A DNA stretch of 64,000 nt from Chryseobacterium defluvii (lineage in GTDB: Bacteria; Bacteroidota; Bacteroidia; Flavobacteriales; Weeksellaceae). Below the pieces are notes generated by a model. That model searched no databases and was not told the origin of the DNA. It worked only from the letters and a program-made list of their open reading frames with translations. The stretch covers positions 558,001 through 622,000 of the forward strand of contig NZ_RBXB01000003.1 of assembly GCF_003634775.1 (NCBI RefSeq), written 5' to 3'. Below are positions 1 to 64,000 of this stretch, piece after piece. The translations under genes were made by a program, and so were the position numbers. Position 1 is the stretch's first letter. Every line of letters starts with the position of its first letter.

Positions 1-145
1 CAAGGATCTGCGAGGTTTTAATGGCATCCTGCCCGAAAGTTTCATAAAAATCTCCCACACGGAATAGTAACAGCGCATCAGGATATTTCGCCTTGATGGT
101 ATTATATTGTGTCATTAACGGGGTTTCTTTTTTCACCTTTGCCAT
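1..145 (-). CDS. mutS: DNA mismatch repair protein MutS, N-terminal fragment
   Basis: Only the first 48 codons are in the window; the gene continues beyond the left edge. The translation begins [20 protein letters not shown] and continues with [17 protein letters not shown]. This matches the start of the MutS mismatch-recognition domain, whose family form is TPMMQQY..(I/L)K..YPD.LLFYR(M/V)GDFYE.F..DA. MutS binds mispaired bases, and this segment is the connection into the domain carrying the Phe-x-Glu reading head. The ATG at 143-145 is chosen because the conserved Met-Gln-Gln-Tyr-like segment follows about ten residues later. A near-consensus promoter element (TActTTTA on the minus strand) lies about 25 bases upstream. 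The identification is firm, but integrity of the rest cannot be judged. Confidence 0.9.
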
Positions 146-292
146 GTAAATGTCTCTTGAAATTTAGGATGGTAAAAGTAAGAATAAAAAACAAAATGAT
201 TAAAACCCTTTAGAGTGAATTCAATGTTTTAACCGTAAATATTCCCACAGATTTTTAAAATTATTTAGAAAGAATTCTGCTTTATTTGAAAC

Positions 293-676
293 TTATTCGC
301 TACAATATAATGTATCAAAATCTACATATAATTGAGTAGAACCTGAATTACCTACTGTCATCCATTTGTAATTTGTAAGTACATATGTATTTCCCTTATC
401 TAATTGTACCCATTCATCAATGCCTTTTGCAGCATTCTTTAAATCATTTTTCGCGAATAAACCAATAGGAGCAGCATAACTTCTTCCTTTTACTAAATAC
501 TTACATTTATCCACAGAAATCAATGAATCAATTTCACTTTGCAAAACAAACTTTGATTTTGTAAGTGTCGGAAATACTTTATTCATTTTCATAGGAGTAT
601 AAGAACTTTGACAGCTAAAAAAAGAAATTAAAAATGTAAAAAATAAACTTAAATAATTTGATTTCATAATCTTCAT
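293..676 (-). CDS. Small putative lipoprotein, function unknown
   Basis: A 127-residue protein. It starts with a short positive segment (MKIMKSN), a hydrophobic stretch and the lipobox-like SFFSC at about residues 18-22, so the mature protein would begin with a lipidated cysteine and sit in a membrane facing the periplasm. A second in-frame Met (MKSN, residue 4) is an equally possible start. The mature part has two further cysteines, near residue 58 and at the extreme C-terminus (YCSE), which could form a disulfide. No family was recognised. The gene stands alone between mutS and the cupin-like gene, both on the same strand, with gaps of about 85-150 bases on each side. Confidence 0.6.
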   Translation of the reverse strand: MKIMKSNYLSLFFTFLISFFSCQSSYTPMKMNKVFPTLTKSKFVLQSEIDSLISVDKCKYLVKGRSYAAPIGLFAKNDLKNAAKGIDEWVQLDKGNTYVLTNYKWMTVGNSGSTQLYVDFDTLYCSE

Positions 677-762
677 TAAATTTAATTAACACAATGTGAT
701 AAGATTTTTGGTGGCATAGAAATATAGCCAATCATCTGTAAAATCTGTGAGATAAAAAATGC

Positions 763-1632
763 TTAACCAGAATTTTTTGCTAAAGCCTTCGAACTTTTCT
801 TATATGCCCATTTTTGCTTGTAATCCACCCATTTAGCTTTAAAAATTTTTCGCATTAATTTATCTGTATATCGCATAATGAAAACATGATACAGCATGCT
901 GGCAAAAACTTTAGGCTTATTAGGCAATGCCCGAAGTGACAGGGAGAACCCGGGTTCCAGGTACCTGTTAAAGTGCCAGAAAGCACCAGGAATGAAAAGG
1001 GCATCTCCATGCTCCATAAAGATTTCATATCCCTGGGCATATTTCAAAGCAGGAAATTTTTCATAATCCGGATTTTCAAAATCCACTTCATAGACTGTAT
1101 GAACAGAAAGGGGAACTTTATATAAAAATGGAGACTGTTTCTGATCGAACAATAATATCCTTTTCTTTCCTTCAAAATGAATATGGAGAAAATCTCCCAG
1201 GTCTACATCATAATGCATAAGAACGTGAGCTTCACTTCCGCCAAAGAATAAGGTGGGGAGTCTTTTAAAAAATTTCATTCCCAAATCCGGATACGTAAAG
1301 TTTTTCAGCAGTTCAGGAAGTCTGTCTGTAATAATATAAAAAAAGATTCTTAGATCCGACGGCTTACTTTTGATGGTATCAATGTACTCTTTCATTTTCA
1401 TATGCGTTACCGGAGCATCTGAACTTTTGGAAGCATCGGCCGGTTTATTGTCATATAAAGGTACATCCTGGTCCCCGGCTTTTTCACGGATATAAGCAAG
1501 ATTCCATTGATCATAAGCGTCCCACCGGCTCGCAAAATTCTTGATCAGCAACGGCTTATGCTTTTTAAAATAATTTCTCTGAAAATCATCTTTACTGATA
1601 TCATTTACTACATCTACGTTCTTGAGGATCAT
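763..1632 (-). CDS. Cupin-like (JmjC/FIH-type) domain protein
   Basis: About 289 residues resembling Cupin_8/JmjC-like Fe(II)/2-oxoglutarate oxygenases. The segment KKHKPLLIKNFASRWDAYDQW near the N-terminus is typical of the family's opening strand. The core contains HVLMHYDVDLGDFLHIHFEG, where HYD gives the His-x-Asp pair of the iron triad. A later His in LFIPGAFWHFNRYL probably supplies the third ligand. Such proteins hydroxylate protein side chains or RNA; the substrate here is unknown. The start at 1632 (MILKNVD) is preferred. An in-frame ATG at 1680 would add 16 residues, but it reaches almost to the promoter element of the divergent bestrophin gene. The protein ends in a Lys-rich tail. 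Confidence 0.75.
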   Translation of the reverse strand: MILKNVDVVNDISKDDFQRNYFKKHKPLLIKNFASRWDAYDQWNLAYIREKAGDQDVPLYDNKPADASKSSDAPVTHMKMKEYIDTIKSKPSDLRIFFYIITDRLPELLKNFTYPDLGMKFFKRLPTLFFGGSEAHVLMHYDVDLGDFLHIHFEGKKRILLFDQKQSPFLYKVPLSVHTVYEVDFENPDYEKFPALKYAQGYEIFMEHGDALFIPGAFWHFNRYLEPGFSLSLRALPNKPKVFASMLYHVFIMRYTDKLMRKIFKAKWVDYKQKWAYKKSSKALAKNSG

Positions 1633-1687
1633 CTTTTTTAATTTATGCCGAATAAAAATACTGCTTTTTTTGAAATTCATAAAAATT

Positions 1688-1695
1688 TATCTTTG
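1688..1695 (+). promoter_or_regulatory. Bacteroidota -7 element (TAtcTTTG) for the bestrophin-like gene
   Basis: The sequence TATCTTTG matches the TAnnTTTG consensus and lies about 19 bases before the ATG at 1714. A TTTG at 1669-1672 is a possible -33 element, but the 15-base spacer is shorter than usual. The element supports starting the downstream gene at 1714 and not further upstream. Confidence 0.5.
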
Positions 1696-1713
1696 TGCTA
1701 CGAAACCCAAATT

Positions 1714-2610
1714 ATGAGAGCCTACAATACCAAGCACTTTCTGAAAATTCTTTTCAGCCTTCACAAAAGCGATACGTTAAAAATGCTCTTCCCTACCATG
1801 CTTGCAGTAGGAGCCTATTCTTATGGAATCGCGTATCTTGAGTTGGAATATTTCCATCTGACTTCAAAATCCAAGGTGAGCAATGTGGGATTATTTCACA
1901 CGTTATTGGGCTTTGTGCTGTCTTTATTGTTGGTTTTCAGAACAAATACAGCGTATGACAGGTGGTGGGAAGGAAGGAAGCTTTGGGGAAAACTGGTGAA
2001 TGATACCCGGAATTTTGCCATTAAGATCAATGCTATCCTGGAAGACGACAGGCAAAATGCGGAGCAAATTGCAAGGTACTTAAAATTCTTTCCTCATTTC
2101 CTGGCTAAACACCTTTCAAAAGATTCAACACGGCTGGCATTGGACGAAGATTATTCCGAAATAGAAAAATCGTTGAAAAACCACGGCCCCAGTGAAATCA
2201 TCATTCTCCTGACCCACAAACTCAATCAGTTAAAAAAGCAGGGGAAAATTTCGGATGTTGAAATGGTTTATCTGGATACCCAGCTTACAGGGTTTCTGGA
2301 TGTTTGTGGCGGATGTGAAAGAATTAAAAATACACCGATCCCCTATTCTTATTCTTCATTTGTAAAAAAGTTCATTATCCTTTATGTATTGGCATTGCCT
2401 GTCGCTTATGTAATCAATATCGGGCTTTTCATGATTCCGCTTACTGTGTTTGTTTATTATGTCCTCATGAGCTTGGAGCTTATTGCTGAAGAAATTGAAG
2501 ACCCCTTTAACAATGATGAAAATGATATCCCGATGGAAACACTGGCTCAGAATATCGAAAAAAATGTTCATCAAATCATGGGAATAAAAAAATCAACCCC
2601 TAAAGGTTGA
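1714..2610 (+). CDS. Bestrophin-family (UPF0187) anion channel
   Basis: A 298-residue membrane protein of the bestrophin/YneE family, whose bacterial members form pentameric ion channels in the inner membrane. Seen here are the N-terminal RAYNTKHFLKILF, a first membrane segment around LFPTMLAVGAYSYGIAYL, and the diagnostic LVFRTNTAYDRWWEGRKLWG with a following NDTRNFA. A second hydrophobic pair sits near residues 230-275, and the late acidic motif EEIEDPFNNDENDIP is the hallmark bestrophin DPF region. The ATG at 1714 is chosen because a TAnnTTTG promoter element lies just upstream. An ATG at 1645 would place the start inside the divergent gene. The last codons overlap the 3' end of the convergent gene at 2600. 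Confidence 0.88.
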   Translation: MRAYNTKHFLKILFSLHKSDTLKMLFPTMLAVGAYSYGIAYLELEYFHLTSKSKVSNVGLFHTLLGFVLSLLLVFRTNTAYDRWWEGRKLWGKLVNDTRNFAIKINAILEDDRQNAEQIARYLKFFPHFLAKHLSKDSTRLALDEDYSEIEKSLKNHGPSEIIILLTHKLNQLKKQGKISDVEMVYLDTQLTGFLDVCGGCERIKNTPIPYSYSSFVKKFIILYVLALPVAYVINIGLFMIPLTVFVYYVLMSLELIAEEIEDPFNNDENDIPMETLAQNIEKNVHQIMGIKKSTPKG

Positions 2611-2611
2611 T
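2584..2611 (-). terminator. Minus-strand terminator overlapping two convergent stop codons
   Basis: ATCAACC (2592-2598) and GGTTGAT (2605-2611) form a 7-bp hairpin. On the minus strand it is followed by seven T residues (plus-strand A run 2586-2592). It covers the stop codons of both convergent genes, TGA at 2608-2610 on plus and TAG at 2600-2602 on minus. Confidence 0.6.
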
Positions 2612-3196
2612 CTCTACAAGTTCTCCGTCATTTTTTATTTCTACAAATTTGCTTTCTCTGTTTGCGGAAGCATAGTTATAAAAGAATGTCTGATAAATGG
2701 GTGTGGAATATTGATAATTGTTATTGATATAAGTATCCGTACTTCCTGTTTGTTGCTGATAGCTTGCCGTTGCCGTGAAATTGACAATAGTTTCAAGGTA
2801 ATATTTTCCGGGTTTCAGCTTTTCAAATCTGAATCTCCCGCGGTTATCCGTTAAAGCTTCTATTCTGTATTTAAAGGCTTCTTCGGACATATATACTGTT
2901 GTGTTTTTATTCTCATACTTTTTTCTCATTTTATAAAACTCCTCAAAATAGGGCGTAACGGGAAAAAGCATTACCACAGTGCCTTGCGGAGCATAGTGCT
3001 TCTGGCCTAACAAGGGTTTTATCCCCCAGTTGTTTTTTTGTTTGGTGGAAGCTACCCCTTCAATGGTGGCATTTCCGAAACCTATCATACTCTGAGCCTG
3101 CTTCTTATCAAAAAAAGCCTGTGGATAATATGTGTTTTGTGCTTTTGAGAAAATAAAAGCTGATACCAACGTCATTAAAAAGAGTACATTTTTCAT
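2600..3196 (-). CDS. Secreted protein with carboxypeptidase-regulatory-like segment
   Basis: A 198-residue protein starting MKNVLFLMTLVSAFIFSKAQ, a clear Sec signal peptide with probable cleavage at A-x-A/Q. The middle (residues ~90-140) reads ALTDNRGRFRFEKLKPGKYYL, the pattern of a carboxypeptidase-regulatory/CarboxypepD_reg beta-sandwich, in which a substrate-independent Greek-key domain decorates surface proteins. An in-frame ATG six codons upstream (3214) is possible, but the signal peptide begins at 3196. A TAtaTTTG promoter element on the minus strand lies at 3212-3219. The 3' end overlaps the bestrophin gene by 11 bases. The precise role is unknown. Confidence 0.7.
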   Translation of the reverse strand: MKNVLFLMTLVSAFIFSKAQNTYYPQAFFDKKQAQSMIGFGNATIEGVASTKQKNNWGIKPLLGQKHYAPQGTVVMLFPVTPYFEEFYKMRKKYENKNTTVYMSEEAFKYRIEALTDNRGRFRFEKLKPGKYYLETIVNFTATASYQQQTGSTDTYINNNYQYSTPIYQTFFYNYASANRESKFVEIKNDGELVEINL

Positions 3197-3211
3197 AGCA
3201 TATATTTTATT

Positions 3212-3219
3212 CAAATATA
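3212..3219 (-). promoter_or_regulatory. -7 element (TAtaTTTG) for the secreted-protein gene
   Basis: On the minus strand the sequence reads TATATTTG, a match to TAnnTTTG. It lies 16 bases before the ATG at 3196. It sits back-to-back with a plus-strand element at 3230-3237. Confidence 0.5.
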
Positions 3220-3229
3220 ACTATTTTGC

Positions 3230-3237
3230 TATTTTTG
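3230..3237 (+). promoter_or_regulatory. -7 element (TAttTTTG) for the MORN-repeat gene
   Basis: TATTTTTG matches TAnnTTTG and lies 14 bases before the ATG at 3252. It supports that start and not the upstream in-frame ATG at 3132, which would fall inside the divergent gene. Confidence 0.5.
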
Positions 3238-3251
3238 AAATAAAATTTTCT

Positions 3252-3872
3252 ATGAAATACTCTTTTTTGTCCCTTTTTTGCTTTTCTGCGTTTATTTCAG
3301 CCCAAAAGCCTTGCGGATATAAGGATGGTCTCCAGGAAGGAACCTGTAAACAGTTTTATGAAAACGGTCAGGTAAAGGAAACTGCAGAATGGAAAAAAGG
3401 AAAATTAGACGGTGATGCCATTTTTTATTATGAAAATGGGAAAGTACAGGCTAAAGGAGAATATAAAAAAGACTATAAGGTAAAAGAATGGTCTTATTTT
3501 GATAAAAATGGTACGCTAACGGCCAGGGAGGTTTTCAGAAATGGTGAAAAAAACATTTATGACAACAGCTCTACGGCCACCTTTTATTCTCCTTCAGGAG
3601 TGGTAACCGAGGTTTCCAATTATAAATACGGGAAATTGCACGGAGAAAGCAAATTGTTTCATGAAGACGGAAAATCTGTGAAGCAGATCGGCTACTATGA
3701 AGGCGGTGCTGCCGTAGGAAAATGGAAAACATTATATGCCTCAGGAAAAATCCAACGCGAAACAGAATTCGTAAATGATAAATGGAACGGGAACAGGATT
3801 CATTACCGTGAAGATGGAAGCATAGAAAAAACGGAAGTTTATAAAGACGGAAAATTAATCTCAACAAAATAA
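3252..3872 (+). CDS. Secreted MORN-repeat (YwqK-like) protein
   Basis: A 206-residue protein with signal peptide MKYSFLSLFCFSAFISAQ. The rest is a series of about eight MORN_2-type repeats of the form (Y/F)YENGKV.a.GeY..g, visible in QFYENGQVKETAEWKKGK, FYYENGKVQAKGEYKKDY, LFHEDGKSVKQIGYYEGG and HYREDGSIEKTEVYKDGK. This repeat folds as beta-hairpins and occurs in YwqK-type proteins, whose Bacteroidota members are exported and of unknown function. The start is fixed by the signal peptide and the promoter element 14 bases upstream. Only four bases separate its stop from the TTG start of the RNA methyltransferase gene, so the two are probably co-transcribed. Confidence 0.8.
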   Translation: MKYSFLSLFCFSAFISAQKPCGYKDGLQEGTCKQFYENGQVKETAEWKKGKLDGDAIFYYENGKVQAKGEYKKDYKVKEWSYFDKNGTLTAREVFRNGEKNIYDNSSTATFYSPSGVVTEVSNYKYGKLHGESKLFHEDGKSVKQIGYYEGGAAVGKWKTLYASGKIQRETEFVNDKWNGNRIHYREDGSIEKTEVYKDGKLISTK

Positions 3873-3876
3873 TACC

Positions 3877-4407
3877 TTGGTACATAAATTAAAGCTGGAA
3901 GAACTCAACCGAATAGATGTAGATACATTCAAAAAAATAGAGAAACTTCCATTAGTTGTCGTTTTAGATAATATCAGAAGCATGCACAACGTAGGCGCAG
4001 CCTTCAGAACAGGGGATGCTTTTCTTATTGAAAAAATAATTCTTTGCGGCATTACCCCTCAGCCTCCTCACCGCGAAATCCATAAAGCAGCACTTGGTGC
4101 TACAGAAAGTGTGGATTGGGCTCATGAAAAGGACATCAACACAGCCATCAATGATCTGAAAAGCCAGGGTTTTGAAATCATTGGTATTGAACAAACTTCA
4201 GGCAGTCGGTTGATTACAGATTTCACCATTGACAAGTCAAAGAAATATGCCATAATCTTAGGTAATGAAGTCGACGGAATCAGCGATGAAGCCTTACCTA
4301 ATATTGATACGTTCCTGGAGATCCCTCAATTGGGAACAAAGCATTCCTTAAATGTAAGCGTTTGCGGAGGAATCGTAATGTGGGAATTTGCCAAGGCCCT
4401 AAAATAA
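3877..4407 (+). CDS. TrmH/SpoU-family RNA 2'-O-methyltransferase
   Basis: A 176-residue SPOUT-class methyltransferase. The three family motifs are visible: motif 1 VVLDNIRSMHNVGAAFRTGDAF (residues ~27-50, with the conserved N and R of NVG..FRT), motif 2 AIILGNEVDGIS (~126-137), and motif 3 IPQLGTKHSLNVSVCGGIVMWE (~147-168). These form the trefoil-knot SAM site that methylates ribose 2'-OH in tRNA or rRNA; the target cannot be read from sequence. Length fits the short TrmH group without an RNA-binding extension. The start codon is TTG, four bases after the preceding stop; no ATG precedes motif 1. Confidence 0.88.
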   Translation: MVHKLKLEELNRIDVDTFKKIEKLPLVVVLDNIRSMHNVGAAFRTGDAFLIEKIILCGITPQPPHREIHKAALGATESVDWAHEKDINTAINDLKSQGFEIIGIEQTSGSRLITDFTIDKSKKYAIILGNEVDGISDEALPNIDTFLEIPQLGTKHSLNVSVCGGIVMWEFAKALK

Positions 4408-4409
4408 AA

Positions 4410-4444
4410 AAACTGCATATGTCGTTTAATAGACAGTGCAGTTT
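4410..4444 (+). terminator. Hairpin after the TrmH-family gene
   Basis: AAACTGCA (4410-4417) pairs with TGCAGTTT (4437-4444), and TGTC (4420-4423) with GACA (4432-4435), giving a long interrupted stem starting three bases after the stop codon. No strong T run follows immediately, so it may act in RNA stability as well as termination. Confidence 0.5.
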
Positions 4445-4595
4445 GAAATAAATCTAATAAAAAGTAAAAATGAAAGGCTACAAAGGTAATTTTTTTTTCT
4501 TTACAAACAAATTTTAAATTTATTTTTTTTGAACTACCTTTAAAAAAGTTTTATTTTCAGAAAAAGTTTCGTTTAATTTTTTATAAATTAGCACA

Positions 4596-5246
4596 ATGTT
4601 TATCAAGGATTATATCTCGAAAGATTTCCCGTGTTTCAGCCTGACTGATTCAATAGAATCAGCAAGAAATACATTAGAAGATTTTGGATATACTCATATT
4701 TTCATCAAAAAATCCCACCATTTTTACGGAGCCGTTGCCAAAGACTTTCTTTATGAGGAAGAAGGAACGCTAAAGGATCTTGAACACCAGATTGAACGAT
4801 TTGCTATCCTTGAAGATAATAACGTCATGGACAGCATCCGTTTGTTTCATACTTTCAACTCCAATGTAATTCCGGTGATCAATAAGAACGAAAAATATTT
4901 AGGATATATCAGCTGTGACGATATTTTTCAGGACTTTTCCCGTTATCCTTTATTTTCAGAATCCGGGGCTATTCTTACCATAGAAACTCCTGCAAGAAAA
5001 TATTCAATGACGGAAATTGCGAATATCGTGGAAAGCAATAATTCTAAATTTTACGGAGGATTTATCAGTTTTATGTCTGAAGAAGTCATTCAGGTGACCA
5101 TCAAAATCAGCAATGAAAACCTGGGCTCGATAGATGCAACTTTTGACAGGTATGATTACAGGATTGTTGAAAAGTATTATTCTGACGAGAAAACGGATTT
5201 ATTTAAGGACCGGTACGGGTTTCTCCAAAAATTCATAGAAATATAA
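4596..5246 (+). CDS. CBS-domain protein (AcuB-like)
   Basis: A 216-residue cytosolic protein. Residues ~1-60 and ~65-125 form a CBS pair (MFIKDYISKDFPCFSLTDSI and AILEDNNVMDSIRLF followed by VIPVINKNEKYLGYISCDDI). Such pairs bind adenine nucleotides and regulate partner proteins. The C-terminal ~80 residues (GAILTIETPARKYSMTEIA) resemble an ACT-like ligand domain, the CBS-plus-ACT order seen in AcuB-type proteins. Its stop codon is separated from nadK by only two bases, so the pair is almost certainly one transcript. Control of nucleotide cofactor metabolism is an inference from that context. The upstream 180 bases are strongly T/A rich. Confidence 0.78.
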   Translation: MFIKDYISKDFPCFSLTDSIESARNTLEDFGYTHIFIKKSHHFYGAVAKDFLYEEEGTLKDLEHQIERFAILEDNNVMDSIRLFHTFNSNVIPVINKNEKYLGYISCDDIFQDFSRYPLFSESGAILTIETPARKYSMTEIANIVESNNSKFYGGFISFMSEEVIQVTIKISNENLGSIDATFDRYDYRIVEKYYSDEKTDLFKDRYGFLQKFIEI

Positions 5247-5248
5247 CA

Positions 5249-6115
5249 ATGAAGGCAGCCATATATTCTCAGAAAAAAGACCTGGATACATTTCTGTATC
5301 TAAGTAAATTTGTTTCAGAGCTTGAAAGCAGAGGGGTAAAATCTGTTTTATATGATGAAATGGCTGAAGCGCTTCAGTTTTCCAAAATTTTTGAAACATT
5401 TAATAATAAGCAGGATCTGATCGATAAGGAAGTAGATCTTTTTTTTACGTTTGGAGGAGACGGAACCATCGTTAATTCCATCACTTTTATAGAAGACCTG
5501 GAAATTCCTATTGTAGGAGTGAATACCGGAAGGTTAGGATTTTTAGCCAGCTTTACCAAGGAAGAAGTTTTCAAGGAACTGGATGCTATTCTGAAAGGCG
5601 ATGTAAAAACCAGCCGCAGGTCTGTTATTGAAGTGGTCTCTCCAAGATCGGAAGATTTCTTCCCTTATGCGTTGAACGACGTTACGGTTTCCAGAAAAGA
5701 AACAACATCCATGATCACTGTGGATTCTTATATTAACGACGAGTTCCTGAATGTTTTTTGGGGTGATGGAGTGATCATTTCTACCCCAACAGGATCAACC
5801 GCTTATTCTTTAAGTTGTGGTGGTCCCATTATCTCACCCAACAACGAGAATTTTGTCATTACTCCAATCGCACCGCACAATCTGAATGTACGTCCATTGA
5901 TTGTGAATGATACGGTAGAAATTAAATTCAGAGTGGAAAGCAGGGTGCCTCAGTATTCCCTGTCTTTGGATTCAAGACTTATTCACATCGAAACAGATAA
6001 AGAAATAGTTATCAAAAAGGCGGATTTTCAGATCCTTTTGGTTCAGCCGAACAGTTTAAGTTTTTATGAAACGATTCGCCAGAAGCTACTTTGGGGAAGA
6101 GACAAAAGAAATTAG
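5249..6115 (+). CDS. nadK: NAD kinase
   Basis: A 288-residue ATP/polyphosphate-NAD kinase that phosphorylates NAD to NADP in the cytosol. The signature GGDGT is present in LFFTFGGDGTIVNSITF (residues ~67-83), carrying the catalytic Asp. The second signature is the Gly-rich loop ISTPTGSTAYSLSCGGP (~176-192). The segment IVGVNTGRLGFLASF (~88-102) is also diagnostic. Length agrees with the family (about 290). It follows the CBS gene by two bases and is followed by a 70-base gap before fbaA. Confidence 0.95.
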   Translation: MKAAIYSQKKDLDTFLYLSKFVSELESRGVKSVLYDEMAEALQFSKIFETFNNKQDLIDKEVDLFFTFGGDGTIVNSITFIEDLEIPIVGVNTGRLGFLASFTKEEVFKELDAILKGDVKTSRRSVIEVVSPRSEDFFPYALNDVTVSRKETTSMITVDSYINDEFLNVFWGDGVIISTPTGSTAYSLSCGGPIISPNNENFVITPIAPHNLNVRPLIVNDTVEIKFRVESRVPQYSLSLDSRLIHIETDKEIVIKKADFQILLVQPNSLSFYETIRQKLLWGRDKRN

Positions 6116-6186
6116 TAATTACACAAAATTTCATACCTTTACACGAATTTTAAAATCATCTAATAATTTCATATAAAAAGTAAAAC

Positions 6187-7257
6187 ATGAGCAGAATTTT
6201 CCCGGCAGGAGTTGCCACAGGCCAGTTAGTTACAGATATTTTCCAGTACGCTAAAGAAAATAAATTTGCGTTACCTGCAGTAAATGTTGTTGGTTCAAGC
6301 AACATAAATGCAACTATGGAAACTGCAGCGAAATTAAATTCTCCTGTTATCATCCAGTTTTCAAACGGTGGTGCTGCTTTCAACGCAGGAAAAGGATTAA
6401 GCAATGACGGGCAAAAAGCTGCTATTTTAGGGGCAATTGCCGGAGCAAAGCATATTCATACGCTTGCAGAAGCTTACGGAGCGACTGTTATTTTACATAC
6501 AGACCACTGTGCAAAGAAATTATTACCTTGGATTGACGGATTAATGGATGCTAATGAAGATTTCTTCAAGCAAACAGGAAAATCCCTTTATTCTTCTCAC
6601 ATGTTGGACCTTTCTGAGGAGCCTTTAGAAGAAAACCTTGAAATCTCTGCAAAATACTTCGAAAGAATGGCAAAAATGCAGATGACTTTAGAAGTGGAAA
6701 TCGGAGTTACCGGTGGTGAAGAAGATGGTGTTGATAATTCTGACGTAGACAACTCTAAATTATATACTCAACCAGAGGATGTAGCATATACTTATGAAAA
6801 ATTAAAAGCTATTTCCGACAACTTTACGATCGCTGCTGCTTTTGGTAACGTTCACGGAGTATACAAGCCAGGAAACGTAGTTCTTACTCCAAAAATCCTG
6901 GATAATTCCCAGAAATTTGTTCAGGAAAAATTCGGAACTGCTGCGAAGCCTATTAATTTCGTATTCCACGGAGGTTCAGGATCTACTTTGGAAGAAATAA
7001 GAGAAGCAATTGATTACGGAGTAATCAAAATGAATATTGACACTGACCTTCAGTTTGCCTACACAGAAGGAATCAGAGACTATATGGTTAATAATATAGA
7101 ATATCTGAAATCTCAGATCGGAAACCCTGAAGGAGAAGAAAAACCGAACAAGAAATTCTACGATCCGAGAGTTTGGATCAGAAAAGGAGAAGATACTTTC
7201 TCTGCACGATTGGTTAAAGCGTTTGAAGACTTAAATAACGTAAATACGCTTAAATAA
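6187..7257 (+). CDS. fbaA: Fructose-bisphosphate aldolase, class II
   Basis: A 356-residue class IIA aldolase that interconverts fructose-1,6-bisphosphate with dihydroxyacetone phosphate and glyceraldehyde-3-phosphate in glycolysis and gluconeogenesis. The zinc ligands are visible: His in VILHTDHCAKK (~residue 109), His in FGNVHGVYKPG (~225) and His in VFHGGSGS (~263). LEVEIGVTGGEEDGVDNS is the class IIA loop with the metal-linked Glu. Length matches E. coli FbaA (359). The codon use looks highly expressed. A near-consensus TAccTTTA sits about 45 bases upstream. It is followed by a very long inverted repeat before accD. Confidence 0.95.
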   Translation: MSRIFPAGVATGQLVTDIFQYAKENKFALPAVNVVGSSNINATMETAAKLNSPVIIQFSNGGAAFNAGKGLSNDGQKAAILGAIAGAKHIHTLAEAYGATVILHTDHCAKKLLPWIDGLMDANEDFFKQTGKSLYSSHMLDLSEEPLEENLEISAKYFERMAKMQMTLEVEIGVTGGEEDGVDNSDVDNSKLYTQPEDVAYTYEKLKAISDNFTIAAAFGNVHGVYKPGNVVLTPKILDNSQKFVQEKFGTAAKPINFVFHGGSGSTLEEIREAIDYGVIKMNIDTDLQFAYTEGIRDYMVNNIEYLKSQIGNPEGEEKPNKKFYDPRVWIRKGEDTFSARLVKAFEDLNNVNTLK

Positions 7258-7264
7258 ATTATAA

Positions 7265-7313
7265 ATTTTGGAGTATAGATTTTAAATGAACTTTAAAATC
7301 TATACTCCAAAAT
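7265..7313. repeat. Perfect inverted repeat, 22-bp arms, between fbaA and accD
   Basis: Bases 7265-7286 are the exact reverse complement of 7292-7313 with only a 5-base loop (TGAAC). The stem is AT-rich and starts eight bases after the fbaA stop. It is followed by a short direct repeat (AATCTAAAATCTAAAAT, 7311-7327). It would form a very stable RNA hairpin without a T tract. It may be a 3'-end stabiliser of the fbaA message or a small dispersed repeat. Confidence 0.85.
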
Positions 7314-7334
7314 CTAAAATCTAAAATTTCATAA

Positions 7335-8189
7335 ATGGCATTCGACTGGTTTAAAAGAAAAGCAAAAAACATTACTACCTCTACTGATGAAAAAAAGGAT
7401 GTTCCCAAAGGACTTTGGCATCAGACTCCATCAGGAAAGATTGTGGAGCATGAGGAACTGAAGAGAAATAATTATGTTTCTCCTGAAGATGGATTTCATG
7501 TAAGAATAGGAAGTGCAGAATTTTTTGACATCCTTTTTGACGAAGGGAAATTCACTGAACTAGACGCTAATGTTGAAAGTATTGATATCCTGAACTTTAA
7601 AGACACTAAACCTTATGTTGACCGTCTAAAAGAGGTAAAAGCCAAAACTAAGCTTACAGATTCCATCAGAAATGCTGTAGGAACTGTAAACGGAACCCAA
7701 ATGGTGGTTTCCTGTATGGACTTTGCTTTTATCGGTGGATCTTTAGGTTCGGTAATGGGAGAAAAAATCAGAAGAGCGGTAGATTACTGTATCGCCAATA
7801 AACTTCCTTATATGATCATCTGCCAATCCGGTGGAGCAAGAATGCAGGAAGCAACCTATTCTTTGATGCAGCTGGCAAAAGTACAGGCAAAGCTTGCTCA
7901 GCTTTCAGAAGCAGGGCTTTTGTATATCGCTTACCTTTGTGACCCGACATTCGGAGGAATTACAGCTTCTTTCGCTATGACAGCGGATATTATCATGGCT
8001 GAACCGGGAGCATTGATCGGTTTTGCAGGACCAAGAGTTATCCGTGAAACCATCGGTAGAGATTTACCGGAAGGGTTCCAGACTTCAGAATTCCTACAGG
8101 AAAAAGGATTTGTTGATTTTATCGTAAAAAGAACGGAAATCAAAGATACAGTAGCCAAAACAGTTAACTTATTAGCTGTAAATGCTTAA
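7335..8189 (+). CDS. accD: Acetyl-CoA carboxylase carboxyltransferase subunit beta (no zinc ribbon cysteines)
   Basis: A 284-residue AccD, the subunit that with AccA transfers carboxyl from biotin to acetyl-CoA to make malonyl-CoA for fatty acid synthesis. Crotonase-fold signatures are clear: [16 protein letters not shown] (~residues 130-145), [18 protein letters not shown] (~160-177) and [17 protein letters not shown] (~220-236). The N-terminal region aligns with the E. coli zinc ribbon ([20 protein letters not shown]). However, all four zinc cysteines are replaced: the first CxxC corresponds to TPSG and the second to SPED. The alpha subunit is not in this window. A TATAAATG start follows AT-rich repeats. 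Confidence 0.93.
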
Positions 8190-8211
8190 ATTTTGTAACA
8201 AAAAATAGATG

Positions 8212-8240
8212 ATCTCTCTCTAATTAGGGAGAGATTTTTA
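8212..8240 (+). terminator. Rho-independent-type hairpin directly before the next start codon
   Basis: ATCTCTCTCTAA and TTAGGGAGAGAT (8212-8235) pair over 12 bases with one G-T wobble, followed by TTTTTATTT. The T tract ends three bases before the ATG at 8244. Confidence 0.65.
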
Positions 8241-8243
8241 TTT

Positions 8244-8756
8244 ATGAGAACTTTCAACATATTTTTCAGGACCATCCGGACGCTGAGTTTCAAAAAAATT
8301 CTTCGGCTGCTATCCCTTGTTCTTCCTCATCCTCTTTTTTCGTTACTCAGCTTATATGCTACTGTAAAAGCATTTTCTATTGCTCAAAAAAGATTTCCGG
8401 ATACAGCTTCCAGCAACGGAGTGGGTAATGCTTTCAGACATGCGCTTTGGTGTTGTTTGATCATGATGTACTGCTGTAAGGTTTCTTCCCCTCAAAAAGC
8501 ACTTGATTTCTGTAAAAGAATAACAGATATGCATGAGGAACTCTTTCCCAATGAGCCGCTGGAAACCAAAATGGATCTTCATAATAACAAAATAGGCATG
8601 GATTATTTTATGGAGCTACTCCCCGGGATACACCGCCAGTTTTTTGAAAAAGGATTTTTTATTGATGCCCTGATGAAAAAATCAGAAAACGCAAAAATCT
8701 TAAAAAGCCTGGACGATAATTTTGAAGGTGATTTGGTATATCTTCAGGATAAGTAG
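8244..8756 (+). CDS. DUF6973-like protein, function unknown
   Basis: A 170-residue protein whose middle contains NGVGNAFRHALWCCLIMM (~residues 58-75), an HE pair in TDMHEELFPNEP (~98-109) and MDLHNNKIGMDYF (~114-126). The spaced motifs N.FRHALW, HE and DLHNN.G resemble the DUF6973 group seen across Bacteroidota, and the conserved His/Asp/Asn positions look like a metal site. The N-terminal 45 residues are basic and hydrophobic (RTIRTLSFKKILRLLSLVL) and could associate with the membrane. The ATG lies immediately downstream of a terminator-like hairpin, so its transcription start is unclear. Confidence 0.65.
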   Translation: MRTFNIFFRTIRTLSFKKILRLLSLVLPHPLFSLLSLYATVKAFSIAQKRFPDTASSNGVGNAFRHALWCCLIMMYCCKVSSPQKALDFCKRITDMHEELFPNEPLETKMDLHNNKIGMDYFMELLPGIHRQFFEKGFFIDALMKKSENAKILKSLDDNFEGDLVYLQDK

Positions 8757-8812
8757 TTTTTCGTAACATTAATTTTATTATCTTTTCTCAAATTTTTAAT
8801 TCAAACAAATAA

Positions 8813-10216
8813 ATGGTTCTCAGCAGAATTTGGTCGGCTTTCATCATCATCGCCATTGCTATTGCAAGTATAAAATATATTTCCTCAGGTAATTACAAGA
8901 CCATTTTCAATGATATGGTGGTTGGAAAAGGTGGTGATACGGTACGGATTGCCACTCAGAAAATGAATACGCTTTCTCCTGTTATCAGAGACAGCCTGAT
9001 GAAAAAGCCAGATTTTGCAGACAACAGAATTCATTATAAAACAGATTCTTTACAACAAGATGTAAAAGTCTATCGAGTTCAGGAAGCAGACGGAGTCATC
9101 GGGACTTCTGAAACCGCAGTGAAAATCTGTATTGGTTTGATCGGAATTATGACCCTGTTCATGGGATTCATGAGTATTGCTGAAAAAGCCGGAGGAATTA
9201 ATCTTCTGAGCCGTTTCATTCAGCCTTTCTTTTCAAAGCTTTTTCCGGATATTCCTAAAAATCATCCCGCTTTCGGACATATGCTGATGAATTTCAGTGC
9301 CAATCTTTTGGGGCTGGATAATGCTGCAACTCCTTTTGGCTTAAAAGCAATGGAAAGTTTACAGACTTTAAATCCTAATAAGGATACTGCAAGCAATTCA
9401 CAGATTATGTTCCTTTGTCTCCATGCAGGAGGAATGACTTTAATTCCCGTTTCTATTATTGCGATAAGAGCCTCGATGGGCTCTAAAACGCCGACAGATA
9501 TTTTCCTTCCCTGTATGATTGCTACTTTTGCAGCTACTTTAGCGGCAATGATTATTGTTTCTCTGTATCAGAAGATCAACTTGCTTCGTCCGGTTGTTAT
9601 TGGGTATGTAGGAGGAATTTCTGCAATCATTGCTCTTTTAGTACTCTATCTGGTACAGCTTAGCAAAGACGAATTGGATACGTTCAGCAAGATTTTAAGT
9701 AATGGGCTTATTCTGTTTATTTTCTTAGCGATTGTCCTTGGAGCTGTCTATAAAAAGATTAACGTATTTGATGCTTTTATTGATGGGGCAAAAGAAGGTT
9801 TCACTACCTGTGTAAAGATTATCCCTTATTTAGTCGGGATGTTGATCGCCATTTCTCTTTTAAGAACATCGGGGGTCTTTGAAGTGATCATCGACGGAAT
9901 GAAGTGGGTTGCTAATGTCGCCAACCTTGACACTCGGTTTGTAGATGGTCTTCCGACCGCCTTAATCAAGCCTTTATCCGGTTCCGGAGCGAGAGGAATG
10001 ATGGTGGATACGATGGCTACATTTGGAGCAGATAGTTTCCAGGGAAAATTGGCAGCTGTTCTTCAGGGAAGCTCAGATACGACATTCTACGTGATTGCGG
10101 TTTATTTTGGAGCCGTGGCCGTTAAAAATACCAGATACACGGTAGTTGCCATGCTTCTGGCCGATTTAGTGGGTATTATCACATCAATTGCTTTAGCTTA
10201 TCTGTTTTTTGCATAA
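8813..10216 (+). CDS. Fused SpmA-SpmB nucleoside-recognition membrane protein
   Basis: A 467-residue polytopic inner-membrane protein with two Gate/nucleoside-recognition domains. The first (~residues 95-245) includes FMGFMSIAEKAGGINLLSRF, then LMNFSANLLGLDNAATPFGL and AGGMTLIPVSIIAIRASMG; this is SpmA-like. The second (~310-460) includes IDGAKEGFTTCVKIIPYLVGML, IKPLSGSGARGMMVDT and LQGSSDTTFYVIAVYFGAV; this is SpmB-like. In Bacillus SpmA and SpmB are separate and act in spore-core dehydration, but this lineage does not sporulate, so a general transport role is likely. The next gene starts one base after its stop. Confidence 0.85.
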   Translation: MVLSRIWSAFIIIAIAIASIKYISSGNYKTIFNDMVVGKGGDTVRIATQKMNTLSPVIRDSLMKKPDFADNRIHYKTDSLQQDVKVYRVQEADGVIGTSETAVKICIGLIGIMTLFMGFMSIAEKAGGINLLSRFIQPFFSKLFPDIPKNHPAFGHMLMNFSANLLGLDNAATPFGLKAMESLQTLNPNKDTASNSQIMFLCLHAGGMTLIPVSIIAIRASMGSKTPTDIFLPCMIATFAATLAAMIIVSLYQKINLLRPVVIGYVGGISAIIALLVLYLVQLSKDELDTFSKILSNGLILFIFLAIVLGAVYKKINVFDAFIDGAKEGFTTCVKIIPYLVGMLIAISLLRTSGVFEVIIDGMKWVANVANLDTRFVDGLPTALIKPLSGSGARGMMVDTMATFGADSFQGKLAAVLQGSSDTTFYVIAVYFGAVAVKNTRYTVVAMLLADLVGIITSIALAYLFFA

Positions 10217-10217
10217 A

Positions 10218-10523
10218 ATGAAAAAAGAACGTCAAAATATTTTTGAAAAATTCACCGAAGTTATGGGAGGCATCCGGGTTTTCCTGTCTCCATTCTTGAT
10301 TGCGGGAATAATTGCTGCTATTATATATTTTTCCAATCCCAATACAGTAACTTTAATGATTGCTATTGCTATTATATTGTTAGGAACTATTCTGGGATTA
10401 AAACTCGCTGGCAGAATCCATAAAAGTAAAGAAGGTACGATGAACTTTATTTCCCGCACGGATGCAACCCCGGATATTGATGAATTAGTAAACAGAAAAG
10501 AAAAAGAAGATGATCCAAGATAA
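10218..10523 (+). CDS. Small membrane protein, function unknown
   Basis: A 101-residue protein starting MKKERQNIFEKFTEVMGG. It has two predicted membrane segments (~22-40, FLSPFLIAGIIAAIIYF; ~47-65, VTLMIAIAIILLGTILGL) and a polar Lys/Asp-rich C-terminal tail. The ATG at 10218 directly follows the SpmAB stop (10214-10216). The last 14 bases overlap the following gene. This tight packing shows a three-gene operon. No family was recognised with confidence. Confidence 0.7.
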   Translation: MKKERQNIFEKFTEVMGGIRVFLSPFLIAGIIAAIIYFSNPNTVTLMIAIAIILLGTILGLKLAGRIHKSKEGTMNFISRTDATPDIDELVNRKEKEDDPR

Positions 10524-10902
10524 AGACTTCACATTAAGGCTTATCCGCCAGTTAACTCAAGCTTTGGAAAAACTGATCTTAGATAAACCTGAAGAAAGTT
10601 TAATGCAAAAAGAACTGGACTTTGATTCTTTGATGAAAGATATTTTCAAGATGAACTTCTCAGATGTCTCCTCTAAAACAAAAGAAGAACTGATTGAAAT
10701 GGTCAATGAGAGACAGGAAAGAGATCACAAAGATTATTACGAAATGCTTGGAAACCTTTTTTATTTTAAAGGAAGAGAATCCAATAATACTGACTTTCTG
10801 GATAAGGCAAAAACATTCTACGAAAGGTATCTTCAGACAAGCGGAATCTTTGCTCTTCAGGTTATCAACAGAATCAACGAAATAAAAAAAGCACTTGAAT
10901 AA
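10510..10902 (+). CDS. DUF6483-like helical protein
   Basis: A 130-residue, mostly helical cytosolic protein: MIQDKDFTLRLIRQLTQALEKLIL opens it and KAKTFYERYLQTSG is near the end. The N-terminal pattern (DF..R.I.Q..Q.L...L) resembles DUF6483, and the C-terminal half could form a TPR-like pair of helices. It overlaps the preceding membrane-protein gene by 14 bases, so translation is probably coupled. A bidirectional terminator begins within its last codons. Confidence 0.65.
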   Translation: MIQDKDFTLRLIRQLTQALEKLILDKPEESLMQKELDFDSLMKDIFKMNFSDVSSKTKEELIEMVNERQERDHKDYYEMLGNLFYFKGRESNNTDFLDKAKTFYERYLQTSGIFALQVINRINEIKKALE

Positions 10903-10917
10903 AGTGCTTTTGCTTTT
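10885..10917. terminator. Bidirectional terminator between convergent operons
   Basis: AAAAGCACTT (10887-10896) pairs with AAGTGCTTTT (10902-10911) around the loop GAATA. T runs are present on both strands. It separates the SpmAB operon (plus) from the TonB-like operon (minus). Confidence 0.8.
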
Positions 10918-10920
10918 ATA

Positions 10921-11805
10921 TTAGAATGTAATTTTATAGGTTCCGGTGGATGAAACATTGGCTTTTTCGGCCTTTACATATTTCTTAACCCAGGAAACTG
11001 AAGTTGAAGATACGCAGGGATCCGATACTCCGCCTACCCTCCTTGCAAATACTACGTTGCCTGCTTTATCCACAGTATATGCAATTGTAATAGAACCGCT
11101 CGCAGTACAATTATGTGATGGCTGTGCCCCTCCCCTTCCCATAGTTCCGGGAATATATCCAACAAGCTTTCTATCTATTCCTACTTTACTGTCTCCGTTT
11201 CCGTCACCACCTAGAGGATCTCCGGCATTTCCTATTCCGGTTCCGGTTCCCTGGCTTCCTGCTTTTGTACCTCTACCCCGTATAAGGTTTCCTATGGCAG
11301 CATTTCCTTTTCCGTCACCAGTTCCTGTTTTGGAATTTGCCGTTGTAGCACCTGATTTTTTAGTATTTTTAGTAGCGCTTGTACTCGTCGATGTTTTCTT
11401 ACTGCTTGATTTTGATTCTTCTTTTTTAGGAACACTGACCTTAGAGTTGTTTCCCGTTATAATCTTTTCTTTAGCTTCTGATTTTTTGGTTTCTGACTGT
11501 GGTTCTGGCTTAATTACCGTTTTGGTTTCAGGAACAGCCGCTTCAACAGGCTCCGGAGTTACTTCTTCTGTAGCAGCAGCTAAACTTCCCGGTTGATCGG
11601 CCGGTTCTTCCATGCCGTTTCCATTTCTGTTGTCCCCGAAATTAACAAGCATTGTCGTCACAATTTCAGGCTCCTGCTCCAATTCTGGTTTTAATTTATA
11701 CAGAAAAACAAAAAGCAAAATAGCAGACCAGATCAGAATAGAAAGTATTCCACTTTTTATCCTGTCTCTGTTTTGTTCGTTTTTGCTTATGATATAACTT
11801 TTCAT
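10921..11805 (-). CDS. TonB-like energy transducer
   Basis: A 294-residue protein with one N-terminal membrane helix (SGILSILIWSAILLFVFLY, ~20-38). A long low-complexity linker follows: first Pro/Glu/Lys rich (~50-120), then Ser/Thr/Lys rich, then Gly rich (GSQGTGTGIGNAGDPLGGDG, ~180-200). The compact C-terminal domain (~215-294) carries a TonB-like beta pattern (GSITIAYTVDKAGNVVFAR). This layout spans the periplasm and delivers proton-motive energy to outer-membrane receptors. Two cysteines (HNCTASG and DPCVSST) bracket the C-terminal domain and may form a disulfide. It follows exbD by 26 bases. The Gly-rich coding strand leaves a long stop-free frame on the opposite strand that is not a gene. 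Confidence 0.8.
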   Translation of the reverse strand: MKSYIISKNEQNRDRIKSGILSILIWSAILLFVFLYKLKPELEQEPEIVTTMLVNFGDNRNGNGMEEPADQPGSLAAATEEVTPEPVEAAVPETKTVIKPEPQSETKKSEAKEKIITGNNSKVSVPKKEESKSSSKKTSTSTSATKNTKKSGATTANSKTGTGDGKGNAAIGNLIRGRGTKAGSQGTGTGIGNAGDPLGGDGNGDSKVGIDRKLVGYIPGTMGRGGAQPSHNCTASGSITIAYTVDKAGNVVFARRVGGVSDPCVSSTSVSWVKKYVKAEKANVSSTGTYKITF

Positions 11806-11831
11806 TTTATTTGATTCCTGTTGATACAGGC

Positions 11832-12230
11832 TTATTTATCTTTCACGGTTGCAATGGCAATATTAAACTTATATTTTTCAGCAATCTCCATCACAAAAAC
11901 AACGTCTTTATGCATGGTATTTTCATCTGCCCGGATCGTAAAAGACTTATTGGTCTGATTGGCTAAGCTATTGGCAATCTTTTGTTCCAGCTGTTCTCTT
12001 GCCACCGGCTGATCATCTACATAATAGGTTCCGTCCGGCTTTATACTCACTGTTAACGGATTAGGAATATTATCATCAACAGCTCCGGTTTTAGGTAATT
12101 TAACATCAATCGCACTTTGATTGGCGGCGGATGAAGTTACCATAAAAAAGATCAGCATCAGCAAGATAACGTCTGTCATCGCTGCCAAACTGAATTCCGG
12201 GTTTGCCTTATTTCTTCTTTGAATTTTCAT
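11832..12230 (-). CDS. exbD: ExbD/TolR biopolymer transport protein
   Basis: A 132-residue protein of the ExbD/TolR family. The N-terminus is cytosolic and basic (MKIQRRNKANPEFSLAAMTD). A single membrane helix (VILLMLIFFMVTSSA) carries the essential Asp at its start (AMTDVILLM), the residue thought to conduct protons. The periplasmic domain ends with AEKYKFNIAIATVKDK. It lies between exbB (60 bases upstream) and the TonB-like gene. It works as part of the stator that converts proton flow into movement of the TonB-like partner. The symbol is used in the family sense; TolR is the alternative. Confidence 0.88.
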   Translation of the reverse strand: MKIQRRNKANPEFSLAAMTDVILLMLIFFMVTSSAANQSAIDVKLPKTGAVDDNIPNPLTVSIKPDGTYYVDDQPVAREQLEQKIANSLANQTNKSFTIRADENTMHKDVVFVMEIAEKYKFNIAIATVKDK

Positions 12231-12290
12231 CTGTTTATTTTTATTATTTTTTAATTTGTCAGATGGAACCTTTCGGTTTCATAACAAAGA

Positions 12291-12995
12291 TTATAAAGGT
12301 TTATTGATTATATCTAAAAATTCTCCGGACATGTTTTGAGCCCTCAACACAAACTTATCTATTCTCGTTAAAAGCAGGTTATAGAAAAAGTTGGCAGGAA
12401 TGGCCACTGCAAGCCCTACAGCCGTCTGCCCTAATGCCGTATAAATACCTTCGGAAAGTGTTTTAGGAGAAAATGATCCTGTTGCATGGGATAAGTTAAA
12501 AAATGCTATAATCATCCCGATTACTGTACCCAAAAGTCCTAACATCGGAGCTATACTCGGCACAACAGCTAAAAGATTAAGATTTTTCTCCATATTCGCT
12601 ACTTCTACCTGTGCCTGTGCTTCCATGGCACTCACAATATCAGAAACAGGTCTTCCCAGCCTGGAAATCCCCTTTTCCAAAATCCGTCCTTCAGGAGAGT
12701 TTTGTCTTTTACAATAGTCTGCTGCAGATTCTATTCTTCCTTCTTTGATGAAGTCTTCAATATTATCCATAAAATTGGAATCCGTTTTTGATGTCAGTCT
12801 TTTGATAAAGAAAAATCTTTCAAAAAACAGATATACCGAAAATATACCAAGCAATAATACGGTTACCATTACTATTTTGGCGAAGGCCCCACCATGGAAC
12901 ATGATTTTCCAAAAAGAGAATTCTAAATCGTCCGTTGCCGCTGCAGGTGCAGTAATTTGAGCAAATAAAATCTGAGTAAGTTCCGTTAACAGCAT
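12291..12995 (-). CDS. exbB: ExbB/TolQ/MotA-type proton channel protein
   Basis: A 234-residue inner-membrane protein with three predicted helices: ~35-55 (IVMVTVLLLGIFSVYLFFERF), ~140-165 (LAVVPSIAPMLGLLGTVIGMI) and ~185-210 (TALGQTAVGLAVAIPANFFYN). The second and third contain the family signature GLLGTV.G and the conserved TA.G...A.P. It forms the pentameric stator around ExbD. It is the first gene of the exbB-exbD-tonB-like operon. A TAttTTTG element sits at 13025-13032 on the minus strand, about 30 bases before the ATG. Confidence 0.92.
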   Translation of the reverse strand: MLLTELTQILFAQITAPAAATDDLEFSFWKIMFHGGAFAKIVMVTVLLLGIFSVYLFFERFFFIKRLTSKTDSNFMDNIEDFIKEGRIESAADYCKRQNSPEGRILEKGISRLGRPVSDIVSAMEAQAQVEVANMEKNLNLLAVVPSIAPMLGLLGTVIGMIIAFFNLSHATGSFSPKTLSEGIYTALGQTAVGLAVAIPANFFYNLLLTRIDKFVLRAQNMSGEFLDIINKPL

Positions 12996-13024
12996 TAAAG
13001 TGTATTTTTTTATGGTTTAAACGA

Positions 13025-13032
13025 CAAAAATA
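13025..13032 (-). promoter_or_regulatory. -7 element (TAttTTTG) for the exbB operon
   Basis: On the minus strand TATTTTTG matches TAnnTTTG, about 30 bases upstream of the exbB ATG. No convincing -33 TTTG was seen at the usual distance. Confidence 0.45.
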
Positions 13033-13165
13033 AAGGAATATTATTAATTGGTCTCTTAAAAATTGCTTAAAAACAACTTAAAATTATGTTATAACATAAA
13101 AGCAAATTTCTTTCCAAAAACAGGTTTGAAAAGAAATTCGATATAAAAAAATATTGATGGACAAA

Positions 13166-13627
13166 TTATTCTTCGTCTACTTCAATATCGTCTTGCTTAA
13201 ATTCACATTTTAATCTGAAAGGAATCGGAGTATCTGATCCTGTGTAAAAATCATCAATCGTTCCCTTCCATATCACCTGAAGTTCACCTTCTTCATTCCT
13301 CTCGAACAAAAGTTCATTATCATAAATATAGGCGTCCTCGTCATCAAAAAGATCTACTTCCGTGTATGTTTCATCATCGGTATCCGTGATCTGAATTGTT
13401 TTTCCTTCAATTTCCCCAGATTCAATAGGGAAATCAAAAACTTCAAGCGAAAGCTGAGGAAAATTATATTGCAAAGAATCATCATCCACATGATCCAAAC
13501 TGTCATCCGTGATAATTTCAACCTCAAGAAAGTGTTGCTGGTTACTATAGACTGCTTTACAATAAGTGTTTCTGATATTGTATTTTAGCGTTTCTTCCGG
13601 GTGGTAAATCTTTAAAATCCCTTTCAT
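13166..13627 (-). CDS. Acidic protein, function unknown
   Basis: A 153-residue, strongly acidic protein (many Asp/Glu runs such as DDDEDAY-type segments) with no signal peptide or membrane helix. It starts MKGILKIYHPEETLKYNIRN and alternates beta-strand-like segments (HFLEVEIITDD, LSLEVFDFPIESG, GELQVIWKGTIDDFYTG) with acidic loops. It ends in KQDDIEVDEE. No family was recognised. It is transcribed away from the downstream DUF885 gene and is separated from exbB by 170 bases of AT-rich DNA with no other gene. Confidence 0.65.
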   Translation of the reverse strand: MKGILKIYHPEETLKYNIRNTYCKAVYSNQQHFLEVEIITDDSLDHVDDDSLQYNFPQLSLEVFDFPIESGEIEGKTIQITDTDDETYTEVDLFDDEDAYIYDNELLFERNEEGELQVIWKGTIDDFYTGSDTPIPFRLKCEFKQDDIEVDEE

Positions 13628-13768
13628 TGTGTCTTAAAAAAAGAACTGTAATAATATGAGTGTTAAACGTTTTCAACAAAGATAAAAAATTGATTGAATG
13701 TGAAAAATATTTTGAAAAAATAATTTTGAAAATAAGCTCTACAGGCCTCCCGTTATCTTAATATTACT

Positions 13769-13776
13769 TACTTTTG
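13769..13776 (+). promoter_or_regulatory. -7 element (TActTTTG) for the DUF885 gene
   Basis: TACTTTTG matches TAnnTTTG, 20 bases before the ATG at 13797. Confidence 0.5.
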
Positions 13777-13796
13777 TTTTCATAAAGATCCTGAAA

Positions 13797-15593
13797 ATGA
13801 AAAATATTTTATCCAGATGTATCCTCGGTATAAGCCTTGCAATCAGCTTGGTTTCTTGTAAAAAATCCGATTCTCCCCTAACTAAAGTAACTCCAACCAA
13901 TTTGGATTCCATTGCTTCAAATTATTATGAGCAATATCTTAAATTATATCCTCTAGATGCTACTTCTCAGGGAGATACAAGATACAACGATCAACTGCCT
14001 ATTAATATTGATAAAGATTTTATTTCAGGTGAAATTGCTTTTTACAATTCGGTTCAGAAACAATTGGAGCAGGTAGATTACAAAAGCTTATCAGATGAAG
14101 ACAAAGTAGTATATGATGTTCTTGATTATACTCTGAAAGATAAAATCGAAGCCTATGCTTATCATCCCGAATATATTCCGTTTACTCAATTTGGCGGACT
14201 ACCGCTTACTTTTCCTTTATACGGAAGCGGACAGGGAAGCCAGCCATTCAAAACAGAGAAAGATTATGATGACTGGTTGAAAAGAATGGAAAAGTTCCCG
14301 GAATGGATGGATGCTGCCATCGAAAATTTCCGTGAAGGGATCAACAATAAAGTGGTTCTTCCTAAGAAACTGGTGGTTAAAATGATTCCTCAAATGAAAT
14401 CCGAAGAGATCGTTACTCCGGATTTTGAGAAAAATATTTTCTATGGCCCTATCAAGAATTTCCCGAAAGATTTTACCGCAGATCAGAAAGATAAATACAT
14501 TACTCTTTATAAAAATGCCATTTCCAAAAAGATCATTCCTGCTTATATGAAAATGGGAAATTTCCTTCAGACCGAATACCTGCCTAAATCAAGAGAAACA
14601 GACGGTTACAACAGCTTACCTAAAGGAAATGATATTTATAAATATTATGTAAAAAGCTGGACAACAACGGATAAATCTCCTGAAGAGATCAACAAGATAG
14701 GGTTACAGCAGGTGGCAATGCTTCGTGCTGAAATGGAAAAAGTAAAACAACAGGTTGGTTTCTCCGGGTCGCTGGAAGAATTCATCAATTTTGTAAAAAC
14801 AGATCCCAAAGCAATGCCTTACAAAACTTCAAAAGAAGTTTTAGATGGCTTTAACGGAATTCTGGCTAAAATCACTCCGAAACTGAAAACAATGTTCAGC
14901 GTAACCCCAAAAACCAAGTTTGAAATCAGACAAACGGAAAAATTCAGGGAAGCCAGTGCAAGTGCCGAATATATTCAAGGAACTCCCGACGGTAAAAGAC
15001 CGGGAATTTTCTACGTCCCTCTTCCTGATCCTTCCAAGTTTAATGTAACTTCAGGAATGGAGTCTCTTTTTCTTCATGAAGCTATTCCGGGACATCATTA
15101 CCAGGTTTCCCTTCAACAGGAAAATACAAAGCTTCCTAAGTTTATGAGATTCGGATGGTTTGGAGCGTATGGAGAAGGATGGGCCCATTACTGTGAAACA
15201 TTAGGTCCGGAATTCGGGCTGTATACAGACCCTTACCAGAAAATGGGATATTTAAGTGATCAGATGTTGAGAGCAGTGAGATTGGTTGTTGACACCGGAT
15301 TACATACCGGAAAAATGACAAGAGAAGAGGCTATAAAATATTATCTTAACAATATTTCTGATTCAGAAGAAAATGCAATTTCTGCCATTGAAAGATATAT
15401 GGCGATGCCGGGACAGGCATTGGGTTATAAAATAGGCTCCCTGAAAATATTAGAATTACGAAGTAAATACCAAAAGGAATTAGGTAATAAATTCAGCTTG
15501 GCAAGCTTCCATGATGAGATTTTAAGTCAGGGATGTCTTCCGTTGGATGTTTTGAACAGGAAAATGGAGCTTTGGGCGAAGAAGCAGAAATAA
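13797..15593 (+). CDS. DUF885-family lipoprotein, probable metallopeptidase
   Basis: A 598-residue protein with a lipoprotein signal peptide (ILGISLAISLVSCKKSD; lipobox Cys ~22). The DUF885 domain fills the rest. The key motif is LHEAIPGHHYQVSLQ (~residues 426-440), a HExxxxHH variant of a zinc-protease site, followed by GEGWAHYCETLG (~457-468) with the likely third ligand Glu. Its place in the cell is a membrane facing the periplasm. Substrates of this family are poorly known. Length fits the family (about 560-620). The adjacent DinB-like gene starts two bases after its stop. Confidence 0.85.
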   Translation: MKNILSRCILGISLAISLVSCKKSDSPLTKVTPTNLDSIASNYYEQYLKLYPLDATSQGDTRYNDQLPINIDKDFISGEIAFYNSVQKQLEQVDYKSLSDEDKVVYDVLDYTLKDKIEAYAYHPEYIPFTQFGGLPLTFPLYGSGQGSQPFKTEKDYDDWLKRMEKFPEWMDAAIENFREGINNKVVLPKKLVVKMIPQMKSEEIVTPDFEKNIFYGPIKNFPKDFTADQKDKYITLYKNAISKKIIPAYMKMGNFLQTEYLPKSRETDGYNSLPKGNDIYKYYVKSWTTTDKSPEEINKIGLQQVAMLRAEMEKVKQQVGFSGSLEEFINFVKTDPKAMPYKTSKEVLDGFNGILAKITPKLKTMFSVTPKTKFEIRQTEKFREASASAEYIQGTPDGKRPGIFYVPLPDPSKFNVTSGMESLFLHEAIPGHHYQVSLQQENTKLPKFMRFGWFGAYGEGWAHYCETLGPEFGLYTDPYQKMGYLSDQMLRAVRLVVDTGLHTGKMTREEAIKYYLNNISDSEENAISAIERYMAMPGQALGYKIGSLKILELRSKYQKELGNKFSLASFHDEILSQGCLPLDVLNRKMELWAKKQK

Positions 15594-15595
15594 AA

Positions 15596-16045
15596 ATGAT
15601 GATAATAGAATCTCTAAAATCTCTCTACACGAGGGATTTAAATAAATTAAGAACTGAAATAGAGTCTTATCAGAATGAATCCGCAATCTGGAATACGGAG
15701 AAGAATATTGCCAATTCAGCTGGGAATCTTTGTCTTCATTTAGTTGGAAACCTCAGTCATTTTATAGGAGCCGTTCTTGGAAACTCAGGCTATGTAAGAA
15801 ACCGGGATCTTGAATTTTCATTAAAAAATGTTCCCAGAGCAGAATTGATCCACAAAGTAGACGAAACGTTGGATATTGTTCTAAAAACTCTTGACCAACT
15901 TAATGATCATGATTTGGAAAAAGAATATCCGCTTATTGTTTTTGAAAATAAAATGACTTCCGGATATTTTTTAATCCATCTTCTTTCTCATTTGGATTAT
16001 CATTTGGGGCAGATTAATTATCACAGAAGATTGCTGGACAGTTAA
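15596..16045 (+). CDS. DinB/DUF1572-like four-helix protein
   Basis: A 149-residue helical protein. The segment AGNLCLHLVGNLSHFIGAVL (~residues 41-60) has the His spacing of the first DinB metal helix, and LIHLLSHLDYHLGQINYHRR (~125-145) has the paired H..H...Q.. of the last one. DinB-fold proteins bind a divalent metal through three histidines and often act as thiol-dependent transferases. The ATG at 15596, two bases after the DUF885 stop, is chosen; an in-frame start upstream would overlap that gene. Two tandem terminator hairpins follow. Confidence 0.8.
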   Translation: MMIIESLKSLYTRDLNKLRTEIESYQNESAIWNTEKNIANSAGNLCLHLVGNLSHFIGAVLGNSGYVRNRDLEFSLKNVPRAELIHKVDETLDIVLKTLDQLNDHDLEKEYPLIVFENKMTSGYFLIHLLSHLDYHLGQINYHRRLLDS

Positions 16046-16070
16046 AAGACGATCCCTACCTCGTCTTTTT
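16044..16070 (+). terminator. First of two tandem terminators after the DinB-like gene
   Basis: AAAAGACGA (16044-16052) pairs with TCGTCTTTT (16061-16069), with a T tract. The stem begins inside the stop codon of the DinB-like gene. Confidence 0.65.
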
Positions 16071-16086
16071 GCTTTGCAAAAATCCA

Positions 16087-16113
16087 CCCCTTCAATGAAG
16101 GGGAATTTTTTTT
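16087..16113 (+). terminator. Second tandem terminator
   Basis: CCCCTTC (16087-16093) pairs with GAAGGGG (16097-16103), followed by AATTTTTTTT. It lies directly against the 3' end of the convergent nth gene. Confidence 0.75.
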
Positions 16114-16732
16114 ATTTATCGAACAGCATTTTTGTAATAAAATCTTTGTCTCCCTTGCCTCTTGCCGGAGAATATTCCCTTCCATAGAAAATAATCTGAA
16201 GATGAAGCTTGTTCCATACACTTTCGGGGAAGATTTTTTTGGCATCTTTTTCTGTCTCCACCACATTCTTTCCTGAGGTAAGCTGCCACTGTGTCATCAA
16301 CCTATGAATATGGGTATCTACCGGAAACGCTGGATAACCAAACCCCTGACTCATTACCACAGAGGCGGTCTTATGCCCTACTCCCGGCAGAGCTTCCAGC
16401 TCTTCATATGTTTGGGGAACGACTCCTTTATGTCTTTCCAAAAGAAGTTCGGCCATTCTCTTTAAATTTTTTGCCTTTGTATTGGAAAGTCCTATCTCTT
16501 TGATCAATTCTCTGATTTCTTCCACTTCCAGTTGGGCCATCTTTTCAGGAGTTCCTGCCACTTCGAAAAGCTTCGGAGTTACCTGATTCACTTTTTTATC
16601 TGTTGTCTGTGCAGAAAGTGCTACGGCAACCATTAATGTATATGCATCCACATGATCCAGAGGAATGGGAACCTCCGGATATAATTTTTCTAATTCCTGC
16701 TGAATAAGCTCTGCTCTTTGTTTTTTTGTCAT
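16112..16732 (-). CDS. nth: Endonuclease III lacking the iron-sulfur cluster motif
   Basis: A 206-residue HhH-GPD DNA glycosylase/AP lyase of base-excision repair, which removes oxidised pyrimidines. Seen are the N-terminal LYPEVPIPLDHVDAYTLMVA, SAQTTDKKVNQVTPKLF, the helix-hairpin-helix LEALPGVGHKTASVVMS with the Schiff-base Lys, and FPVDTHIHRLMTQW with the catalytic Asp. The usual C-terminal C-x6-C-x2-C-x5-C [4Fe-4S] loop is absent. The protein ends LHLQIIFYGREYSPARGKGD plus about ten residues with no cysteine. The ATG at 16732 (MTKKQRAELIQ) is preferred to one seven codons upstream. It is divergent from the peroxiredoxin gene. Confidence 0.92.
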   Translation of the reverse strand: MTKKQRAELIQQELEKLYPEVPIPLDHVDAYTLMVAVALSAQTTDKKVNQVTPKLFEVAGTPEKMAQLEVEEIRELIKEIGLSNTKAKNLKRMAELLLERHKGVVPQTYEELEALPGVGHKTASVVMSQGFGYPAFPVDTHIHRLMTQWQLTSGKNVVETEKDAKKIFPESVWNKLHLQIIFYGREYSPARGKGDKDFITKMLFDK

Positions 16733-16764
16733 GTAACCCTTAAATTTGAACAAAATTAAACATT

Positions 16765-17214
16765 ATGCTGCAAGTTGGAGACCAATTACCGGAATTTGAA
16801 GGAATTAATCAAGACGGAAAAATAATACGATCCTCAAAATTAATCGGAAAGAAGCTGGTTGTATTCTTTTATCCTCAAGCTAATACTCCGACCTGTACTG
16901 TAGAAGCATGCAACCTCAGCGACAATTATTCCCAGTTGAAGAAAGCCGGATTTCAGCTGTTGGGCGTAAGTGCTGATACCGTTAAAAAGCAGAAGAACTT
17001 CCATAATAAATTTGCGTTCCCTTATGATCTGATCGCTGATGAAAACCGTGATTTGGTAGAAAAATTTGGAGTCTGGCAGCAAAAAACCACTTTCGGAAAG
17101 ACCTATATGGGAATCGTGAGAACCACTTTTATTTTTGATGAAAATGGAATTTGTATGAGGGTTATCGAGAAAGTAACTTCCAAAACGGCTGCTGAACAGA
17201 TTTTGGAAGCATAG
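16765..17214 (+). CDS. bcp: Thioredoxin-dependent peroxiredoxin (BCP/PrxQ type)
   Basis: A 149-residue cytosolic peroxiredoxin that reduces hydroperoxides using thioredoxin. The active site PQANTPTCTVEACNLSDNY (~residues 36-54) carries the peroxidatic Cys. A second Cys five residues later is typical of the BCP/PrxQ subgroup. LLGVSADTVKKQKNFHNKF and FPYDLIADENRDLVEKFGVW are family segments. Length matches E. coli Bcp (156). It starts 32 bases from the divergent nth gene, so they share a very short promoter region. Confidence 0.92.
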   Translation: MLQVGDQLPEFEGINQDGKIIRSSKLIGKKLVVFFYPQANTPTCTVEACNLSDNYSQLKKAGFQLLGVSADTVKKQKNFHNKFAFPYDLIADENRDLVEKFGVWQQKTTFGKTYMGIVRTTFIFDENGICMRVIEKVTSKTAAEQILEA

Positions 17215-17232
17215 GCTTTTAGAACGTAATAA

Positions 17233-17256
17233 AATCAACTTTGTTGACTTTTTTTG
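17233..17256 (+). terminator. Terminator after bcp
   Basis: TCAAC-TTT-GTTGA (17235-17247) is followed by CTTTTTTTT. Two further overlapping hairpins lie at 17282-17321. Confidence 0.65.
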
Positions 17257-17339
17257 CCTCTTACAATATTGGATTTATGTAATCTCTTTGCTGAATAAAG
17301 AGATGCTTCGTTTTTATTCAGAATAACAATAGGAAAATA

Positions 17340-17882
17340 TTATTCTGTCTCGTAATACATCAACTCTTCCGTTTCATTAGGAAGGGTTACATACTTCTGG
17401 AATTTTAAGCCTAATCTTTCAATCAGTTTTTGTGAAGAGTAGTTGTCTTTTGATGTGATTGCCGAAATTTTCTTCAGTCCGAAGTCATCCATCCCAATGG
17501 ATTTCACCTTTATGGCACCTTCATAAGCATAACCTTTCCCTTCAAAGCCGTCCAACATTGAGAAGCCTATATCTACAACATCAAGACCGTCTCTTTCAAA
17601 GATCCCTACTCCCCCTATTTTTTCATTTCCTTCTTTGGTAATCATTATATAATTTCCGTAACCTAACTTTTCAAACTGTGGAAGAAATTTGTTCCTGATA
17701 TAGTTCTCTGCATCAGAAAGGGTTTTAATGCCGCGATCCCCGATATATTTAATGAATTTCGGGCTGTTATACAGCTCAAATATGAAAGCGGCATCATCCA
17801 AAGACATGGGACGAATAATCAGTCTTTCTGTTTCGTAAAATCTATTTTCTTTTGGTTGATCCGGTTGGTTTTTTAGACTCAT
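17340..17882 (-). CDS. GNAT acetyltransferase (RimJ/RimL-like)
   Basis: About 180 residues of the Acetyltransf_3 type. TERLIIRPMSLDDAAFIFELYNSP opens the domain. IGGVGIFERDGLDVVDIGFSM gives the central strands. FEGKGYAYEGAIKVKSIGMD (~107-126) is the acetyl-CoA pyrophosphate loop (family Q/RxxGxG/A, here EGKGYA). KLIERLGLKFQKY closes it. Such enzymes acetylate N-terminal or small-molecule amines; the substrate here is unknown. The start is uncertain: MSLKNQ at 17882 is preferred, while an ATG at 17906 adds eight residues. Either way the start lies inside the 3' end of the upstream gene (overlap of 41 or 65 bases). Confidence 0.82.
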   Translation of the reverse strand: MSLKNQPDQPKENRFYETERLIIRPMSLDDAAFIFELYNSPKFIKYIGDRGIKTLSDAENYIRNKFLPQFEKLGYGNYIMITKEGNEKIGGVGIFERDGLDVVDIGFSMLDGFEGKGYAYEGAIKVKSIGMDDFGLKKISAITSKDNYSSQKLIERLGLKFQKYVTLPNETEELMYYETE

Positions 17883-18513
17883 CTTTGGGTTCTTCCTTTT
17901 TTTCAAGCTTTAAAAGCCTTGGGTTATTTTTACATTTTTTATTGTAAAGCTCTATATAGGTTCCGTTATCTTTTACGGTGGTAATAGCTCCTGTAGCCTT
18001 ACTTACCGTCAGAGTATAATGATTTTTCTGATAAGGACATTCTGTTGAAGTCAACTTCCCAAGGTCCAGATAATAATTGACTCCATCTTCATAATAGTTT
18101 CCTGCAACATCCTTAAACTCCTCATCCACCACATAACCTTCTATTGTTGCTGTAATGGCGGCTTCTTCTGCATTATCAACTTTTCCCACGAACTCTTTGA
18201 GCGCAGCCAGATCAGTAACATATCCCATTTTTCCGGAAGATGAATAAGCAATATAAAAAAAGCTGTCTTCTTCAGGAAAAATATCAAATCCTGAAAATTG
18301 TGGTGTATATCCCTTTTTCGTACCGGAAATTTTAATTTCCTGATCTTTTCCGTAATTATTATGCACCAAAACCCAAAAATCCACTTTTTCATTAGGTATC
18401 ATTCTTTGCAGAAGCCCTGGAATACTGGTGAATTTTTTCTTGGCCTGGGAATATATGAGTGTCCCCGAAACCAAGAATGCAAATAATATGATTTTGGATG
18501 TTATTCTTTCCAT
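17842..18513 (-). CDS. Secreted protein, function unknown
   Basis: A 223-residue protein with signal peptide ITSKIILFAFLVSGTLIYSQA. The mature part has beta-rich segments (FWVLVHNNYGKDQEIKISG, YVTDLAALKEFVGKV, NYYLDLGKLTSTECPYQKN) and a highly charged Lys/Glu tail (EKKEEPKDESKKPTGSTKRK). Two cysteines are present in the mature part (TECPY and KKCKN). The last 41 bases overlap the downstream GNAT gene. No family recognised; probably periplasmic. Confidence 0.65.
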   Translation of the reverse strand: MERITSKIILFAFLVSGTLIYSQAKKKFTSIPGLLQRMIPNEKVDFWVLVHNNYGKDQEIKISGTKKGYTPQFSGFDIFPEEDSFFYIAYSSSGKMGYVTDLAALKEFVGKVDNAEEAAITATIEGYVVDEEFKDVAGNYYEDGVNYYLDLGKLTSTECPYQKNHYTLTVSKATGAITTVKDNGTYIELYNKKCKNNPRLLKLEKKEEPKDESKKPTGSTKRK

Positions 18514-18546
18514 AGTTCAAACCCGGCAGAAAGTATGCCAATTCTC

Positions 18547-19629
18547 TTACATGAACTTTTCTCCCTTTTTGAAGTTTTTGAGGTCAAGAACGTAATCTTT
18601 GATCAGCTGATCGTGATCTCTCGGACAGATCAGTAATACTTTTTCCGTATCCACAACAATGTAATCCTTCAGCCCATCGATTACGACAGCTTTATTACTG
18701 TTTTTGATATGAATAATATTGCCTTTCGAATTATAGGTAAGAATATGTTTTTGCTTTACCGCATTTCTGTTCTCATCTTTTTCAGTATTTTCATACACTG
18801 AAGTCCAAGTACCAAGGTCACTCCATCCTAAATCCGAAGGAATTACATATACATTCTTTGCCTTTTCCAAAATCCCATTATCAATAGAAATTTTTTGAAC
18901 TTTAGGATAAATGGTTTCGATACAGCTGTCCTCATTTTCTGAATTATATTCACACGCCATAAAATGCTGTGTCATTTCGGGAAGGAATGCTTCAAAAGCA
19001 TGATGAATGGCTTTTACATTCCAGATAAAAATTCCTGCATTCCACAGGAAATCCCCACTTTCCAGAAAGCTTTGTGCTATTTCTAAAATCGGTTTCTCCG
19101 TAAAGGTTTTAACTTTAAAATATTCTGATCCTTTCTTTTCTACAAATTGAATGTAACCATATCCCGTATCCGGTCTGGTAGGAGTAATTCCTAATGTTAC
19201 AAGATATTCGTTTTTAGAAGCAAGATCAAACGCAAGCTCCATTTTTTCCAGGAATACATCTTCTTTCAGGATCAAATGGTCTGCCGGCAAAACAATCATT
19301 GTAGCATCCGGATTGATCTCCGCAATTTTATTGGCCATATACAGATTACAGGCGGCTGTATTCTTGATCATGGGCTCTCCAACAATATTCTGTTCCGGGA
19401 TTTCCGGTAATTGCTGATGAGAAAGGCTCACATATTCTTTATTGGTAATAACGAATATATTTTCGTTAGGAATTATTTTGCTGATCCTGTCATAAGTCTG
19501 TTGAATCATTGTACGTCCAACTCCTAAAATATCCTGAAATTGTTTTGGAAATTTCTGTGTACTCAAAGGCCAGAATCTGCTCCCGATTCCTCCTGCCATA
19601 ATTACACAGTATTTATCTGATTTTGACAT
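18547..19629 (-). CDS. manC: Mannose-1-phosphate guanylyltransferase
   Basis: A 360-residue nucleotidyltransferase that makes GDP-mannose from mannose-1-phosphate and GTP for surface polysaccharides. The signature YCVIMAGGIGSRFWPLSTQ (~residues 6-24) holds the GxGxR..P loop that binds GTP. MIVLPADHLI (~112-121) gives the metal-binding Asp. ITPTRPDTGYGYIQF and FTEKP and WNAGIFIWN complete the manC motif set. Length (360) fits the single-domain type without the isomerase half. The start MSKSDKY at 19629 is used; an ATG five codons upstream would overlap the SprT-like gene, whose stop ends two bases before this start. Confidence 0.92.
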   Translation of the reverse strand: MSKSDKYCVIMAGGIGSRFWPLSTQKFPKQFQDILGVGRTMIQQTYDRISKIIPNENIFVITNKEYVSLSHQQLPEIPEQNIVGEPMIKNTAACNLYMANKIAEINPDATMIVLPADHLILKEDVFLEKMELAFDLASKNEYLVTLGITPTRPDTGYGYIQFVEKKGSEYFKVKTFTEKPILEIAQSFLESGDFLWNAGIFIWNVKAIHHAFEAFLPEMTQHFMACEYNSENEDSCIETIYPKVQKISIDNGILEKAKNVYVIPSDLGWSDLGTWTSVYENTEKDENRNAVKQKHILTYNSKGNIIHIKNSNKAVVIDGLKDYIVVDTEKVLLICPRDHDQLIKDYVLDLKNFKKGEKFM

Positions 19630-19631
19630 AC

Positions 19632-20222
19632 TTAAGTGCATTTTTCTACCCTTGCCAAAGGTTTGAAAGAATACTTCCTTCCAGTAGCCAGGTTCTTACA
19701 AAGATAGTTTTTTTTAATCAGACCTTCTAATAAATACTTTTCTCTGCGATATATAAAATATTCCCCTTTTTGTAATTCCTGAATAAAAAGCAGGTTATCA
19801 TCCTGTTTTTCAATATGAAAATATTTCACAAGATCCGGACTGGACATGAAATTAGCCTTTGGAGATTTTGAAAATTTTACAATTATAGGCTTCAATTCTT
19901 CTTCATAAACCTCAATACTTTGCAAAAGCATCTGTCTGAAAGTATCCTTCCATTCATGTCCATGGGGAGAGATTCTTTTTCCGTATTTTTCAAACGCAAT
20001 TAAATGAGCCAACTCATGAGTCAGAACAAAGAAAAAAAGTTGGGGAACCAAAGTAGAATTAATGGTTATCTCATGGGAATTATCCGGAAGCTTTCTATAG
20101 TCTCCTAGTTTAGAATCCCTGTTTTTTGTAATCTTTATATGAATATAATAATCTGCAAACCAAACTTTTAAATATTGCAGTGTATGTTGTGGTAAATATT
20201 TTTCTAGGGCTTGAATAGACAT
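19632..20222 (-). CDS. SprT-like zinc metalloprotease-fold protein
   Basis: A 196-residue protein. The zinc-site motif is FVLTHELAHLIAFEKYGKR (~residues 69-87; HExxH). The following ISPHGHEWKDTFRQ supplies the third His, as in SprT and SPRTN. SPRTN-type proteins degrade DNA-protein crosslinks; bacterial SprT function is less clear. The C-terminal half (KYFHIEKQDDNLLFIQEL, KKNYLCKNLATGRKYSF) looks like a degenerate zinc-ribbon domain with a single Cys and so lacks the usual CxxC pairs. The gene sits one base after the TolC-family gene and directly before manC, so these are one operon. Confidence 0.82.
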   Translation of the reverse strand: MSIQALEKYLPQHTLQYLKVWFADYYIHIKITKNRDSKLGDYRKLPDNSHEITINSTLVPQLFFFVLTHELAHLIAFEKYGKRISPHGHEWKDTFRQMLLQSIEVYEEELKPIIVKFSKSPKANFMSSPDLVKYFHIEKQDDNLLFIQELQKGEYFIYRREKYLLEGLIKKNYLCKNLATGRKYSFKPLARVEKCT

Positions 20223-20223
20223 T

Positions 20224-21561
20224 CTACAAACTTAATGGAATTCCTGCATAGAAATTCAACAATTTAAGACTGAAAAGGTAATTATATTTCGCCTGTGCCA
20301 CAGATCCCTGCGCATTGGCATAATTGTTCCTGGCAACATTCACATCATAGATGGTAGACCTCCCGGCTGCATAGCTCTTATCCGCAAAATCCAACGCAAG
20401 CTTCGTACTTTTCGCTGTTTCTACCGCTGATAAATAGGTTTCATAATTGGCATCCACATCAAACTGGGCCTTCTGAACATTTTGTCTTACGGTCTGCTTT
20501 TGTTGCTCCAACGTGTTTTTGGCTATGCTTTCATTAATTTTAGATTGCTCTACCTGAAGTTTCGTAATCCCTTTATTAAAAATAGGGACATTGACTGAAA
20601 CACCCACCTGCTGTCCGAAGTTATCTTTATATTGTTGGAAAAAAGCCGGATCATTAACAACATTCCCGAATTGATCGTAGCTTTTATTCAATAAATTATT
20701 ATAAAATGTTCCGATACCCGCACTTGCCGTCACAGTAGGCCAAAATGCCGTTTTGGAAACTTCCGTCTGGGCTTCTGCTGCCCTGATTCTGCTTTCAGCT
20801 GCCTTAACCTGCGGCTGGGTTTCGTAAGCCGTATTTAAAACCTCATCAACGGATTTTAATTGAGATTCTAACTGATCCGGTATATTCACATCTTCTACAT
20901 CAAATCCTTTATAATCCTGTAATTGTAAAAGCTGAGCCAGGGCAAATAAGCTTCTGCCTACGTTAATTTCGGCTGTTTTAAGATTTTGCTTTTCTCTTGC
21001 CAATCCCGCTTCCGCTTCTGCAAGAACCGTTTGTGCCGTAGTTCCTACCTTCGTGGTTATATTGGCTCTGTAATATTGCTTTTGTGCATTCTCCACCGCA
21101 CTCTGAGAAATTTTTACAATTTCTTTATTTAAAAGTGTCGTTAAATATTGTTGAGCAATCTGTAGGGAGATATCATTTTTAATAGTTTCCACATCATACT
21201 GACTTGCCTCTACATCAAATTGAATTTTTCTGATATTCTTCTCTAATCTCCCGTTATTGTATACTAAAATATCCGCTCCTAGATTAGCGCTGTTACTGAA
21301 TCGGTCGTTTCTCAAACTCCCCGTACCAAAGGATGTTTGTCCGAAACTCACGTTATTGCTCATATTTCCGGATACTGAAGGCAGATATTCTTTTCTTGCC
21401 ATTTTAAGATTAGTATCCTGAATTTGTTTTGAATATTCATTTTGGATAACCTGAAGATTATGTTTTACCGCATAATCTACACATTCTCTTAAGGACCATT
21501 TTTTCTGAGCATGAATACCCAGGCAAGCTAATCCAAAAACGATGATCCAAACTTTTTTCAT
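20224..21561 (-). CDS. TolC-family outer-membrane efflux protein
   Basis: A 445-residue protein with signal peptide MKKVWIIVFGLACLGIHAQ. Two OEP repeats follow, each a pair of long helices (KWSLRECVDYAVKHNLQVIQ at the N-terminus; VEQSKINESIAKNTLEQQKQ and a Tyr/Ala-rich helix near the C-terminus). The typical motif RECVDYAVKHNL and the late YDVNVARNNYANAQGSVAQAK identify the family. TolC channels cross the outer membrane as trimers and join inner-membrane efflux or secretion pumps. No pump gene is adjacent; the two downstream genes are sprT-like and manC. Confidence 0.92.
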   Translation of the reverse strand: MKKVWIIVFGLACLGIHAQKKWSLRECVDYAVKHNLQVIQNEYSKQIQDTNLKMARKEYLPSVSGNMSNNVSFGQTSFGTGSLRNDRFSNSANLGADILVYNNGRLEKNIRKIQFDVEASQYDVETIKNDISLQIAQQYLTTLLNKEIVKISQSAVENAQKQYYRANITTKVGTTAQTVLAEAEAGLAREKQNLKTAEINVGRSLFALAQLLQLQDYKGFDVEDVNIPDQLESQLKSVDEVLNTAYETQPQVKAAESRIRAAEAQTEVSKTAFWPTVTASAGIGTFYNNLLNKSYDQFGNVVNDPAFFQQYKDNFGQQVGVSVNVPIFNKGITKLQVEQSKINESIAKNTLEQQKQTVRQNVQKAQFDVDANYETYLSAVETAKSTKLALDFADKSYAAGRSTIYDVNVARNNYANAQGSVAQAKYNYLFSLKLLNFYAGIPLSL

Positions 21562-22133
21562 ATTATTCTATTTATCCTATTAGACGAATCAAATATAAAA
21601 AAGTTACAGCTTAGAAAAATTAATATTTCTTTAAACACCCGGAGAAATTTTAATATTATGACAACTAGATTATTGCCTTGATATGAGAGAGAGAGCTAAT
21701 TAGTGTTCTTGTTTTTTTGTTATTTTTTATAGAAAACGTGGCTTCTTATTTTGTTCAAAGCTCTTTTTAACACTGCATCTGCACTTCATTTTTTTATTTC
21801 CTCCTTTTGTATATGGGATTTATTCTGCTGCAGTAGAAATACAGTATTCCTTTTTTTGTATTGCCTTTTTACCTTTAGAATATTCGAATGAAGAGATTCT
21901 GTTCAAAAAACTATTAATATAATCCTGGCTTATTTTCAAATATTGTTTAGATTCTGATAACGGGCTATAAAAATAGGAATTAAGAAAGATACAAATACTT
22001 GGTTAGGTCGCTTCAATACTACCAGCAAGCACTTAAGCATTAAATAGTATACAGATTGCCCTGTGATTTTTTGCCCATTTCTAATATATTCTTCGGAAAA
22101 TAAATGTTTAAACAAATTCTAAACTTCAAGATT
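21562..22133. other. 572-base non-coding stretch with one stop-free minus-strand frame
   Basis: This region separates the minus-strand tolC gene from a plus-strand secreted-protein gene. It is AT rich. It holds no clear promoter consensus, tRNA or gene with a start codon. On the minus strand, 21820-22002 is an open frame of 60 residues ending in TAA, with protein-like composition (YLKISQDYINSFLNRISSFE near its middle) but no ATG; it may be a gene remnant or chance. Confidence 0.5.
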
Positions 22134-23132
22134 ATGAAAAAATTTTTATTATTTACATTCTTTACGGCGACCATTACTGTTACAGCTCAAATTCTAGAAA
22201 CCGACAATTATAATACCTATACTATAGGAAACATAGGGACAGATATTACCGGTACTACTGCCGGTCAGGGCGGAATGTATACTACAGGGACCAATGGGAG
22301 CAATTCCGATTTTCAAATTTTTGCCGTTGATGCCGCCCATATCAATTCTTTACAGGTAAAAACCGGAGCGACAGCTACTGCAGCATCCAGCCGTACTGTC
22401 TCAAAAAACGGTTTGGATACTGCCTGGAACAACCGGACACCAGGAAATAATGTTATAAAAGGCACTTTGGAAATTTATACCGGAACATCATCCGGAGTTG
22501 TTAGAACAGGTTCCAGGATTTTTAGTACAACCGGACAGGGAATTATAGGAATTTTTTATAATACTTCGACTAAAGCGATAAACACGCTTGCGAATTTTAC
22601 GAATAGTAGTGGCACTCCTTCCGGAATTTATCAGGCTGTAGCAGGGACCAGCTTCCCAGCTAATACCTGGATCTCTGTAGGGTATACCTATGATCCTATC
22701 AATGCTACCGCTACCTATACTATAAATGGTATGACTTATCCCATAACTCCACCGGCCGGATCCACCATTACTCCTGGTCTGGTGCCTCTGAGACATGATA
22801 TTACAGGTTTATTTATTACAGGAAATAGTGTTGTCAATACTTTTGCAGTAGATAATTACAGTATAGAGGCCATTAATCCTGCAACATTATCAGCCAATGA
22901 GGTGTCAGATAAAAAACTATTATCCATTTCTCCCAACCCGACTTCAGATTATTTAACCATTAACTCTAAAGAAAAAATAAAATCTGTACGTGTTTTTGAT
23001 GTCTCCGGCAGAAAAATCAATCTAAGGTATGATGGAAACGTACTGGATGTCATGAATTTAGAAAAAGGAACTTATATCCTTACCATCCAAACAGACCAAA
23101 ATACTTTTTCTAAAGAGTTCATTAAAAAATAA
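22134..23132 (+). CDS. Secreted protein with type IX secretion C-terminal sorting domain
   Basis: A 332-residue protein. Signal peptide MKKFLLFTFFTATITVTAQ is followed by a ~220-residue beta-rich domain, rich in Thr/Gly/Asn, resembling LamG-like domains (YKxIxAxxxY-type strands such as WISVGYTYDPINATATYTI). At the C-terminus (~265-332) is a type A sorting domain: LSISPNPTSDYLTINSKEKI, VRVFDVSGRKI, then LEKGTYILTIQTDQNTFSKE and FIKK. This domain directs export across the outer membrane by the Por/type IX system and is then cleaved. An upstream in-frame ATG at 22104 is less likely. It precedes a metalloprotease gene with a similar tail by about 100 bases. Confidence 0.8.
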   Translation: MKKFLLFTFFTATITVTAQILETDNYNTYTIGNIGTDITGTTAGQGGMYTTGTNGSNSDFQIFAVDAAHINSLQVKTGATATAASSRTVSKNGLDTAWNNRTPGNNVIKGTLEIYTGTSSGVVRTGSRIFSTTGQGIIGIFYNTSTKAINTLANFTNSSGTPSGIYQAVAGTSFPANTWISVGYTYDPINATATYTINGMTYPITPPAGSTITPGLVPLRHDITGLFITGNSVVNTFAVDNYSIEAINPATLSANEVSDKKLLSISPNPTSDYLTINSKEKIKSVRVFDVSGRKINLRYDGNVLDVMNLEKGTYILTIQTDQNTFSKEFIKK

Positions 23133-23235
23133 TTCAAAAGAATCTATATAAAACATTTCTGAAAAACAGAAACCAAAGTCTAAAAACTTGGTAATCATTA
23201 AGTTTTTTTCTATAAAAATTTATAATACAAATATT

Positions 23236-25035
23236 ATGAAAAATTATTTACCAATATTTTTTTTTCTGTGCTTTTCATTTACTTTTTCACAAAATACTAA
23301 AAGTAGTGATGAGTGTGGTACCGACAAGATCATGAATGATCTTTATGCCAAACATCCTGAATTAAAAATAAAAGAAGACGCTTTTAACCAGGCTCTTTCA
23401 AAAAGGATCAAAAGTGGGGAATTCAGTCAATTTTATTCCAAAACCACACAACTGTATGAAATTCCGGTTGTTGTTCATGTGGTAAGCGATGGAAGCCCTC
23501 TAGGTACATCCTGCAACAGGACAGATACGGAAATTATCAACTGGATCAATCATGCAAATGAAATTTATGCCGGGAATGTAGCCCCTTCGGGAATGAGCTC
23601 TCCTATTCCTGTCAAATTAGTCCTTGCTAAAATTGATCCTAACTGTAATCCTACTAACGGAATCAACAGGTTTACCGTAACCCTTCCCAATTATGTAAAT
23701 TATGGGGTGGATACGGATCCCGGACAGGCCGGAATGTATCAGCTGGATCTTACCGCTTTGGGAAAATGGGACCCTTCAAAATATTACAACATTTATATAG
23801 TGAAGGATACTGCAGGAGGGGGAGCTTCCATTGGTGGGTGGGCCGCTTACGCATGGTTTCATGGTGACAGTAATGATCATGCCATCATTAATTATACTGC
23901 AGTAACATCGCCTTCACGACATCATGTCCTTTCTCATGAGTTTGGCCACGCAATGGGCCTGTATCATACTCAGCAGGGGTCTTCCGGGACTACCTGCCCT
24001 GCAAATACTGATTGTACTTTAAATGGGGATAAGGTCTGCGATACTGAACCCAATACCCTTTCATCAGCAAACACCACTCCCTGCCAGGCAGGGCAGATTA
24101 ATCCTTGTACAGGCGTAATCTATGCTGGAGCCGAAGTTAATATAATGACCTATACCGCTTGTACCCGAGACCGCTTCACTGCAGGGCAAAGGGACAGGGC
24201 CATTGCAAACCTTCTGCAATACAGACAAAGCTTACTTAATTCACCTGCGTTAGGCACTACCTCAAGCAACAATAATGTTTCTTTAACTCCGGCTTGTATT
24301 CCGTCCACAATTACGAGTCCTAGCAATTTTGATTATGGAATTACCTCTGTTAAGTTTGGTGACATTAATAACTATTCCCTAACTTATCAGCAGAACTTTA
24401 ACAATTTTTATGAGAACTTCATTGGCAGTTATTGTTTGGGTAAAGCGACCACGACAATCCCGTTAACGACACCAACTACAATTACTATTGCTCCTGGCCC
24501 TGCAAGCCCAAATAATCCTGTACATATTATACGAGCTTATATAGATTATAACAATGATGGACAGTTTAATGAAACTACAGAAATAGTGGTGAACCAAACT
24601 GTATCATCTGCTGCAGTAGTAACTACCTCTATTACCCCTCCTGCGAATGCAGTATTAAATACACCCTTAAGACTTAGAGTTATTGGAGACAGTAATAATT
24701 TTGCTTCTACCGTTAATGCATGTTACAATCCTACCCGGGGGCAAGTAGAAGATTATGCCGTAATCATCCAGGATCAAACCTTATCGGCAGGGAAATCAGT
24801 ACAAAGCAATAATGGTACAATTATTACAAAAATCAACTCATCGGTTTATGTAAAAAGTAATAACAAAATCTCATCAGTTACTGTATATGATTCTTCCGGA
24901 AGAAGAATACTGGCGAATGAAAATATAAACTCTACAGAGTTTAACTCATCTCCTTTAAGAACAGTGAATGCGATTATTTTTGTAAATGTTACTTTAGAAA
25001 ACGGTAAAACAGTTGCTAAGAAAATAAAATTCTAA
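23236..25035 (+). CDS. Secreted M43-type (pappalysin) zinc metalloprotease with GEVED domain
   Basis: A 599-residue exported protease. Signal peptide MKNYLPIFFFLCFSFTFSQ. The catalytic domain has the metzincin motif HVLSHEFGHAMGLYH (~residues 229-243; HExxHxxGxxH) and the downstream Met-turn NIMTYTACTRDRFTAGQRD. Disulfide-type cysteines cluster between (CPANTDCTLNGDKVCDTEPN). A GEVED domain follows (IRAYIDYNNDGQFNET and VEDYAVII), then a C-terminal sorting-like segment (SSVTVYDSSGRRILANENIN, ending in NGKTVAKKIKF), implying type IX secretion. Substrate unknown. The start codon at 23236 is set by the signal peptide. A strong terminator follows at 25061. Confidence 0.88.
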   Translation: MKNYLPIFFFLCFSFTFSQNTKSSDECGTDKIMNDLYAKHPELKIKEDAFNQALSKRIKSGEFSQFYSKTTQLYEIPVVVHVVSDGSPLGTSCNRTDTEIINWINHANEIYAGNVAPSGMSSPIPVKLVLAKIDPNCNPTNGINRFTVTLPNYVNYGVDTDPGQAGMYQLDLTALGKWDPSKYYNIYIVKDTAGGGASIGGWAAYAWFHGDSNDHAIINYTAVTSPSRHHVLSHEFGHAMGLYHTQQGSSGTTCPANTDCTLNGDKVCDTEPNTLSSANTTPCQAGQINPCTGVIYAGAEVNIMTYTACTRDRFTAGQRDRAIANLLQYRQSLLNSPALGTTSSNNNVSLTPACIPSTITSPSNFDYGITSVKFGDINNYSLTYQQNFNNFYENFIGSYCLGKATTTIPLTTPTTITIAPGPASPNNPVHIIRAYIDYNNDGQFNETTEIVVNQTVSSAAVVTTSITPPANAVLNTPLRLRVIGDSNNFASTVNACYNPTRGQVEDYAVIIQDQTLSAGKSVQSNNGTIITKINSSVYVKSNNKISSVTVYDSSGRRILANENINSTEFNSSPLRTVNAIIFVNVTLENGKTVAKKIKF

Positions 25036-25060
25036 TTATTGAATGATTTCATATCTGTGA

Positions 25061-25087
25061 AGAGAGCCCTTAAAGGCTCTCTTTTTT
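25061..25087 (+). terminator. Terminator after the metalloprotease gene
   Basis: AGAGAGCC (25061-25068) pairs with GGCTCTCT (25075-25082) around CTTAAA, followed by a T tract. Confidence 0.85.
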
Positions 25088-25109
25088 GTTTGATCCCTCA
25101 AATGAATTT

Positions 25110-25143
25110 TTTGGCAGTAATTTATGTGTAATGATTATTTTTG
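25110..25143 (+). promoter_or_regulatory. Promoter for folC (TTTG, 22 bases, TAttTTTG)
   Basis: TTTG at 25110-25113 and TATTTTTG at 25136-25143 match the Bacteroidota -33/-7 pair with a 22-base spacer. Transcription would start near 25150, so the ATG at 25177 or 25186, not 25141, starts translation. Confidence 0.6.
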
Positions 25144-25185
25144 CCCCGTGTAGCATTTCACAAAAACTTTAAGACAATGTGCATC

Positions 25186-26430
25186 ATGACAAATACGCAA
25201 TACCTGGAAGCCGTAGAATGGCTTTTTGTACAGGCTCCCAACTATCAGACTGATGGGCAGAAGGCCTATAAACCCGGTTTAGAAAACATCACAAAACTTT
25301 GCGCTTTCTTTGATAATCCCCAGGAAAAAATACAATGTATCCACATTGGAGGAACTAATGGAAAAGGATCTACCAGCAACATGCTGGCTTCAGTTCTTCA
25401 GGAATCCGGTTATAAAATTGGTTTATATAACTCGCCTCATCTTATTGATTTTACGGAACGTATTAAAATAAACGGTAAAAACTGCGATAAGGAATTTGTT
25501 TTTAATTTTATCCAAAAGCTTAAAAATCTTCCGGAAGATATTCGTCCTTCTTTTTTTGAGTTCACTACGATTATGGCTTTTGAATATTTTTATCAGCAAA
25601 AGGTTGATTTCGCCATTATTGAAGTCGGTTTAGGAGGCCGGCTCGATTCTACGAATATCATTAAACCATTGGTTTCTGCTATCACCAATGTTCAATTAGA
25701 TCATCAAAATATTTTAGGAGATACGATTGAAGAAATTGCCAGGGAAAAAGCAGGAATCATTAAAAACAATACCCCCATTATTTCCGGAGATGAGAATGAA
25801 ACAGTACAAGATATCATTAAAGAAAAAGCAGAAGAGGAAAATGCCCAGTTTATTGATGCAAGTTTGTTAAAAACTGATTTTTCTTCTGATTTAAAAGGAA
25901 ATTATCAAGGAAAAAATATCAGGGTTGTTGTTGCACTGGTTGAGGAATTGAGAAAGCTTGATATCACCATTACCGGCAATAATCTGGAAAAAGGCTTATT
26001 AAACGTTCATAGAAACACAGGATTTATTGGCCGTTGGTTTGAGTTTTCAAAAGATCCCCTGACAATTTGTGATACGGCCCATAATCAGGCCGGCCTGGAA
26101 CAGGTTTTTGCTCAATTAAATTCTATTAAAAAGCATAAGCACGTTATTTTAGGCTTCGTAAATGATAAAAAAATAGATGACGTTATGAATTTATTGCCTG
26201 AAAATTCTGACTTTTATTTTGCAAAACCTTCTATTAACAGAGGAAGGGATCCGAAAGAGTATGAAGACCTGCTTCAAAAAGCAAAAATAAATTATAAAAT
26301 TTCAAATTCCATACAAGAAGCTTATCTTTCTGCTAAACAAGAATGTACAAAGGGAGAAATGATTTTTATCGGTGGCAGCAACTTTGTAGTCGGAGAATTT
26401 TTAGAAAAAAATTTGGAGATTTCCAGATAA
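25186..26430 (+). CDS. folC: Folylpolyglutamate synthase / dihydrofolate synthase
   Basis: A 414-residue Mur-ligase-fold enzyme that adds glutamate to (dihydro)folate in the cytosol. The P-loop is CIHIGGTNGKGSTSNMLASV (~residues 49-68). YNSPHLIDFTERIKING, IIEVGLGGRLDSTNII and the carbamylated-Lys region REKAGIIKNNTPIISGD are family signatures. The C-terminal domain has DTAHNQAGLEQVF and LGFVNDKKIDDV. Length fits FolC (about 420). The ATG at 25186 (MTNTQYLEAVEW) is used, with 25177 as an alternative. It ends 42 bases before the first tRNA. Confidence 0.94.
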   Translation: MTNTQYLEAVEWLFVQAPNYQTDGQKAYKPGLENITKLCAFFDNPQEKIQCIHIGGTNGKGSTSNMLASVLQESGYKIGLYNSPHLIDFTERIKINGKNCDKEFVFNFIQKLKNLPEDIRPSFFEFTTIMAFEYFYQQKVDFAIIEVGLGGRLDSTNIIKPLVSAITNVQLDHQNILGDTIEEIAREKAGIIKNNTPIISGDENETVQDIIKEKAEEENAQFIDASLLKTDFSSDLKGNYQGKNIRVVVALVEELRKLDITITGNNLEKGLLNVHRNTGFIGRWFEFSKDPLTICDTAHNQAGLEQVFAQLNSIKKHKHVILGFVNDKKIDDVMNLLPENSDFYFAKPSINRGRDPKEYEDLLQKAKINYKISNSIQEAYLSAKQECTKGEMIFIGGSNFVVGEFLEKNLEISR

Positions 26431-26443
26431 GTCGTATATTTGC
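26412..26443 (+). promoter_or_regulatory. Promoter for the tRNA-Val pair (TTTG, 19 bases, TAtaTTTGC)
   Basis: TTTG (26412-26415) lies within the 3' end of folC. It is spaced 19 bases from TATATTTGC (26435-26443), the ideal Bacteroidota pair. The first tRNA starts 29 bases downstream. Confidence 0.75.
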
Positions 26444-26472
26444 ACCACTCTAAACGAGAAAACAAGTATAGA

Positions 26473-26547
26473 GGGTTCTTAGCTCAGTTGGTTCAGAGCA
26501 TCTGGTTTACACCCAGAGGGTCGGGGGTTCGAATCCCTCAGGACCCA
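26473..26547 (+). tRNA. tRNA-Val (anticodon UAC), first copy
   Basis: A full cloverleaf is readable in 75 bases. The acceptor arm is GGGTTCT/AGGACCC, the D-stem GCTC/GAGC and the anticodon stem TCTGG/CCAGA. The loop TTTACAC gives anticodon TAC, which reads GUA/GUN valine codons. The T arm is GGGGG-TTCGAAT-CCCTC. The discriminator base is A, and CCA is not encoded. A promoter precedes it at 26412-26443. Confidence 0.95.
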
Positions 26548-26580
26548 CAGAAAAGGAAACGAAACCTTTCAAAAAAATTC

Positions 26581-26655
26581 GGGTTCTTAGCTCAGTTGGT
26601 TCAGAGCATCTGGTTTACACCCAGAGGGTCGGGGGTTCGAATCCCTCAGGACCCA
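26581..26655 (+). tRNA. tRNA-Val (anticodon UAC), second copy
   Basis: Identical base for base to the copy at 26473-26547, separated by 33 bases. The identity extends a few bases past the 3' end (CAGAAAA), as expected for a tandem duplication. A strong terminator follows at once. Confidence 0.95.
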
Positions 26656-26661
26656 CAGAAA

Positions 26662-26690
26662 AAACCGCAACATCTGTTGCGGTTTTTTTA
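26662..26690 (+). terminator. Terminator of the tRNA-Val transcript
   Basis: AAACCGCAACA (26662-26672) pairs with TGTTGCGGTTT (26675-26685) around a two-base gap, followed by TTTTTTTA. Confidence 0.85.
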
Positions 26691-26710
26691 TTTTCATTCT
26701 CTTTTTAAGA

Positions 26711-26738
26711 TTAAAAAACTTCCCTTGACGAAGGGAAG
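26711..26738 (-). terminator. Minus-strand terminator-like hairpin
   Basis: CTTCCCTT and AAGGGAAG (26719-26738) form a hairpin. On the minus strand it is followed by a T tract (plus-strand A run near 26713-26718). It probably stops minus-strand readthrough into the tRNA genes. Confidence 0.5.
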
Positions 26739-26837
26739 TTAGAAGATAGTTTGTTAAAGATGAAAATATAATGGATTGATTTCGTTTTAAAAATAATAAT
26801 ATTTCAGCATTAAGATTATGATTGTAATCATAAACCA

Positions 26838-26866
26838 AAAGCCACAACGGATTGTTGTGGCTTTTT
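26838..26866. terminator. Hairpin with T tracts on both strands
   Basis: AAAGCCACAAC and GTTGTGGCTTT (around GGATT) lie 16 bases after the stop codon of the minus-strand small lipoprotein gene. A separate palindrome, TTATGATT-GT-AATCATAA, sits at 26816-26833. Confidence 0.65.
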
Positions 26867-26881
26867 CATCTTAGCATATTG

Positions 26882-27052
26882 CTATTTTTTATATTGTCCC
26901 GGGGCATACTGTTTGGCAGATTTTGCTCCTGTTGCTTTCTTAACCTGGCCCGGAGGAAGCCCATGATTTCCATTAGGCTTCAAACGTGGAACGCAAGAAG
27001 TAATAAACAATCCTATCAGAGCTATTGCTCCTATTTTTTTTATTAATTTCAT
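26882..27052 (-). CDS. Small lipoprotein (56 residues)
   Basis: A 56-residue protein, below common size cut-offs. It has a lipoprotein signal peptide (MKLIKKIGAIALIGLFITSC, lipobox ITSC, Cys 20). The mature peptide of 37 residues contains NGNHGLPPGQVKKATGAKSA followed by KQYAPGQYKK. Short lipoproteins with the pattern HG.PPGQ.KK..G.KSAK.YAPGQ.KK are, to my recollection, common in Flavobacteriia, sometimes labelled quinol oxidase subunit 4 without experimental support. The coding signal is convincing: start, signal peptide and a terminator 16 bases after the stop. Its function is unknown. Confidence 0.82.
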   Translation of the reverse strand: MKLIKKIGAIALIGLFITSCVPRLKPNGNHGLPPGQVKKATGAKSAKQYAPGQYKK

Positions 27053-27111
27053 AATCGTATTTTAATTATATTATTAAAATATTATGCCAATTAAATTAAT
27101 TACTTTTTATT

Positions 27112-28083
27112 TTATAAATTAATCTTCTCTATAATCTTCTGAATATTAAGCTCCTCAAGACACGCCCAATCTCCCCTGTAGCATTCTTTGTCACCAAATA
27201 CCGAACACGGCCTGCAGCTTAAATCTTTTACCTGAACCACATCATCTTCACTTTGTCCAAATCCGAGAAAACCCGCATAAGGATGAGTTGCCCCCCAGAT
27301 AGAAACACATTTTACCCCCATTAAACTGGCCAGGTGCATATTAGCAGAATCCATTGAGATCATTAATTCTAATTCTGAAATTTTAGTAAGTTCTTCCGTA
27401 AGGCTTAGCTTACCTGCCAAACTTTTTGTATTAGGAATCTCTTTTTCCCATTGGTCTAAGGTTTCGGTTTCCTTTTTTCCGCCTCCGAAGAAGTATAACT
27501 GATGTTTTTGTGCTAAAACCCGCGCGAGCTCATATGATTTTTCCAAAGGAAGCATTTTACCCTTATGTTGAGCAAAAGGAGCAAAGCCTATTCCCGATTT
27601 AGGGGAAGAATTTGGTCTTAAGCGGTTAGAAAGCTCAACTTTAAAACCCATTTCACGGAAAACATCAGCATACCGCTCAACGGTAGTTTTCAACTGTTCT
27701 TTTTCCAGATTCCAGATATCGGTTAATTTTTCTTTTTCTTCCTTGCCTTTATTAATTTTAAACACCTTCATCCCTTTTCTCCTGCATATCTTATCCAGAA
27801 TTTTGGTCCGGATTACATCATGCAGGTTTGCAATCATGTCCGGGTGAAATTCTTTCAAAAGTTCATTGGCAAGCCTGTTCAATCCAAAAAAACCTTTATA
27901 ATCATCCAGGTTAACTCCTTTGAATATGACATTGGGTATATCAGAAAATAAGTTCTCAAAATTTTTCCTGGAAACCATTACTATTTCCACATCCGGATTT
28001 TGCTCCAGGAATTCCCGGAAAACCGGTGCTGTCATCGCAACATCACCAAAAGCAGAAAAGCGATATGCTAATATTCTGGTCAC
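27112..28083 (-). CDS. Glycosyltransferase family 9 (heptosyltransferase-like)
   Basis: A 323-residue GT-B glycosyltransferase of family 9, which in Gram-negative bacteria adds heptose or related sugars to lipopolysaccharide core. The opening TRILAYRFSAFGDVAMTAPVF matches the family N-terminus (RFS.(I/F)GDV..T.P). The C-terminal donor-site motif is LMISMDSANMHLASLMGVKC (~residues 236-255), followed by SIWGATHPYAGF. The C-terminus has Cys-rich LSCRPCSVFGDKECYRGDWAC. The start codon is GTG at 28081-28083. It overlaps the SufE stop by four bases (GTGA), so the two are translationally coupled. Confidence 0.88.
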   Translation of the reverse strand: MTRILAYRFSAFGDVAMTAPVFREFLEQNPDVEIVMVSRKNFENLFSDIPNVIFKGVNLDDYKGFFGLNRLANELLKEFHPDMIANLHDVIRTKILDKICRRKGMKVFKINKGKEEKEKLTDIWNLEKEQLKTTVERYADVFREMGFKVELSNRLRPNSSPKSGIGFAPFAQHKGKMLPLEKSYELARVLAQKHQLYFFGGGKKETETLDQWEKEIPNTKSLAGKLSLTEELTKISELELMISMDSANMHLASLMGVKCVSIWGATHPYAGFLGFGQSEDDVVQVKDLSCRPCSVFGDKECYRGDWACLEELNIQKIIEKINL

Positions 28084-28499
28084 GACTTAAGCTGATAAGC
28101 GACTGCGTAAAATTTAATCTGTTTGGTCATAGCCATTAAGCCATTGGCTCTGGATGGCGAAAGAAATTCCTGTAATCCTATTTCTGAAATAAAATCGAAA
28201 TCAGAATCCAGAATTTCCTGAGTAGAATGTCCGCTATAAATACTTACCAATAAAGAAACAATCCCTTTAGGCAAAATACCATCAGAATCTGCATCGAAAA
28301 ACAGTTTTCCATCTTTGAATTCGGCATCGATCCAAACTTTGCTCTGGCATCCTTTAATCAGGTTTTCGTCCGTTTTTTTATCTGCAGAAAGTCCTTTTAA
28401 TTCTTTTCCAAGATCAATAATATATTCATACTTCTGCTCCCAATCGTCAAGAAAGGCAAATTCGTCGATAATTTCCTGCTGTTTTTCCTTAATGGTCAT
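28080..28499 (-). CDS. sufE: SufE-family cysteine desulfurase accessory protein
   Basis: A 139-residue protein that takes sulfur from the SufS desulfurase and passes it on for Fe-S cluster assembly. The acceptor Cys lies in NLIKGCQSKVWIDAEFKDGK (~residues 47-66; family GCQS.VW). Preceding ADKKTDENLIKGC and following LVSIYSGHSTQEILDSDFDF also fit. The start MTIKEKQQEI at 28499 is preferred to an ATG seven codons upstream. No other suf gene is in the window. The gene is coupled by a four-base overlap to a glycosyltransferase, which probably reflects transcription and not function. Confidence 0.9.
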   Translation of the reverse strand: MTIKEKQQEIIDEFAFLDDWEQKYEYIIDLGKELKGLSADKKTDENLIKGCQSKVWIDAEFKDGKLFFDADSDGILPKGIVSLLVSIYSGHSTQEILDSDFDFISEIGLQEFLSPSRANGLMAMTKQIKFYAVAYQLKS

Positions 28500-28544
28500 G
28501 TTAACAATTTCTTTATGCAAAGATAACCAATTTGTAAAGAATAT

Positions 28545-29642
28545 TTATGAAGATGCTTTTTGAAAAACATTCAATAATTTCACTTCTTCATTTTCCCAGC
28601 AAAACACTTCCGCCGCTTTTTCCAATTCGTTTTGATAGTTTTTTCTTCCTTTGTTTAAAACGTCTTTTACTGCCTCTGCAATGTTTTCGGGCCTGTGGTC
28701 TTTAATAAGTTCTCCTATATCAAACTGATCTTTAATATTTCTCATTTCCGGAAGATCTGAAAGTATTAAGGGAACCCTGGCCTGAATAGAATCCAGCACT
28801 TTATTGGGTAAAGAATAAAAATAGCTTTCCCCTCCATTTTCCTCGATACTCATGGAACAGTCTGCTGTTAAAGTAATATTTATTAAATCTTTGGGTAGCA
28901 GCTTCCCCAGAAATGTAACTTTATGCTGAAGGTTTTCACGCCCTGTCAATTCTTCATATTCTTTTTTTCTGGGTCCATCCCCTGCAATGTAAAACATCAC
29001 ATCTTCCAGATGATGCATGGCCAGAATAGCTTTATCGATTCCACGAAACGGATTGATCACGCCCTGGTATAAAAGAATTTTCGGATGGTTGTCATACAAC
29101 TCCTTATCGAAAGTTAATTTTCTTGGCGCATTTTGCACAACAGCAGGGTTTATTCCATATTTCTTTTGAAACCATTTTGCATAGCTTCCGCTTGCCGTAA
29201 TCATGAATTTCAGCTCCGGAATTACCTTTTTTTCAAGGTATCGCCATATTTTTTGTGACATTTTGCCTTGAATTGCAGGCATTTCGGAAAAAATTTCATG
29301 ACTGTCGAAAACCAAGGGGATGTTCAGTTTTTTGGCAATAAGGTAATTGGGCAATAAGGCATCAATATCATTGGCATGAAGAATCGTATTCTGATCCGCT
29401 TTTCTTTTTAATTCATGATATAGCTTCCAATTGAATTCAAAATAGGCGGTTTTCAAGCTTTTTGAAAATATTTTAATCCTGGAAAAAGGATAAGGCCGTT
29501 CCATTTTTTCTTCTCCCTTCCAATTATTTCCTATCAGTTCAATCTCATAGCCGTTTTCATACAATGTTCTGCAGACCTTTTCAATTCTTTGATCCGTATG
29601 CAAATTGCTGAAAGCTGAAGTAATGATTTTTTTCCGTTTCAT
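28545..29642 (-). CDS. Glycosyltransferase family 4-like
   Basis: A 365-residue GT-B glycosyltransferase. The N-terminal acceptor half starts KRKKIITSAFSNLHTDQRIE and contains LHANDIDALLPNYLIAKKLN. The donor half has KILLYQGVINPFRGIDKAIL (~200-219), MFYIAGDGPRKKEYEEL (~230-246) and the E-x7-E region SMSIEENGGESYFYSLPNKV (~290-309). It probably builds surface polysaccharide in the cytosol. The ATG at 29642 overlaps the stop of the upstream small membrane-protein gene by four bases. An in-frame start 25 codons upstream would overlap that gene heavily and is unlikely. Confidence 0.87.
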   Translation of the reverse strand: MKRKKIITSAFSNLHTDQRIEKVCRTLYENGYEIELIGNNWKGEEKMERPYPFSRIKIFSKSLKTAYFEFNWKLYHELKRKADQNTILHANDIDALLPNYLIAKKLNIPLVFDSHEIFSEMPAIQGKMSQKIWRYLEKKVIPELKFMITASGSYAKWFQKKYGINPAVVQNAPRKLTFDKELYDNHPKILLYQGVINPFRGIDKAILAMHHLEDVMFYIAGDGPRKKEYEELTGRENLQHKVTFLGKLLPKDLINITLTADCSMSIEENGGESYFYSLPNKVLDSIQARVPLILSDLPEMRNIKDQFDIGELIKDHRPENIAEAVKDVLNKGRKNYQNELEKAAEVFCWENEEVKLLNVFQKASS

Positions 29643-29866
29643 TGCTTTTTCTTGTCTGCTATCAAATGATAAACCTGTACAAAGCAAAGTAAGGCATTGG
29701 GAATAATAACCGGCCAAAGCATTCCACTGAATATGCCATAAATGACAAAACAGATACAGCCTACCATATTTACGATCCTGATTTTTCTTAAATTTTTCAA
29801 AGCAAAACTCAGTACAATAAAAAAAGAGGCAGCATATCCGATATAGGTGGCAATTTCAGGGCTCAT
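29639..29866 (-). CDS. YgjV-like small membrane protein
   Basis: A 75-residue protein with three predicted membrane segments. It opens MSPEIATYIGYAASFFIVLS, followed by a Lys/Arg-rich loop KNLRKIRIVN and then the hydrophobic run CICFVIYGIFSGMLW. The pattern resembles the YgjV family of small inner-membrane proteins. It overlaps the glycosyltransferase start by four bases, so the two form an operon. Its role is unknown. Confidence 0.72.
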   Translation of the reverse strand: MSPEIATYIGYAASFFIVLSFALKNLRKIRIVNMVGCICFVIYGIFSGMLWPVIIPNALLCFVQVYHLIADKKKQ

Positions 29867-29978
29867 GCAAAATTTTTAAAGGGAAACAAACTTAGTCATT
29901 TTCAATAAGATAATAAAATTTTTTGTGACATAAAGTCATTAATTGATTTTTGGTAAAATATTTGTAATTTAGATAATG

Positions 29979-30002
29979 AATAAAGATGATTTTATCTTTA
30001 TT
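29979..30002. promoter_or_regulatory. Inverted repeat in the clpC leader
   Basis: AATAAAGAT (29979-29987) and ATCTTTATT (29994-30002) are perfect 9-bp arms around GATTTT, ending 16 bases before the clpC ATG. It is either an operator or an mRNA hairpin; no sequence match to the CIRCE repeat. Confidence 0.5.
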
Positions 30003-30018
30003 CTAATTGAGATATATT

Positions 30019-32550
30019 ATGGATTATAAGTTTTCACAAGGTTTGAGCCAAGTGTTCAAACAGAGCAAGAATGAAGCAAAAAGGCTGAAAAGTGAATTTC
30101 TTAATACAGAACACCTTCTTTTAGGTATTATAAAAACGGAAAACTCTGCAAAAGAAATCCTTCAGAACCTTAATGCGGATTTAACACAAATCAGAAGAAA
30201 AATTGAAACTTTAAATACAGCAAGTCTAAATCCTATTTCTGAGGAGGTTACCAATATTTCTTTCACTAAGATGGCGGATCACGCCGTCAAACGTGCAGAG
30301 TTAGAATGCCGACAATATAAAAGCAATGAAATTAATACCGTTCACTTGCTTTTGGGTATTCTTTATAAATATGAAGATCCTACTTCGAATATTCTGGGAG
30401 CTTATGATATTGACTATGAGGGGGTTTCAAGAGAGTACCAGACTATGCTTAAAAATTCCGGACAGGCACCTCAAATGAGCGCTTATGATGATGATGAAGA
30501 AAGAGAAGAATTTGAGCAGATGAGGAAGCCGACAGGAAATTTAGGCTCTGCGAAAAGTAAAACACCTACTTTGGACAATTTTGGTAGAGACCTTACTTCT
30601 TTGGCAAGAGACGGAAAATTGGACCCTGTTATCGGACGCGAGAAAGAAATCGAAAGAGTTTCTCAGATCTTATCACGTAGAAAGAAAAACAACCCTCTTC
30701 TTATCGGAGAGCCGGGAGTTGGTAAATCTGCGATTGCTGAAGGTCTGGCTTTAAGAATTCAGCAGAAAAAAGTTTCAAGAGTTCTTTATGGTAAAAGAGT
30801 GATCACTTTGGATCTGGCCAGTTTAGTAGCCGGAACCAAATACCGTGGTCAGTTTGAGGAGAGAATGAAAGCCATCATGACGGAACTGGAGAAAAACAGG
30901 GATGTGATCTTATTCATCGATGAGCTTCATACAATTGTAGGTGCAGGAAGCTCCACAGGAAGCTTAGATGCATCCAATATGTTCAAACCTGCTTTAGCAA
31001 GAGGCGAGATTCAATGTATTGGGGCGACGACCTTGGATGAATACCGTCAATATATTGAAAAAGACGGAGCATTGGAAAGAAGATTCCAGAAAGTAATGGT
31101 GGAGCCTACCTCTATTGAAGAAACCATTCTGATTCTGAATCAGATTAAGGATAAGTATGAAGAGCACCACAATGTAATTTATACTCCTGAAGCTATTGCT
31201 GCGTGTGTCAATCTGACATCGAGATATATAACAGACCGTTTTCTCCCTGATAAAGCAATTGATGCCATGGACGAGGCAGGTTCCCGTGTTTATATTAAAA
31301 ACATGAAGGTTCCTACCGAGATCATTGAGTTCGAAAAGAAAATTGAAGACATTAAGGAATTGAAGCAAAAAGCCGTAAAGGCTCAGGATTATCTTGAAGC
31401 CCGAAAGCTAAAAGATGAGGAAGAACGTCTTCAGATGGAGCTTAATGCCGCCCAGGAACAATGGGATAAAAATGTAAAAGAGAAAAAAGAAACCGTAACG
31501 GAGGAAAATGTTGCTGAGGTGGTTTCCATGATGAGTGGAGTTCCTGTAACCAAAGTGGGTAAGAATGAGCTGGATAAATTAGCTCAAATGGATGATAAGC
31601 TGAATGGAAAAGTGATCGGTCAGGAAGATGCTGTGAAGAAGGTTGTTAAGGCCATTCAGAGAAACAGAGCTGGTCTTAAGGACCCGAACCGTCCGATCGG
31701 TACATTTATCTTCCTGGGAACAACCGGGGTTGGTAAAACAGAGCTGGCTAAAGTAATGGCAAGAGAACTGTTCGATTCCGACGAAGCATTGATCAGAATT
31801 GACATGAGTGAATACATGGAGAAATTTGCGGTTTCAAGATTGGTTGGTGCGCCTCCGGGATACGTAGGATACGAAGAAGGGGGACAATTGACTGAAGCGG
31901 TAAGAAGAAAACCTTATGCCGTGGTTCTTTTGGATGAGATTGAAAAAGCTCATCCGGATGTATTCAATATCTTATTACAAATCCTGGATGAAGGACACGT
32001 TACGGATAGTTTAGGCAGAAAAATTGATTTTAGAAATACAATTATCATTCTGACGTCCAATATCGGAACAAGAGATCTTAAAGATTTCGGAGATGGTGTA
32101 GGATTTGGGACATCTGCTAAAAAGTCAAGTTCAGATACAAGAGCCAGAAGCACTATTGAAAATGCCCTTAAAAAAGCATTCGCACCTGAGTTCCTGAACA
32201 GAATTGATGATATTATTATCTTCAACTCTCTTGAGCAGACAGATATCAAGAGAATCATCGATCTTGAACTGAACAAGCTTTACAACAGACTTGAAAAATT
32301 AGGATATAAAGTTGAATTAACTGAAGATGCTAAAGACTTTATTTCTGAAAAAGGATGGGATAAGGACTTTGGAGCAAGACCATTGAAACGGGCGATCCAG
32401 AAGTACATTGAGGATTTATTGGCCGAAATGCTGGTAAACAAGCAATTAAATGAAGGAGAAACAGTAGTTCTTGATGTTAACGAAGCCAAAGATGCTTTAA
32501 CAGGCAAGACTTCGAAATCAAAAAAATCTGCGGCTGAAAAGTCTTCTTAG
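30019..32550 (+). CDS. clpC: ATP-dependent Clp protease ATP-binding subunit ClpC
   Basis: An 843-residue AAA+ unfoldase that feeds ClpP and takes part in stress proteolysis. Two N-terminal Clp_N repeats (~1-145: MDYKFSQGLSQVFKQSKNEA and FTKMADHAVKRAELECRQYK). Walker A 1 is LIGEPGVGKSAIAEGLALRI, with Walker B VILFIDELHTIVG. A UVR-like helix (YLEARKLKDEEERLQMEL) sits between the two ATPase domains, the ClpC hallmark. Walker A 2 is FLGTTGVGKTELAKVMAREL, with VVLLDEIEKAHPDVF. It ends with a Lys/Ser-rich tail. The ATG at 30019 (MDYKFSQG) is set by homology to the family N-terminus. A terminator follows. Confidence 0.95.
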   Translation: MDYKFSQGLSQVFKQSKNEAKRLKSEFLNTEHLLLGIIKTENSAKEILQNLNADLTQIRRKIETLNTASLNPISEEVTNISFTKMADHAVKRAELECRQYKSNEINTVHLLLGILYKYEDPTSNILGAYDIDYEGVSREYQTMLKNSGQAPQMSAYDDDEEREEFEQMRKPTGNLGSAKSKTPTLDNFGRDLTSLARDGKLDPVIGREKEIERVSQILSRRKKNNPLLIGEPGVGKSAIAEGLALRIQQKKVSRVLYGKRVITLDLASLVAGTKYRGQFEERMKAIMTELEKNRDVILFIDELHTIVGAGSSTGSLDASNMFKPALARGEIQCIGATTLDEYRQYIEKDGALERRFQKVMVEPTSIEETILILNQIKDKYEEHHNVIYTPEAIAACVNLTSRYITDRFLPDKAIDAMDEAGSRVYIKNMKVPTEIIEFEKKIEDIKELKQKAVKAQDYLEARKLKDEEERLQMELNAAQEQWDKNVKEKKETVTEENVAEVVSMMSGVPVTKVGKNELDKLAQMDDKLNGKVIGQEDAVKKVVKAIQRNRAGLKDPNRPIGTFIFLGTTGVGKTELAKVMARELFDSDEALIRIDMSEYMEKFAVSRLVGAPPGYVGYEEGGQLTEAVRRKPYAVVLLDEIEKAHPDVFNILLQILDEGHVTDSLGRKIDFRNTIIILTSNIGTRDLKDFGDGVGFGTSAKKSSSDTRARSTIENALKKAFAPEFLNRIDDIIIFNSLEQTDIKRIIDLELNKLYNRLEKLGYKVELTEDAKDFISEKGWDKDFGARPLKRAIQKYIEDLLAEMLVNKQLNEGETVVLDVNEAKDALTGKTSKSKKSAAEKSS

Positions 32551-32572
32551 AAATAAGTAAATAATGTAATAT

Positions 32573-32604
32573 AAAAAAGCACCGGGAATTTTTCGGTGCT
32601 TTTT
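32573..32604 (+). terminator. Terminator after clpC
   Basis: AAAAGCACCG and CGGTGCTTTT pair around GGAATTTTT, followed by TATTTT. Confidence 0.85.
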
Positions 32605-32716
32605 ATTTTCATTCCGGCAAAACCTGCGAGGATATGTATGGTAGACAGGCTTTATTTAAGATTCATCCTGATTAATCAGCAAAATAATACCTTACCAGGC
32701 AATTAAATGAGCCTAT

Positions 32717-33247
32717 TTAAAGTCCTACTACAAAGCCTATATTAGGAATAAGACCGCTTGAGAATACACTTTCATTCTCTTTCCACAGCACATTATACAT
32801 AATCCCAATCTGCATAAAAGAATTATTCCCTATTCTCTGCATATATCCACCTCCAAGGTATAATGCCGTTTCTTCTTCATTTACCTTATAGTCATAGTAT
32901 TTATCCTTAAAATTGATAAAATAATGCTGAAGATTAGCTCCCACATAAAAGGATCTTGCAAAATAGTAGTTGGCAAAAGGGCCAACTCCGAACATCGTGG
33001 ATCTATAGTAATCCGAAGTCTGCCAGGAAACACTTCCCATAACACCTCCTTCCAGATCATTCGTAATTCTGTATCCGACTCTCGGGGAAGCCTGTAAATA
33101 AAATGAGCTCTGGCTTCCAAAGCCTAATCCGATCCCCCCTCCGAAAGTCCATCTGTTATTACTGTTTTGGTCCGTTGTTCCTATAGAAACCTGAGAGAAT
33201 ATTGATCCTGAAATTATCAGCATCAATGGGATAATAAATTTTTTCAT
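32717..33247 (-). CDS. Outer-membrane beta-barrel protein (porin-like)
   Basis: A 176-residue protein with signal peptide KKFIIPLMLIISGSIFSQVS. The rest has alternating aromatic beta strands typical of a small outer-membrane barrel (WTFGGGIGLGFGSQSSFYLQ, YYFARSFYVGANLQHYF, YLGGGYMQRIGNNSFMQIG). The final residue is Leu (FVVGL), with an aromatic near the end. It is close in style to OmpA-barrel-like or outer-membrane-protein-beta-barrel families. Function unknown. It is transcribed alone, divergent from mnmA. Confidence 0.75.
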   Translation of the reverse strand: MKKFIIPLMLIISGSIFSQVSIGTTDQNSNNRWTFGGGIGLGFGSQSSFYLQASPRVGYRITNDLEGGVMGSVSWQTSDYYRSTMFGVGPFANYYFARSFYVGANLQHYFINFKDKYYDYKVNEEETALYLGGGYMQRIGNNSFMQIGIMYNVLWKENESVFSSGLIPNIGFVVGL

Positions 33248-33305
33248 ATAATATTGTTTTTATCGATGCTTAAAATTATAACTTTTTTTGAGAAAAGGAT
33301 TATTG

Positions 33306-33314
33306 TAATTTTGC
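33306..33314 (+). promoter_or_regulatory. -7 element (TAatTTTGC) for mnmA
   Basis: TAATTTTGC matches TAnnTTTGC, 40 bases before the ATG. A hairpin (AGATAAAG...CTTTATCT, 33323-33344) lies in the leader just after it. Confidence 0.55.
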
Positions 33315-33353
33315 ACCCGTTAAGATAAAGATAAAACTTTATCTCCAAATAAT

Positions 33354-34541
33354 ATGAAAGTAGTCGTAGGATTATCCGGAGGTGTAGATTCCAGTGTTAC
33401 AGCATATTTGCTGCAACAGCAGGGTCACGATGTTGTGGCATTGTTCATGAGAAACTGGAACGATGCTTCCGTGACGCTGGAAGATGAATGCCCCTGGATT
33501 GAAGATAGTAATGATGCCCTGATGGTAGCACAAAAGCTGGGAATTCCTTTCCAGGTGATCGATATGAGCGAGCTTTATAAGGAACGCATCGTTGATTATA
33601 TGTTTGAGGAATATGAAAAAGGAAGAACTCCCAATCCGGACGTATTGTGTAACAGGGAAGTAAAATTTGATGTTTTTATGAAGACAGCAATGTCCCTGGG
33701 TGCGGATAAAGTGGCAACGGGCCATTACGCGAGAGTGACTTCCTCTTTTGACGAGGACGGAAAAGAAATTTTTCATCTTTTAGCAGGCAAAGACAATAAT
33801 AAAGATCAGTCTTATTTTCTTTGTCAGCTAAATCAGGATCAATTGTCAAAAGCATTATTTCCTATCGGAGAGCTTACAAAACCTGAAGTAAGGGAAATTG
33901 CCAAAGAAATCGGCTTGGTAACAGCAGACAAAAAAGATTCTCAGGGATTATGCTTTATAGGCAAGGTAAGCCTTCCCCAGTTTTTGCAACAGCAGCTGGT
34001 TCCTAAAGAAGGTGAAATTGTTGAAATCTTCAACAATTCTCCTTTATTTGCAACGGAAACACCTGCATTTTCTTCCAAACAAGAAGAACTGGAATTTTTA
34101 TCTAAAAAAATCAACTATAAAAAAACTGACGGAAAGGTAATCGGAAAGCATCAGGGAGCTCAATTTTTTACGATCGGACAAAGTAAAGGGTTAGGGATCG
34201 GCGGACACAAAGAAAGCTGTTTTATCATTTCAAGAGATATGGAAAACAATATTCTTTTTGTAGGAGAAGGCCATGGTTTTCCCGGTCTATTTAGGAAAGC
34301 TTTAAAAATTGATAATTCCGAGGTTCATTGGGTTCGTGAGGACTTAACCTTGAAAAACGGAGAGTCTATGGAAGTTTCTGCAAGATTCAGATACAGGCAA
34401 CCGTTACAAAAAGCTACACTCTATCAGTTTGAAGACGCTTTTTATATTGAATTTGAGGAAGCACAATCCGCTATTGCGGAAGGACAGTTCGCATCATGGT
34501 ATATAGATGAGGAGCTCTTAGGAAGTGGAGTTATTTCATAA
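33354..34541 (+). CDS. mnmA: tRNA 2-thiouridine(34) synthase MnmA
   Basis: A 395-residue ATP-dependent thiolase that puts sulfur on wobble uridine 34 of tRNA-Lys/Glu/Gln. The PP-loop is [20 protein letters not shown] (~residues 3-22; SGGVDSS). The first catalytic Cys is in [15 protein letters not shown] (~98-112). The second is in [18 protein letters not shown] (~198-215). [21 protein letters not shown] and the C-terminal [14 protein letters not shown]-type segment match the family. Length is slightly above the usual 360-370 because of an insert around residues 225-260 that includes [20 protein letters not shown]. Confidence 0.94.
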
Positions 34542-34554
34542 TTATGAAAGTTTT

Positions 34555-34587
34555 TTTGTGAAAAATTCTGATTTTATGCTAACTTTG
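34555..34587 (+). promoter_or_regulatory. Promoter (TTTG, 21 bases, TAacTTTG) for a small membrane-protein gene
   Basis: TTTG at 34555-34558 and TAACTTTG at 34580-34587 with a 21-base spacer, 20 bases before the ATG at 34607. This strong match supports the small gene being real. Confidence 0.7.
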
Positions 34588-34606
34588 CGTAACACAAAAA
34601 AACATA

Positions 34607-34801
34607 ATGAAAACTTCGTTAAAAAATTATTCCGTCCAAGCCGGCATTTTATTAATGCTATTAGCGGCTTTCTTTTTTGGATTTAATCTGTATAAGGTTA
34701 TTGCCCATTTTAAGAGTTCAGACTTTGCACAAACTCTTCTTTTTTCCGCAATTGCTATTACGATCATTAGTAAGTTGTGTAGGACACTAAAAGAAGAATA
34801 A
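34607..34801 (+). CDS. Small membrane protein (64 residues)
   Basis: A 64-residue protein with two hydrophobic segments (QAGILLMLLAAFFFGFNLYK, ~11-30; FAQTLLFSAIAITIISKL, ~40-57) and short charged ends (MKTSLKN, CRTLKEE). A well-spaced promoter lies directly upstream and a hairpin with T tract follows, so it looks like an independent single-gene unit. No family recognised. Confidence 0.72.
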   Translation: MKTSLKNYSVQAGILLMLLAAFFFGFNLYKVIAHFKSSDFAQTLLFSAIAITIISKLCRTLKEE

Positions 34802-34816
34802 TACAATTTTTTAATA

Positions 34817-34854
34817 AAATCCCAAAGCAGTTTTGTTTCGGGGTTTGTTTTTTT
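34817..34854 (+). terminator. Terminator after the small membrane-protein gene
   Basis: AAATCCCAAAGC pairs imperfectly (wobble pairs and one mismatch) with GTTTCGGGGTTT, followed by GTTTTTTTG. Confidence 0.6.
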
Positions 34855-34870
34855 GATAAGTAAACGGTAT

Positions 34871-35221
34871 TTATATGATTTTACTGTTTATCTTAACAGA
34901 TCTAAGAAACATCATTATTCCTATTTCTCCTATTAAAATTATTGTAAGATAACCGATTGGTTTTCCTAGCATTACCCCTTTTATCCACTTAATAATTCCA
35001 GCTATGAGAATGAGGATCATGAAGAAAAATGTAGCTTTCGAAATGCTTTCTTTAGAAAACTTCAGCATAAAAACCGTACCATAAAATATCACCAGAAGAA
35101 TCAGATAAAATTCTAAAAAATCTGGCCCCTTTAAAGAAAAAGGATTGTAGGTGTGATGCTCTGTAATTAGCCAGTATAGACTTACTCCTACTGAAACTGA
35201 ATGAAATATTAACCTTTTCAT
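34871..35221 (-). CDS. Membrane protein, function unknown
   Basis: A 116-residue protein with about four hydrophobic segments (IFHSVSVGVSLYWLIT, FLEFYLILLVIFYGTVFML, FFFMILILIAGIIKWI, YLTIILIGEIGIMMFL). The start at 35221 (MKRLIFHS) lies 11 bases after the stop of the Cys/Gly-tail gene, so the two are an operon. An ATG at 35272 would place translation in the Gly-rich end of that gene in another frame and is rejected. No family recognised. Confidence 0.68.
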   Translation of the reverse strand: MKRLIFHSVSVGVSLYWLITEHHTYNPFSLKGPDFLEFYLILLVIFYGTVFMLKFSKESISKATFFFMILILIAGIIKWIKGVMLGKPIGYLTIILIGEIGIMMFLRSVKINSKII

Positions 35222-35232
35222 ATCATTATTTT

Positions 35233-35967
35233 TTAGCCTCCACAACCACCGCATCCTCCACAACCACCACAACCGCCTCCACAGCCACCTCCGCTACAGC
35301 TTGAACCACCACCGCTACAGCCTCCTCCATCATTCTGATTGTCTTTTTTATGATGGTCTGAAACTTCATTGTCTCTTATGTTTGATATTATGACCCCAAA
35401 AATAAAAATGATCCCAAATACAACTGCTGTAACAAGCATCCCCATATTGGTTTCTTCCGTACAAGAATACAATAGCAGTAAAATTAGGATTGGAGAAAAG
35501 GAAACTATTCTTTTTAACCATGATGCTTTGCTAGATTTTTCTTTCCCTGCACTCCAGATTTCTTCAGGGGCTTCATGGTGAAATATTTTGCGGTAGCTTT
35601 CCACAGTATCCGTGAACCAGCTCTGATGTTTTTCTCTTTCTACGGTTCCTCCTCTTGAAGGATGATGATGCAGTTTTCTTTGTAGAATATTAGGACAAAA
35701 GTCTTCCCAGTAATTCTGAGTGTAAATAAGATGCATATGCCATACTTTATCTACAATCTCGCTTGGTGATGCACCATTCGGCAAAATACAGCAGAGATAG
35801 ATAAATTTTTTGTACTCTTCTATTGCTTTTTTAGTAAAGTCCAATGTCCAGTTTTCTTCTTTGGCCAGCTTTTTCGAAAAAGGAAATTCAGAATCCGGAG
35901 CATCTAATGAAAATTCCCGGATCTTGTTCCAAAGGGATTCATCTCTTACTATGATTGTTGTTTCCAT
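35233..35967 (-). CDS. Membrane protein with glycine-rich-domain-like N-terminus and Cys/Gly-rich tail
   Basis: A 244-residue protein. The N-terminal ~130 residues resemble the GRDP/TIGR04222-type helical domain: EEYKKFIYLCCILPNGASPS, then EIVDKVWHMHLIYTQNYWED (the VWH.H....Y signature) and FCPNILQRKLHHHPSRGG. Two membrane helices follow (~152-168, RIVSFSPILILLLLYSC; ~176-196, MLVTAVVFGIIFIFGVII). The last ~32 residues are almost only Gly, Cys and Ser, with seven cysteines, ending GGCGGCGGCGG. The tail might bind metal or anchor to membranes; this is inference. The first gene of a two-gene unit and divergent from the 36067 gene. Confidence 0.75.
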   Translation of the reverse strand: METTIIVRDESLWNKIREFSLDAPDSEFPFSKKLAKEENWTLDFTKKAIEEYKKFIYLCCILPNGASPSEIVDKVWHMHLIYTQNYWEDFCPNILQRKLHHHPSRGGTVEREKHQSWFTDTVESYRKIFHHEAPEEIWSAGKEKSSKASWLKRIVSFSPILILLLLYSCTEETNMGMLVTAVVFGIIFIFGVIISNIRDNEVSDHHKKDNQNDGGGCSGGGSSCSGGGCGGGCGGCGGCGGCGG

Positions 35968-36066
35968 TGTTTTAACTTTTATTTCTACTCAAATTTGCAT
36001 TGATTTTACAATATAAAAGTCTTGTGAAAATCTCTTTTAGAATTAAAAAAATCTTAATTTAGTCTT

Positions 36067-36963
36067 ATGAAAAAAGAAGATATAATACATCTGGAGAAAT
36101 TAATGAATTTCTTAAGCTTTCATTTTTTGAAAAAAAATCATTGGGAAGATGTTACAAAAACCGAATGGTCATACATTGTGGCAGAACTTAATGACCTCAT
36201 CAGTAATGACCACAGAGAGAAAGGCATAAAGAAACAACCTGATCTCTTAGGTTCCAATTACCTTTATGAACATTTGATTATCAATAAATTAAAGAAATAC
36301 CATCAAAACGAGAATGCTGTTTTAAGTAAGCCTAATCTTGCCAAATTAAGTTTGATTGTCAAAGTGTTGGGATATTCCAATTATATTGATTTCATTAATT
36401 CGCATACCGGCTCATTTAATTTCAATGATTTACGGATCGATATGGATAATGTGAAACAAAATACGTCGCTTTTAGATAAACTGGTAGGCTGTTGGTACTC
36501 CTATAACAGAAATTTGCCGGATAATCCTTTAGAAGCCAAAGATGACCGGATATGGCGTTCCGCCATGGAAATCTATAAGTCTGAAACATCGGGAGAATAT
36601 TATATAGAAAGAAGCGGCGGAGATCACCATAAGTATTTTGGAAAGGTTACGGCATATTCAGATTATGTGTTCATCATTATGAACAGCAATACGTTTATCC
36701 GTCAAAGACATTTTATCTCAAGGATAAAAGATATCAAAGAAAAGCTTAAAAATCCAGAGTATAAGCTCCATGAATTGCATTTTATAAGTACATGTATCAG
36801 CTTTAATCAAGAGCCGATTGCTCTTTTCGAGATCTTTCAAAAGGCGGACAGAAAAAATTTTGTCCCCGATTCCATCAGCTTTCCGATTGACAGCGATGAA
36901 ATTCCTTCATCCATCATAAAACAGCTTGAAAATACTGAAGCTAACAGAATTGATTACAAGTAG
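36067..36963 (+). CDS. Protein of unknown function
   Basis: A 298-residue soluble protein with no signal peptide. The first ~120 residues are helical (MKKEDIIHLEKLMNFLSFHF, KLSLIVKVLGYSNYIDFINS). The middle (~140-230) is more beta-like (LVGCWYSYNRNLP, EYYIERSGGDHHKYFGK, DYVFIIMNSNTFIRQR). The overall layout of helical N-terminus plus a sensor-like C-terminal half is common in Bacteroidota proteins of unknown role. No family was recognised. It stands divergent from the Cys/Gly-tail gene with a 100-base gap and is followed by the convergent response-regulator gene. Confidence 0.65.
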   Translation: MKKEDIIHLEKLMNFLSFHFLKKNHWEDVTKTEWSYIVAELNDLISNDHREKGIKKQPDLLGSNYLYEHLIINKLKKYHQNENAVLSKPNLAKLSLIVKVLGYSNYIDFINSHTGSFNFNDLRIDMDNVKQNTSLLDKLVGCWYSYNRNLPDNPLEAKDDRIWRSAMEIYKSETSGEYYIERSGGDHHKYFGKVTAYSDYVFIIMNSNTFIRQRHFISRIKDIKEKLKNPEYKLHELHFISTCISFNQEPIALFEIFQKADRKNFVPDSISFPIDSDEIPSSIIKQLENTEANRIDYK

Positions 36964-36999
36964 TTGCGGGATTCGAGATCACAAAACCCGTAACCCGGA

Positions 37000-37743
37000 T
37001 TAACTTACCAGCCACTCCTTAAAATCTTTCACTCTGTCCCTGCTTACTGTAATCTCATCCTGTGGCTGAAATTCAAGATCAACCTTGTAATAAGGAGAAG
37101 TATGAATATTTTTAATATAATCTGCATGGATGATGTATTGCCTGTTGACACGGAAAAATTTTTTCTCATCCAATACATCTTCCAGCTCATCCAACGTAAA
37201 ATCTGAAGGATAGCTTCTTTCATTGGTCTGCAGATAAACAATTTTATTTTCACTGAAAAAACAGCTTACTTCGTCGGCCTGAATAATTTTCAAGTTGTAG
37301 CCGATTTTTACCAGAATTCTGGAAAGCGTGGTTTTGTCTTTTTTTATTAATTCCTTGATTTCCCGGGAACTGACAGACTGATCTGAAGGAATAAATGACT
37401 TGAATTTCTCGATCGCTCCAGAAAGGTCTTCTTCCAGAATGGGTTTTAACAAATAATCAATACTGTTTAGTTTGAATGCTTTCAAAGTATATTGATCGAA
37501 TGCAGTGGTGTAGATAATGAATCCTCTGGTAGGTGTTTTCTCGAAGATATCGAAGGAAAGCCCGTCACCCAGGACAATATCTGAAAAGATGAGCTGTGGG
37601 TGTTCATTTTGTGAAAACCACTCTATTCCTTCTTCTACAGATTCTATTTTGGCAACGATCTGTATTTCAGGAAAAAGGCTCAACATTCTTTCCAATTTCC
37701 TTGAAGCGGGCTTCTCATCCTCAATGATTACAGTTTTGATCAT
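37000..37743 (-). CDS. LytTR-family response regulator
   Basis: A 247-residue two-component regulator. The receiver domain (~1-120) has acidic EDEKPAS at the start, the phospho-acceptor Asp in PQLIFSDIVLGDG (~residue 56), a conserved Thr in FIIYTTAFDQYTLKAFKLNS and the Lys in DYLLKPI. The LytTR DNA-binding domain (~140-247) shows FFSENKIVYLQTNERSYPSD, LDELEDVLDEKKFFRVNRQY and ISRDRVKDFKEWL. The partner is probably the LytS-type kinase encoded at 39140-40465, four genes away on the same strand. The gap upstream to the 2TM gene is 61 bases. Confidence 0.92.
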   Translation of the reverse strand: MIKTVIIEDEKPASRKLERMLSLFPEIQIVAKIESVEEGIEWFSQNEHPQLIFSDIVLGDGLSFDIFEKTPTRGFIIYTTAFDQYTLKAFKLNSIDYLLKPILEEDLSGAIEKFKSFIPSDQSVSSREIKELIKKDKTTLSRILVKIGYNLKIIQADEVSCFFSENKIVYLQTNERSYPSDFTLDELEDVLDEKKFFRVNRQYIIHADYIKNIHTSPYYKVDLEFQPQDEITVSRDRVKDFKEWLVS

Positions 37744-37804
37744 TGGTTAAAAGTTTTTTATTAAAAAAGCTGAAAATAAAATTAGGTAAAAGTAGCCGAT
37801 TTTC

Positions 37805-38101
37805 TTAGAAATCTATTGGTTTTTTGCCATCCTTTTCCATCAGTTCTTTAATTTTTTTCTCTTCCCAGTCTTTTCCGATTCCAAATACATTAATGGCATG
37901 TGCTGTGAGGCCTATCCCCCATCCCAACATTGGCCAGTAAAACCATAAATGCTCCGGAGAAGTTAGCAGATTAATAATCAATAAAAAGGGAATAACCAGG
38001 CAATAGGAAGTAAGATTCCCGTAAAATCCTTTCAATTCTTTCACTCTTCTTGCTGCTTTTTCGTATGCCAATGTTTCATTGTTGAATGATGTTGTTTCCA
38101 T
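37805..38101 (-). CDS. 2TM domain protein
   Basis: A 98-residue protein of the 2TM (PF13239-like) family, which has two membrane helices (~30-50, YGNLTSYCLVIPFLLIINLL; ~58-75, LWFYWPMLGWGIGLTAHAIN). It starts with YEKAARRVKELKGFY and closes with a DWEEKKIKELME motif. It is closely similar to the C-terminal part of the kinase at 39140-40465. The start METTSFNN at 38101 is chosen; an ATG at 38146 would add 15 residues. A minus-strand terminator at 38216-38242 lies upstream, so this gene and the response regulator have their own promoter. Confidence 0.82.
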   Translation of the reverse strand: METTSFNNETLAYEKAARRVKELKGFYGNLTSYCLVIPFLLIINLLTSPEHLWFYWPMLGWGIGLTAHAINVFGIGKDWEEKKIKELMEKDGKKPIDF

Positions 38102-38215
38102 ATTATTTGTTTTAAAATTAAAAATGTATTGATTTTCTTGATTCAAATGTACTATAGAATAGCTCTTTTAATCAACTTTATCTTACTGAGCTGTAGAAAA
38201 TGCTTCCCGAATAGC

Positions 38216-38242
38216 AAAAATCCCGTTTCAGCAGAACCGGGA
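38216..38242 (-). terminator. Minus-strand terminator after the ICMT-like gene
   Basis: TCCCG (38221-38225) pairs with CGGGA (38238-38242), followed on the minus strand by TTTTT. It splits the kinase operon (38286-40465) from the 2TM-response-regulator pair. Confidence 0.6.
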
Positions 38243-38285
38243 CAATATCTCGATGGTCATATGGATATTAAAATTCTTGCTGAAA

Positions 38286-38852
38286 TCAATACACATAAGG
38301 TATAAGCCTTTTTGTTTTCCTTATATATTGGATATATTCATCACCGAATTCCTCCACGAGGGCCCGTTCTTCAATCTTAATCCTATAGCTGAATGCCAGA
38401 AAGGGAGGAATAAAAGCGAGGATCAGGGAAAACCAGTTATTCAGGAACAAGCCTAATCCCAGAAAAGTTAACAAAGAAAAAGCATACGACGGATGTCTTA
38501 TATATTTGTAAAATCCTTCTTTTTTTATTTTGTGGTTTTCCCTTATGGCAACATCAACAGTAAAATATTTACCTAAGGAACGGATAATAACCCACCTGAA
38601 GCCAATTCCTAAGAGAACGAAAGCCTCTCCTATATAGAAGATCCAGCTTTTATCCGCAATCGGAAACCGAAATAAGTAAGAAACAGTAACTGCACTTGCA
38701 ACAGACAGGATAATAACAATCCACAATATACTGAGTGTGGAACTGTCTTTTTTCAGATCTTTGGCTTCAGATCTCAGTTTCCGCTTATAAATAATTTCAC
38801 TCAGAAACCAGACTGCCATTGAAATATAAAAAACAGCGTTCAGGGTTTCCAT
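38286..38852 (-). CDS. Isoprenylcysteine carboxyl methyltransferase-like membrane protein
   Basis: A 188-residue protein with about four to five membrane segments. The family motif is visible in FYKYIRHPSYAFSLLTFLGL (~residues 113-132; Y.(Y/L)(V/I)RHP.Y) and in KIEERALVEEFGDEYIQYIR (~155-175; EE..L...FG.EY..Y). This is the phospholipid methyltransferase/ICMT group, which transfers a methyl from SAM within the membrane. Bacterial members are mostly uncharacterised. It lies one base after the stop of the upstream 2TM gene and in the same operon as the kinase. Confidence 0.82.
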   Translation of the reverse strand: METLNAVFYISMAVWFLSEIIYKRKLRSEAKDLKKDSSTLSILWIVIILSVASAVTVSYLFRFPIADKSWIFYIGEAFVLLGIGFRWVIIRSLGKYFTVDVAIRENHKIKKEGFYKYIRHPSYAFSLLTFLGLGLFLNNWFSLILAFIPPFLAFSYRIKIEERALVEEFGDEYIQYIRKTKRLIPYVY

Positions 38853-38853
38853 T

Positions 38854-39153
38854 TTATTTGTTTTTATCCATTAATTCTTTAATCTTTTTTTCTTCCCATT
38901 TGTTTCCAAGGAGAAAACCCGGTAAAAAGACACTCATTCCATACCCGATCAGGCCGATTCCCCAGAAAAAAGGGAGAACAAAATATTCCATCCTCCAGAT
39001 GGTTTCGCCGGGCTTTAGTTCTTTATAATTCAAGAATAAGATAAATAGGTTTACGGCAACATAAATGAACGTAAAAACATAAAAGTTCTTTAATCTCTTT
39101 ACCCTTCTCGCTGCTTCTTTATAGCGGATATCATTCTCATTAATATTTTCCAT
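38854..39153 (-). CDS. 2TM domain protein, second copy
   Basis: A 99-residue 2TM protein: YKEAARRVKRLKNFYVF opens it. Two membrane helices follow (~27-45, TFIYVAVNLFILFLNY; ~62-85, FFWGIGLIGYGMSVFLPGFL). A KWEEKKIKELMDK motif ends it. It overlaps the 3' end of the kinase gene by 14 bases, so translation is coupled. It is more diverged from the kinase domain than the copy at 37805. Confidence 0.82.
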   Translation of the reverse strand: MENINENDIRYKEAARRVKRLKNFYVFTFIYVAVNLFILFLNYKELKPGETIWRMEYFVLPFFWGIGLIGYGMSVFLPGFLLGNKWEEKKIKELMDKNK

Positions 39154-40465
39154 TGTTGTTTTGTTTTTCTAAGATTTCTCTGATCTTTTTGTCTTCCCAA
39201 TTTTTCCCTATGGCGAAGACGCTCATTCCATGGGCTACCAGTCCTATTCCCCATCCCAACATTGGAAAATAAAACCAAAGGTTTTTTGGGGAAGTCGTCA
39301 GGTTAATGATTGTCAAAAACGGAATGATAATACAATAGGAAATGAGGTTGCTGTAGAAGCTTTTAATTTCTTTGACCCGTTTTTGAGCTTTCTCATAAGC
39401 CGCATCATTATTATTTTCTTGAATATTGATAACGTTAGGCTTTTCCATAAGTATCGGAAGCTTTACTTTAAAATAATCTTCAGATTTTTCAATAAAAACA
39501 TTCCGTTTAGTGAGCAGTGAATAACGCTGAACAATATTGGCCAAACCTATTCCTGCACTTTCCTTCATTTGTTCCCGTATCTGAAGGTTGTTCTCTATAC
39601 ACAGCGTATCATTTTCAGAAAAGACTTTAATGACCAGTGGTTTTGAAGAGGTTGCAAAATTGTGCTTGATACAGTTTTCCAATAACAATTGTAGGGACAG
39701 AGGCACAACATATCTTCTATAATCTTCCTTCCGGACATCAAAAACAAAATCCACACTGTTTTCAAATCTTGTTTTCAGCAATTCACAATAGGTTTTGGCA
39801 AATTCCATTTCGTCTTCAACAGTCACAAGCTCTTTATCTTTTTGTTCCAATACATAACGATAAATCTTTGACATTGAAGCCGTAAACGTTTGAGCCTGTT
39901 TAGGATTTTCATCGATCAGTGAACTCAAAACATTCAGTGAGTTGAAAAGAAAATGAGGATCCAGCTGGTTTTTCAGGGTTTCAAACTGAGCATTGGCGGA
40001 TTTGGCAATCAGTTTCTGTTCAACAACCTCTTTTCTGGTGTTTTTCTTCAATTCCTCCATAAAGCCCTTCGCATGAAGAAAAGCGGAAATCAACAGGGCG
40101 ATATTGACCATAAACCAATTGGTAAAATTGTATTTCCCTGAGAAAAACTGTTCTGTAGTGGCTATTTTCTGAAATACTACAAAATTCATATAGTTACAAA
40201 AAAACACCAGGATGAAATTGGCAATCAAAATAGAAACAATACTTAAAATCGTTCTTTTTGTGGTGGCTTCAGACCAGGGAAACCTTTTATTAAGAAACTC
40301 ATTAATTAACCCGTTTCCTACGCCTATAAGGAATGAGTACATGGCAGAAATAAGCAGGGTAAGCATAAAGTTCCGCACATTTCTCTCATCTGTAAAAAAA
40401 AGAAAGAAAAAAATGGCGGTTCCCAATGATATCCACAGTAATATGATAAAGCTTTTGCGTTTCAT
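39140..40465 (-). CDS. LytS-type sensor histidine kinase fused to a 2TM domain
   Basis: A 441-residue membrane sensor. Four N-terminal membrane segments (~5-120: FIILLWISLGTAIFFFLFF, FMLTLLISAMYSFLIGVGNG, FILVFFCNYMNFVV, WFMVNIALLISAFLHAKG). A cytosolic His_kinase domain (~150-330) has the phospho-acceptor in QLDPHFLFNSLNVLSSL and an HATPase_c region with SLQLLLENCIKHNFA and GIGLANIVQRYSLL. It then continues in frame, with no stop, into a full 2TM domain (~355-440: AQKRVKEIKSFYSNLISYC, LWFYFPMLGWGIGLVAHGMS, WEDKKIREI). A promoter lies at 40483-40511. The start at 40465 sits just inside this promoter. Confidence 0.9.
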   Translation of the reverse strand: MKRKSFIILLWISLGTAIFFFLFFTDERNVRNFMLTLLISAMYSFLIGVGNGLINEFLNKRFPWSEATTKRTILSIVSILIANFILVFFCNYMNFVVFQKIATTEQFFSGKYNFTNWFMVNIALLISAFLHAKGFMEELKKNTRKEVVEQKLIAKSANAQFETLKNQLDPHFLFNSLNVLSSLIDENPKQAQTFTASMSKIYRYVLEQKDKELVTVEDEMEFAKTYCELLKTRFENSVDFVFDVRKEDYRRYVVPLSLQLLLENCIKHNFATSSKPLVIKVFSENDTLCIENNLQIREQMKESAGIGLANIVQRYSLLTKRNVFIEKSEDYFKVKLPILMEKPNVINIQENNNDAAYEKAQKRVKEIKSFYSNLISYCIIIPFLTIINLTTSPKNLWFYFPMLGWGIGLVAHGMSVFAIGKNWEDKKIREILEKQNNNGKY

Positions 40466-40482
40466 GAGTAATTTTCCAGGTT

Positions 40483-40511
40483 CAAAGTTAGCGGATATTA
40501 AAGGTATCAAA
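40483..40511 (-). promoter_or_regulatory. Promoter (TTTG, 17 bases, TAacTTTG) for the kinase operon
   Basis: On the minus strand, TTTG (40508-40511) and TAACTTTG (40483-40490) are spaced 17 bases apart, 18 bases before the kinase ATG at 40465. Confidence 0.65.
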
Positions 40512-40555
40512 AATTATTTTTTACTGAATGGTCTGTTTTGGAGACTGAACGGCAT

Positions 40556-40584
40556 AAAAAAACCTCCCGTGAATTCGGAAGGTC
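40556..40584 (-). terminator. Minus-strand terminator after the 40603 gene
   Basis: On the minus strand GACCTTCCG and CGGGAGGT pair around AATTCA, followed by a run of seven Ts. It ends the TonB-receptor operon. Confidence 0.75.
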
Positions 40585-40602
40585 TTGTTTATATAATGAT
40601 CT

Positions 40603-41247
40603 TTATTTTACCGGCTGACTGATGAAGTATTCAGCTTCAGCTTTCCCCCAGTTCGGATCTAATGCTGTTTTCGGTTTATAGGAATTGAATTTTTCCAAGG
40701 CGAGCTTAAACATTTCCAATCCTTTTGTTTTACTGCCGCCGTATTGTTCCGGGGTGAAGTACATATCTTCAGCTTTAATCAATGCTATTCTCGGGTTATC
40801 CGGCTCCAGTTTTTCGGCAGCCGTCATTTCCGTTGCTGCTTTTGCTCCATCCGTCATATATCTTTGTGCAGGATTTACCATCATTTTTAAGGAAAAAGCC
40901 ATTTTTTTCAATAAGCGGATTTCAGCATTATCTGCAATGCTTTCCGTTAAAGCAAGATATTTCAATGCCTGATCTGCAGAAGCATCAAGATCCTGGGTCT
41001 TATTTTCTCTCATTTGCACCCTCCCTTTCTGAATGAACGAAAAAGCAGCATAATAAAACGGTTGCCATTTGTCTTTTTCCTTTTCAGCAATCCTTTGGAA
41101 ATCATTGGCTAAAGTCTGAAAATCTTCAGGAGACTTACAGGCTTCCAATTTGGCAATTTTTTCCGTCATTACTTTTTCATACGCGGTTTGGGCAAAAACA
41201 GTTAAGCTACTTAAAATCAGTGCGAAACTTAATAGATATTTCTTCAT
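40603..41247 (-). CDS. Secreted tetratricopeptide-like protein
   Basis: A 214-residue protein with signal peptide KKYLLSFALILSSLTVFAQ. The mature part is helical and looks like degenerate TPR repeats (KWQPFYYAAFSFIQKGRVQM, SADQALKYLALTESIADNAE, TEMTAAEKLEPDNPRIALIK). It probably acts in the periplasm. It is transcribed in the same direction as the TonB-dependent receptor upstream (gap of 70 bases), so a joint transcript is likely. A terminator follows. The role is unknown. Confidence 0.72.
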   Translation of the reverse strand: MKKYLLSFALILSSLTVFAQTAYEKVMTEKIAKLEACKSPEDFQTLANDFQRIAEKEKDKWQPFYYAAFSFIQKGRVQMRENKTQDLDASADQALKYLALTESIADNAEIRLLKKMAFSLKMMVNPAQRYMTDGAKAATEMTAAEKLEPDNPRIALIKAEDMYFTPEQYGGSKTKGLEMFKLALEKFNSYKPKTALDPNWGKAEAEYFISQPVK

Positions 41248-41317
41248 TATTTTAAATTTTTACGTTTATAGTTAAGTTAATATTGAAAAGTGAAATTATT
41301 AAAAATTATTGATTGTA

Positions 41318-43564
41318 TTATAAATTATTATTGATGGCATCCTGTGTCTTATCTACTCCAAAACTGATAAATGCTCCTACAAAAACAAATGTGTTTACCG
41401 GAGGAACAACGGCAGAGCTTCTTGATCCGTCCCTTGAAAAATTATATCCGTACACATTTTTTGTTCCTAAGACATTGGAAATACTCAATACGAAAACTGT
41501 AAATGCTTTAGCATCCTTCTTCCCAAGGTTCGGCAGGTAATTAAAGCTTAAGTTTAAAGCATTATAATCTTTTAATCGCCCTTCATGTCTAATGTAATTA
41601 ACTGTTTGTCCGGTGTCATTTTTGGAAGCGATGTCATAATACGGACGTCCTTTCGCATACGTATAAGAAAGATTGATTCCTGCTTTCCATTCCGGGATGA
41701 ATCTTTTGGCAACCGCCGAAATGGTATGCTCCGAAGCAAAGCTTGGCTTTACACTTACCGGATAGTTCATGAAATCTCTTTTGGAGTCCAGAAAAGAATA
41801 GCTGATCCAATAATCTATGTTTTCAAACGTTTTTTTGTCTCTCCAGAAAATCTCTACACCTTTTGCAAAACCGTACCCATTGTTATTATCTGCTGTCTGA
41901 ACATATTGATTCTGGTTATCAACATATTCAAGATTTTTGAATTTTATTAACTGATCATATTTTTTATAAAAAGCTTCCAGTCTTAAACTTCTTCCGTCTG
42001 AAGCTCTCTGCAGCTGGAAAATATAGTGCTGCGATTTCTGAAAATCAAGGTTTGCAGGACCGTTGATATATTTGCTCTCCGGATTCTGATAAAAAAGACC
42101 ATACGCAAAAGAAGTGGTCCAATCCTGAGCTAAACGATACGCTAATGCGAAACGGGGTGCGATATTGCTTTTTCCTAGATAAGATGAATGCTCCGCTCTC
42201 ACTCCTATTTTTGCCGACAATTGATTGCTGAACCCTAAATCTGTTTCCACAAAAACAGAAGAGATCAGATCTTTATAATGTTTGTTTACTTCTTCGAAAT
42301 TAAGCTTCTCATCGGTTCCATTCAGTTCAAATCCACCTCTTAATGCACTGATCCTGTTGATTTTTCTTTCCAATACGGTTTTGAAATTGAGATAATTTCC
42401 ATCTGTTAATATCCGGGTCTTATCAGATTCCATATCAGCCTTTTCTGTTGAAAAATTAAGATCAGATCTGTTGAATGAATAGGATGCTCCTGCATGTAAA
42501 AGATATTTGCCGAATTTTTGCCTGAAAGATAAGTTATGGTAGGTATTTTTTCCTTTTAATCTTACTAAAGAAAAATCATAATCCTGTGGTTCCAAACTTT
42601 CAGATTTTACTCCCATTGTATTACTGTCATACATCCCGTAATATTTGAAAAATCCACCTGATTTTGTTCTGATTCTGAAATTGAAATCTCCGTTAAGCCC
42701 TTGAGGAGCATCTATAAAATCTGTATTGAAATTGAAAACTTCCTGCATCAAATCCAGCATTGAATATCCTAAAGTAGCCCCATAAGAATGGTTTTTATCC
42801 TGACTTAATCTTTGAAACCCTGCACTTAAAAAAATAGGGGAAATTCCGAAATCATAAGAGCTCTGGTCGGGAAGATCTACACTTTCAAGCATAAGAGCCC
42901 CTGAAAGAGCCTGCCCGTACAGCGCCGAATATCCGCCACTGGAAAAAACATTTCCTTTAAAAAGAGAGGTATTAAACCGGTCTCTTCCTGCAATCCCGGG
43001 AACGGAATTGGAGAAGTAATTATTAATTAAACTTCCGTCCATAAAGATTTTAGATTCTGTCCCGGTACCTCCTCTGATGAAAAGCCCCTCCGTTTCACCC
43101 ACTTTTTGTACTCCCGGAAGGAAGTTCAGGGCAGATGAGATCTGTCCATCCGCTCCTGCGGTTGTATAAATGTCTATCGGGGTCAATAGTGCAGTTGCTC
43201 TTTTTTTGTCACTCGCTTCAATGGACCCTGCTGAAACTACAACGGCATTGATTTCGTTGATCTGCTCTTTTAGCTCTATATTTACAGAAATATCCTGATT
43301 GCCTATTGAAATTGGTTTTTCAACATCATTATAATTAGGATGGGTAAAGGTTAAGAAATGGTCCTCTTTTTCAGAAGTTTCAAAAGAGAAGTTTCCATTG
43401 GCATCTGTTGTAGCTCCGTCATAGGTATCTTTCAACGTTACATTTACTTCAGCGACTCCTTTATTTTTAAAAGTAACCTTTCCGGAAACCTTTACCTGGG
43501 AAAAACTCCAGGCAAATGAGAGAAAAGAGATGAGAAGGAATAATCTTTGTCCTTGTACTTTCAT
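41318..43564 (-). CDS. TonB-dependent receptor with CarboxypepD_reg-like domain
   Basis: A 748-residue outer-membrane receptor. Signal peptide QRLFLLISFLSFAWSFSQ, then a carboxypeptidase-regulatory-like domain (~22-100: VSGKVTFKNKGVAEVNVTLK, TDANGNFSFETS). A plug domain follows (~115-225: AVVVSAGSIEASDKKRATAL, LNFLPGVQKVGETEGLFIRG, IFMDGSLINNYF). The remainder is a 22-strand-type barrel of alternating aromatic strands. It probably imports a nutrient using the ExbB-ExbD-TonB system, possibly that at 10.9-13 kb. The ligand is unknown; no SusD partner is adjacent. A promoter sits at 43581-43608. Confidence 0.92.
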   Translation of the reverse strand: MKVQGQRLFLLISFLSFAWSFSQVKVSGKVTFKNKGVAEVNVTLKDTYDGATTDANGNFSFETSEKEDHFLTFTHPNYNDVEKPISIGNQDISVNIELKEQINEINAVVVSAGSIEASDKKRATALLTPIDIYTTAGADGQISSALNFLPGVQKVGETEGLFIRGGTGTESKIFMDGSLINNYFSNSVPGIAGRDRFNTSLFKGNVFSSGGYSALYGQALSGALMLESVDLPDQSSYDFGISPIFLSAGFQRLSQDKNHSYGATLGYSMLDLMQEVFNFNTDFIDAPQGLNGDFNFRIRTKSGGFFKYYGMYDSNTMGVKSESLEPQDYDFSLVRLKGKNTYHNLSFRQKFGKYLLHAGASYSFNRSDLNFSTEKADMESDKTRILTDGNYLNFKTVLERKINRISALRGGFELNGTDEKLNFEEVNKHYKDLISSVFVETDLGFSNQLSAKIGVRAEHSSYLGKSNIAPRFALAYRLAQDWTTSFAYGLFYQNPESKYINGPANLDFQKSQHYIFQLQRASDGRSLRLEAFYKKYDQLIKFKNLEYVDNQNQYVQTADNNNGYGFAKGVEIFWRDKKTFENIDYWISYSFLDSKRDFMNYPVSVKPSFASEHTISAVAKRFIPEWKAGINLSYTYAKGRPYYDIASKNDTGQTVNYIRHEGRLKDYNALNLSFNYLPNLGKKDAKAFTVFVLSISNVLGTKNVYGYNFSRDGSRSSAVVPPVNTFVFVGAFISFGVDKTQDAINNNL

Positions 43565-43580
43565 GGTTATTAATTTGCTC

Positions 43581-43608
43581 CAAAATTAAGATGAATATGT
43601 GCTTTCAA
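43581..43608 (-). promoter_or_regulatory. Promoter (TTG, 17 bases, TAatTTTG) for the TonB-dependent receptor
   Basis: On the minus strand, TTG (43606-43608) and TAATTTTG (43581-43588) are spaced 17 bases apart, 17 bases before the ATG at 43564. Confidence 0.6.
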
Positions 43609-43752
43609 TCAATTTTTTTTATCTGAATTGTATAATTTGTCCCCCGAACCGTAAATTATATTAACATAAAAAGAACTGGAATCATAAACTGTTTCGAAAA
43701 TCTTTTCATAAATTTATATGAGTTTTGAAAAAATCACTTAAAATCATTTAAA

Positions 43753-44256
43753 ATGAAGGTAAAAGCATTAGCATTATTAGTGGGATCTACGTTTTTGGCG
43801 GCTTCATGCTGTACTACAAAAACATACTCCGTAAACGCTAAGAGTGGAACACAAACAGGAGGAACAGCCAAGTTCACTCAGAAAGGAAACGAGGTAGTAA
43901 TGAACCTGAATGTTACCAACCTTACGCCGGGTATACATGCGGTACACATTCACGAGAAGGGGGATTGTTCCGCAGCAGACGGAACCTCCACGGGAGGACA
44001 CTGGAACCCGGCAAAAGACGACCATGGAAAGTGGGGTGCTGAGCATTTCCATATGGGAGATATCGGAAATTTAGTTGCAGACCAAAGCGGAAATGCGACC
44101 TTAACTTTCAAGACTGATAAATGGTGTTTAGGATGTACTGATGAGTCCAAAAATATCATCGGAAAAGGCCTTATCGTGCATGCAGCAGCAGACGATTTTC
44201 ATACCCAGCCAACCGGAAATGCAGGAGGAAGAGTCGGGTGTGTAGAAATTAAATAA
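43753..44256 (+). CDS. sodC: Cu-Zn superoxide dismutase lipoprotein
   Basis: A 167-residue superoxide dismutase with lipobox LAASCCTT (~residues 15-22), so it is probably anchored to a membrane facing the periplasm. The copper and zinc ligands are all visible: HIHEKGDCS (two His), STGGHWNPAKDDHGKWGAEH (bridging and zinc His), HMGDIGNLV (zinc His and Asp) and IVHAAADDFHTQP (copper His). GGRVGCVEI closes the domain and gives the Cys that pairs with the GDC Cys. It has an extra CLGC pair near residue 125. It detoxifies superoxide outside the cytosol. Confidence 0.94.
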   Translation: MKVKALALLVGSTFLAASCCTTKTYSVNAKSGTQTGGTAKFTQKGNEVVMNLNVTNLTPGIHAVHIHEKGDCSAADGTSTGGHWNPAKDDHGKWGAEHFHMGDIGNLVADQSGNATLTFKTDKWCLGCTDESKNIIGKGLIVHAAADDFHTQPTGNAGGRVGCVEIK

Positions 44257-44273
44257 CCCTGCAATTTAAAAAT

Positions 44274-44306
44274 AAAAAAACCGCTGTTTCCAGCGGTTTT
44301 TTTATT
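44274..44306. terminator. Bidirectional terminator between sodC and prc
   Basis: AAACCGCTG and CAGCGGTTT pair around TTTC, with A/T tracts on both sides; it serves both convergent genes. Confidence 0.85.
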
Positions 44307-46436
44307 TTATGATTTTGCTTTCATATCTGAAAGAATATTCATGGCTTCCTGAAGGTAGGAATCTTTTTTAAGGTTTTTAACCCAGATTTCCGATTTCTTT
44401 TTGAATACTTCATCTTTTTTCTCTCTTTCTATTTCACCCGGATACATGGTGAATTTAAGGCCGTTCTCGAATTTAGTCAGCGCTTTGAATTTTTCAATCT
44501 GAGCTTTTCTCTGCTTCATCACTTCATTGAATTTACTTTGATTCAATGTAATGCTCTCTTCTTTATCAAGGTTTTCTCTCCACTGAGCAGACTCTAATAA
44601 CAACTGGTAGTTTGAGTTCTTTGCCATTCTGTCTGAGCTTGCTTTTTCCAGGGCTTTAATATCAAAATAGCTAAGCTTCTGGAAGTTGGTACTTGGAATT
44701 TTATCCCATGCTAAAGCAAAGTCATCATATCTTTCTCCGATTTCAGCGTATGTAAAGAAGTCTTTCATCTGAATATCGGAAACAATTCCCTTTCTTTGGG
44801 TAGATTCACCGGTAATTCTGTAGAACTTCTGGATCGTCAGCTTTAAAGAACCAAAATCATCTTCTGTATTTAAGAACCTGTTAAGATCCACAAAAGTCTG
44901 TACGGTTCCTTTTCCAAATGATTGCGGAGAACCGATTACCATTGCTCTTCCATAATCCTGCATTGCTCCGGCAAGGATTTCAGATGCGGATGCAGAAAGC
45001 TCATTCTGCATAATTACCAATGGCCCTGTCCATATGGGTGCTTCATTTTTATTCTTTAAGGTCTGAATTTTTCCGTTTCCGTCTTTTACCTGTACATAAG
45101 GTCCTGCGTTCATGAAAAGACCCATAATATCCCCTACTTCCGTTAAAGAACCTCCGCCGTTGTTTCTAAGGTCTAAAACGATTCCCTCTACATTCTGAGA
45201 TTTAAGCTTGATGATTTCATTCTTGATGTCATCTGAAGCATTTCTCCCTTTAGAATCTTCAAAGTCTGCATTGAAGCTCGGCAGATTAATGAAACCATAT
45301 CTTTTCCCGTTTGGACTGGTTACGATGATACTTCTTGCAAAAGTATCTTCAATGGCAACTTCTTCACGGATCATCGTTACATCTTTAATCGTTCCGTCTT
45401 TTTTCTGAACCGTTAAAGTCACCGGTGTCCCTTTTTCTCCTCTGATCAGTCTTACCGCTTCATCAGAAAGCATTCCTACTACATTTACTGCATCTTCTTT
45501 CGGTTTGGACTTTACTTTTAAGATTTTATCACCTTCTGAAAGCTGCTTGGATTTCCATGCAGGAGCACCAATGGTTAAAGCTCCCAGATAAAGATTTCCT
45601 TTTTTCTCCTGGATAATTGCACCGATTCCGATCACTTTTCCTGTGAAATTAGTATCAAAATCTTCTTTGTCTTTCGGAGAATAATAGTTGGTATGCGGAT
45701 CGAAAACTTCAGTATACGCATTCATATACACGGTGAACCAATCCATTTTCTTTCTCTTTTTAAATCTTGTAAATGTTTCTTTTACAAGGTCTTTCACCTC
45801 ATCAGTGGCTTTTACTCTTTTTTGTTCCGGCGTTAAAATTTCAAGCTTGATGGTGTCTTTAAGTTTATATTTCTGAACAGAGTCTTTCTTTTCTTTTTGA
45901 ATTTCCTCTTTACTGTTCATTGATTCAATTTCCTGAAGGATATTGTACTTGATGAACTTTCTCCATTCGTTATACTGTTCCTGTTTGGTAGTGGGTGCTT
46001 TCTTAAGTTTTGGTTCAAGAATCAATGTTTCATCTTCTTCCAAATTGATTGGCTTACTGAATATTTCCTGAGTAATTTTATCTATTTCATCAACTCTTTG
46101 ATACAATCTGTCGATCGTAAGCTTATAGAAAGTCAAATCCCCTACATTCAGATAATCGTCAAGCTTGGATTCATGCTTGCTGAACTCATCCATGTCGGAT
46201 TGGAGGAAATATCTTTTTGCCGGATCTACCAATTCGAAATAATGCTTATAAACATCTTTGGAATAAGCATCATTGATTGGTTTTGGGCTATAATGCAAGT
46301 AAGAAAGTGTATTTTTTACACTCACCATTATCGTCTGCATTTTCTCATCGTCATTTTTCGGCGAGTTGAAACAAAACATAAGACTTGTTAATGGAATAAG
46401 TAGTAAAAATTTATTTAGTTTAAAGTTTTTCCACAT
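44307..46436 (-). CDS. prc: Carboxy-terminal processing (tail-specific) protease, S41 family
   Basis: A 709-residue periplasmic lipoprotein-type protease (lipobox LTSLMFCFNS, ~15-24). An N-terminal helical region (~40-230) is followed by a PDZ domain (~245-340: FDTNFTGKVIGIGAIIQEKK, LSEGDKILKV, LIRGEKGTPVTLTV). The S41 catalytic core (~350-580) has GIVLDLRNNGGGSLTEVGDI, the nucleophile Ser in NELSASASEILAGAMQDYGR, and the base Lys in SPQSFGKGTVQTFVD. The C-terminal DUF3340-like region is charged. Length fits the Prc group (about 680-710). It cleaves C-termini of periplasmic proteins. Confidence 0.93.
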   Translation of the reverse strand: MWKNFKLNKFLLLIPLTSLMFCFNSPKNDDEKMQTIMVSVKNTLSYLHYSPKPINDAYSKDVYKHYFELVDPAKRYFLQSDMDEFSKHESKLDDYLNVGDLTFYKLTIDRLYQRVDEIDKITQEIFSKPINLEEDETLILEPKLKKAPTTKQEQYNEWRKFIKYNILQEIESMNSKEEIQKEKKDSVQKYKLKDTIKLEILTPEQKRVKATDEVKDLVKETFTRFKKRKKMDWFTVYMNAYTEVFDPHTNYYSPKDKEDFDTNFTGKVIGIGAIIQEKKGNLYLGALTIGAPAWKSKQLSEGDKILKVKSKPKEDAVNVVGMLSDEAVRLIRGEKGTPVTLTVQKKDGTIKDVTMIREEVAIEDTFARSIIVTSPNGKRYGFINLPSFNADFEDSKGRNASDDIKNEIIKLKSQNVEGIVLDLRNNGGGSLTEVGDIMGLFMNAGPYVQVKDGNGKIQTLKNKNEAPIWTGPLVIMQNELSASASEILAGAMQDYGRAMVIGSPQSFGKGTVQTFVDLNRFLNTEDDFGSLKLTIQKFYRITGESTQRKGIVSDIQMKDFFTYAEIGERYDDFALAWDKIPSTNFQKLSYFDIKALEKASSDRMAKNSNYQLLLESAQWRENLDKEESITLNQSKFNEVMKQRKAQIEKFKALTKFENGLKFTMYPGEIEREKKDEVFKKKSEIWVKNLKKDSYLQEAMNILSDMKAKS

Positions 46437-46544
46437 AAACTGTCTGTATTTATTTTAAAATTTAAAAATCTTTTACAATTAGTAGTTATAATTTATTTGC
46501 TGTTACAAACTATCAAATTTAATACCTTATTTACAATTATCGAA

Positions 46545-46552
46545 TACTTTTG
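46545..46552 (+). promoter_or_regulatory. -7 element (TActTTTG) for surE
   Basis: TACTTTTG matches TAnnTTTG, 27 bases before the ATG at 46580. Confidence 0.5.
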
Positions 46553-46579
46553 AGTATTTTTGTTAAAATTATTTTTTTT

Positions 46580-47368
46580 ATGGAAAGACCGCTTATTCTG
46601 GTTACCAATGATGATGGAATTACTGCGCCAGGTGTCAGAAATCTTGTAAGTTTTATGAATGAAATCGGGGAAGTAGTGGTGGTTGCACCCAACTCTCCTC
46701 AAAGTGGAAAAGGTCATGCCATTACCATTAATTCAACCCTAAGTTATGAAGAGGTTCAGTTAGACGGCCCGCAAATAGATTTTTCTTGTAGCGGAACGCC
46801 TGTTGATTGTGTGAAAATGGCTCTTGATAAAATTTTACCAAGAAGACCGGATATTGTTGTTTCGGGAATTAACCACGGAGCCAACTCTTCGATCAATGTT
46901 ATTTATTCCGGGACGATGTCTGCTGCTGTAGAAGCGGGAGTGGAAGGACTTCCTGCGATTGGATTTTCTCTTCTTGATTTCAGCTGGGAGGCTGATTTTA
47001 CCCAGGCAAAAGAATATATTCAGAATATTGTCAGAAGAACCCTGGAAAACCCAATGCCAAAAGGAATTGTTCTCAATGTAAATATTCCTAAACTTTCAGC
47101 TGAGGAAATAAAAGGAGTAAAAGTATGTAAGCAAGCTCATGCAAAATGGGAAGAAAGCTTTGATGAAAGGGTAAATCCGCATGGAAAAAAATATTACTGG
47201 TTAACAGGATATTTCAATAATATGGATGAATCTGAAGACGCTGATGAAACGGCTTTAGCGAACGGATATATTTCAATCGTTCCCGTGAAGTTTGACCTAA
47301 CTGCATACGAGTATATGAAACAATTGGAGGAAGTAATGGCTTTTGACAATGTACGCGAAGCTAGATAA
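46580..47368 (+). CDS. surE: 5'/3'-nucleotidase SurE
   Basis: A 262-residue nucleotidase/polyphosphatase. The motif PLILVTNDDGITAPGVRNLV (~residues 4-23) carries the two metal-binding Asp. NSPQSGKGHAITIN and CSGTPVDCVKMALDKILPRR are further family segments. PDIVVSGINHGANSSINVIY (~93-112) holds the conserved Asn/Ser, and SGTMSAAVEAGVEGLPAIGF completes the site. It dephosphorylates nucleoside monophosphates. The ATG at 46580 (MERPLILVTNDDG) is used; an in-frame start 10 codons upstream overlaps the promoter element. The stop lies 20 bases inside the following GNAT gene. Confidence 0.94.
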   Translation: MERPLILVTNDDGITAPGVRNLVSFMNEIGEVVVVAPNSPQSGKGHAITINSTLSYEEVQLDGPQIDFSCSGTPVDCVKMALDKILPRRPDIVVSGINHGANSSINVIYSGTMSAAVEAGVEGLPAIGFSLLDFSWEADFTQAKEYIQNIVRRTLENPMPKGIVLNVNIPKLSAEEIKGVKVCKQAHAKWEESFDERVNPHGKKYYWLTGYFNNMDESEDADETALANGYISIVPVKFDLTAYEYMKQLEEVMAFDNVREAR

Positions 47369-48014
47369 TCCTATTTATCATTCACTTAATGAATTTCATC
47401 AAAAGTTCTGCTTAAACTTCGGAAATTCTAAATTTTACCATCCTGAAGTGGCTTCTTTCGGAGGTTCTCTTGATTTTGCCACAGAAGAAGACATCACGGA
47501 ATATGCAAAGATCTGTGATGATTTTCTTGTGTTCGGAGCAAAGCCAGACATGGGAAAATTCAAAACAGACTTGTCTCTGCTTGTCTGTGACCAGTATGTA
47601 TTGGAAAACAGAATTAATCTTGATATTACGGAAGACATTGTTCCTTTAACCGATGAAAATCGTGAAGAATTACTGGCTTTTGTAAAAAAATTCTATCCAC
47701 ATTATTTTAAAAACAGAACTCCTGAACTGGGCCGCTACTTTGGAATATGTAAAGATGGCAAACTTGTAGCCGTTACCGGAGAAAGGATGCAGATGAATGA
47801 TATGACAGAGGTAAGTGCCGTCATTACAGATTCTGATTATTTAGGAAAAGGATTTGCCAAACAACTTGTAGCTTTTGTATCCAACAAAATCTTTGACGAT
47901 GGGAAAACACCGTTTCTGCATGTTGCTGAAAGTAATACAGGCGCAAAAAAGCTCTATGAGAAATTAGGCTTTGATCATCGAGGGAAAATAAATTTATGGG
48001 GCGTAAAGAAGTAA
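47349..48014 (+). CDS. GNAT-family acetyltransferase
   Basis: A 221-residue protein. The first ~75 residues are a divergent N-terminal region (MYAKLDNPIYHSLNEFHQKF). The acetyltransferase core is visible at ~120-215: YFGICKDGKLVAVTGERMQM, EVSAVITDSDYLGKGFAKQL (the acetyl-CoA loop, here YLGKGFA, family Q/RxxGxA/G) and SNTGAKKLYEKLGF. Substrate unknown. The ATG at 47349 gives a 20-base overlap with surE in another frame; a TTG two codons upstream is also possible. The overlap indicates coupled translation. Confidence 0.85.
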   Translation: MYAKLDNPIYHSLNEFHQKFCLNFGNSKFYHPEVASFGGSLDFATEEDITEYAKICDDFLVFGAKPDMGKFKTDLSLLVCDQYVLENRINLDITEDIVPLTDENREELLAFVKKFYPHYFKNRTPELGRYFGICKDGKLVAVTGERMQMNDMTEVSAVITDSDYLGKGFAKQLVAFVSNKIFDDGKTPFLHVAESNTGAKKLYEKLGFDHRGKINLWGVKK

Positions 48015-48033
48015 TCCTCGCCCCATTTTTATA

Positions 48034-49437
48034 TTAAAACAATACTTTATCTTCTTTTCTGAGTTCTTCCAGATATTTACTTTTATCATCCCTGTAAAAG
48101 AGATTCATGGTTTCAAACGGAATCAATTTCAAGTCTTTATTCACAATATGAACACAGGATTTTTTGACCGCTCTTACATCAAAATCATGGGCATCCATAA
48201 AATTCATGATGATAATCCTGAACAGATTATCATAATCTAAATCCGGGGCACAAACTTCCGGTAAACAGCAAAGTAACTGGTTTACTTTAGGTTTTACTTT
48301 ATCTACTGAGATTCCTGTACTGAAAATATCAAGAAGCTGCATATGAAGTCCTGTATCCTGTTCATAAACAATGGTGTTTTTGGATTCATTGTTCAGTAAA
48401 TCAGCAGGATTGATATATCGTGTCAAAGGAATAATTTCACCCTGAAGCTTCAACATATACCCCATCGCTAAGGCATCCGGATTGCATGGAACAGGAATGA
48501 TGTCGTCTCCGTTTAACAGCGGAAACTGGTTCAGGATTTCCTGCCTTACTTCCGTTAATGTAATTTTTTCATGCGCTGAATCTTCCCTGTTTCTTCCGGC
48601 AATTTCCACCGGTTGGAAAGTAATTCCCCTCACACATTTCTGTTTCAGGGCAAATTCGATGATCTTTCCTATCTCATCTATATTTTTTCCATTCTGTAAA
48701 ACAACAACAAGTGTGGTGGAAAGGTTAAGAGCATTTAACTTCTCTAATGCTTTCATCCGGACGTCTGTAAGGTCTTTCCCTCTGAAATCTTCAAGAACTT
48801 CCGGCTTAAAGGAATCGAACTGAAGGTAAATCTCAAATTCCGGGGCGTAAGTAGCTAATTTTTCGGCAAACCCGGGATCATTCGCAATACGTACTCCATT
48901 GGTATTCAACATCAGATGTTTGATGGGTTTTGATTTCGCCATATCCATGATCTTGAAAAACTCAGGATGAATGGTTGGCTCTCCTCCACTGATCTGAACA
49001 ACATCCGGTTCCCCTTCGTTTTTCACAATAATATCAAACATCGCTTCTATTTCCTCAAGGCTTCTATGACTTCCATAATGAGGAGATGACATGGCATAAC
49101 AAGTGGGACAGGTAAGATTGCAGCGGTCTGTAACTTCCACAATAGAAAGGCAGCTGTGCTGCTCATGGTCTACACAAAGCCCACAATCATACGGGCAGCC
49201 ATATTCTACATCCGTTCCGAAATGTACGGGTATTTCTGAAGCTTTATTATAGTTTCTGATATTCTTGTAATAATGAACATCGGAAGCAATTTTTGTTTTG
49301 AAAAATCCGTGATCAGGACATCTTTTCGTCATGAAAACCGCTTCATCTTCTATAATGATCTTGGCGCCTACTCTTTTCAGGCATTCCGGGCAAAGACTAA
49401 TTGTATAGTCGTAATAGGTATAATTTCTTACAGGCAT
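48034..49437 (-). CDS. Radical SAM protein of the COG1964/Tes-like group
   Basis: A 467-residue iron-sulfur enzyme. The radical SAM motif is TDRCNLTCPTCYA (Cys 106, 110, 113). Before it is an unusual Cys-rich N-terminus: LCPECLKRVG (Cys 16, 19), RCPDHGFF (Cys 40) and CPYDCGLCVDHEQHSC (Cys 81, 85, 88, 96). The SAM-binding Gly segment is VQISGGEPTIHPEFF. Near the C-terminus are LLCCLPEVCAPD and FMDAHDFDVRAVKKSCVHIV. This pattern fits the family of archaeal MJ0619/Tes, which joins lipid tails, and also pterin methylases; the bacterial reaction is not known. It is the last gene of an operon with a small membrane protein and an Lgt-like protein. Confidence 0.85.
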   Translation of the reverse strand: MPVRNYTYYDYTISLCPECLKRVGAKIIIEDEAVFMTKRCPDHGFFKTKIASDVHYYKNIRNYNKASEIPVHFGTDVEYGCPYDCGLCVDHEQHSCLSIVEVTDRCNLTCPTCYAMSSPHYGSHRSLEEIEAMFDIIVKNEGEPDVVQISGGEPTIHPEFFKIMDMAKSKPIKHLMLNTNGVRIANDPGFAEKLATYAPEFEIYLQFDSFKPEVLEDFRGKDLTDVRMKALEKLNALNLSTTLVVVLQNGKNIDEIGKIIEFALKQKCVRGITFQPVEIAGRNREDSAHEKITLTEVRQEILNQFPLLNGDDIIPVPCNPDALAMGYMLKLQGEIIPLTRYINPADLLNNESKNTIVYEQDTGLHMQLLDIFSTGISVDKVKPKVNQLLCCLPEVCAPDLDYDNLFRIIIMNFMDAHDFDVRAVKKSCVHIVNKDLKLIPFETMNLFYRDDKSKYLEELRKEDKVLF

Positions 49438-49446
49438 AGCTTAAAT

Positions 49447-49683
49447 TTAAAATCCTCCTCCACAAATATAGCCGCTGATCAGTCCGCAGAGTAATAAACT
49501 AATAACCATAGTCTGAATAAACTGTTTTTTTGAAAACTTCCTGTCGTTGTTCCATTCATAGATGATTTTGGCAATAACCGCTACTACGGCTGAGACAGCC
49601 AACCCAATAAATAACATTACAAGAATAATCATCACGACTAATCCTCCGAGATTACCTACTTCCAAAAGTGTTAATAGTTTCAT
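49447..49683 (-). CDS. Small membrane protein in the radical SAM operon
   Basis: A 78-residue protein with two membrane helices (~15-38, LVVMIILVMLFIGLAVSAVV; ~58-74, FIQTMVISLLLCGLISGYIC). A cytosolic or periplasmic basic loop (YEWNNDRKFSKKQF) lies between them. It ends ICGGGF. It lies 9 bases before the radical SAM gene and 10 bases after the Lgt-like gene, so all three are very probably one transcript. No family recognised. Confidence 0.72.
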   Translation of the reverse strand: MKLLTLLEVGNLGGLVVMIILVMLFIGLAVSAVVAVIAKIIYEWNNDRKFSKKQFIQTMVISLLLCGLISGYICGGGF

Positions 49684-49693
49684 TATTAATAGT

Positions 49694-50443
49694 TTAATGT
49701 GAATGAAGCAAAAGCATTGTTTTTTTAATCTTATAAATGTAATAAATAATTACACAAATACATACAAGCTGAATAGTTCCCAAATTTCCTGTAATCTCCA
49801 CTCTTGGCTTTATAAAATCAAGGAAGAACCTGAATGTAAAATAGCTCAACATAAAAACCTGAAATAAAAAACCTGAAGGAAACTTCCGTTTTTTAGCAAT
49901 CATTTTCAGGAATATCCAAAGAGCAATCAAAAATGCTATTTCATACAGAGCAACGGGGTGCCTCAAATATTGATCTCCCAGATGCATTCCAAAAACAGAG
50001 TCGGTAGGAATTCCATATGTTTCTTCATAGATTCCCGTTAAAAAACAACCTATTCTGCCTATAACTATGGCAAACATGAGTGGAAAGACCATTAAATCTC
50101 CGGTGCTTTCTTTATGACCAACCATCTTTTTAGCGAGCTCTACTCCAATCAGCCCAAAAGCAAGCCCTCCTACAATGGTATTATTCGACCATATTTTTTT
50201 TAATGAAAAATTTTCAAATAATGCATAAGGATTTTCAAGGTTTCCAATAAGCTTAGACCCTAATAGAGCTCCTGCTGTTGCACCTATGATCACTGCTGCA
50301 GAAGTATTAAAAGAAAGATTTTTCGAAGATTTTCTTTTTGAGTAATAGTAAAAACGCATCCCGAGAAATATCCCCAGTGTTTCAAAAACAGGGTGTGCCA
50401 GAACCGTTTTACCGAATATTTGAAAAGTAACAGGAAAATCCAT
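49694..50443 (-). CDS. Prolipoprotein diacylglyceryl transferase-like protein
   Basis: A 249-residue inner-membrane protein with about seven hydrophobic segments. Lgt-type signatures are seen: TIVGGLAFGLIGVELAKKMV (family GGL.G...G), then VIGRIGCFLTGIYEETYGIP (GR(I/L)G.F..G), then YLRHPVALYEIAFLIALWIF (RHP..LYE). The late FTFRFFLDFIKPRVE matches the FRF..E/D region. Lgt moves diacylglycerol from phosphatidylglycerol to the lipobox Cys. This protein may be the housekeeping Lgt or a paralog, because it lies in an operon with a Tes-like radical SAM enzyme; the sequence alone does not decide. Confidence 0.82.
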   Translation of the reverse strand: MDFPVTFQIFGKTVLAHPVFETLGIFLGMRFYYYSKRKSSKNLSFNTSAAVIIGATAGALLGSKLIGNLENPYALFENFSLKKIWSNNTIVGGLAFGLIGVELAKKMVGHKESTGDLMVFPLMFAIVIGRIGCFLTGIYEETYGIPTDSVFGMHLGDQYLRHPVALYEIAFLIALWIFLKMIAKKRKFPSGFLFQVFMLSYFTFRFFLDFIKPRVEITGNLGTIQLVCICVIIYYIYKIKKTMLLLHSH

Positions 50444-50516
50444 CCTTCCAAAAGTAATACATTTAAGATTATTTGCTAATTTTATTTAATAAACAATTTT
50501 AATCAATTACCCTAAA

Positions 50517-51557
50517 ATGCGAATAGAATATGATATAAAACTGGGATTCAAAGACGTAATGTTCAGACCTAAGCGTTCTACCTTGAAATCCCGTTCTGAA
50601 GTTGATCTGGAAAGAGAATTCACTTTCCGTCATACTAAGAAAAAATGGAGAGGAACACCCATTATTGCAGCCAATATGGATACGGTAGGAACATTTGAAA
50701 TGGCTGTAGAACTGGCAAAGGATAAGATCATTACGGCCATTCATAAACATTACTCCGTTGAAGAATGGAACCAATTCTTAGAAAGCCAGCCGGAAAGTAT
50801 TTACCAATATATTGCTTTAAGCACCGGAACAGGAAAAGCCGACGAAGAAAAAATACGGCAGATCCTCGAAAAGCACCCAAAAATTGAGTTTCTCTGTATA
50901 GATGTAGCCAATGGCTATTCTGAGCATTTTGTAGGATTTGTAAAGAAAGCAAGGGCTAATTTCCCGGACAAAATAATCATAGCAGGAAATGTTGTCACCG
51001 GAGAAATGGTTGAAGAGCTTCTTTTGGTTGGCGCAGATATTATTAAAGTTGGAATCGGACCGGGTTCTGTATGTACAACCCGTGTAAAAACGGGTGTCGG
51101 CTATCCGCAGCTTTCCGCGATTATTGAATGTGCTGATGCAGCTCATGGTTTGGGGGGACATATTATTGCTGATGGAGGCTGTAAAGTTCCGGGAGATGTT
51201 GCCAAAGCTTTTGGAGGGGGAGCAGATTTCGTGATGCTTGGAGGAATGTTTGCCGGACACGATGAAAGCGGTGGTGAAATGATTGAAGAAAATGGCAAAA
51301 AATTCCGTTTATTCTACGGAATGAGTTCAAAAACTGCAATGGATAAACATTCAGGAGGTGTGGCAGAGTACAGGGCTTCGGAAGGAAAAACGGTAAAAGT
51401 GGCTTATAAAGGTCCCGTTTCAGAAACCGTAAAGGACATTTTAGGAGGGGTTCGCTCTACCTGTACCTATGTGGGAGCTTCAAAGCTTAAAGAACTCTCT
51501 AAAAGAACTACTTTTATCAGGGTTCAGGAGCAGGAAAACCAGGTTTTTAAAGATTAA
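50517..51557 (+). CDS. guaC: GMP reductase
   Basis: A 346-residue TIM-barrel enzyme that converts GMP to IMP with NADPH and release of ammonia. The start [20 protein letters not shown] is typical of Gua[16 protein letters not shown] (~48-62) is the substrate loop. The catalytic Cys is in [20 protein letters not shown] (~180-199). [20 protein letters not shown] and [18 protein letters not shown] bind the phosphate. [20 protein letters not shown] and GASKLKEL finish the family pattern. There is no CBS pair, which separates it from IMP dehydrogenase. Length matches E. coli GuaC (347). The next gene starts two bases later. Confidence 0.94.
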
Positions 51558-51559
51558 TT

Positions 51560-52309
51560 TTGGAAAACATATTTCACATACTCAACGGGGATTGCCTTGC
51601 CGGACAATTAAAGGAAACTTCAATTGACGGTAAGGTGATCATCTGTCGTGAAGCTTTAATTTCTGGAGATGTAAAGGCCTCTTCTCTGGAGGGTTTCTGG
51701 AAGCTCAGAGCTGGGTTTATTGCAAAGGAATATCACGTTGATCATGAAAATTATTATGAAAAAGTAGTTTCTGAATTCCAGAAAATCAGTGATCTTCCTG
51801 GAAACGCTGAAGTACATCTTTGGTTTGAAGATGATCTGTTCTGCCAAACCAATATGTGGTTTTGCCTTTTCTTATTATCAGATCTTAAAAACATTAGAAT
51901 ATACCGGGTTTATCCCCGAATTCCCATAAACAAAGATCATTGGAAAGGCTTTTCTTTATCAAATGCCAAAGACTTGGAAGAATCATTGCATTCAAAGGTT
52001 GAATTGGAAGAAAAGGATATTCAATTAGGTATACATCTATGGAATGCTTATCAAAACCAGGACATGGGCAGATTGATCCAATTGTCTGAAATTCAATCCG
52101 GTTGCTTTAATAAGTTGAAAGAGGTGATTGAAGCCTATTCCAATACTTTTCCGGAAAATCAGACTGTGAATAATCTTCAAGTTTATATCAAAGAACTGGT
52201 TGATTCCGGTATAACAGATTTTAATTCTGTTTTTGAAAAGTTTCAGCAGGATTTTGGAATTTACGGTTACGGTGATCTTCAGGTTAAGAAAATGTATGAT
52301 GCTGTTTAA
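51560..52309 (+). CDS. DUF1835 domain protein
   Basis: A 249-residue cytosolic protein. The N-terminal ~125 residues match DUF1835: HILNGDCLAGQLKETSIDGK (the HI.NGD..a..l pattern), VIICREALISGDVKASSLEG, and EVHLWFEDDLFCQTNMWFCL. The C-terminal half is helical (IQLGIHLWNAYQNQDMGRLI, FEKFQQDFGIYGYGDLQVKK). The start codon is TTG at 51560, two bases after the guaC stop, with no ATG before the conserved HILNGD. The family's function is unknown, and the link to guanine-nucleotide metabolism is only by position. Confidence 0.8.
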   Translation: MENIFHILNGDCLAGQLKETSIDGKVIICREALISGDVKASSLEGFWKLRAGFIAKEYHVDHENYYEKVVSEFQKISDLPGNAEVHLWFEDDLFCQTNMWFCLFLLSDLKNIRIYRVYPRIPINKDHWKGFSLSNAKDLEESLHSKVELEEKDIQLGIHLWNAYQNQDMGRLIQLSEIQSGCFNKLKEVIEAYSNTFPENQTVNNLQVYIKELVDSGITDFNSVFEKFQQDFGIYGYGDLQVKKMYDAV

Positions 52310-52318
52310 GCAGTATTT

Positions 52319-53638
52319 CTATTCCTTTACTCTAATATATTTTTTATTGAAATATTTTTCCAGCTGATCGTTTATATAGATTTTCTCTTCCTTTACAGGA
52401 GCCATTTCATTGAAATATAAAATTACCGGTACATTTTTAATTTTATCAACAAGCACAGAATCTTTTGGGGTTTCCTTTATTGTATTGATTCGTTCATTTA
52501 CTTCAGTTTCATAACCTCTTTTATCTGTGTAAAAAATTTCATTAACAATATTATTGAGGTTATAATCAATATTAAAATTGGAATATTTATCAGGGAAGAA
52601 ATGGGTTTCCGGCAAAAATATAATGATCCCGCTTATCCACCAATATTTTTTAATTTCTTTATATAAAAACAATAATATAACAGACGAAGAAAGAAAATAA
52701 AAGAACAGTACACTCTCAAATTGTCTGCCTATTGTATTTAAAATATATCCGGTAAAAATTAAAGGAAGAAAAGATACCAGCCAAACTAATAATGCTTTTT
52801 TAAAATTTATTTTTTTCCTGATGGTTTGAAGCTCTTTTTCAAAAACCTTTGTGAATAAAGGAAGCAGTAAGATTGCTTTTATGAAAATATAAACGGCATT
52901 TGCACCGAAAACTCCTATTCTTTTCACCCATTTAATAATCCCGCTTGTTGTTTCACCAAGTCTGTTAAAATTTCCCGGTGCTAAAAAACTTATGAAAAGA
53001 AACATTGATGCTGTTATCAATAGAACAGTTGTCTCTTTTGATCTTTTATGAAAATAAAAAACAAGTAACAACCCTGTAATGATTAATGCTGTGATTTCAT
53101 TTGACCCCATTAAAACCACTATTAACAGGGTTGACAGCCAATACCATATCTTCACTTTAGATTCTTGGTATTTTCCAAGGAAATACAGCAAAAGTCCTGA
53201 CAAAATAACCGGTAAAAAATAGATGTTTGAGCCGCTGATCCAGAAATAGTGCTCAGGGATACTTACCAGAAGAGCCGTATAAAAAAAGAATAATAGAAAG
53301 CTTTTAGTAAGTGATTCTTTTATGGAATAATTAAAATAGTGCCTGAAATTTAAAACCAAGACTCCCAAAAAAGCAAAAAATAAAAATATTGGATATACTT
53401 TTGGTAAAATCTCTTTCTTATCATAAGAAACAGGAATTAAAGTATTAATCGAGTATCCGAAATATCTTCCTCCCCATTTCAGATAAAAATTAACCATATT
53501 TCCGAAAATTCCATGCTCCCGGGATGAATAAGCGTATATATAATCATCGGTTTGATATACATTAAAAAAAGAAATGTACATCAAACCGATAAATAAAGTG
53601 ACTGACAAGAATACTACTATATTCTGTACTAATTTCAT
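52319..53638 (-). CDS. Polytopic membrane protein (DUF6056-like)
   Basis: A 439-residue protein with about ten membrane segments. The N-terminal FFNVYQTDDYIYAYSSREHG and FYLKWGGRYFGYSINTL (~residues 24-62) have the DD..Y......W.GR...Y pattern of GT-C-like proteins such as DUF6056 and GtrII; the DD pair lies in the first extracytoplasmic loop. The last ~90 residues are soluble (FNIDYNLNNIVNEIFYTDKR, NVPVILYFNEMAPVKEEKIY). It probably moves a sugar or lipid-linked unit in the envelope. It starts two bases after the fabG stop, so the two are co-transcribed. Confidence 0.72.
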   Translation of the reverse strand: MKLVQNIVVFLSVTLFIGLMYISFFNVYQTDDYIYAYSSREHGIFGNMVNFYLKWGGRYFGYSINTLIPVSYDKKEILPKVYPIFLFFAFLGVLVLNFRHYFNYSIKESLTKSFLLFFFYTALLVSIPEHYFWISGSNIYFLPVILSGLLLYFLGKYQESKVKIWYWLSTLLIVVLMGSNEITALIITGLLLVFYFHKRSKETTVLLITASMFLFISFLAPGNFNRLGETTSGIIKWVKRIGVFGANAVYIFIKAILLLPLFTKVFEKELQTIRKKINFKKALLVWLVSFLPLIFTGYILNTIGRQFESVLFFYFLSSSVILLFLYKEIKKYWWISGIIIFLPETHFFPDKYSNFNIDYNLNNIVNEIFYTDKRGYETEVNERINTIKETPKDSVLVDKIKNVPVILYFNEMAPVKEEKIYINDQLEKYFNKKYIRVKE

Positions 53639-53640
53639 TT

Positions 53641-54384
53641 CTATGTTAACATTCCTCCGTCAACATTCAGGACCTGACCTGTAATGTATGAAGACATTTC
53701 ACTTCCTAAGAATACACATGCATTGGCAACATCTTCAGGTTTTCCTCCTATTTTCATTGGAATTCCGTCTCGCCATGCCTTAAGTGTTTTTTCATCCAAA
53801 GCCGCCGTCATCTCTGTTTCAATAAATCCTGGAGCAATGGCATTACAACGGATATTTCTGGATCCCAATTCCAAAGCCACGGATTTGGTAAATCCGATAA
53901 CTCCGGCCTTAGAAGCAGCATAGTTTGCCTGTCCTCCATTACCACTTATTCCAACTACGGAAGTCATATTGATGATTGATCCTGATCTTGCTTTCATCAT
54001 TGGTTTAATAACCGCTTTTGTAAGGTTGAAAACAGAATCTAAATTTACTTTGATTATGGTGTCCCAATCTTCCTTAGACATTCTCAATAACAGGTTATCT
54101 CTTGTAATCCCTGCGTTATTGATCAGAATATCAATTTTTCCAAACTCTTCCATTACTTCATCTACTAATTGTTGAGCTGCATCATAATCAGATGCATCTG
54201 ATTGGTAACCTTTAATTTGAGTTACAGAACTTAAAGTGGCTTCTAATTCTTTTGCTTTGTCAACAGAACCTGCATAAGTAAATGCCACTTTTGCTCCCTG
54301 TTGAGCAAAAACTTCAGCAATTCCTTTTCCGATTCCTCTTGTAGCTCCGGTAATTAACGCTACTTTTCCTTCTAATATTTTCAT
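53641..54384 (-). CDS. fabG: 3-oxoacyl-[acyl-carrier-protein] reductase
   Basis: A 247-residue short-chain dehydrogenase that performs the first reduction in fatty acid elongation with NADPH. The cofactor loop is ALITGATRGIGKGIAEVFAQ (~residues 9-28; TGxxxGIG). NNAGITRDNLL (~88-98), the catalytic Ser in INMTSVVGISGNGGQANYAA (~137-156) and YAASKAGVIGFTKS with Tyr and Lys are all present. The segment NAIAPGFIETEMTAAL follows, and the end ITGQVLNVDGGM is typical of FabG. Length matches E. coli FabG (244). A promoter element lies at 54501-54508, leaving a leader of about 110 bases. Confidence 0.93.
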   Translation of the reverse strand: MKILEGKVALITGATRGIGKGIAEVFAQQGAKVAFTYAGSVDKAKELEATLSSVTQIKGYQSDASDYDAAQQLVDEVMEEFGKIDILINNAGITRDNLLLRMSKEDWDTIIKVNLDSVFNLTKAVIKPMMKARSGSIINMTSVVGISGNGGQANYAASKAGVIGFTKSVALELGSRNIRCNAIAPGFIETEMTAALDEKTLKAWRDGIPMKIGGKPEDVANACVFLGSEMSSYITGQVLNVDGGMLT

Positions 54385-54500
54385 ATTTATTAATTATTAT
54401 TTCCCTTTTGCATTCATTTAATCCTTAGTGTTATTTGGTGTCTTTATTATTTAATCTTCAAAAATAGAATAAGTACCCTATTTGGGATGATAATAAACCG

Positions 54501-54508
54501 CAAAGATA
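54501..54508 (-). promoter_or_regulatory. -7 element (TAtcTTTGC) for fabG
   Basis: On the minus strand the sequence reads TATCTTTGCG, an exact TAnnTTTGC. The leader to the fabG ATG at 54384 would be about 110 bases. The 54385-54644 gap otherwise shows no gene. Confidence 0.55.
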
Positions 54509-54644
54509 TTATAATTTACTATTCAATACATTTTAAATCATTAAATTACTGAATATTTATACCTTTTTTCTTTGTCCTCTCATTATCCGAATCCTTGCAA
54601 TTGTTATGTCAATGCAATCAATGAACAGTTAAAATCCGGGATTA

Positions 54645-55319
54645 TTAAATAGAATTATTGACGATCAAAACAATTTCTCCTTTTAAGGTTTTGCTTTTGG
54701 AAAATTCTATCAATTCATTGATTGTTCCTCTTTTAGTTTCTTCAAATTTCTTTGAAATTTCCCTACTCAGGCTAGCTTTTGTATGCTCACCGAAAAATTC
54801 CTTGATCTGTTCCAGAGTTGTATTGATCTTGTGCGGGCTTTCATAAAGAACAATCGTTTTCTTTTCTTCCGCAAGCTGCTTCAGTTTTGTTTGCCTTCCT
54901 TTTTTTTGTGGAAGGAATCCCGCAAATAAAAACTCATTATTCGGTAATCCCGATACCACTAAAGCCGGAACAAAAGCGGTTGCTCCCGGCAAGCAAATCA
55001 TTTCAATCTGATGATCTGCACCTGCTTTAGCCAACAAATAACCGGGATCTGAAATTCCTGGGGTTCCCGCATCGGTAATCAGGGCAATATTCTGCCCGCT
55101 TTTCAGGTCGGAAATTACTTTTTCAGTAGCTTGGTGTTCGTTATGTAAGTGATATGATTTTAAAGGCTTAGAGATCTCAAAATGCTTCAGAAGTATCCCT
55201 GATGTTCTTGTGTCCTCACATAAAATATAATCAACGTCTTTCAGAACATGTACTGCCCTAAAGGTCATGTCTTCCAAATTTCCTACGGGAGTAGGAACAA
55301 AATAAAGAATACCGCTCAA
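54645..55319 (-). CDS. rsmI: 16S rRNA (cytidine(1402)-2'-O)-methyltransferase
   Basis: A 224-residue tetrapyrrole-methylase-fold enzyme that methylates the ribose of C1402 in 16S rRNA. The start LYFVPTPVGNLEDMTFRAVH (~residues 5-24) is the family Gly loop. CEDTRTSGILLKHF (~35-48), ALITDAGTPGISDPGYLL (~80-97) and CLPGATAFVPALVVSGL (~110-126) are diagnostic. NEFLFAGFLPQKKGRQ and ETIVLYESPHKIN-type region follow. Length is slightly below E. coli RsmI (286), as in related short forms. It starts two bases after the acidic repeat protein gene, so it is co-transcribed with it. Confidence 0.93.
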   Translation of the reverse strand: MSGILYFVPTPVGNLEDMTFRAVHVLKDVDYILCEDTRTSGILLKHFEISKPLKSYHLHNEHQATEKVISDLKSGQNIALITDAGTPGISDPGYLLAKAGADHQIEMICLPGATAFVPALVVSGLPNNEFLFAGFLPQKKGRQTKLKQLAEEKKTIVLYESPHKINTTLEQIKEFFGEHTKASLSREISKKFEETKRGTINELIEFSKSKTLKGEIVLIVNNSI

Positions 55320-55321
55320 AA

Positions 55322-56842
55322 TTATAAGAATTTATTTTCTACCAGCACCCATAATCTCTGAGCATACTCATCCACTTTTTTCCAGTTTTTTTCGTAGTAA
55401 AGCTCACTTAAATACTCTTTAGCTTCTTCTAAAGTTTTGAAGCTGTTCAATGCCGTCACCGTTTCATTAAGCTCCGACTGACTTCCTCCAAACAGAGTTT
55501 TTGAAAAAGCAATTCTGTCATTCAGATCCAGCCTGAATTCTGGTTTTGCCTTTTCAGCTTCCATATAATCAGTTGGAATGTTGGTCTTTAAAAGGCTTCC
55601 CACTTCTTCTTTAACGGTAGGCTCTTCTTTTTCTACGGGTCTTTCTCTTTCTAAAGGATCGTCATCAAATAAAGTCTGAACCGCTTTTAGCCCTTTAATA
55701 TTGGCCAATTTTATTTTTCTTTCCTGTTGATAAGCCTCCAGGTTTTCAAAACTTTCATCAGAAGCAGGCTTTTCCTTTTCTGTTTCCGGTAAAGGCCTGT
55801 CAATATCTATAATCTTTCTTCTGTCGATATCTTCCGAAATCAGTACTTCTTCAATTTTTTCTTCTGCCTGAACTTCGCTTTTTATTTCATTTACAATGTT
55901 TTCAACATTAGAGGTTTCCGTGATCATTTCTCCTTGTCCGATAACAGTATGTGAGGCAACGAATTGCTCTTCAGTTTCTTCAATAAGGATTTCATCCTCT
56001 AAAATCTCCGTATCGAAAATACTTGGTATAACCTCCGTGTATTCCGGAGATTTTGCATCAGATTCAAAATGATCCTGGATTTTTTCCTCTTCCCCAAAAT
56101 CATTTCCATTATTTCCCTGATAGTCGGAAACTTCATTTTCAAACTCATCTATCTCATTAAGTTGATTGTTGAAAATAGCTTCTTCCTCCGTTATTTCATT
56201 TATGAACATATCTTCATGGATGTCTTCATCATTTTCAGGTTCCGCATTGGCAAGGATTCTTTCTTCGTCAACAAAACTTAAAATATTTTCCTGATAATCA
56301 GAGGGTACGTTTTCATCAATTTCATTCAGCTGATTTATAAAAACATCTTCACTTTTCTCAACACTGCTGTCAGATTCCTGTATATTTTCAACAGTTTCAA
56401 GTCCAGAACTCTCTTCCACCAGATTGACAAAGCTTTCATGAAACTCACCCTCAACAATTTCATTCAATTGGTTATTAAAAATGGCTTCTTCTTCCGTAAT
56501 CCCGTTGCTAAAAGATTGTTCTCCTATATTTTCAGAATTTTCATCAATTTCATTCAGCTCATTATTAAAGATCGCTTCTTCTTCTGTAACTTCATTTCCT
56601 GATTCATGAATTTCATTAGGATCAATAACATATTGGTTATCTGAATACTGCTGTGAATTATCTGTAACAAAATATTCAATATTTTTCTCCAGCAACCTTA
56701 AAAATGAGATTCTGTTGGCAAGCTCATCTACAAGATCCTGCTTAGAAAGTAATTCGTCTACATTGTTGATTTTCTCCAAAATATCAATGATATTTCTGGA
56801 TTCAAAAAAAATCTTTTCCTTTAAATCTTGGATATTCTGCAT
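55322..56842 (-). CDS. Acidic repeat protein, function unknown
   Basis: A 506-residue, very Glu/Asp/Asn-rich cytosolic protein. The N-terminus (~1-65) is helical (DLKEKIFFESRNIIDILEKI, LANRISFLRLLEKNIEYFV). The middle (~75-330) is low complexity and contains about four copies of a repeat with core EEAIFNNQLNEIDE (positions near 56540-56590, 56453-56497, 56313-56350 and 56144-56191). The C-terminus (~400-506) is folded-looking and conserved in style: FRLDLNDRIAFSKTLFGG, then EAKEYLSELYYEKNWKKVDE. It has no signal peptide. It directly precedes rsmI and diverges from tdk. No family was recognised. Confidence 0.75.
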   Translation of the reverse strand: MQNIQDLKEKIFFESRNIIDILEKINNVDELLSKQDLVDELANRISFLRLLEKNIEYFVTDNSQQYSDNQYVIDPNEIHESGNEVTEEEAIFNNELNEIDENSENIGEQSFSNGITEEEAIFNNQLNEIVEGEFHESFVNLVEESSGLETVENIQESDSSVEKSEDVFINQLNEIDENVPSDYQENILSFVDEERILANAEPENDEDIHEDMFINEITEEEAIFNNQLNEIDEFENEVSDYQGNNGNDFGEEEKIQDHFESDAKSPEYTEVIPSIFDTEILEDEILIEETEEQFVASHTVIGQGEMITETSNVENIVNEIKSEVQAEEKIEEVLISEDIDRRKIIDIDRPLPETEKEKPASDESFENLEAYQQERKIKLANIKGLKAVQTLFDDDPLERERPVEKEEPTVKEEVGSLLKTNIPTDYMEAEKAKPEFRLDLNDRIAFSKTLFGGSQSELNETVTALNSFKTLEEAKEYLSELYYEKNWKKVDEYAQRLWVLVENKFL

Positions 56843-56865
56843 ATAAGATTCTTGTTAAAATTGCT

Positions 56866-56873
56866 TACTTTTG
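56866..56873 (+). promoter_or_regulatory. -7 element (TActTTTG) for tdk
   Basis: TACTTTTG matches TAnnTTTG, 29 bases before the ATG at 56903. Confidence 0.5.
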
Positions 56874-56902
56874 ATGTTAAAAATATACGGCTAATTTAAC
56901 AA

Positions 56903-57496
56903 ATGTTTTTAGAAAATACAATTAATCATTCCAAACAGAGCGGTTGGATGGAAGTTATTTGCGGCTCTATGTTTTCGGGAAAAACGGAAGAGTTAATCCG
57001 AAGGCTGAGAAGGGCTGAAATGGCAGGGCAGAATGTGGAAATTTTCAAACCGAAACTGGATACAAGATATTCTGAGGAGGACGTGGTTTCTCATAATCAG
57101 AATAAAATCCGCAGTACAGCAGTAGAAAACCCTAATGAAATTCTTTTGCTGGCTTCCAATTGTGATGTGGTAGGAATTGATGAAGCCCAATTTTTTGATG
57201 AAAGCATTGTTGATATAGCCAATCAGCTGGCAAACAGCGGAATAAGAGTGGTCATCGCAGGGCTGGATATGGACTTTCTCGGACGTCCTTTCGGGCCAAT
57301 GCCCAATTTAATGGCCACGGCAGAATATGTAACAAAAGTGCATGCTATTTGCAAGAGAACAGGTAATCTTGCTAATTACTCCATGAGAACCTCTCAGGGG
57401 GATAATCTTGTTGAATTAGGAGAAACCGAAAGTTATGAAGCAGTAAGCCGTCGTGTTTTTATCGACGAAGTGCTTTCAAAAAAGAAAAATAAATAA
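56903..57496 (+). CDS. tdk: Thymidine kinase, zinc-site cysteines mostly lost
   Basis: A 197-residue type II thymidine kinase that phosphorylates thymidine to dTMP in nucleoside salvage. The P-loop is MEVICGSMFSGKTEELIRRL (~residues 16-35). VVGIDEAQFFDES (~88-100) gives the Walker B and catalytic Glu. VIAGLDMDFLGRPFGPMPNL (~112-131) is the thymidine lid. The usual C-terminal zinc site (two CxxC pairs) has degraded: the first reads CKRT and the second is absent (YEAVSRRVFIDE). Length (197) is close to E. coli Tdk (205). The gene is divergent from the acidic repeat gene with a 60-base gap. Confidence 0.92.
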   Translation: MFLENTINHSKQSGWMEVICGSMFSGKTEELIRRLRRAEMAGQNVEIFKPKLDTRYSEEDVVSHNQNKIRSTAVENPNEILLLASNCDVVGIDEAQFFDESIVDIANQLANSGIRVVIAGLDMDFLGRPFGPMPNLMATAEYVTKVHAICKRTGNLANYSMRTSQGDNLVELGETESYEAVSRRVFIDEVLSKKKNK

Positions 57497-57603
57497 AATA
57501 TAAAAAGCTAAAACGCAATTCGCAAAACAGATTGCTTAAAGAAGTAGCTCCGGCGATTTTTGCATCTTCGCAATTTCGCCTAAAATAAAGCAGAAAGGGA
57601 TTA

Positions 57604-60051
57604 ATGAATTATACAGTAAAAGAAATTGCAGCCATCACCAATGCTCAGATTATTGGGGATAAGGAATTGTTAGTCAAAAATATAGCTTTTGACAGCAGAA
57701 TTATTTATTCAACCAAGAATACGGCATTCATTGCAATTAATACTCAAAAAAACTCAGGAGAAAAATTCATTGAATCTGCTATAGACAGAGGGATTAACAT
57801 TATTATTTCTGAACATCATGATCCCCAATTCCAGGATACCACCTGGATCATTGTTGAAAACGCTGTGGAATTTCTTCAAAAACTTGCCAAACATCATTTT
57901 GAAAATTCTAATTTGAAATCTGTCGGGATTACCGGAAGCAATGGAAAAACTATTTTAAAAGAGTGGTTATATCAATGTCTTTGGAATGAATTCCCAACTG
58001 TAAAAAGTCCAAAAAGTTTCAATTCACAGATTGGACTTCCTCTTTCATTACTGCAGATTAATCCCTCTCATGAGCTGGGAATTTTTGAAGTCGGAATTTC
58101 CAAACCTCATGAAATGGAAAAACTGGAAGATATCTTCCATCCGCAAATCGGTTTACTTACTCATATAGGATCTGCTCATGCTGCAAATTTTAAGTCCGAA
58201 GAAGAGCTGATTAATGAAAAAATAAAGCTTTTCAAGGATTCCGAAGTTATTATTTATAATGGGGATAACCTGTTGACTGATAATAAAATTAAAACACTTT
58301 ATTCAAGTAAAAAATTAATATCATACGGCTTTAAAAAGGAAAATCAAGTATTTATTAAAAACGATATTACCAAAGATGAAAATGTACTGGTTCAGTATTT
58401 TGATCAAGAAATAATGTTCCCTGTTCATCAAAGGGATGAGGCTACTTTAACAAATGCTTTAGCTTTGATTACTGTTTTAAAGGAACTCAATATAGATAAT
58501 CATAAGATTATTGAAAAAATTAATGCTTTGAAGGCCATAGAAATGAGGCTTGAAGCCATTGAAGGGATTAAAAATAATATTATCATCAACGATTCCTTCA
58601 ATCTGGATCTGGATTCGTTGAAAACAGCTTTACAGTTTTTAAATGAATATAAAAAGCCTAAAAGATCATTAGTTTTAACTGATATTGTTGGGGTAAATTC
58701 CAATTCTCAGGCATTGTATGAAGAAGTTTCTGAGCTTGTGAATGAACAGAAATTTGATTCTGTTTTTCTGATTGGAGATGAAATAACCAAATTCAGCCAT
58801 CTTTTCAAAGCCAAAGCTTTTACTTTCATTAACACTCAGGAACTTATTGATAGTAAGCATCTTACAGAAATAGAAAATCAGATTATTCTTCTCAAGGGAG
58901 CAAGAAAGTTTGAGATTGAAAAACTTAAGGATATTCTTGAGCTCAGAAAGCATGATACCGTTTTAGAGATCAATCTGAATGCTATTTTACACAACATTAA
59001 TTTCCATAAATCCTTACTGAAACCCGGCACCAAAATGATGGCCATGGTAAAAGCCAATTCCTATGGATTGGGGAGTTATGAAATTTCAGAATTCCTGCAA
59101 CATCATCATATTGATTATCTGGGAGTTGCATTTGCTGATGAAGGTGTTGAACTTCGTAAAAAAGGGATTACAACCCCTATTGTTGTAATGAACCCTGAAC
59201 AGCATAGCTATGAAGCCATTATCGAATATAATTTAGAGCCTGAAATTTACAGTTTCAGAGTATTGGAACTATTCTATGAAGCTGTTCAGAAATCAGGATA
59301 TGATAAAAAATATCCGATCCACATTAAACTGGAAACGGGAATGCATCGTCTTGGTTTTAAAGGCTTTGAATTAGAACAACTCAGTGAAACTTTAGAAAAC
59401 AAAAACCTGAAAGTCCAAAGTATTTTCAGCCATTTATCATCTTCTGATGTACCCGGAGAGAAGGAATTTACGTTGAAGCAGTTGGAGACTTTCGAAAAAG
59501 ATTCAAGTCATTTAATTGAAAAATTAGGATATCAGCCTATCCGTCATATATTAAACTCTTCAGGAATAACCAGTTATACTGATTATCAATATAATATGGT
59601 AAGAATTGGAATTGGAATGTTGGGAGAATCGCCCAATCCTGAAATTCAGAAACAATTACAGTCTGTTGTAAGCTTTAAAACAGTAATTTCTCAGATTTCT
59701 TTGGTAGAAAACGGAGAATCTGTAGGATACAGCAGAAAATATAAAACAGATCATTTAACAAAGATCGCTACCATTCCTGTAGGTTATGCAGACGGAATTC
59801 CGAGACTAATCGGAAATCAGATAGGAAAAGTAGGTGTAAATAAGGTTTTGGCGCCTATCATCGGAAATATCTGTATGGATATGATGATGATTAATGTAGA
59901 TAACATCCCAAATGTAAAGGAAGGTGATACGGTAACTGTTTTCAATTCTTATCCCAGCCTAAAAGAATTTGCAGCCTATTGCAATACTATAACATATGAA
60001 GTATTAACCTCTATTTCACCCCGCGTGAAACGGATTTATATCAAAGATTAA
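57604..60051 (+). CDS. Bifunctional MurF / alanine racemase fusion
   Basis: An 815-residue fusion of two cell-wall enzymes. Residues ~1-445 are MurF-like (UDP-MurNAc-tripeptide-D-Ala-D-Ala ligase): KSVGITGSNGKTILKEWLYQ holds the ATP loop (~103-122), HIGSAHAANFKSEEELINEK the carbamyl-Lys region, and INDSFNLDLDSL the C-terminal ligase site. Residues ~455-815 are alanine racemase: MMAMVKANSYGLGSYEISEF carries the PLP Lys (~481), SVGYSRKYKTDHL the catalytic Tyr, and ARIG-like VRIGIGMLGESPN a substrate loop. The racemase makes D-Ala and the ligase uses D-Ala-D-Ala. The fusion is known across Bacteroidota. A gap of three bases leads to the patatin gene. Confidence 0.93.
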   Translation: MNYTVKEIAAITNAQIIGDKELLVKNIAFDSRIIYSTKNTAFIAINTQKNSGEKFIESAIDRGINIIISEHHDPQFQDTTWIIVENAVEFLQKLAKHHFENSNLKSVGITGSNGKTILKEWLYQCLWNEFPTVKSPKSFNSQIGLPLSLLQINPSHELGIFEVGISKPHEMEKLEDIFHPQIGLLTHIGSAHAANFKSEEELINEKIKLFKDSEVIIYNGDNLLTDNKIKTLYSSKKLISYGFKKENQVFIKNDITKDENVLVQYFDQEIMFPVHQRDEATLTNALALITVLKELNIDNHKIIEKINALKAIEMRLEAIEGIKNNIIINDSFNLDLDSLKTALQFLNEYKKPKRSLVLTDIVGVNSNSQALYEEVSELVNEQKFDSVFLIGDEITKFSHLFKAKAFTFINTQELIDSKHLTEIENQIILLKGARKFEIEKLKDILELRKHDTVLEINLNAILHNINFHKSLLKPGTKMMAMVKANSYGLGSYEISEFLQHHHIDYLGVAFADEGVELRKKGITTPIVVMNPEQHSYEAIIEYNLEPEIYSFRVLELFYEAVQKSGYDKKYPIHIKLETGMHRLGFKGFELEQLSETLENKNLKVQSIFSHLSSSDVPGEKEFTLKQLETFEKDSSHLIEKLGYQPIRHILNSSGITSYTDYQYNMVRIGIGMLGESPNPEIQKQLQSVVSFKTVISQISLVENGESVGYSRKYKTDHLTKIATIPVGYADGIPRLIGNQIGKVGVNKVLAPIIGNICMDMMMINVDNIPNVKEGDTVTVFNSYPSLKEFAAYCNTITYEVLTSISPRVKRIYIKD

Positions 60052-60053
60052 CT

Positions 60054-62210
60054 ATGAGAAAATTCCTGATACTTTTATTTGCATTTCAACTGCTTTTGTT
60101 TCATTCGCAGGTAAAAAAGGACTTGGCGATCCCTAAAAATCCTAAAATAGGGCTTTCGCTTGCCGGAGGCGGAGCAAAAGGATTCTCTCATGTCGGAGTA
60201 TTAAAAGTATTAGATTCTTTAGGCGTTAAAGTAGACTATATCGCCGGAACCAGTATGGGAGCCATTGTAGGAGGTTTGTATGCATCAGGATATTCGGGGA
60301 AAGAAATAGAAAAGATTGTGATGGATACGGATTTTTATTCTTTAATTATGGATCCTAAGTCCCGGAAAGAAGCTACATTTTACAATAAATCCGTTGATAA
60401 ATACCTCCTGTCCATTCCTTTGAAAAATGGAAAAATAACACTTCCCTCTTCCATAAGTACGGGCCAAAAAAATGTTTACTTACTGAAAGAGCTTTTCAAA
60501 AACGTCTCTAATATTGATGACTTCTCAAAATTACCCATCCCTTTTATGTGTGTAGCCACCAATCTGGAAAGCGGAAATATGGAAATTTTTGAGAAAGGAG
60601 ACCTTGTACAATCCATCATGGCCAGTTCAGCATTTCCCTCCTTAATGGATCCCGTTAAAATTGGGGACAGTATTTATATTGACGGGGCAATGACGGTAAA
60701 CTATCCCTCAAAACCTTTAAAGGACAAAGGAATCGATATCGTTATTGGGGTGGACCTGAATCAGGATCTATCCAAAAGAGAGGATTTAAACAACATTATA
60801 TCCATTCTCAATCAGGTCATAGACTTCGGGATCAAAAAAGATACAAGACATCAATATAAATACACAGACATCAATATTAAGCCCGATCTAAAAGGGATGA
60901 CCGCAACAAGCTATGATGAAAAGAAAAAAATTCTCGATAGTGGATTTGCAGAAGGTTTAAAGTATACTGCTGTATTAGACCAACTGCCCAAACGGACGTT
61001 TGATCGTCTCAGGGAACGCGTAAATCCAATTTATTCTAATGTTTATAAGATAGACAGCATTGCGATAGAAGGCGGAAGAATTTACGGTAAAAACTATGTT
61101 TTAGGAAAGATGGGACTCAGGTTTCCTTCTATGCATACGTATGGAAGCATCAATAAAATGATTGATAAATTGGTCGCCACCAATAATTATCGATTCATCA
61201 ATTATGATATTGTTTCGGAAAATGATGCCAACTATCTTAAATTATATGTAACCGAGGATGATACACGGCATTTTCTGAAGTTCGGTTTGCATTATGATGA
61301 AGTATTCAAAACAGGATTACTCGTTAATTATTCTGCAAAACGTCTTTTATTTAAAAATACCAATCTCTCATTAGACGTTATTGTTGGTGATAAACCCAGA
61401 TATTATTTGAATTATTTTATCGATAACGGATATATTCCGGGATTTGGAATTTATTCTTCGGGAATGAGCTTTGACATCAGAGATCAGAACAACTATAATG
61501 TTGATAACTGGATGTGGTTGAGAAATGAAGCCTATATCCAATCGATATGGAAAGATAAATTCGCCATTGGAGGCGGAATAAGCCACGATTACTTTGATGC
61601 CGAAGCCAATGGTACCAACCAACGCTATAATCGGTTTTTGAACCCCTATGTGTTTCTGAAAAGCGATACGCAGGATGATAAAGATTTCCCTTCAAAAGGT
61701 ATTTATATTTCTGCTGAAGGAAAAGTCATAGATCTATTAAAAGCAGAGGTTGATAAAAGAATTGTTCAGGTAAAGGCCGATATCAGAGTAAACATCCCTC
61801 TTTCAAAACAATTCTCTTACCGTCTCAACCTGTATGGAGGAGTTACCATCGGTGATCATCTTCCACAATTTTATCAATACAGATTAGGAGGGATTTTTGA
61901 ACAGAATGTAATTAATTTTAAAAACTTCGGCGGTTTTTACTTCGCACAGCTCAATACAAACAATGCTATTTTAATCTCCAATGATCTTCAGTTCAAATTC
62001 AATAAAAACTATTTCATCAGTGGAAATTTCTCTTTTGCGAATCTTTCCGATGATATCAGCTTTGAAGATACTGTGAAATTAAATTATAGTTCATTGGGAG
62101 TTACGGCTGGTTACAAATCTCCTTTCGGACAAATCAAAATTAACTTTAGCCACTCTCTTAAAAATAATCAAAAAGGCATATTCAGTGTTATATTAGGACA
62201 CTGGTTTTAA
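60054..62210 (+). CDS. Patatin-like phospholipase with outer-membrane beta-barrel
   Basis: A 718-residue protein with signal peptide RKFLILLFAFQLLLFHSQ. The patatin domain (~25-250) starts GLSLAGGGAKGFSHVGVLKV (oxyanion-hole GGGAKG). It has the nucleophile Ser in YIAGTSMGAIVGGLYASGYS (GTSMG) and the catalytic Asp in YIDGAMTVNYPSKPL (DGA). A POTRA-like region (~340-430) and a BamA/FhaC-type barrel (~440-718) follow, ending in Phe (ILGHWF). This is the PlpD-like type Vd autotransporter layout, in which the phospholipase is displayed by its own barrel. It follows murF-alr by two bases and precedes ybeY by four. Confidence 0.9.
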   Translation: MRKFLILLFAFQLLLFHSQVKKDLAIPKNPKIGLSLAGGGAKGFSHVGVLKVLDSLGVKVDYIAGTSMGAIVGGLYASGYSGKEIEKIVMDTDFYSLIMDPKSRKEATFYNKSVDKYLLSIPLKNGKITLPSSISTGQKNVYLLKELFKNVSNIDDFSKLPIPFMCVATNLESGNMEIFEKGDLVQSIMASSAFPSLMDPVKIGDSIYIDGAMTVNYPSKPLKDKGIDIVIGVDLNQDLSKREDLNNIISILNQVIDFGIKKDTRHQYKYTDINIKPDLKGMTATSYDEKKKILDSGFAEGLKYTAVLDQLPKRTFDRLRERVNPIYSNVYKIDSIAIEGGRIYGKNYVLGKMGLRFPSMHTYGSINKMIDKLVATNNYRFINYDIVSENDANYLKLYVTEDDTRHFLKFGLHYDEVFKTGLLVNYSAKRLLFKNTNLSLDVIVGDKPRYYLNYFIDNGYIPGFGIYSSGMSFDIRDQNNYNVDNWMWLRNEAYIQSIWKDKFAIGGGISHDYFDAEANGTNQRYNRFLNPYVFLKSDTQDDKDFPSKGIYISAEGKVIDLLKAEVDKRIVQVKADIRVNIPLSKQFSYRLNLYGGVTIGDHLPQFYQYRLGGIFEQNVINFKNFGGFYFAQLNTNNAILISNDLQFKFNKNYFISGNFSFANLSDDISFEDTVKLNYSSLGVTAGYKSPFGQIKINFSHSLKNNQKGIFSVILGHWF

Positions 62211-62214
62211 AACC

Positions 62215-62637
62215 ATGATACAATTCTTTTACGAAAACTTACCCGAAACTGTAAACACAGACTATACAAAATGGCTGGAAGATATCATCCTTTCAGAAGA
62301 AAAAAAACCAGGTGAAATCAATTATATCTTCTGTGACGATGAATATTTATTGAAAGTAAACCAGGATTATCTTCAGCATGATTACTATACAGACATCATT
62401 ACTTTTGATTATGTAAAGGGTAAAACAATAAGCGGAGAGATTTTCGTATCTTTGCAGCGCATTTCAGATAATGCTTCTACCCTATCCAAAAATTATGAAG
62501 AAGAACTGAGAAGAGTTCTAGCTCATGGTATTCTTCATCTTTGTGGATATAAGGATAAAACTGAAGAAGAAGAAAAAGAAATGCGAAGAAAAGAAGATGT
62601 TTATTTAGCTAAATATACAGAAGATTCTCATCTTTAA
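62215..62637 (+). CDS. ybeY: Endoribonuclease YbeY / 16S rRNA maturation factor
   Basis: A 140-residue protein required for maturation of the 16S rRNA 3' end and for ribosome quality control. The metal site is RRVLAHGILHLCGYKDKTEE (~residues 97-116), where H-x3-H gives two ligands. The usual third His (H-x3-H-x5-H) is replaced by Asp (GYKD). SFDYVKGKTISGEIFVSLQR-type segment (~63-82; here TFDYVKGKTISGEIFVS) matches the family strand. The N-terminal half is divergent as usual. It is followed by 105 bases holding a parS-like palindrome and then mnmG. Confidence 0.9.
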   Translation: MIQFFYENLPETVNTDYTKWLEDIILSEEKKPGEINYIFCDDEYLLKVNQDYLQHDYYTDIITFDYVKGKTISGEIFVSLQRISDNASTLSKNYEEELRRVLAHGILHLCGYKDKTEEEEKEMRRKEDVYLAKYTEDSHL

Positions 62638-62686
62638 TTATAGCAAAACAAACGAAAACAACCAATATAAGAAGGTTTTCAGTCAA

Positions 62687-62702
62687 TGTTTCACGTGAAA
62701 CA
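62687..62702. promoter_or_regulatory. parS: parS-like ParB-binding palindrome
   Basis: TGTTTCACGTGAAACA is an exact match to the bacterial parS consensus TGTTNCACGTGAAACA and is a perfect 16-bp palindrome (18 bp with the flanking A/T). ParB (Spo0J) loads here and, with ParA, positions newly copied origins. Such sites lie close to oriC in most chromosomes. Here the site sits in the 105-base gap before mnmG. No other CACGTG-centred full match was noticed, though a scan by eye can miss some. Confidence 0.88.
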
Positions 62703-62742
62703 TCATATATAAACATTGATTCAAAACCAAATATGTAATAAA

Positions 62743-64000
62743 ATGATTTCAGAAATATACGACGTAATAGTAGTAGGAGCCGGTCATGCAGGTTGTGAAG
62801 CGGCCGCTGCAGCAGCTAATCTCGGATCAAAAACATTGCTTGTCACCATGAACATGCAAACCATTGGTCAGATGAGCTGTAATCCCGCAATGGGCGGTAT
62901 TGCAAAAGGACAGATTGTAAGGGAAATTGACGCTATGGGAGGTTATTCAGGGATTGTGGCAGATAAATCTGCTATCCAGTTCAAAATGCTTAACCTTTCC
63001 AAAGGCCCTGCCATGTGGTCTCCAAGAACACAGAATGACAGAATGCTATTTGCAGAAGAATGGCGTTTAGCATTAGAAAATACACCAAATCTTGATTTCT
63101 TTCAGGATATGGTAAAACAGCTTATTATCGAAAATAATAAGGTTTCCGGTGTTATAACATCTTTAGGAATTGAAATAAAAGGAAAATCAGTAGTTCTTAC
63201 CAACGGAACATTCCTTAATGGCCTGATCCATGTTGGAGACAAGCAATTAGGAGGCGGAAGAATGGGTGAACCCAGAGCTTTCGGGATTACAGAACAACTT
63301 GCCTCTTTAGGCTTTGAAGCCGGAAGAATGAAAACCGGTACTCCACCGAGAGTAGACGGAAGAAGCCTTGATTATAGCAAAATGGAAGAACAAAAAGGAG
63401 ATGAAAATCCTCAAAAATTCAGCTATTTAGACACTCCCAGGTTAACCAGACAATTAAGTTGTCATATCGTTTATACCAATGAAACAGTACACGATATTTT
63501 AAGAGAAGGTTTTGATAGAAGTCCTATGTTTAATGGAACGATTCAAAGCTTAGGCCCAAGATATTGCCCAAGTATTGAAGATAAAATCAACCGTTTTGCA
63601 GAAAGAACAAGACATCAGCTTTTCGTAGAGCCGGAAGGTTGGAAAACTGTTGAAATCTACGTAAACGGATTCAGCTCTTCCCTACCCGAAGATGTTCAAA
63701 TTAAGGCTATGAAACATATCCCCGGATTTGAAAATGTAAAAGTATTCCGTCCAGGCTATGCTATTGAGTATGATTATTTTCCACCAACTCAATTAAAGCA
63801 TACCCTTGAAACAAAACTTATCGATAATTTATACTTTGCAGGCCAGATTAATGGTACCACAGGATATGAAGAAGCAGCCGGACAAGGCTTTATGGCAGGT
63901 ATAAATGCCCATAATAAAGTGCATGACAAGGGTGAGTTTACTTTAAACAGAGATGAGGCTTATATCGGCGTTCTCATCGATGATCTGATTACAAAAGGCA
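62743..64000 (+). CDS. mnmG: tRNA uridine-5-carboxymethylaminomethyl modification enzyme MnmG, 5' part
   Basis: The first 419 codons of a protein usually about 620 long; it runs off the right edge. It is the FAD enzyme that with MnmE puts a carboxymethylaminomethyl group on wobble U34. The FAD loop VIVVGAGHAGCEAAAAAANL (~residues 8-27) is characteristic. QMSCNPAMGGIAKGQIVREI, GAMWSPRTQNDRM-type (here GPAMWSPRTQNDRMLF), RMKTGTPPRVDGRSLD and YATQLKHTLETKLI-like (here PPTQLKHTLETKLI) are conserved. The ATG at 62743 (MISEIYDVIVVGAG) is set by the FAD loop. A parS-like site lies upstream. Confidence 0.95.
   Translation, partial: MISEIYDVIVVGAGHAGCEAAAAAANLGSKTLLVTMNMQTIGQMSCNPAMGGIAKGQIVREIDAMGGYSGIVADKSAIQFKMLNLSKGPAMWSPRTQNDRMLFAEEWRLALENTPNLDFFQDMVKQLIIENNKVSGVITSLGIEIKGKSVVLTNGTFLNGLIHVGDKQLGGGRMGEPRAFGITEQLASLGFEAGRMKTGTPPRVDGRSLDYSKMEEQKGDENPQKFSYLDTPRLTRQLSCHIVYTNETVHDILREGFDRSPMFNGTIQSLGPRYCPSIEDKINRFAERTRHQLFVEPEGWKTVEIYVNGFSSSLPEDVQIKAMKHIPGFENVKVFRPGYAIEYDYFPPTQLKHTLETKLIDNLYFAGQINGTTGYEEAAGQGFMAGINAHNKVHDKGEFTLNRDEAYIGVLIDDLITKG

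Follow-up and report, generated by a model that had tools for sequence, protein, structure and literature searches.

Why should a relative of the lipoprotein-modifying enzyme Lgt, a tiny membrane protein and a relative of the archaeal tetraether synthase Tes be encoded side by side in a member of the Bacteroidota? The question is raised by a 64,000-nucleotide stretch of the Chryseobacterium defluvii genome, in the following called the window, whose minus strand carries three closely packed genes. The first encodes an Lgt paralogue of 249 amino acids, here named LGT2 (49694..50443; assigned by the Pfam LGT profile, alignment, AF2 model and fold match). It is followed, after a spacer of 10 bases (49684-49693), by the gene of a 78-residue small membrane protein and putative substrate (49447..49683; open reading frame and reading of its sequence) and, after 9 further bases (49438-49446), by the gene of a 467-residue radical SAM enzyme, here named rSAM, a relative of Tes and TrsS (48034..49437; Pfam, NCBIfam, alignment and fold match). 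These ORF coordinates confirm the close spacing described in a sequence-only reading of the window, which had also proposed that the three genes function together. Scans for promoters and terminators gave nothing above shuffled sequences, and a search for tandem repeats found none.

That the grouping is real is indicated by its recurrence across the phylum. In a survey of 395 Bacteroidota genomes, with rSAM orthologues called at E <= 1e-99, all 31 genomes with an rSAM orthologue possess LGT2 as well, two have LGT2 without such an orthologue and 362 have neither; G353 harbours LGT2 alone, without rSAM. After dropping four duplicates, 109 distinct loci were picked by means of rSAM. In 99 of these LGT2 is present in the stretch, and in all of these 99 it is encoded on the same strand as rSAM; both genes overlap in 57 loci and overlap or lie at most 60 bp apart in 67. 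The best 80 loci of the contig search belong without exception, to judge from record titles and taxonomy, to the Bacteroidota. rSAM has a patchy distribution (it occurs in 47 of the 59 genus genomes and in 27 of the 120 family genomes), which would suit a chance grouping of unrelated genes, but because of the complete co-occurrence and the conserved strand and linkage we reject this explanation as extremely improbable, and the functional grouping stands. The link between rSAM, LGT2 and a small protein spans deep rSAM divergence: the loci L082-L084 (rSAM identity 37-38%) and L085 (29%) still contain a gene of the LGT2 type together with one for a small Cys protein.

Conservation of the three-gene order in relatives had been proposed as a check. 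Linkage is kept across the phylum, but the order itself is not fixed: in the window's family LGT2 and rSAM flank the small genes, which in most other loci are found downstream of rSAM. Between LGT2 and rSAM, the 17 loci inspected have no single gene in common; gap ORFs are shared in pairs by close relatives (L137/L140, L143/L154, L100/L107). Among the inspected loci only the L082-L084 clade adds genes for an ICMT/PEMT-like methyltransferase and a DUF4395 protein (Pfam assignments in the operons of L083 and L084, which L082 resembles). Within seven loci of the window's family the identity is 92% for rSAM, 66% for LGT2 and 40% for the small protein, a gradient which may reflect a conserved enzyme acting on a fast-evolving substrate. 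The rSAM of L168 (Apibacter muscae) is the same as that of L064, a locus of the window's family.

The radical SAM enzyme matches the Pfam profiles Radical_SAM (95.7 bits) and Zn_ribbon_HMPTM (71.5 bits, cut-off 27), the latter of which denotes the MJ0619-type N-terminus. Its best solved relative is Tes/GDGT-MAS (MJ0619; 7tol, E 4e-62), and its fold matches Tes 7tom over the length of the protein (Z 40.7, 406 residues, 30% identity), compared with Z 19.8 for the next non-Tes structure. The Tes ligand positions, including the labile Met439, are given in PMC9433317. The corresponding motifs recur in rSAM and are invariant in 40 of 40 rows: the Zn/rubredoxin knuckle (C16-x2-C19-x20-C40-x2-H43), the N-terminal cluster (C81-x3-C85-x2-C88 plus H91) and the RS cluster (C106-x3-C110-x2-C113). 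Met439 corresponds to M411, which 90% or more of the 40 rows retain. The region of the C-terminal auxiliary cluster (C318, C390, C391, M411, C428) is altered, however. Tes residues C438, Y459 and C470 are replaced by I410, I431 and E442, and therefore the Tes mechanism may not carry over to rSAM. C318, C390 and C391 are invariant in 40 of 40 rows, with a poor AF2 model at 369-397 (pLDDT < 50), and C390/C391 are absent from the rSAM proteins of L082-L084.

The fold match over the whole length upholds the Tes relationship seen in the sequence-only reading, but with 273.6 bits rSAM falls short of the NCBIfam Tes equivalog (cut-off 450). Its best NCBIfam model is that of the radical SAM (seleno)protein TrsS (NF045646, residues 12-455), where it scores 321.7 bits, again below the cut-off (490), and the window frame is open without selenocysteine. 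For TrsS no function was found in the literature searched. rSAM is Tes-like over its length but represents a separate subfamily, which also differs from Tes in being linked to an Lgt paralogue: L086 contains a bona fide Tes from the same phylum (493.8 bits) without LGT2 in its 19-kb stretch, and the Tes-type rSAM of L087 is likewise found without LGT2.

The first gene had been read as Lgt-like, and LGT2, an integral membrane enzyme, belongs to the Lgt fold family (Pfam PF01790, 81.3 bits, cut-off 24.9). Its AF2 model (pLDDT 90) has E. coli Lgt as best Foldseek match (5azb, E 2e-7). It lies below the cut-off of the NCBIfam lgt model TIGR00544 (38.1 bits, cut-off 118.9), and the possibility that it is the sole lgt is rejected for the window's genome, where a canonical lgt, whose presence had been set beforehand as a check, is encoded elsewhere (181 bits, whereas the window copy scores 81). 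Each of another 11 genomes tested yields an Lgt-family match scoring at least 125 bits. For E. coli Lgt, R143, R239 and E202 are described as catalytic, H103 as essential and N146 as important in PMC4728403. In an alignment of 101 LGT2 rows (97 distinct sequences) and the canonical Lgt of the genome, the equivalents of the three catalytic residues, R130, R205 and E168, are kept in all 101 rows, and G129, R130, G132 and C133 are identical throughout. The E. coli signature GRLGN has become GRIGC (codons of R130-I-G-C133 at 50045..50056, minus strand), with C133 in place of N146 in every row, so that the longer signature GRLGNFING is not found either. At the place of HGGL, where the pairwise alignment is weak, LGT2 has no His corresponding to H103 and reads [TS]-[IVL]-x-GG instead (T/S89 and G92-G93 throughout the 101 rows, with V, M or L at x in those displayed). 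Judged from these replacements, LGT2 may use a donor or acceptor other than those of canonical Lgt, or catalyse a different reaction.

The small protein of the window consists of an N-terminal LLEVGNLGG, a transmembrane (TM) helix, a K/R loop, a C-terminal TM helix and the ending SGYIC-GGGF. The C-terminal TM helix with the terminal Cys74 is encoded at 49462..49521 and the Cys74 codon itself at 49464-49462, both on the minus strand; the recurrence of this Cys across loci makes it the proposed lipid acceptor. Membership in a known family was rejected, since neither Pfam nor NCBIfam gave a match to the window member at E <= 0.01. Seven of 30 members touch DUF4064 (best E 2e-6), possibly a distant or compositional link.

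Comparable proteins form a fast-evolving set. A locus has one to three copies (28 of the 111 loci have two or three), and each protein possesses one or two TM helices and carries a terminal Cys motif, mostly [GS]-x-[GSA]-x-Cys, followed by a short tail. When the loci were scanned uniformly, leaving out the Tes-type loci without LGT2 (L086 and L087), small TM-Cys ORFs were found in 95 of 111, with 128 in 376 kb of operon strand versus 16 in ~1,705 kb of control. Small ORFs with [GSA]x[GSA]xC, counted without L080, number 105 in 134 kb versus 7 in ~1,470 kb of control. Nine of the 16 loci missed by the scan have such an ORF when inspected by eye, a count that has no matched control; L076, L115, L175 and four loci near contig ends are left without one. 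When neighbouring TM ORFs were chosen blind to Cys (L085, L086 and L087 left out; 17 loci without any candidate), 87 of 92 had a Cys in the last 20 residues and 72 of 92 a GxGxC-type motif. One of the 87, in L098, is the end of a split LGT2 frame, and a paralogue in L133 has Phe where others have Cys. An insensitive count of merged-start ORFs, now superseded, gave the motif in 61 of 160 in-operon and 14 of 280 other ORFs (p 2e-18). In the genus sample every one of the 47 rSAM-positive genomes has a small gene with a terminal Cys, 41 detected by profile at E < 1e-10 and six divergent ones read directly (among them L218 and L089), while none of the 12 rSAM-negative genomes has one at this threshold and two show borderline matches (E 0.002-0.01). 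Substrates encoded away from the loci were considered as well, but the small-protein profile gave a single strong match in each of 41 of the 59 genus genomes and beyond these only borderline ones, and the idea was rejected.

The net charge before the last TM helix averages +2.7 and the tail is nearly uncharged (106 proteins), a pattern which suggests a topology like that of a lipoprotein signal. As the Cys is located at the C-terminus, the proteins do not qualify as lipoproteins with an N-terminal signal, and only 3 of 106 fit the lipobox [LVI][ASTVIG][GAS]C; G, A or S stands at -1 in 17 of 106. The SGYIC of the window agrees with the -4 column of the Cys motif, not with the -2 column. To judge from the sequences, the small proteins share little phylum-wide beyond the C-terminal TM helix and the Cys motif, and the latter resembles a lipobox that has been shifted to the C-terminal end. 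The lipobox-like motif, the hypervariability, the two or three copies and the little else that is shared lead us to read them as probable substrates.

Taken together, a conserved gene set of many Bacteroidota seems to lipidate a C-terminal Cys of tiny membrane proteins and then to alter the lipid by radical chemistry. The small protein would adopt a topology with the K/R-rich loop on the inner and the C-terminus on the outer side; its last TM helix would thus end on the periplasmic side in the lipobox-like motif, with the terminal Cys and a few residues. At the periplasmic face, as for its Lgt relatives, LGT2 would move a diacylglyceryl group, probably from a phospholipid, onto this Cys. rSAM would activate a C-H bond of the fatty chain, leading to its coupling or functionalisation, and would act either after lipidation or, at an earlier stage, on the donor lipid. 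The simplest site would be the chain end, the position used by Tes. The product would be a small membrane protein whose C-terminus bears an unusual lipid that perhaps spans the membrane, and it would presumably stay uncleaved because the -1 position rarely fits Lsp. Several points speak against such a scheme, among them that rSAM is presumably cytosolic and the Cys presumably periplasmic, which poses a problem of step order and access, and that the small-protein motif does not fit the lipobox. What the data establish are the linkage and co-occurrence of the genes, the Cys motif, the enzyme families and the retention of several catalytic or ligand residues of Lgt and Tes; the topology, the acceptor role of the Cys, the lipid donor, the sequence of steps and the radical reaction on a lipid chain are inferred from these. 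We give about an even chance to the general reading, in which two enzymes and their own small substrate form a cassette dedicated to modification. A more specific version, in which LGT2 lipidates a C-terminal Cys at the membrane interface and rSAM joins chain ends mutually or to a facing lipid, yielding protein-borne membrane-spanning lipids, is rather unlikely.

Substrates of another kind are also conceivable. Short, fast-evolving, multicopy precursors next to radical SAM enzymes are typical of RiPPs, and here such proteins are encoded beside a conserved rSAM. The enzyme might therefore modify the small protein itself, for example by a thioether or C-C link near the Cys or GxG, and LGT2 would lipidate the modified peptide or work elsewhere. 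An N-terminal LE[VG]GxL motif, which 24 of the 105 small proteins have, might serve as recognition sequence, and DAG-RiPPs are known from Bacteroidota (PMC12636315). But rSAM is Tes-like over its length, including the MJ0619-type N-terminus, and the only residues which the small proteins widely share are situated within or next to a TM helix, where a soluble enzyme would probably reach them poorly; we regard this explanation as improbable. We also doubt that the small proteins are anchors or scaffolds joining rSAM and LGT2, with a free membrane lipid as substrate and a structural or redox Cys. A scaffold role had been suggested in the sequence-only reading, and it would agree with membrane proteins being encoded beside both enzymes and with the 59 of 106 proteins whose single Cys is the terminal one and could bind a metal or take part in a disulfide. 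Yet they diverge far more than either enzyme, occur in up to three copies, shrink to ~40 amino acids with one TM helix (L126, L154) and keep their motif at the extreme C-terminus without an obvious interaction surface, all of which appears to fit a modified substrate better.

Still less probable, in our view, is that LGT2 together with rSAM makes or moves a special lipid without transfer to protein, the small proteins being regulators or passengers. The loss of two residues to which importance is attributed in E. coli Lgt, H103 and N146, and the ICMT/PEMT-like and DUF4395 genes of L083 and L084, as in a lipid pathway, would agree with it, but Cys-ended proteins occur far above chance at the loci and are absent at E < 1e-10 from the 12 rSAM-negative genus genomes.

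The open-licence literature searched, as far as its text was available, contained no paper describing a linkage of Lgt-like with Tes-like radical SAM genes, nor one on these small proteins or such a pathway; the assignment of the small protein to a fast-evolving terminal-Cys set at rSAM/LGT2 loci is new here. The compact cassette of three genes, present in many environmental bacteria, bears on the purpose of the phylum-wide micro-membrane-proteins, most of which have no matching curated family model, and on the role of bacterial relatives of archaeal tetraether synthase, since Tes homologues are also reported from bacteria for which no such chains are known (PMC9433317). If chain ends were indeed joined, it would represent a C-terminal counterpart of the lipoprotein pathway and of CaaX processing, the latter because of the ICMT-like methyltransferase in the L083 and L084 operons.

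The cassette also bears on whether Lgt-type enzymes lipidate C-terminal cysteines, as predicted for MYXO-CTERM, for which PMC11980579 describes the Lgt-like enzyme as predicted but not identified. The MYXO-CTERM/myxosortase tags are likewise C-terminal TM tags with an invariant Cys, but their Cys precedes the TM helix and an Arg-rich cytoplasmic end follows, whereas the small proteins run from a K/R stretch through the TM helix to the Cys and a short tail that probably ends outside, and so do not belong to this type. The DAG-RiPPs of the dyb cluster of Bacteroidota resemble the cassette in that a small precursor is changed by a metalloenzyme and the lipoprotein pathway (PMC12636315). They differ in that their lipidated Cys is N-terminal, the lipoprotein pathway involved is the ubiquitous one and the metalloenzyme is an MNIO enzyme, as against the C-terminal Cys, the dedicated Lgt paralogue and the radical SAM enzyme of the window.

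The three consecutive minus-strand genes for an Lgt-like transferase, a small membrane protein and a radical SAM enzyme, described in the sequence-only reading, were confirmed by ORF coordinates and Pfam matches. The ORF of the Lgt paralogue (LGT2; 49694-50443, 249 aa) matches Pfam LGT with 81.3 bits (cut-off 24.9) and is followed, after spacers of 10 and 9 bases respectively, by the ORFs of the small protein (49447-49683, 78 aa) and of the radical SAM enzyme (rSAM; 48034-49437, 467 aa). The latter matches Pfam Radical_SAM and Zn_ribbon_HMPTM, which has a single match in this genome. A second lgt, whose presence that reading had left open, does exist: a canonical lgt lies on another contig and reaches 181 bits, against 81 for the window copy. 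Immediately 5' of the LGT2 start the window has TACTTTTG (50449-50456), a candidate Bacteroidetes -7 element that fits the consensus TAnnTTTG.

At the chosen cut-offs, an rSAM orthologue was found in 27 of the 120 family genomes, in 33 of 246 for the order and in 34 of 395 across the phylum; 31 of the 34 have E <= 1e-99 and three (genomes G397, G423, G603) are remote. With a profile of the window's LGT2, 33 of the same 395 genomes are found, namely all 31 with a strong rSAM plus G353 and G488. The two genes lie on different contigs in two of the 31 (G367, G578). In G353 the phylum search found LGT2 but no rSAM; this orphan (locus L193:6653-7498), with neither rSAM nor a small Cys protein nearby, may mark loss of the system. 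The cassette is absent from G103, G302 and G136, yet each has two strong canonical-looking lgt genes (about 183-226 bits).

Gene linkage was studied in 113 loci: the best 80 named loci listed by the genome scan (spanning Flavobacteriaceae, Chitinophagaceae, Mucilaginibacter, Hymenobacter, Saprospiraceae and others), 32 fetched regions and the window. LGT2 was detected in 99 of the 109 distinct loci, always on the rSAM strand and in 96 upstream of rSAM. Both genes overlap in 57 loci, overlap or are at most 60 bp apart in 67, and are more than 600 bp apart in 14. As to the ten loci with no LGT2 in the stretch, L122, L123 and L149 begin <=310 bases from a contig end, L076 and L080 have LGT2 elsewhere in the genome, L086 and L087 encode a Tes-type rSAM, and L115, L121 and L167 remain. 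At L098 the LGT2 frame 5' of rSAM seems split (a 185-aa frame, then a 50-aa ORF resembling its end), which may be due to an assembly error or to decay.

The predicted rSAM model (mean pLDDT 77.3, poor at 369-397) matches the archaeal tetraether lipid synthase (Tes, GDGT-MAS) over its full length with a Foldseek TM-score of 0.79 (query-normalised); VIA-align gives Z 40.7 over 406 residues at 3.2 A rmsd, the next non-Tes entry being MoaA with Z 19.8. At its rubredoxin-type knuckle, N-terminal cluster motif and RS motif, rSAM has spacings identical to those given for Tes in PMC9433317. With an offset of 20 between Tes and chain numbering, deduced from the C9 motif, Tes M439 aligns with rSAM M411 in the C-terminal auxiliary region, and the places of Tes C438, Y459 and C470 are taken by I410, I431 and E442. 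C318, C390 and C391 of rSAM are unchanged in 40 of 40 rows; C390/C391 are not retained in the divergent loci L082-L084. The enzyme stays under both NCBIfam cut-offs (TrsS, 321.7 of 490; Tes, 273.6 of 450). A Tes-type rSAM is encoded at L086:9864-11321 (493.8 bits) and a near-Tes one, just under the Tes cut-off, at L087:9107-10582 (441.9 bits), so that tetraether-type chemistry in Bacteroidota is possible; their genomes (G397 and G603) have one Lgt each, canonical by score. Because its scores are below the cut-offs and the Tes and near-Tes loci have no LGT2 in their stretches, the LGT2-linked rSAM looks, on sequence grounds, like a sister subfamily.

The AF2 model of LGT2 (mean pLDDT 90.3) has E. 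coli Lgt (5azb) as sole hit at E <= 0.001 (2e-7). All 101 aligned rows retain R130, R205 and E168, the equivalents of E. coli R143, R239 and E202. The signature GRLGN is changed to GRxGC, with the Cys in all 101, and the HGGL motif at H103 to [TS]-[IVL]-x-GG (in the rows inspected, x is V, M or L), direct alignment being weak there; among the residue roles covered by an excerpt of PMC4728403, H103 is essential in E. coli Lgt. From these conserved residues and the match to 5azb, LGT2 is, as modelled, an Lgt-fold enzyme; it retains the Arg pair whose proposed role is phospholipid activation, and its active-site region differs in other ways.

A phylum-wide alignment of the small proteins was not achievable, and they were compared by their common build, which has one or two TM helices, a K/R-rich stretch ahead of the last TM, and a short tail, in most cases with [GS]-x-[GSA]-x-Cys after the last TM. 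The tail after the Cys has a median of 7 residues (range 3-17, 106 proteins); the shortest proteins (L126, 42 aa; L154, 39 aa) have one TM each. In 123 nonredundant ORFs the counts are G76/S35 at -4, G75/S26 at -2 and I49/V21/T12 at -1; the Cys was a requirement of this search. The window copy, ending in S-G-Y-I-C-GGGF, matches the -4 column but not the -2 column.

Three tests were run against selection bias. ORFs with [GSA]x[GSA]xC number 105 in 134 kb of operon strand versus 7 in the flanks and on the opposite strand, which make up about 1,470 kb. A uniform stop-anchored scan finds small TM-Cys ORFs in 95 of 111 loci (128 hits in 376 kb versus 16 in about 1,705 kb of control). Nine of the 16 missed loci (L080, L081, L119, L123, L129, L153, L157, L163, L164) show such an ORF by eye, without a matched control; by scan and by eye it is missing in L076, L115, L175 and four loci near contig ends (L078, L103, L120, L167). 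TM ORFs picked by position and hydrophobicity alone have a Cys within the last 20 residues in 87 of 92 cases, one of the 87 (L098) being the end of the split LGT2 frame; for 17 loci no candidate was obtained. The small gene is present in every one of the 47 rSAM-positive genomes of the genus sample: a profile detects it in 41 at E < 1e-10, and six (G685, G706, G719, G258, G691 with L218, G020 with L089) carry a divergent form ending in GGCICGF-x-L. None of 12 rSAM-negative genomes has it at E < 1e-10 (two borderline matches, E 0.002-0.01).

Of 105 small proteins, 24 carry an N-terminal motif LE[VG]GxL, perhaps serving recognition, including the window's family and Flavobacteriaceae (window 49630-49683), and LEVG also in the divergent small proteins of the genus. 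L133 has, 3' of rSAM, a 68-aa paralogue in which Phe replaces the terminal Cys (SLGIF-GALMYNK), with a normal copy close by; it may act as a decoy or may have decayed.

The small proteins can be oriented by the positive-inside rule: because of the positive charge before the last TM (mean net charge +2.7) and the mostly uncharged tail (no charged residue in 85 of 106), the Cys should be on the periplasmic side, as in a lipoprotein signal. Lsp cleavage is not expected, since -1 is Gly, Ala or Ser in 17 of 106 and a full lipobox is present in 3 of 106.

The most economical reading is that of two enzymes and a substrate: the small protein would probably receive a lipid on its terminal Cys from LGT2, and rSAM would act on this lipid. 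What is known of the two families backs each half on its own, since Lgt attaches diacylglycerol to a Cys on the periplasmic side of the membrane and Tes abstracts H atoms from the ends of lipid tails; linkage and motif are what suggests the join between both halves. If a cytosolic rSAM acted first on the donor phospholipid, the topological problem would be gone. Rival explanations are that the small protein is a scaffold, as the sequence-only reading had considered, that the enzymes belong to a free-lipid pathway, or that the peptide undergoes a RiPP-like modification. DAG-RiPPs, as described in PMC12636315, have an N-terminal lipidated Cys and an MNIO enzyme, unlike the cassette.

The proposed lipidation substrate also differs from lipoproteins, having its Cys at the C-terminus and no lipobox, and from MYXO-CTERM, where the order of Cys and TM is reversed and for which an excerpt of PMC11980579 predicts an Lgt-like enzyme. 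No report of the cassette was found in the open-licence papers searched. Its enzymes belong to known families; C-terminal lipidation and the radical step are proposed, and if shown would make the cassette a new kind of system.

The strongest sign of a common function is that LGT2 and the small protein stay with such diverged rSAMs. At L082-L084 (rSAM identity 37-38%) LGT2 lies downstream of rSAM and is followed in all three by a Cys-ended membrane protein; at L085 (29%) rSAM is preceded by genes for an LGT2-type protein and for a Cys-ended membrane protein. Between rSAM and LGT2, L083 and L084 also encode an ICMT-like methyltransferase together with a DUF4395 protein (L083:9486-13088, L084:3435-6941 for the whole variant cassette); the unscanned L082 is alike by look (9053-12617). 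This arrangement brings to mind the methylation of C-termini during CaaX processing. The DUF4395-type protein (L083:11508-11948) has a Cys-rich end motif, CPA.K...C.....CC, at all three loci.
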